The position numbers and the translations under genes were made by a program. Below the pieces are notes generated by a model. The model ran no database searches. It was not told the origin of the DNA and worked only from the letters and a program-made list of their open reading frames with translations. From the NCBI GenBank assembly GCA_001799195.1, contig MGSU01000248.1, positions 1 through 6,593 on the forward strand: 6,593 bases of DNA. Direction: 5' to 3'. Of the stretch, positions 1 through 6,593 are shown piece by piece. The first letter of the stretch is position 1. Each line of letters starts with the position of its first letter. The DNA comes from Deltaproteobacteria bacterium RIFOXYA12_FULL_61_11 (lineage in GTDB: Bacteria > Bdellovibrionota_F > JAHFAK01 > YA12-FULL-61-11).

Positions 1-168
1 AGACCCCGATCCTCTGCTCCATCGCGGTCCGAGACCTCCTGGATCGTGCCCCGGAGTGAAGCCGAGCTGGTCGAGAGAGATGCAGCGGAAAGGCGCGCCG
101 CCCACGCAAAGGGCGAACGGACTCCAGCACAACGCGAGCACGGGGAGCACGATGCACAACTTCGTCAT
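1..168 (-). CDS. Partial 5' end of a putative exported protein (runs off left edge)
   Basis: Reading the minus strand from an ATG at 168-166, the frame stays open to the window edge (56 codons, no stop). The N-terminus looks like a Sec signal peptide: a Lys at residue 3, then a hydrophobic core at about residues 4-21 (LCIVLPVLALCWSPFALC), with a possible signal peptidase I site after Ala25 (VGGA/PF). Third codon positions are almost all G or C over the first 30 codons, as expected for a gene in this GC-rich DNA, but less so afterwards. From about residue 30 the +1 frame reads more like protein (GTIQEVSDRDG), so a frameshift or base error is possible. The only Shine-Dalgarno candidate is a weak AGAGAG. 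The family is not recognisable from this fragment. The same DNA is also open on the plus strand (46-273), but that translation has no recognisable character. Existence of the gene is an inference. Confidence 0.4.
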   Translation of the reverse strand, partial: MTKLCIVLPVLALCWSPFALCVGGAPFRCISLDQLGFTPGHDPGGLGPRWSRGSGS

Positions 169-189
169 GGTCCGCTCTCTAGCACCTTC

Positions 190-218
190 TTTCCTTTCCT
201 TCAATTCCTACGTACAAT
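190..218 (+). promoter_or_regulatory. Weak candidate promoter for the receiver-kinase gene
   Basis: TACAAT at 213-218 matches the sigma-70 -10 consensus at 5 of 6 positions. The hexamer 17 bp upstream (TTTCCT, 190-195) matches the -35 consensus at only 3 of 6. The predicted start, near 225, leaves a leader of about 20 nt with no good Shine-Dalgarno site. The spacer lies in a pyrimidine-rich tract (about 185-209) that separates the divergent genes. Tentative. Confidence 0.25.
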
Positions 219-244
219 GCCCAAAGACATGAAATCGGTCGTCA

Positions 245-1405
245 ATGAACGCACACATCCTCCTCATCGATGACAGCAACGCGACCTTGACCATCCTCGA
301 ACAGCAACTCGGGCGTTTCGGCTACCGTACCTCCACCGCGAGCAATGGTTGCGAAGGGCTCGAACAAGTCCGGCTCAACCCTCCCGACCTGATCCTCTGC
401 GATGTGATGATGCCGGTCATGGACGGCTTGGAGTTCTGCCGCCGCCTGAAAGGAGCTCCGGAAACCCGGCTCATCCCCCTCATCCTGGTCACCGCTCGCA
501 GCGGCGGTGAGCACCTCATCGAAGGCCTGGCCCAGGGCGCCGACGATTACATCGTCAAGCCTTACAACCTCGGCGAACTGCGCGCCCGAGTCGAAGCCAT
601 GTTGCGCATGGGCCGGCTGCAGCGAGAATTGCACACCGCCAACGAAGAACTCCGCAGAGCCGAGAGTCAACTTGTACAGTCCGCAAAAATGGCCGCCGTG
701 GGTCAACTCGGCGCTGGCATCGCTCACGAGCTGAATCAGCCCCTGACCGCAATCAAGGGATACGCCACGTTGCTCCAGAGAGACTTGCGCGACCACCCAC
801 GCCAGAACCAGCACCTCGAGGTGATCATCGAGCAAGCCGGGCGCATGGCCAAGATCATCCAGAACATCCGAACCTTCTCCCACCAAGGCGAGTATGCCTT
901 CGCGTTGGGGCAGCTACATCGACCACTCGACGATGCCCTGATGTTGCTGCGCACCAAGCTGAGTCTCGAAGGTATTGAACTCTCTCTGGAACTCGGCGAG
1001 GAGCTCCCCCCCGTCCCCAACGATCCTCTCAAACTCCAACAGGTCTTCCTTAACCTGCTCCAGAACGCCACCGATGCCCTGCTCGAACGAGAACCGCCAC
1101 GCCACCTGACCATTCGGGGTTACCGCCTCCCATACCCCCCTCCGGAACAGGTCATCCTCGAATTCATCGACAACGGTAACGGCATCGATCCAGAGCATCT
1201 ACCGCGAGTCCTCGACCCCTTCTTCACCACGAAAGAACCCGGCAAGGGTACCGGCCTGGGCTTATCCATTTCCCTCGGGATCATGCGTCGCCACGGCGGC
1301 GACCTCCGGCTCGCCTCACGCAAGGGCGTGGGGACGACCGTGACCCTCAACTTCCCCCTGAAACCACCACTCACCACAGTCGAGGACGACTCCCATGGCC
1401 GTTGA
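245..1405 (+). CDS. Receiver domain-histidine kinase (REC-HisKA-HATPase)
   Basis: This 386-residue protein is a soluble signalling kinase with no signal peptide or membrane segment. Domains in order: a receiver domain (residues 1-120) with acidic pair Asp9/Asp10, phospho-acceptor Asp53 (CDVMMPVMDG), Thr83 and Lys105 (VKPY); a probable coiled-coil linker (about 122-150); a HisKA dimerisation domain with His161 in the motif HELNQPLTAI; and a HATPase_c domain with N-box Asn270/Asn274, G1 box DNGNGI (309-314), F-box PFFTTK (325-330) and G2 box GKGTGLGLS (333-341). All catalytic motifs are intact. Since REC precedes the kinase, phosphorylation of Asp53 by another kinase probably controls His161 activity, and the phosphate then passes to a regulator encoded elsewhere. 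No DNA-binding output is present. The start is fixed by an in-frame TGA at 230-232 just upstream. No clear ribosome-binding site precedes it. The 3' end overlaps the next gene by 11 bp. Its stimulus cannot be inferred. Confidence 0.93.
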   Translation: MNAHILLIDDSNATLTILEQQLGRFGYRTSTASNGCEGLEQVRLNPPDLILCDVMMPVMDGLEFCRRLKGAPETRLIPLILVTARSGGEHLIEGLAQGADDYIVKPYNLGELRARVEAMLRMGRLQRELHTANEELRRAESQLVQSAKMAAVGQLGAGIAHELNQPLTAIKGYATLLQRDLRDHPRQNQHLEVIIEQAGRMAKIIQNIRTFSHQGEYAFALGQLHRPLDDALMLLRTKLSLEGIELSLELGEELPPVPNDPLKLQQVFLNLLQNATDALLEREPPRHLTIRGYRLPYPPPEQVILEFIDNGNGIDPEHLPRVLDPFFTTKEPGKGTGLGLSISLGIMRRHGGDLRLASRKGVGTTVTLNFPLKPPLTTVEDDSHGR

Positions 1406-1844
1406 ATACAAAGTCGGAGGTCTGATCATCACCTGGTGCTCGCGCTGTAAACTCACCCTGGCCCATACCGTGGTCGCCAAGGTCGGCAGCGCGGTCAAAC
1501 GGGTCCAGTGCAACACCTGTCGTTCTGAGCACAATCACCGCTCGGAACAAGCAACGCGACGTACTGCCTCCGAGGCGTCGCCCGCCCGGCGCAGCGAGCG
1601 GCCCTCGCCTGCCTCGCCCGCGAACCGCGACCTGCCGACGGGGTACACCGAGCGCCTCGCCCAATTCGCCGATACACTCCCGGTGCCCTACTCACCCGAG
1701 ATGAACCTGGAAAAGATCCAGCTCGTCCTCCATCCCACCTTTGGCGTGGGCATCGTCAATCGCATGCTCAGCACGACCAAGGTCGAACTCGAATTCCGCG
1801 ATCGCCGCGTGGTGTTGGTGTGTAATCGGCCGCCGAAGGCGTGA
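1395..1844 (+). CDS. Small zinc-ribbon-like hypothetical protein with C-terminal HPxFGxGxV motif
   Basis: This 149-residue protein belongs to no family I can name with confidence. Cys15-x2-Cys18 and Cys39-x2-Cys42 form a four-cysteine knuckle that probably binds zinc; His24, His46 and His48 lie nearby. Residues about 50-80 are an Arg/Ser/Ala/Pro-rich, likely disordered linker. The C-terminal part (about 105-149) contains HPTFGVGIV at 113-121 followed by beta-strand-like sequence (KVELEF, RRVVLV). This resembles the small Tudor/SH3-like module at the C-terminus of UvrD/PcrA and the CarD-type fold, which suggests contact with RNA polymerase, nucleic acid or another protein. That is inference from a short motif. 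GAGGA at 1382-1386 sits 8 nt before the ATG, inside the end of the kinase gene, and the 11-bp overlap indicates translational coupling. It may be a partner or reporter of that kinase. The gene ends 9 bp from the convergent glyA stop. Confidence 0.8.
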   Translation: MAVEYKVGGLIITWCSRCKLTLAHTVVAKVGSAVKRVQCNTCRSEHNHRSEQATRRTASEASPARRSERPSPASPANRDLPTGYTERLAQFADTLPVPYSPEMNLEKIQLVLHPTFGVGIVNRMLSTTKVELEFRDRRVVLVCNRPPKA

Positions 1845-1853
1845 GCCGGGCGG

Positions 1854-3116
1854 TCAGAACAGATGCGAAGGCGACATCCCCTGGTAGAGCGGCCGGGAAC
1901 GGCTGAGCTCTCGAACCTCCTCCCTCACGAGCGAGAGAGCCGCCTCGTCCTTTCGCTGGTGCACTGCGCGAGCAATCAGACCGGCGATGCGGCCCATGTC
2001 CGCCTCGTCGAAACCGCGCGTGGTAAGGGCAGGGGTTCCAAGCCGTATCCCACTGGTGACGAAGGGACTCTTCTCGTCGAAGGGAATCATGTTCTTGTTG
2101 ACCGTGATACCGACCTCGTCGAGCAGGGTTTCGACCTTCTTGCCGCTGAGACCGGTCGGACTCAGATCGACCAGCAGGAGATGGGAATCGGTGCCGCCGG
2201 TGAGCAGTGAGAACCCGTGTTCGAGCAACCCGGCGGCCAAGGCCTTGGCGTTGGCGAGGACCTGCTGCTGGTACGCGCGGAAATCCGGCTGCAACGCTTC
2301 TTGAAAAGCCACGGCCTTGGCGGCGATGACGTGCATCAAGGGCCCGCCCTGGATGCCGGGGAAGACCATGCTGTCGAGTTGCTTGCCGTGGGCCTCGCGG
2401 GCCAGGATCATACCTCCCCGGGGCCCACGCAAGGTCTTGTGGGTGGTCGAGGTGACAATGTCGCAGTACGGCACAGGATCCGGGAAGAGGTGTGCGGCGA
2501 TCAACCCCGCGGGGTGGGCGACATCGGCCATGAGCAGCGCGCCCACTTCATCGGCGATGGTCCGGAAAGCGGCGAAGTCGAGGGCTCGGGGATACGCGCT
2601 GAACCCGGCCACGAGCATCTTCGGACGATGCTCCAGCGCGAGCTCGCGGAGTCTATCGTAGTCGATCACGTGCGTATCGCGTCGTACTCCGTACGGCACA
2701 ACCTTGAAGAAGCGCCCCGAGAAATTCACCGGACTGCCATGGGTCAGATGTCCGCCCTGGGAAAGGTCCATGGAGAGAATGGTGTCCCCGGGTTGGAGGA
2801 AGGCATAGTAGGCTGCCATGTTGGCGCCCGACCCGGAATGCGGTTGGACATTGGCATAGGCAGCCCCGAACAGGGCCTTGGCCCTTGCTCTGGCTAACTC
2901 CTCGACCTGATCGACGCACTCGCATCCGCCATAGTATCGCTTGCCGGGATACCCCTCGGCGTACTTGTTGGTCAGGACGCTCCCGAGGGCCTGGAGCACT
3001 GCAACGCTGACGAAGTTCTCGGAAGCGATCAGCTCCAGCTTGTCCCGTTGGCGATTGATCTCCGCATCGATGGCCTGGAAAACCTCGGGATCGACCGTGG
3101 AAAGATCCTGGTACAT
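1854..3116 (-). CDS. glyA: Serine hydroxymethyltransferase
   Basis: This cytoplasmic PLP enzyme converts serine and tetrahydrofolate to glycine and 5,10-methylene-THF, the main one-carbon source for purines, thymidylate and methionine. Residues numbered from the upstream ATG at 3122: Tyr54, Glu56 and Tyr64 in [18 protein letters not shown]; His125 stacking on PLP; Asp200 and His203 in [11 protein letters not shown]; His228 and the Schiff-base Lys229 in [14 protein letters not shown]. The E. coli enzyme also uses Lys229. Length (420-422) is normal and the active site is intact. One unusual residue is Phe174 in AGFSAYPR, where Ala is common. Two starts compete. The ATG at 3122 overlaps the rpiB stop as ATGA but lies 1 nt from GGAGG. 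The ATG at 3116 has ideal 7-nt spacing and is preferred here (420 residues). It is the last gene of the operon and convergent with the zinc-ribbon gene. Confidence 0.97.
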
Positions 3117-3118
3117 CG

Positions 3119-3553
3119 TCATTCCTCCCTGTCGATACGCTCAAGCCGACGTTGGTGTCTGGCCCCCTCGAAGGGAGTCTCGAGCCAGGTGGTCAAGAGC
3201 TCGATGGCCAGGGCCTCGGCCACGAAATCCCCGCCGAGAACGAGTACGTTGGCATCATTGTGTTGGCGAGAGCGCTTGGCCGAGAGCACGTCATGGACCA
3301 ACGCCGCTCGTATGCCTTTCCACCGATTCGCGGCTATGCTCATGCCCAAACCCGAGCCACACACCAGGATTCCCCTGGTCCCAGGGGTTGCCACGACCGC
3401 TCGGGCAACGGCAGCGGCATACTGCGGATAATCGGCTGCTTCAGTGCCGGGGCAACCGAGGTCCTCGCAGAAAACCCCCTTGTGCAGGAGATGCTCATGC
3501 AAGGCACGTTTGAGTGGGAAACCGCGATGATCCGAACCGAGGAAAACCTTCAT
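3119..3553 (-). CDS. rpiB: Ribose-5-phosphate isomerase B
   Basis: This enzyme interconverts ribose 5-phosphate and ribulose 5-phosphate in the non-oxidative pentose phosphate pathway. The 144 residues match RpiB/LacAB-family length. Visible motifs: GSDHRGF at 6-12 (substrate binding, Asp8-His9), DYP at 41-43, the signature [17 protein letters not shown] (61-77) with catalytic Cys65 and the phosphate/anion loop Gly66-Gly70, and [11 protein letters not shown] with His98 for ring opening. RpiB rather than LacA/LacB is inferred from the metabolic neighbours and the Cys65/His98 pair. The start ATG overlaps the acpP stop as ATGA (3550-3553), so translation is probably coupled; the nearest Shine-Dalgarno-like sequence is a modest GAGGA about 9 nt upstream. 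The TGA stop at 3121-3119 overlaps the first possible glyA ATG in the same way. rpiB-glyA adjacency is common in Deltaproteobacteria, and this copy looks ordinary apart from Trp78 in [10 protein letters not shown]. Confidence 0.95.
3123..3130 (-). promoter_or_regulatory. Ribosome-binding site of glyA
   Basis: On the minus strand AGGGAGGA lies inside the last codons of rpiB. The GGAGG core ends 1 nt before the first ATG (3122) but 7 nt before the second (3116). The usual spacing of 5-9 nt favours 3116 for direct initiation. The first ATG would need reinitiation by ribosomes that terminate at the overlapping rpiB TGA. Confidence 0.75.
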
Positions 3554-3813
3554 GCCCGCTCATCCTCGTTCTCGCCCTTCTGGGCCCGGAGTTTATCCTC
3601 GAGGTAACGGATCACATCGTTGACCGTCTTGATGGCTTCCTGCTCGTCCTCGGGAACATCGATCCCGAATTCCTCTTCGATGGCCATGATCAACTCGACC
3701 ATGTCCAGGGAATCCGCTCCGAGTTCCTCGAGGGTCACCTCACGGGTGACCATTTCCTCGTCGACACTGAGCTGCTCCACGATGATGCTGGTGATGCGCT
3801 TCTCGATCGACAT
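3550..3813 (-). CDS. acpP: Acyl carrier protein
   Basis: This small acidic carrier holds growing acyl chains as thioesters on phosphopantetheine for type II fatty-acid synthesis and hands them to PlsX. The 87 residues begin MSIEKRITSIIVEQL. Ser35 in LGADSLDMVEL is the phosphopantetheine attachment site. The following IMAIEEEFGIDVPEDE is the acidic helix II that partner enzymes recognise. The C-terminus carries a charged tail ([14 protein letters not shown]) somewhat longer than usual. The frame is open further upstream to an ATG at 3939, but that extension is arginine-rich, overlaps plsX and is not ACP-like. A strong AGGAGGT 5 nt before the ATG at 3813 fixes the start. It begins 13 nt after the plsX stop and overlaps rpiB by 4 nt. 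A housekeeping role is expected. With no fab genes beside it, a specialised ACP is possible, but plsX adjacency and sequence favour AcpP. Confidence 0.95.
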   Translation of the reverse strand: MSIEKRITSIIVEQLSVDEEMVTREVTLEELGADSLDMVELIMAIEEEFGIDVPEDEQEAIKTVNDVIRYLEDKLRAQKGENEDERA

Positions 3814-3818
3814 GTCCG

Positions 3819-3825
3819 ACCTCCT
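3819..3825 (-). promoter_or_regulatory. Strong ribosome-binding site of acpP
   Basis: AGGAGGT on the minus strand, 5 nt before the ATG at 3813, is a near-perfect anti-16S match. It rules out the longer frame starting at 3939 and fits the high expression expected of an acyl carrier protein. It sits in the 13-nt gap between plsX and acpP. Confidence 0.85.
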
Positions 3826-3826
3826 G

Positions 3827-4831
3827 TCAAGTCTCGTTCGGGTGGGATGCGGCCTTCCGTATTCTCGTCTGTGGCGCCCCCGGCACTGCTCTCTGTTCCA
3901 GCTCCAAGAGACGCGCAGCCTGGGCAATGGCCGCGGCAATCTCCCGAGCTCCGCTCACACCATGCGCGACCAGGCACAGACCTCTGACTCCCAAGAGCGG
4001 CGCTCCGCCGAACGCGCGATGGTCGAACCTCGCGAGTACCCGGCAGAGAGTAGCCTCATACTCGCTACTCCTCGGGTGCCGCCTCAGGTCTTCTTTCATG
4101 GCCAAGACGAAGGCATTTGTCAAACCCTCCATCGCCTTGAGCACCACGTTGCCGGTGAAACCATCGCACAGAACGACTTCGGCCCGCCCCTCGAACAGCT
4201 CATTGGCCTCAACAGCGCCGATGAAGCAGAGTTCATCACCGTGCTTCTCAAGGAGTGCAGCGGCTTTGCGCAAGGTCGGCGTTCCCTTGCCCTTCTCACT
4301 GCCATTGGAGAGGAGCGCGACACTCGGCCTCTCCACCTCGCGCAAACGCTGGAGGTACTCCCTGCCCAAGCGGGCAAAATCGAGGTAATGCACGGGCCGG
4401 CAGGTCGCGTTGGCCCCGACATCGAGGAGAACGCACGGCCCGGGGGTGCTCGGCAAGGGGACTGCGAAGGCCGGTCGGCGAATACCTCGTTGACAGCCCA
4501 AGGTCCGAACGGCGAGGGCGAGCACAACCCCCGAGTTCCCGGAAGAAATGAAAGCATCGATGGTCCCGGCAGCGAGATCGGCAAACCCGCGGTGCATGGC
4601 GGTGTTCCTTCTCCGGTGGGCTTCGCGCCAAGGACTTGCCTGCATGGTCACCCGTTCGGAGCAGGGTACGAAGACCAGTCCATCTCTGCCGACGACTCGC
4701 TGTTCGTCCGGGACGGGAACGTCCCCGTAAAGATGCAGGAAATAGCGATCAGAGAGGGCGGCTTCGCAGCCGGCAATCAAGACCGAGGGATCGCTCTCTC
4801 CGGACTGGACATCAACACCGATGCGTCGCAC
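3827..4831 (-). CDS. plsX: Phosphate acyltransferase PlsX
   Basis: PlsX makes acyl-phosphate from acyl-ACP and phosphate. PlsY then uses acyl-phosphate to acylate glycerol-3-phosphate, the first step of phospholipid synthesis. PlsX is a peripheral membrane enzyme. Family landmarks (numbered from the GTG at 4831, 334 residues): SSGNSG 96-101, LLDVGANATC 135-144, SNGSEKGKG 175-183, FIGAVEANELF 204-213, CDGFTGNVVLK 222-232, FGGAPLLGVRG 274-284 and AHG 289-291. The order and spacing are typical of PlsX. The N-terminus is unusual: the family motif DAMGGDxxP is replaced by DVQSGESDP (residues 7-15). The frame extends to a TTG at 4870 (347 residues) without a Shine-Dalgarno site. GTG at 4831, with AGAGGGG at proper spacing, gives the compact N-terminus expected for the family; GTG at 4834 is also possible. 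It lies 72 bp after the unknown gene and 13 nt before acpP, its substrate carrier. Confidence 0.92.
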   Translation of the reverse strand: MRRIGVDVQSGESDPSVLIAGCEAALSDRYFLHLYGDVPVPDEQRVVGRDGLVFVPCSERVTMQASPWREAHRRRNTAMHRGFADLAAGTIDAFISSGNSGVVLALAVRTLGCQRGIRRPAFAVPLPSTPGPCVLLDVGANATCRPVHYLDFARLGREYLQRLREVERPSVALLSNGSEKGKGTPTLRKAAALLEKHGDELCFIGAVEANELFEGRAEVVLCDGFTGNVVLKAMEGLTNAFVLAMKEDLRRHPRSSEYEATLCRVLARFDHRAFGGAPLLGVRGLCLVAHGVSGAREIAAAIAQAARLLELEQRAVPGAPQTRIRKAASHPNET

Positions 4832-4837
4832 CACGAT

Positions 4838-4844
4838 CCCCTCT
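4838..4844 (-). promoter_or_regulatory. Ribosome-binding site of plsX, supporting a GTG start
   Basis: AGAGGGG on the minus strand is followed by ATC and two consecutive GTG codons. The run of G ends 6 nt before the GTG at 4831 and 3 nt before the one at 4834. The farther GTG gives normal spacing and a PlsX-like N-terminus (MRRIGVDV). The alternative TTG at 4870 has only a CTTCTCGA-type sequence ahead of it, with no ribosome-binding site. Confidence 0.6.
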
Positions 4845-4903
4845 GGACAGGTTGGGATCTCATGGAGCAATCGAGAAGGGAAGTCAAACCTTCCAGGTGG
4901 TAC

Positions 4904-6025
4904 TCAGCTCTCCTGCGCATGTCCGAATTCGAACTGGTCGATCTTCACCCAGACCCGTTCGTAGACATCCCGATATCCGCGCTCGAGGTAGTAACCGGCG
5001 TAGTCCAACACCGCCTGGCGGGTATCCTCACCGAGCAAGATGCGTTGGATGTGCTTGTGCTCTTCGTGGAAGCGGATGAAGTAATCACCGTGCTTGAAGG
5101 CGGTGAAACAGAGGAAGAACGGCACCCTGAGTAGTCCCGAAGAGAAAAAGAAAAGTAGTATTTCCAACAACCTGCCATCATATTCCAGGGGGAAGGTGAG
5201 CATCTCCCGTACCCGTTTGATGAACTTCTCGCGCAGGCAGACCTCGAAATCGGTTTTGAACACGGTGAGGAAACGTTCTTGGTTCAGCCCGGCCTGTTCA
5301 TTGTAACGCTTCTGATACAGATAGAAGGGGAGGAGTTCGTCGAAATAGATCGGCAATTCGATGCGCCTGGCGAAGATAGCTTCAAGGACCTGGGCTTCGA
5401 GACGGAGAATCTCTCTATTGACCTGGCCCTCATTGTCCTTGGTGGTCCCGACGAGGCGTTCGAGCTCGGTGCCGGCTTCCGAAAAGAGGTCGGTGAAACT
5501 CAGCGGATCGTCTTGGATCGAGAGGGCATAGATCATTTCCAACAGGGGATTGTTGGCCGCATGATTCTTGAGGTGGTTGCGCCCCTTGAGGAAGAACAGG
5601 GCGAACCGAACGCTGCGTTTACGTTCGATGTCCAGGCACCGCTCGAGGTACTCCTGACTGAGCCGGATGCTGCGATTGTAGAACTCTTCGTCGGCGAGCA
5701 GGGCGATCACGGCGCTGCGGGACCCATCGATGTCCCCGCCATCCCGCAGGGCCAGGAGTATCTGGTTGACCGTGCCCCGGGAATTGGCGTCGAGTCGGCG
5801 CGGATCGAAACGCAAGGCGCGCAGGGAAGGATCGTGCTCGAGCAATTCGGAGAGGCGGTGCAAGCGTAGATCGAGCTGTTCGACGTTGTTGTCCTTGAGC
5901 AGAGTGATTATTTGCAGGAAATCGCGGACCTCTTCGTACTCCCCGTCGAACATCCCCGGCTGGGGGCGCTTGAAGGTTTCCTTCCATTCCTGCAGTTTTT
6001 TTTCCTCATCGGGCTGCGAGGACAT
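4904..6025 (-). CDS. Hypothetical protein, first gene of the plsX-acpP-rpiB-glyA operon
   Basis: I do not recognise the family of this 373-residue protein. It has no signal peptide, no metal-binding cysteine cluster and no Walker motif. The composition is highly charged and leucine-rich (for example LDLRLHRLSELLEHD, residues 51-65), so a mostly alpha-helical, cytoplasmic or peripheral-membrane protein is likely. One strongly hydrophobic stretch at about 286-310 (LLEILLFFFSSGLLRVPFFL followed by CFTAF), broken by Arg300, could be a buried helix, an amphipathic anchor or a single membrane segment. The C-terminal third is rich in aromatic residues (Tyr/Phe). The frame is open to an ATG at 6172, but GAGG 6 nt before the ATG at 6025, and a promoter lying between the two, set the start at 6025. 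The stop is 72 bp before plsX on the same strand. As promoter-proximal gene it may act in lipid or envelope homeostasis; this is inference from context only. Confidence 0.82.
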   Translation of the reverse strand: MSSQPDEEKKLQEWKETFKRPQPGMFDGEYEEVRDFLQIITLLKDNNVEQLDLRLHRLSELLEHDPSLRALRFDPRRLDANSRGTVNQILLALRDGGDIDGSRSAVIALLADEEFYNRSIRLSQEYLERCLDIERKRSVRFALFFLKGRNHLKNHAANNPLLEMIYALSIQDDPLSFTDLFSEAGTELERLVGTTKDNEGQVNREILRLEAQVLEAIFARRIELPIYFDELLPFYLYQKRYNEQAGLNQERFLTVFKTDFEVCLREKFIKRVREMLTFPLEYDGRLLEILLFFFSSGLLRVPFFLCFTAFKHGDYFIRFHEEHKHIQRILLGEDTRQAVLDYAGYYLERGYRDVYERVWVKIDQFEFGHAQES

Positions 6026-6031
6026 GCCGCA

Positions 6032-6035
6032 CCTC
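6032..6035 (-). promoter_or_regulatory. Ribosome-binding site of the hypothetical first operon gene
   Basis: GAGG on the minus strand, 6 nt before the ATG at 6025, decides this start over the upstream ATG at 6172. It follows the palindrome at 6036-6048 directly, so anything binding that palindrome as RNA or DNA would lie next to the ribosome-binding site. Confidence 0.65.
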
Positions 6036-6048
6036 AGTATGCCATACT
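6036..6048. repeat. Perfect 13-bp palindrome (candidate operator) near the operon transcription start
   Basis: AGTATGCCATACT is a perfect inverted repeat: 6-bp arms AGTATG/CATACT around one central base. It lies between the predicted -10 element (6057-6062) and the ribosome-binding site of the unknown gene. It therefore falls just downstream of the expected transcription start, near 6050, a position typical of repressor operators. The arms are short and the loop is one base, so an RNA hairpin is unlikely. The cognate regulator is unknown. Confidence 0.5.
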
Positions 6049-6056
6049 CGGCCCGG

Positions 6057-6085
6057 AGCATACATATATGGCGTTGTGTTGTCAA
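6057..6085 (-). promoter_or_regulatory. Sigma-70-type promoter of the hypothetical-plsX-acpP-rpiB-glyA operon
   Basis: On the minus strand a perfect -35 TTGACA (6085-6080) is followed by a 17-bp spacer and TATGCT (6062-6057), which matches TATAAT at 4 of 6. The spacer is AT-rich (CATATATG), unlike the surrounding GC-rich DNA. Predicted start is near 6050, giving a leader of about 25 nt. No other promoter is evident before plsX, acpP, rpiB or glyA, so this probably drives all five genes. Confidence 0.65.
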
Positions 6086-6100
6086 GGATTGTATTGTCAA
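6071..6100 (-). repeat. Tandem 15-bp direct repeat carrying two TTGACA boxes
   Basis: On the minus strand TTGACAATACAATCC (6100-6086) is followed immediately by TTGACAACACAACGC (6085-6071), identical at 12 of 15 positions. The downstream copy supplies the -35 box of the operon promoter. The upstream copy has no good -10 at 16-18 bp, so it may be a regulator or activator site, or a relic of duplication. Confidence 0.6.
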
Positions 6101-6112
6101 GCACGACCTCGA

Positions 6113-6141
6113 TTGCAGTTCCTCCCGGCCTCCGGTACAGT
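6113..6141 (+). promoter_or_regulatory. Weak candidate promoter for rfbD
   Basis: TTGCAG (6113-6118), a 17-bp spacer and TACAGT (6136-6141) give partial matches to -35 (3 of 6) and -10 (4 of 6). The start would be near 6148, about 26 nt before the GTG codon. It is back-to-back with the strong minus-strand promoter. Low confidence. Confidence 0.25.
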
Positions 6142-6173
6142 CGAGCCCGAACAACGTCGGTGGAGACTGCACG

Positions 6174-6593
6174 GTGCGTATCGCGCTCTTCGGATCCGAC
6201 GGCCAACTCGGCCGAGCCTTCCGGGACCTCCTCGAACCCCGCCCTGGCTACGAACTCCCCCCCCCCCCCGACCTCGATCTGACCGACCACTCGGCCCTGA
6301 CGAACTACCTCCGCGGAGCCAAACCAGACCTCATCATCAATTGCGCCGCCTACACCGCGGTCGACCGGGCCGAGCAGGAGCCGGAACTCTGCGACGCGGT
6401 CAACCACCTCGCCGTGGCAGCCTTGGCAGAGGAGGCTCGGGAGCTCGGCGCGCTGCTGGTCCATTTCTCGACCGACTACGTCTTCTCCGGGCACGCCCCC
6501 GTCCCCTACCGCGAAGACGATCCGACCGGCCCCCTCAATGTCTACGGCCGGACCAAACTTGCCGGAGAACACGCGCTCAGGGCGACCGAAGGA
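6174..6593 (+). CDS. rfbD: dTDP-4-dehydrorhamnose reductase, N-terminal part (runs off right edge)
   Basis: RfbD/RmlD reduces dTDP-4-keto-L-rhamnose to dTDP-L-rhamnose with NAD(P)H, the last step in making the rhamnose donor for O-antigen and other surface polysaccharides. The visible 140 codons have no stop and end at the window edge; the family is usually about 290-300 residues. Motifs: Rossmann glycine loop GSDGQLG at 7-13, DLTD at 35-38, NCAAYTAVDRAE 56-67, FSTDYVFSG 98-106 with the catalytic-site Thr100-Asp101, and the YxxxK pair Tyr124/Lys128 in NVYGRTKLAGE. The start is a GTG at 6174 with GGTGGAG 8 nt upstream; no in-frame ATG gives this N-terminus. Residues 29-32 are four prolines encoded inside a run of 13 C (6257-6269), an odd replacement for the usual beta-strand end. 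It is divergent from the lipid operon. Other rml genes may lie downstream, outside the window. Confidence 0.93.
   Translation, partial: MRIALFGSDGQLGRAFRDLLEPRPGYELPPPPDLDLTDHSALTNYLRGAKPDLIINCAAYTAVDRAEQEPELCDAVNHLAVAALAEEARELGALLVHFSTDYVFSGHAPVPYREDDPTGPLNVYGRTKLAGEHALRATEG

Follow-up and report, generated by a model that had tools for sequence, protein, structure and literature searches.

An orphan gene heads a plsX-acpP gene run and is paired with a degenerate PlsX

The main interest of the locus described here is an orphan gene, designated X, that is paired with a degenerate PlsX. The window, that is, the whole stretch of DNA that was analysed, is the entire contig G000:C248 (6593 nt), from a genome of 4.64 Mb in 342 contigs that is 87% complete. 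Gene X (4904..6025, minus strand) encodes a 373-aa protein, with its start ATG at 6025-6023 and its stop TGA at 4906-4904, and is the first of five co-directional genes in the order X-plsX-acpP-rpiB-glyA, all of them on the minus strand. A previous sequence-only reading had claimed a 373-residue ORF at these positions, leading a phospholipid/ACP operon, and both points are borne out, with the addition of the strand, which that reading did not give.

X is a genuine gene and not a chance ORF, as deduced from its codon-position GC content, its codon choice and the presence of an SD-like site. The GC content of the three codon positions (0.62/0.32/0.75) resembles that of the neighbouring genes. 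Likewise, the fit of its synonymous codons to six neighbouring genes is 0.236, versus -0.116 (sd 0.039) for composition-random codons encoding the same protein; the fit is thus around 9 sd above random, and the other five frames score lower. The SD-like sequence, GAGGTG, ends 4 nt before the ATG, and further upstream there is a promoter-like sequence, TTGACA-17-TATGCT (6057..6085, minus strand), with a match to sigma-70 sites. This had been called the only good promoter; it is indeed the sole sigma-70-like site of the window and falls in the correct intergenic gap and orientation for X, but finding one such match is not above chance, because shuffled sequences contain 1.0 +/- 1.2. No RNA family was matched in the window.

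A repeat search also identified a 13-nt inverted repeat, AGTATGCCATACT (6036..6048), in the X leader between the promoter-like site and the SD, which is a possible operator or small hairpin and which, being short, may have a chance origin. This repeat bears on the idea that X is a regulator, sensing acyl-ACP or the state of the membrane and controlling either the activity of PlsX or the transcription of its own operon. Both the first-gene position of X and the location of the repeat ahead of its start codon would suit this role; however, neither Pfam nor NCBIfam reveals a domain in X for binding DNA or a ligand, and so short a repeat could be fortuitous, which makes a regulatory role quite unlikely in our opinion.

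Downstream of X there is a gap of 69 nt (4835..4903, minus strand), if plsX starts at the GTG at 4834, which is preceded by AGAGGGG and is the most likely start. The divergent plsX (3827..4834) is followed, after 13 nt, by acpP (3550..3813), for an acyl carrier protein (PF00550), and then by rpiB (3119..3553), for a ribose/galactose isomerase (PF02502), and glyA (1854..3122), for a serine hydroxymethyltransferase (PF00464), with 4-nt overlaps between acpP and rpiB and between rpiB and glyA. We saw no terminator-like or promoter-like site between X and plsX, and RNA structure in this gap was not above that of shuffles (z 0.25); it is thus likely, judging from the absence of such sites, that X is co-transcribed with plsX. 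The plus strand of the window contains two other genes. One of them (245-1405) codes for a histidine kinase in which a receiver domain at the N-terminus precedes HisKA and HATPase domains, an LvrB-like order; the product of the second (1395-1844), which overlaps the kinase gene, is 149 aa long, matches no family in Pfam or NCBIfam and carries an N-terminal motif of four cysteines that resembles a zinc ribbon (CSRC...CNTC).

Profile scans of X against Pfam, NCBIfam, PHROGs and PADLOC, as well as comparisons with the PDB sequence set, retrieved no significant match, in agreement with the sequence-only reading, which recognised no family. The best Pfam hit was to MbeD_MobD, with an E of 0.12 that is below the cut-off and was treated as chance. 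There was no Pfam match of X to YceD (DUF177, PF02620), to ribosomal protein L32 (PF01783) or to the PlsB/PlsC acyltransferases (PF01553), and none to PlsY (PF02660), for which several transmembrane segments would be expected versus the single hydrophobic segment of X. X has no paralogue in G000 and is absent from G001, which belongs to the same class, is 96% complete and is the sole other sampled genome of the phylum. A search of 386 genomes across bacteria yielded best hits with E of 0.02-0.09, which were short, some with stops, and were taken as chance; a second sample of 385 genomes, overlapping heavily with the first, contained none at 0.01, and there were none in plasmids, phages or viral contigs. 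A peptide-pattern scan of genome contigs gave no confirmed locus but was uninformative, since the same method also missed every PlsX. As far as can be seen, X thus appears to be lineage-restricted.

We then compared the gene order with that of 29 plsX loci, sampled from those genomes whose PlsX most resembles that of the window. The gene directly upstream of plsX was rpmF in 28 of these, supporting the earlier statement that yceD-rpmF usually occupy the position held here by X. Two genomes from another, distant phylum (G038 and G183) show the order yceD-rpmF-plsX-acpP-rpiB-glyA, and G001 contains yceD-rpmF-glyA, with no detectable plsX. Together, these arrangements suggest that the order without X is ancestral. 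In G000, yceD and rpmF are not beside plsX but on contig C77, where we identified both YceD (PF02620, 1.7e-20) and L32. On this contig (L046:2745-8515), yceD-rpmF precede a gene for a 1638-aa RHS-repeat protein. The simplest history, as we infer it, is that a split in this lineage detached yceD-rpmF from plsX-acpP-rpiB-glyA, and that X came to lead the latter block. The sequence-only reading had instead envisaged a conserved unknown beside plsX, and had named a lack of conservation of this adjacency in relatives as evidence against its proposal. X was found neither in G001 nor in several hundred genomes, within a phylum that is sampled by two genomes, one of them without plsX, and its adjacency to plsX was seen to be conserved in none of the relatives; by the criterion of that reading, this counts against a conserved unknown.

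These arrangements are consistent with X being a passenger, with a lineage-specific role unrelated to lipids, that reached the front of plsX when a rearrangement separated the two gene blocks; its hydrophobic stretch would then correspond to a buried helix or to some unrelated anchor. Reshuffling of the operon is evident, with yceD-rpmF lying among other genes and followed by the RHS gene in G000, and with yceD-rpmF-glyA lacking plsX in G001, and X is beside plsX nowhere else in the genomes searched. Newly joined genes commonly sit at operon heads, and the position of X fits this pattern. However, the codon use of X is well adapted, and the lack of a terminator before plsX makes it probable that X is co-expressed with the lipid genes; on the whole, we regard the arrival of X as a passenger as quite possible, although short of probable.

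The neighbouring PlsX is itself abnormal, which also argues against a passenger. It scores 219 bits against PF02504, with no other member of this family found in G000, and 216.2 bits against TIGR00182, under the equivalog cut-off of 243.4, whereas ten yardstick PlsX proteins score 311-386. It is off consensus at 11 of 61 near-invariant columns, versus 0-7 for the 29 others, a comparison that is approximate because the latter were counted by leave-one-out over 57-60 columns. The N-terminal motif DAMGGD is replaced by DVQSGE. Likewise, the stem tip spans 42 residues from LK to GGAP, versus 46 in most of the 29 relatives, and is polar (RRHPRSSEYEATLCRV); its best 9-mer hydrophobicity is 0.41, compared to 0.66-1.16 in all tabulated relatives except two. 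In Bacillus subtilis, this tip (residues 250-262) carries an amphipathic peptide needed for the membrane localisation of PlsX, and it is poorly conserved outside Bacillus (PMC6702220). The window PlsX has thus lost the hydrophobic stem tip that serves for membrane docking in Bacillus. The abnormal tip lends slight further support to the suggestion of the sequence-only reading that X could act on PlsX or ACP, either as a scaffold or as a regulator.

X is rich in leucine (14.5%), and its residues 289-307 (ILLFFFSSGLLRVPFFLCF; window positions around 5105-5161) are the best Kyte-Doolittle 19-mer, with a mean of 2.05. The octanol-scale sum of this segment is -14.1, versus +1.4 for the next best non-overlapping window, so that it stands alone, as had been claimed for a single hydrophobic stretch at about residues 286-310. 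The segment passes the hydropathy thresholds but also contains Arg, Pro and SSG; it may span a membrane. Single-sequence structure models consist mostly of helices, although their pLDDT values of 38.4 for the whole protein and 47.1 for residues 195-373 are too low to judge the fold; X is hence predicted to be mostly helical. Self-BLAST detected no internal repeats.

Our best mechanistic guess, which is tentative and on balance unlikely to be correct, is that X is a membrane-bound helical partner that tethers PlsX and ACP. X, as a lineage-restricted and mostly helical protein, would be produced from the PlsX/ACP transcript and would be anchored on the inner membrane via residues around 286-310, whereas its charged helical body would hold PlsX, and perhaps acyl-ACP, at the membrane. 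In this way, X could replace the amphipathic tip missing from the window PlsX, and acyl-phosphate would be made at the membrane. The position of X at the head of five co-directional genes, with plsX preceded by neither a terminator nor a promoter-like site of its own, the very hydrophobic 19-mer, and the short and polar tip of a PlsX whose B. subtilis counterpart needs it for localisation, all point in this direction. Conversely, the hydrophobic stretch of X could be a buried helix, and the poor conservation of the tip outside Bacillus also counts against the tether. Furthermore, in two other genomes (L016 and L030) the PlsX tips are also shortened and less hydrophobic, with rpmF upstream and no X, indicating that tip loss does not need X. 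A passenger X is at least as likely as a tether; we put forward the tether as the best mechanistic explanation because a passenger names no mechanism, and not because the evidence favours it. The broader idea that a deep-branching lineage, in connection with the loss of the PlsX tip, handed membrane docking over to a separate helical protein of the membrane, undescribed so far and encoded by the leading gene of the operon, seems improbable.

PlsY, the user of the acyl-phosphate made by PlsX, is a small polytopic membrane protein. PF02660 detects no PlsY in G000 or G001, although it does in G038, G183 and eight control genomes, and X adjoins plsX, which raises the question of whether X stands in for PlsY. 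X, nevertheless, matches no family and has no more than one hydrophobic segment; additionally, PlsY may have escaped detection in G000 simply because the assembly lacks 13% of the genome, and this genome also contains eight PF01553 acyltransferases, two of them with strong matches to the YihG family. We therefore consider it very improbable that X is a substitute for PlsY. For its part, G001 contains no detectable PlsX, PlsY or PF01553 acyltransferase and may lack, or may have replaced, the usual enzymes of glycerolipid acylation. A long ORF at L060:1336-3366 begins with an acyltransferase domain and ends in a stretch that resembles alpha/beta-hydrolases.

For the recruitment of PlsX to the membrane outside Bacillus, a natural PlsX without the tip, apparently co-transcribed with a protein that contains a strong hydrophobic segment, offers a simple test case. 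Should X be no more than a passenger, the locus would still record the rearrangement of an operon, as well as a little-known phylum whose set of glycerolipid enzymes is unusual.

In all, the locus combines features of known systems with others of its own. As in the yceD (DUF177)-rpmF-plsX-fab/acpP operon, there is an occupied slot before plsX, and plsX and then acpP follow downstream, with the exact order plsX-acpP-rpiB-glyA found after yceD-rpmF in G038 and G183; unlike it, the window has X in place of yceD-rpmF, and fabH and fabD are absent from the run. The window PlsX aligns over nearly its full length with known PlsX proteins (TIGR00182, PF02504; PDB 6a1k, 1vi1 and 1u7n), with 8e-43 to 1vi1, but differs from them in its score under the TIGR00182 cut-off, in having DVQSGE for DAMGGD and in its degenerate tip. 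Finally, the docking peptide of B. subtilis PlsX (PMC6702220) is a model for the job proposed for X, although it is a short loop within PlsX, and not a separate protein, and is unrelated to X in sequence.
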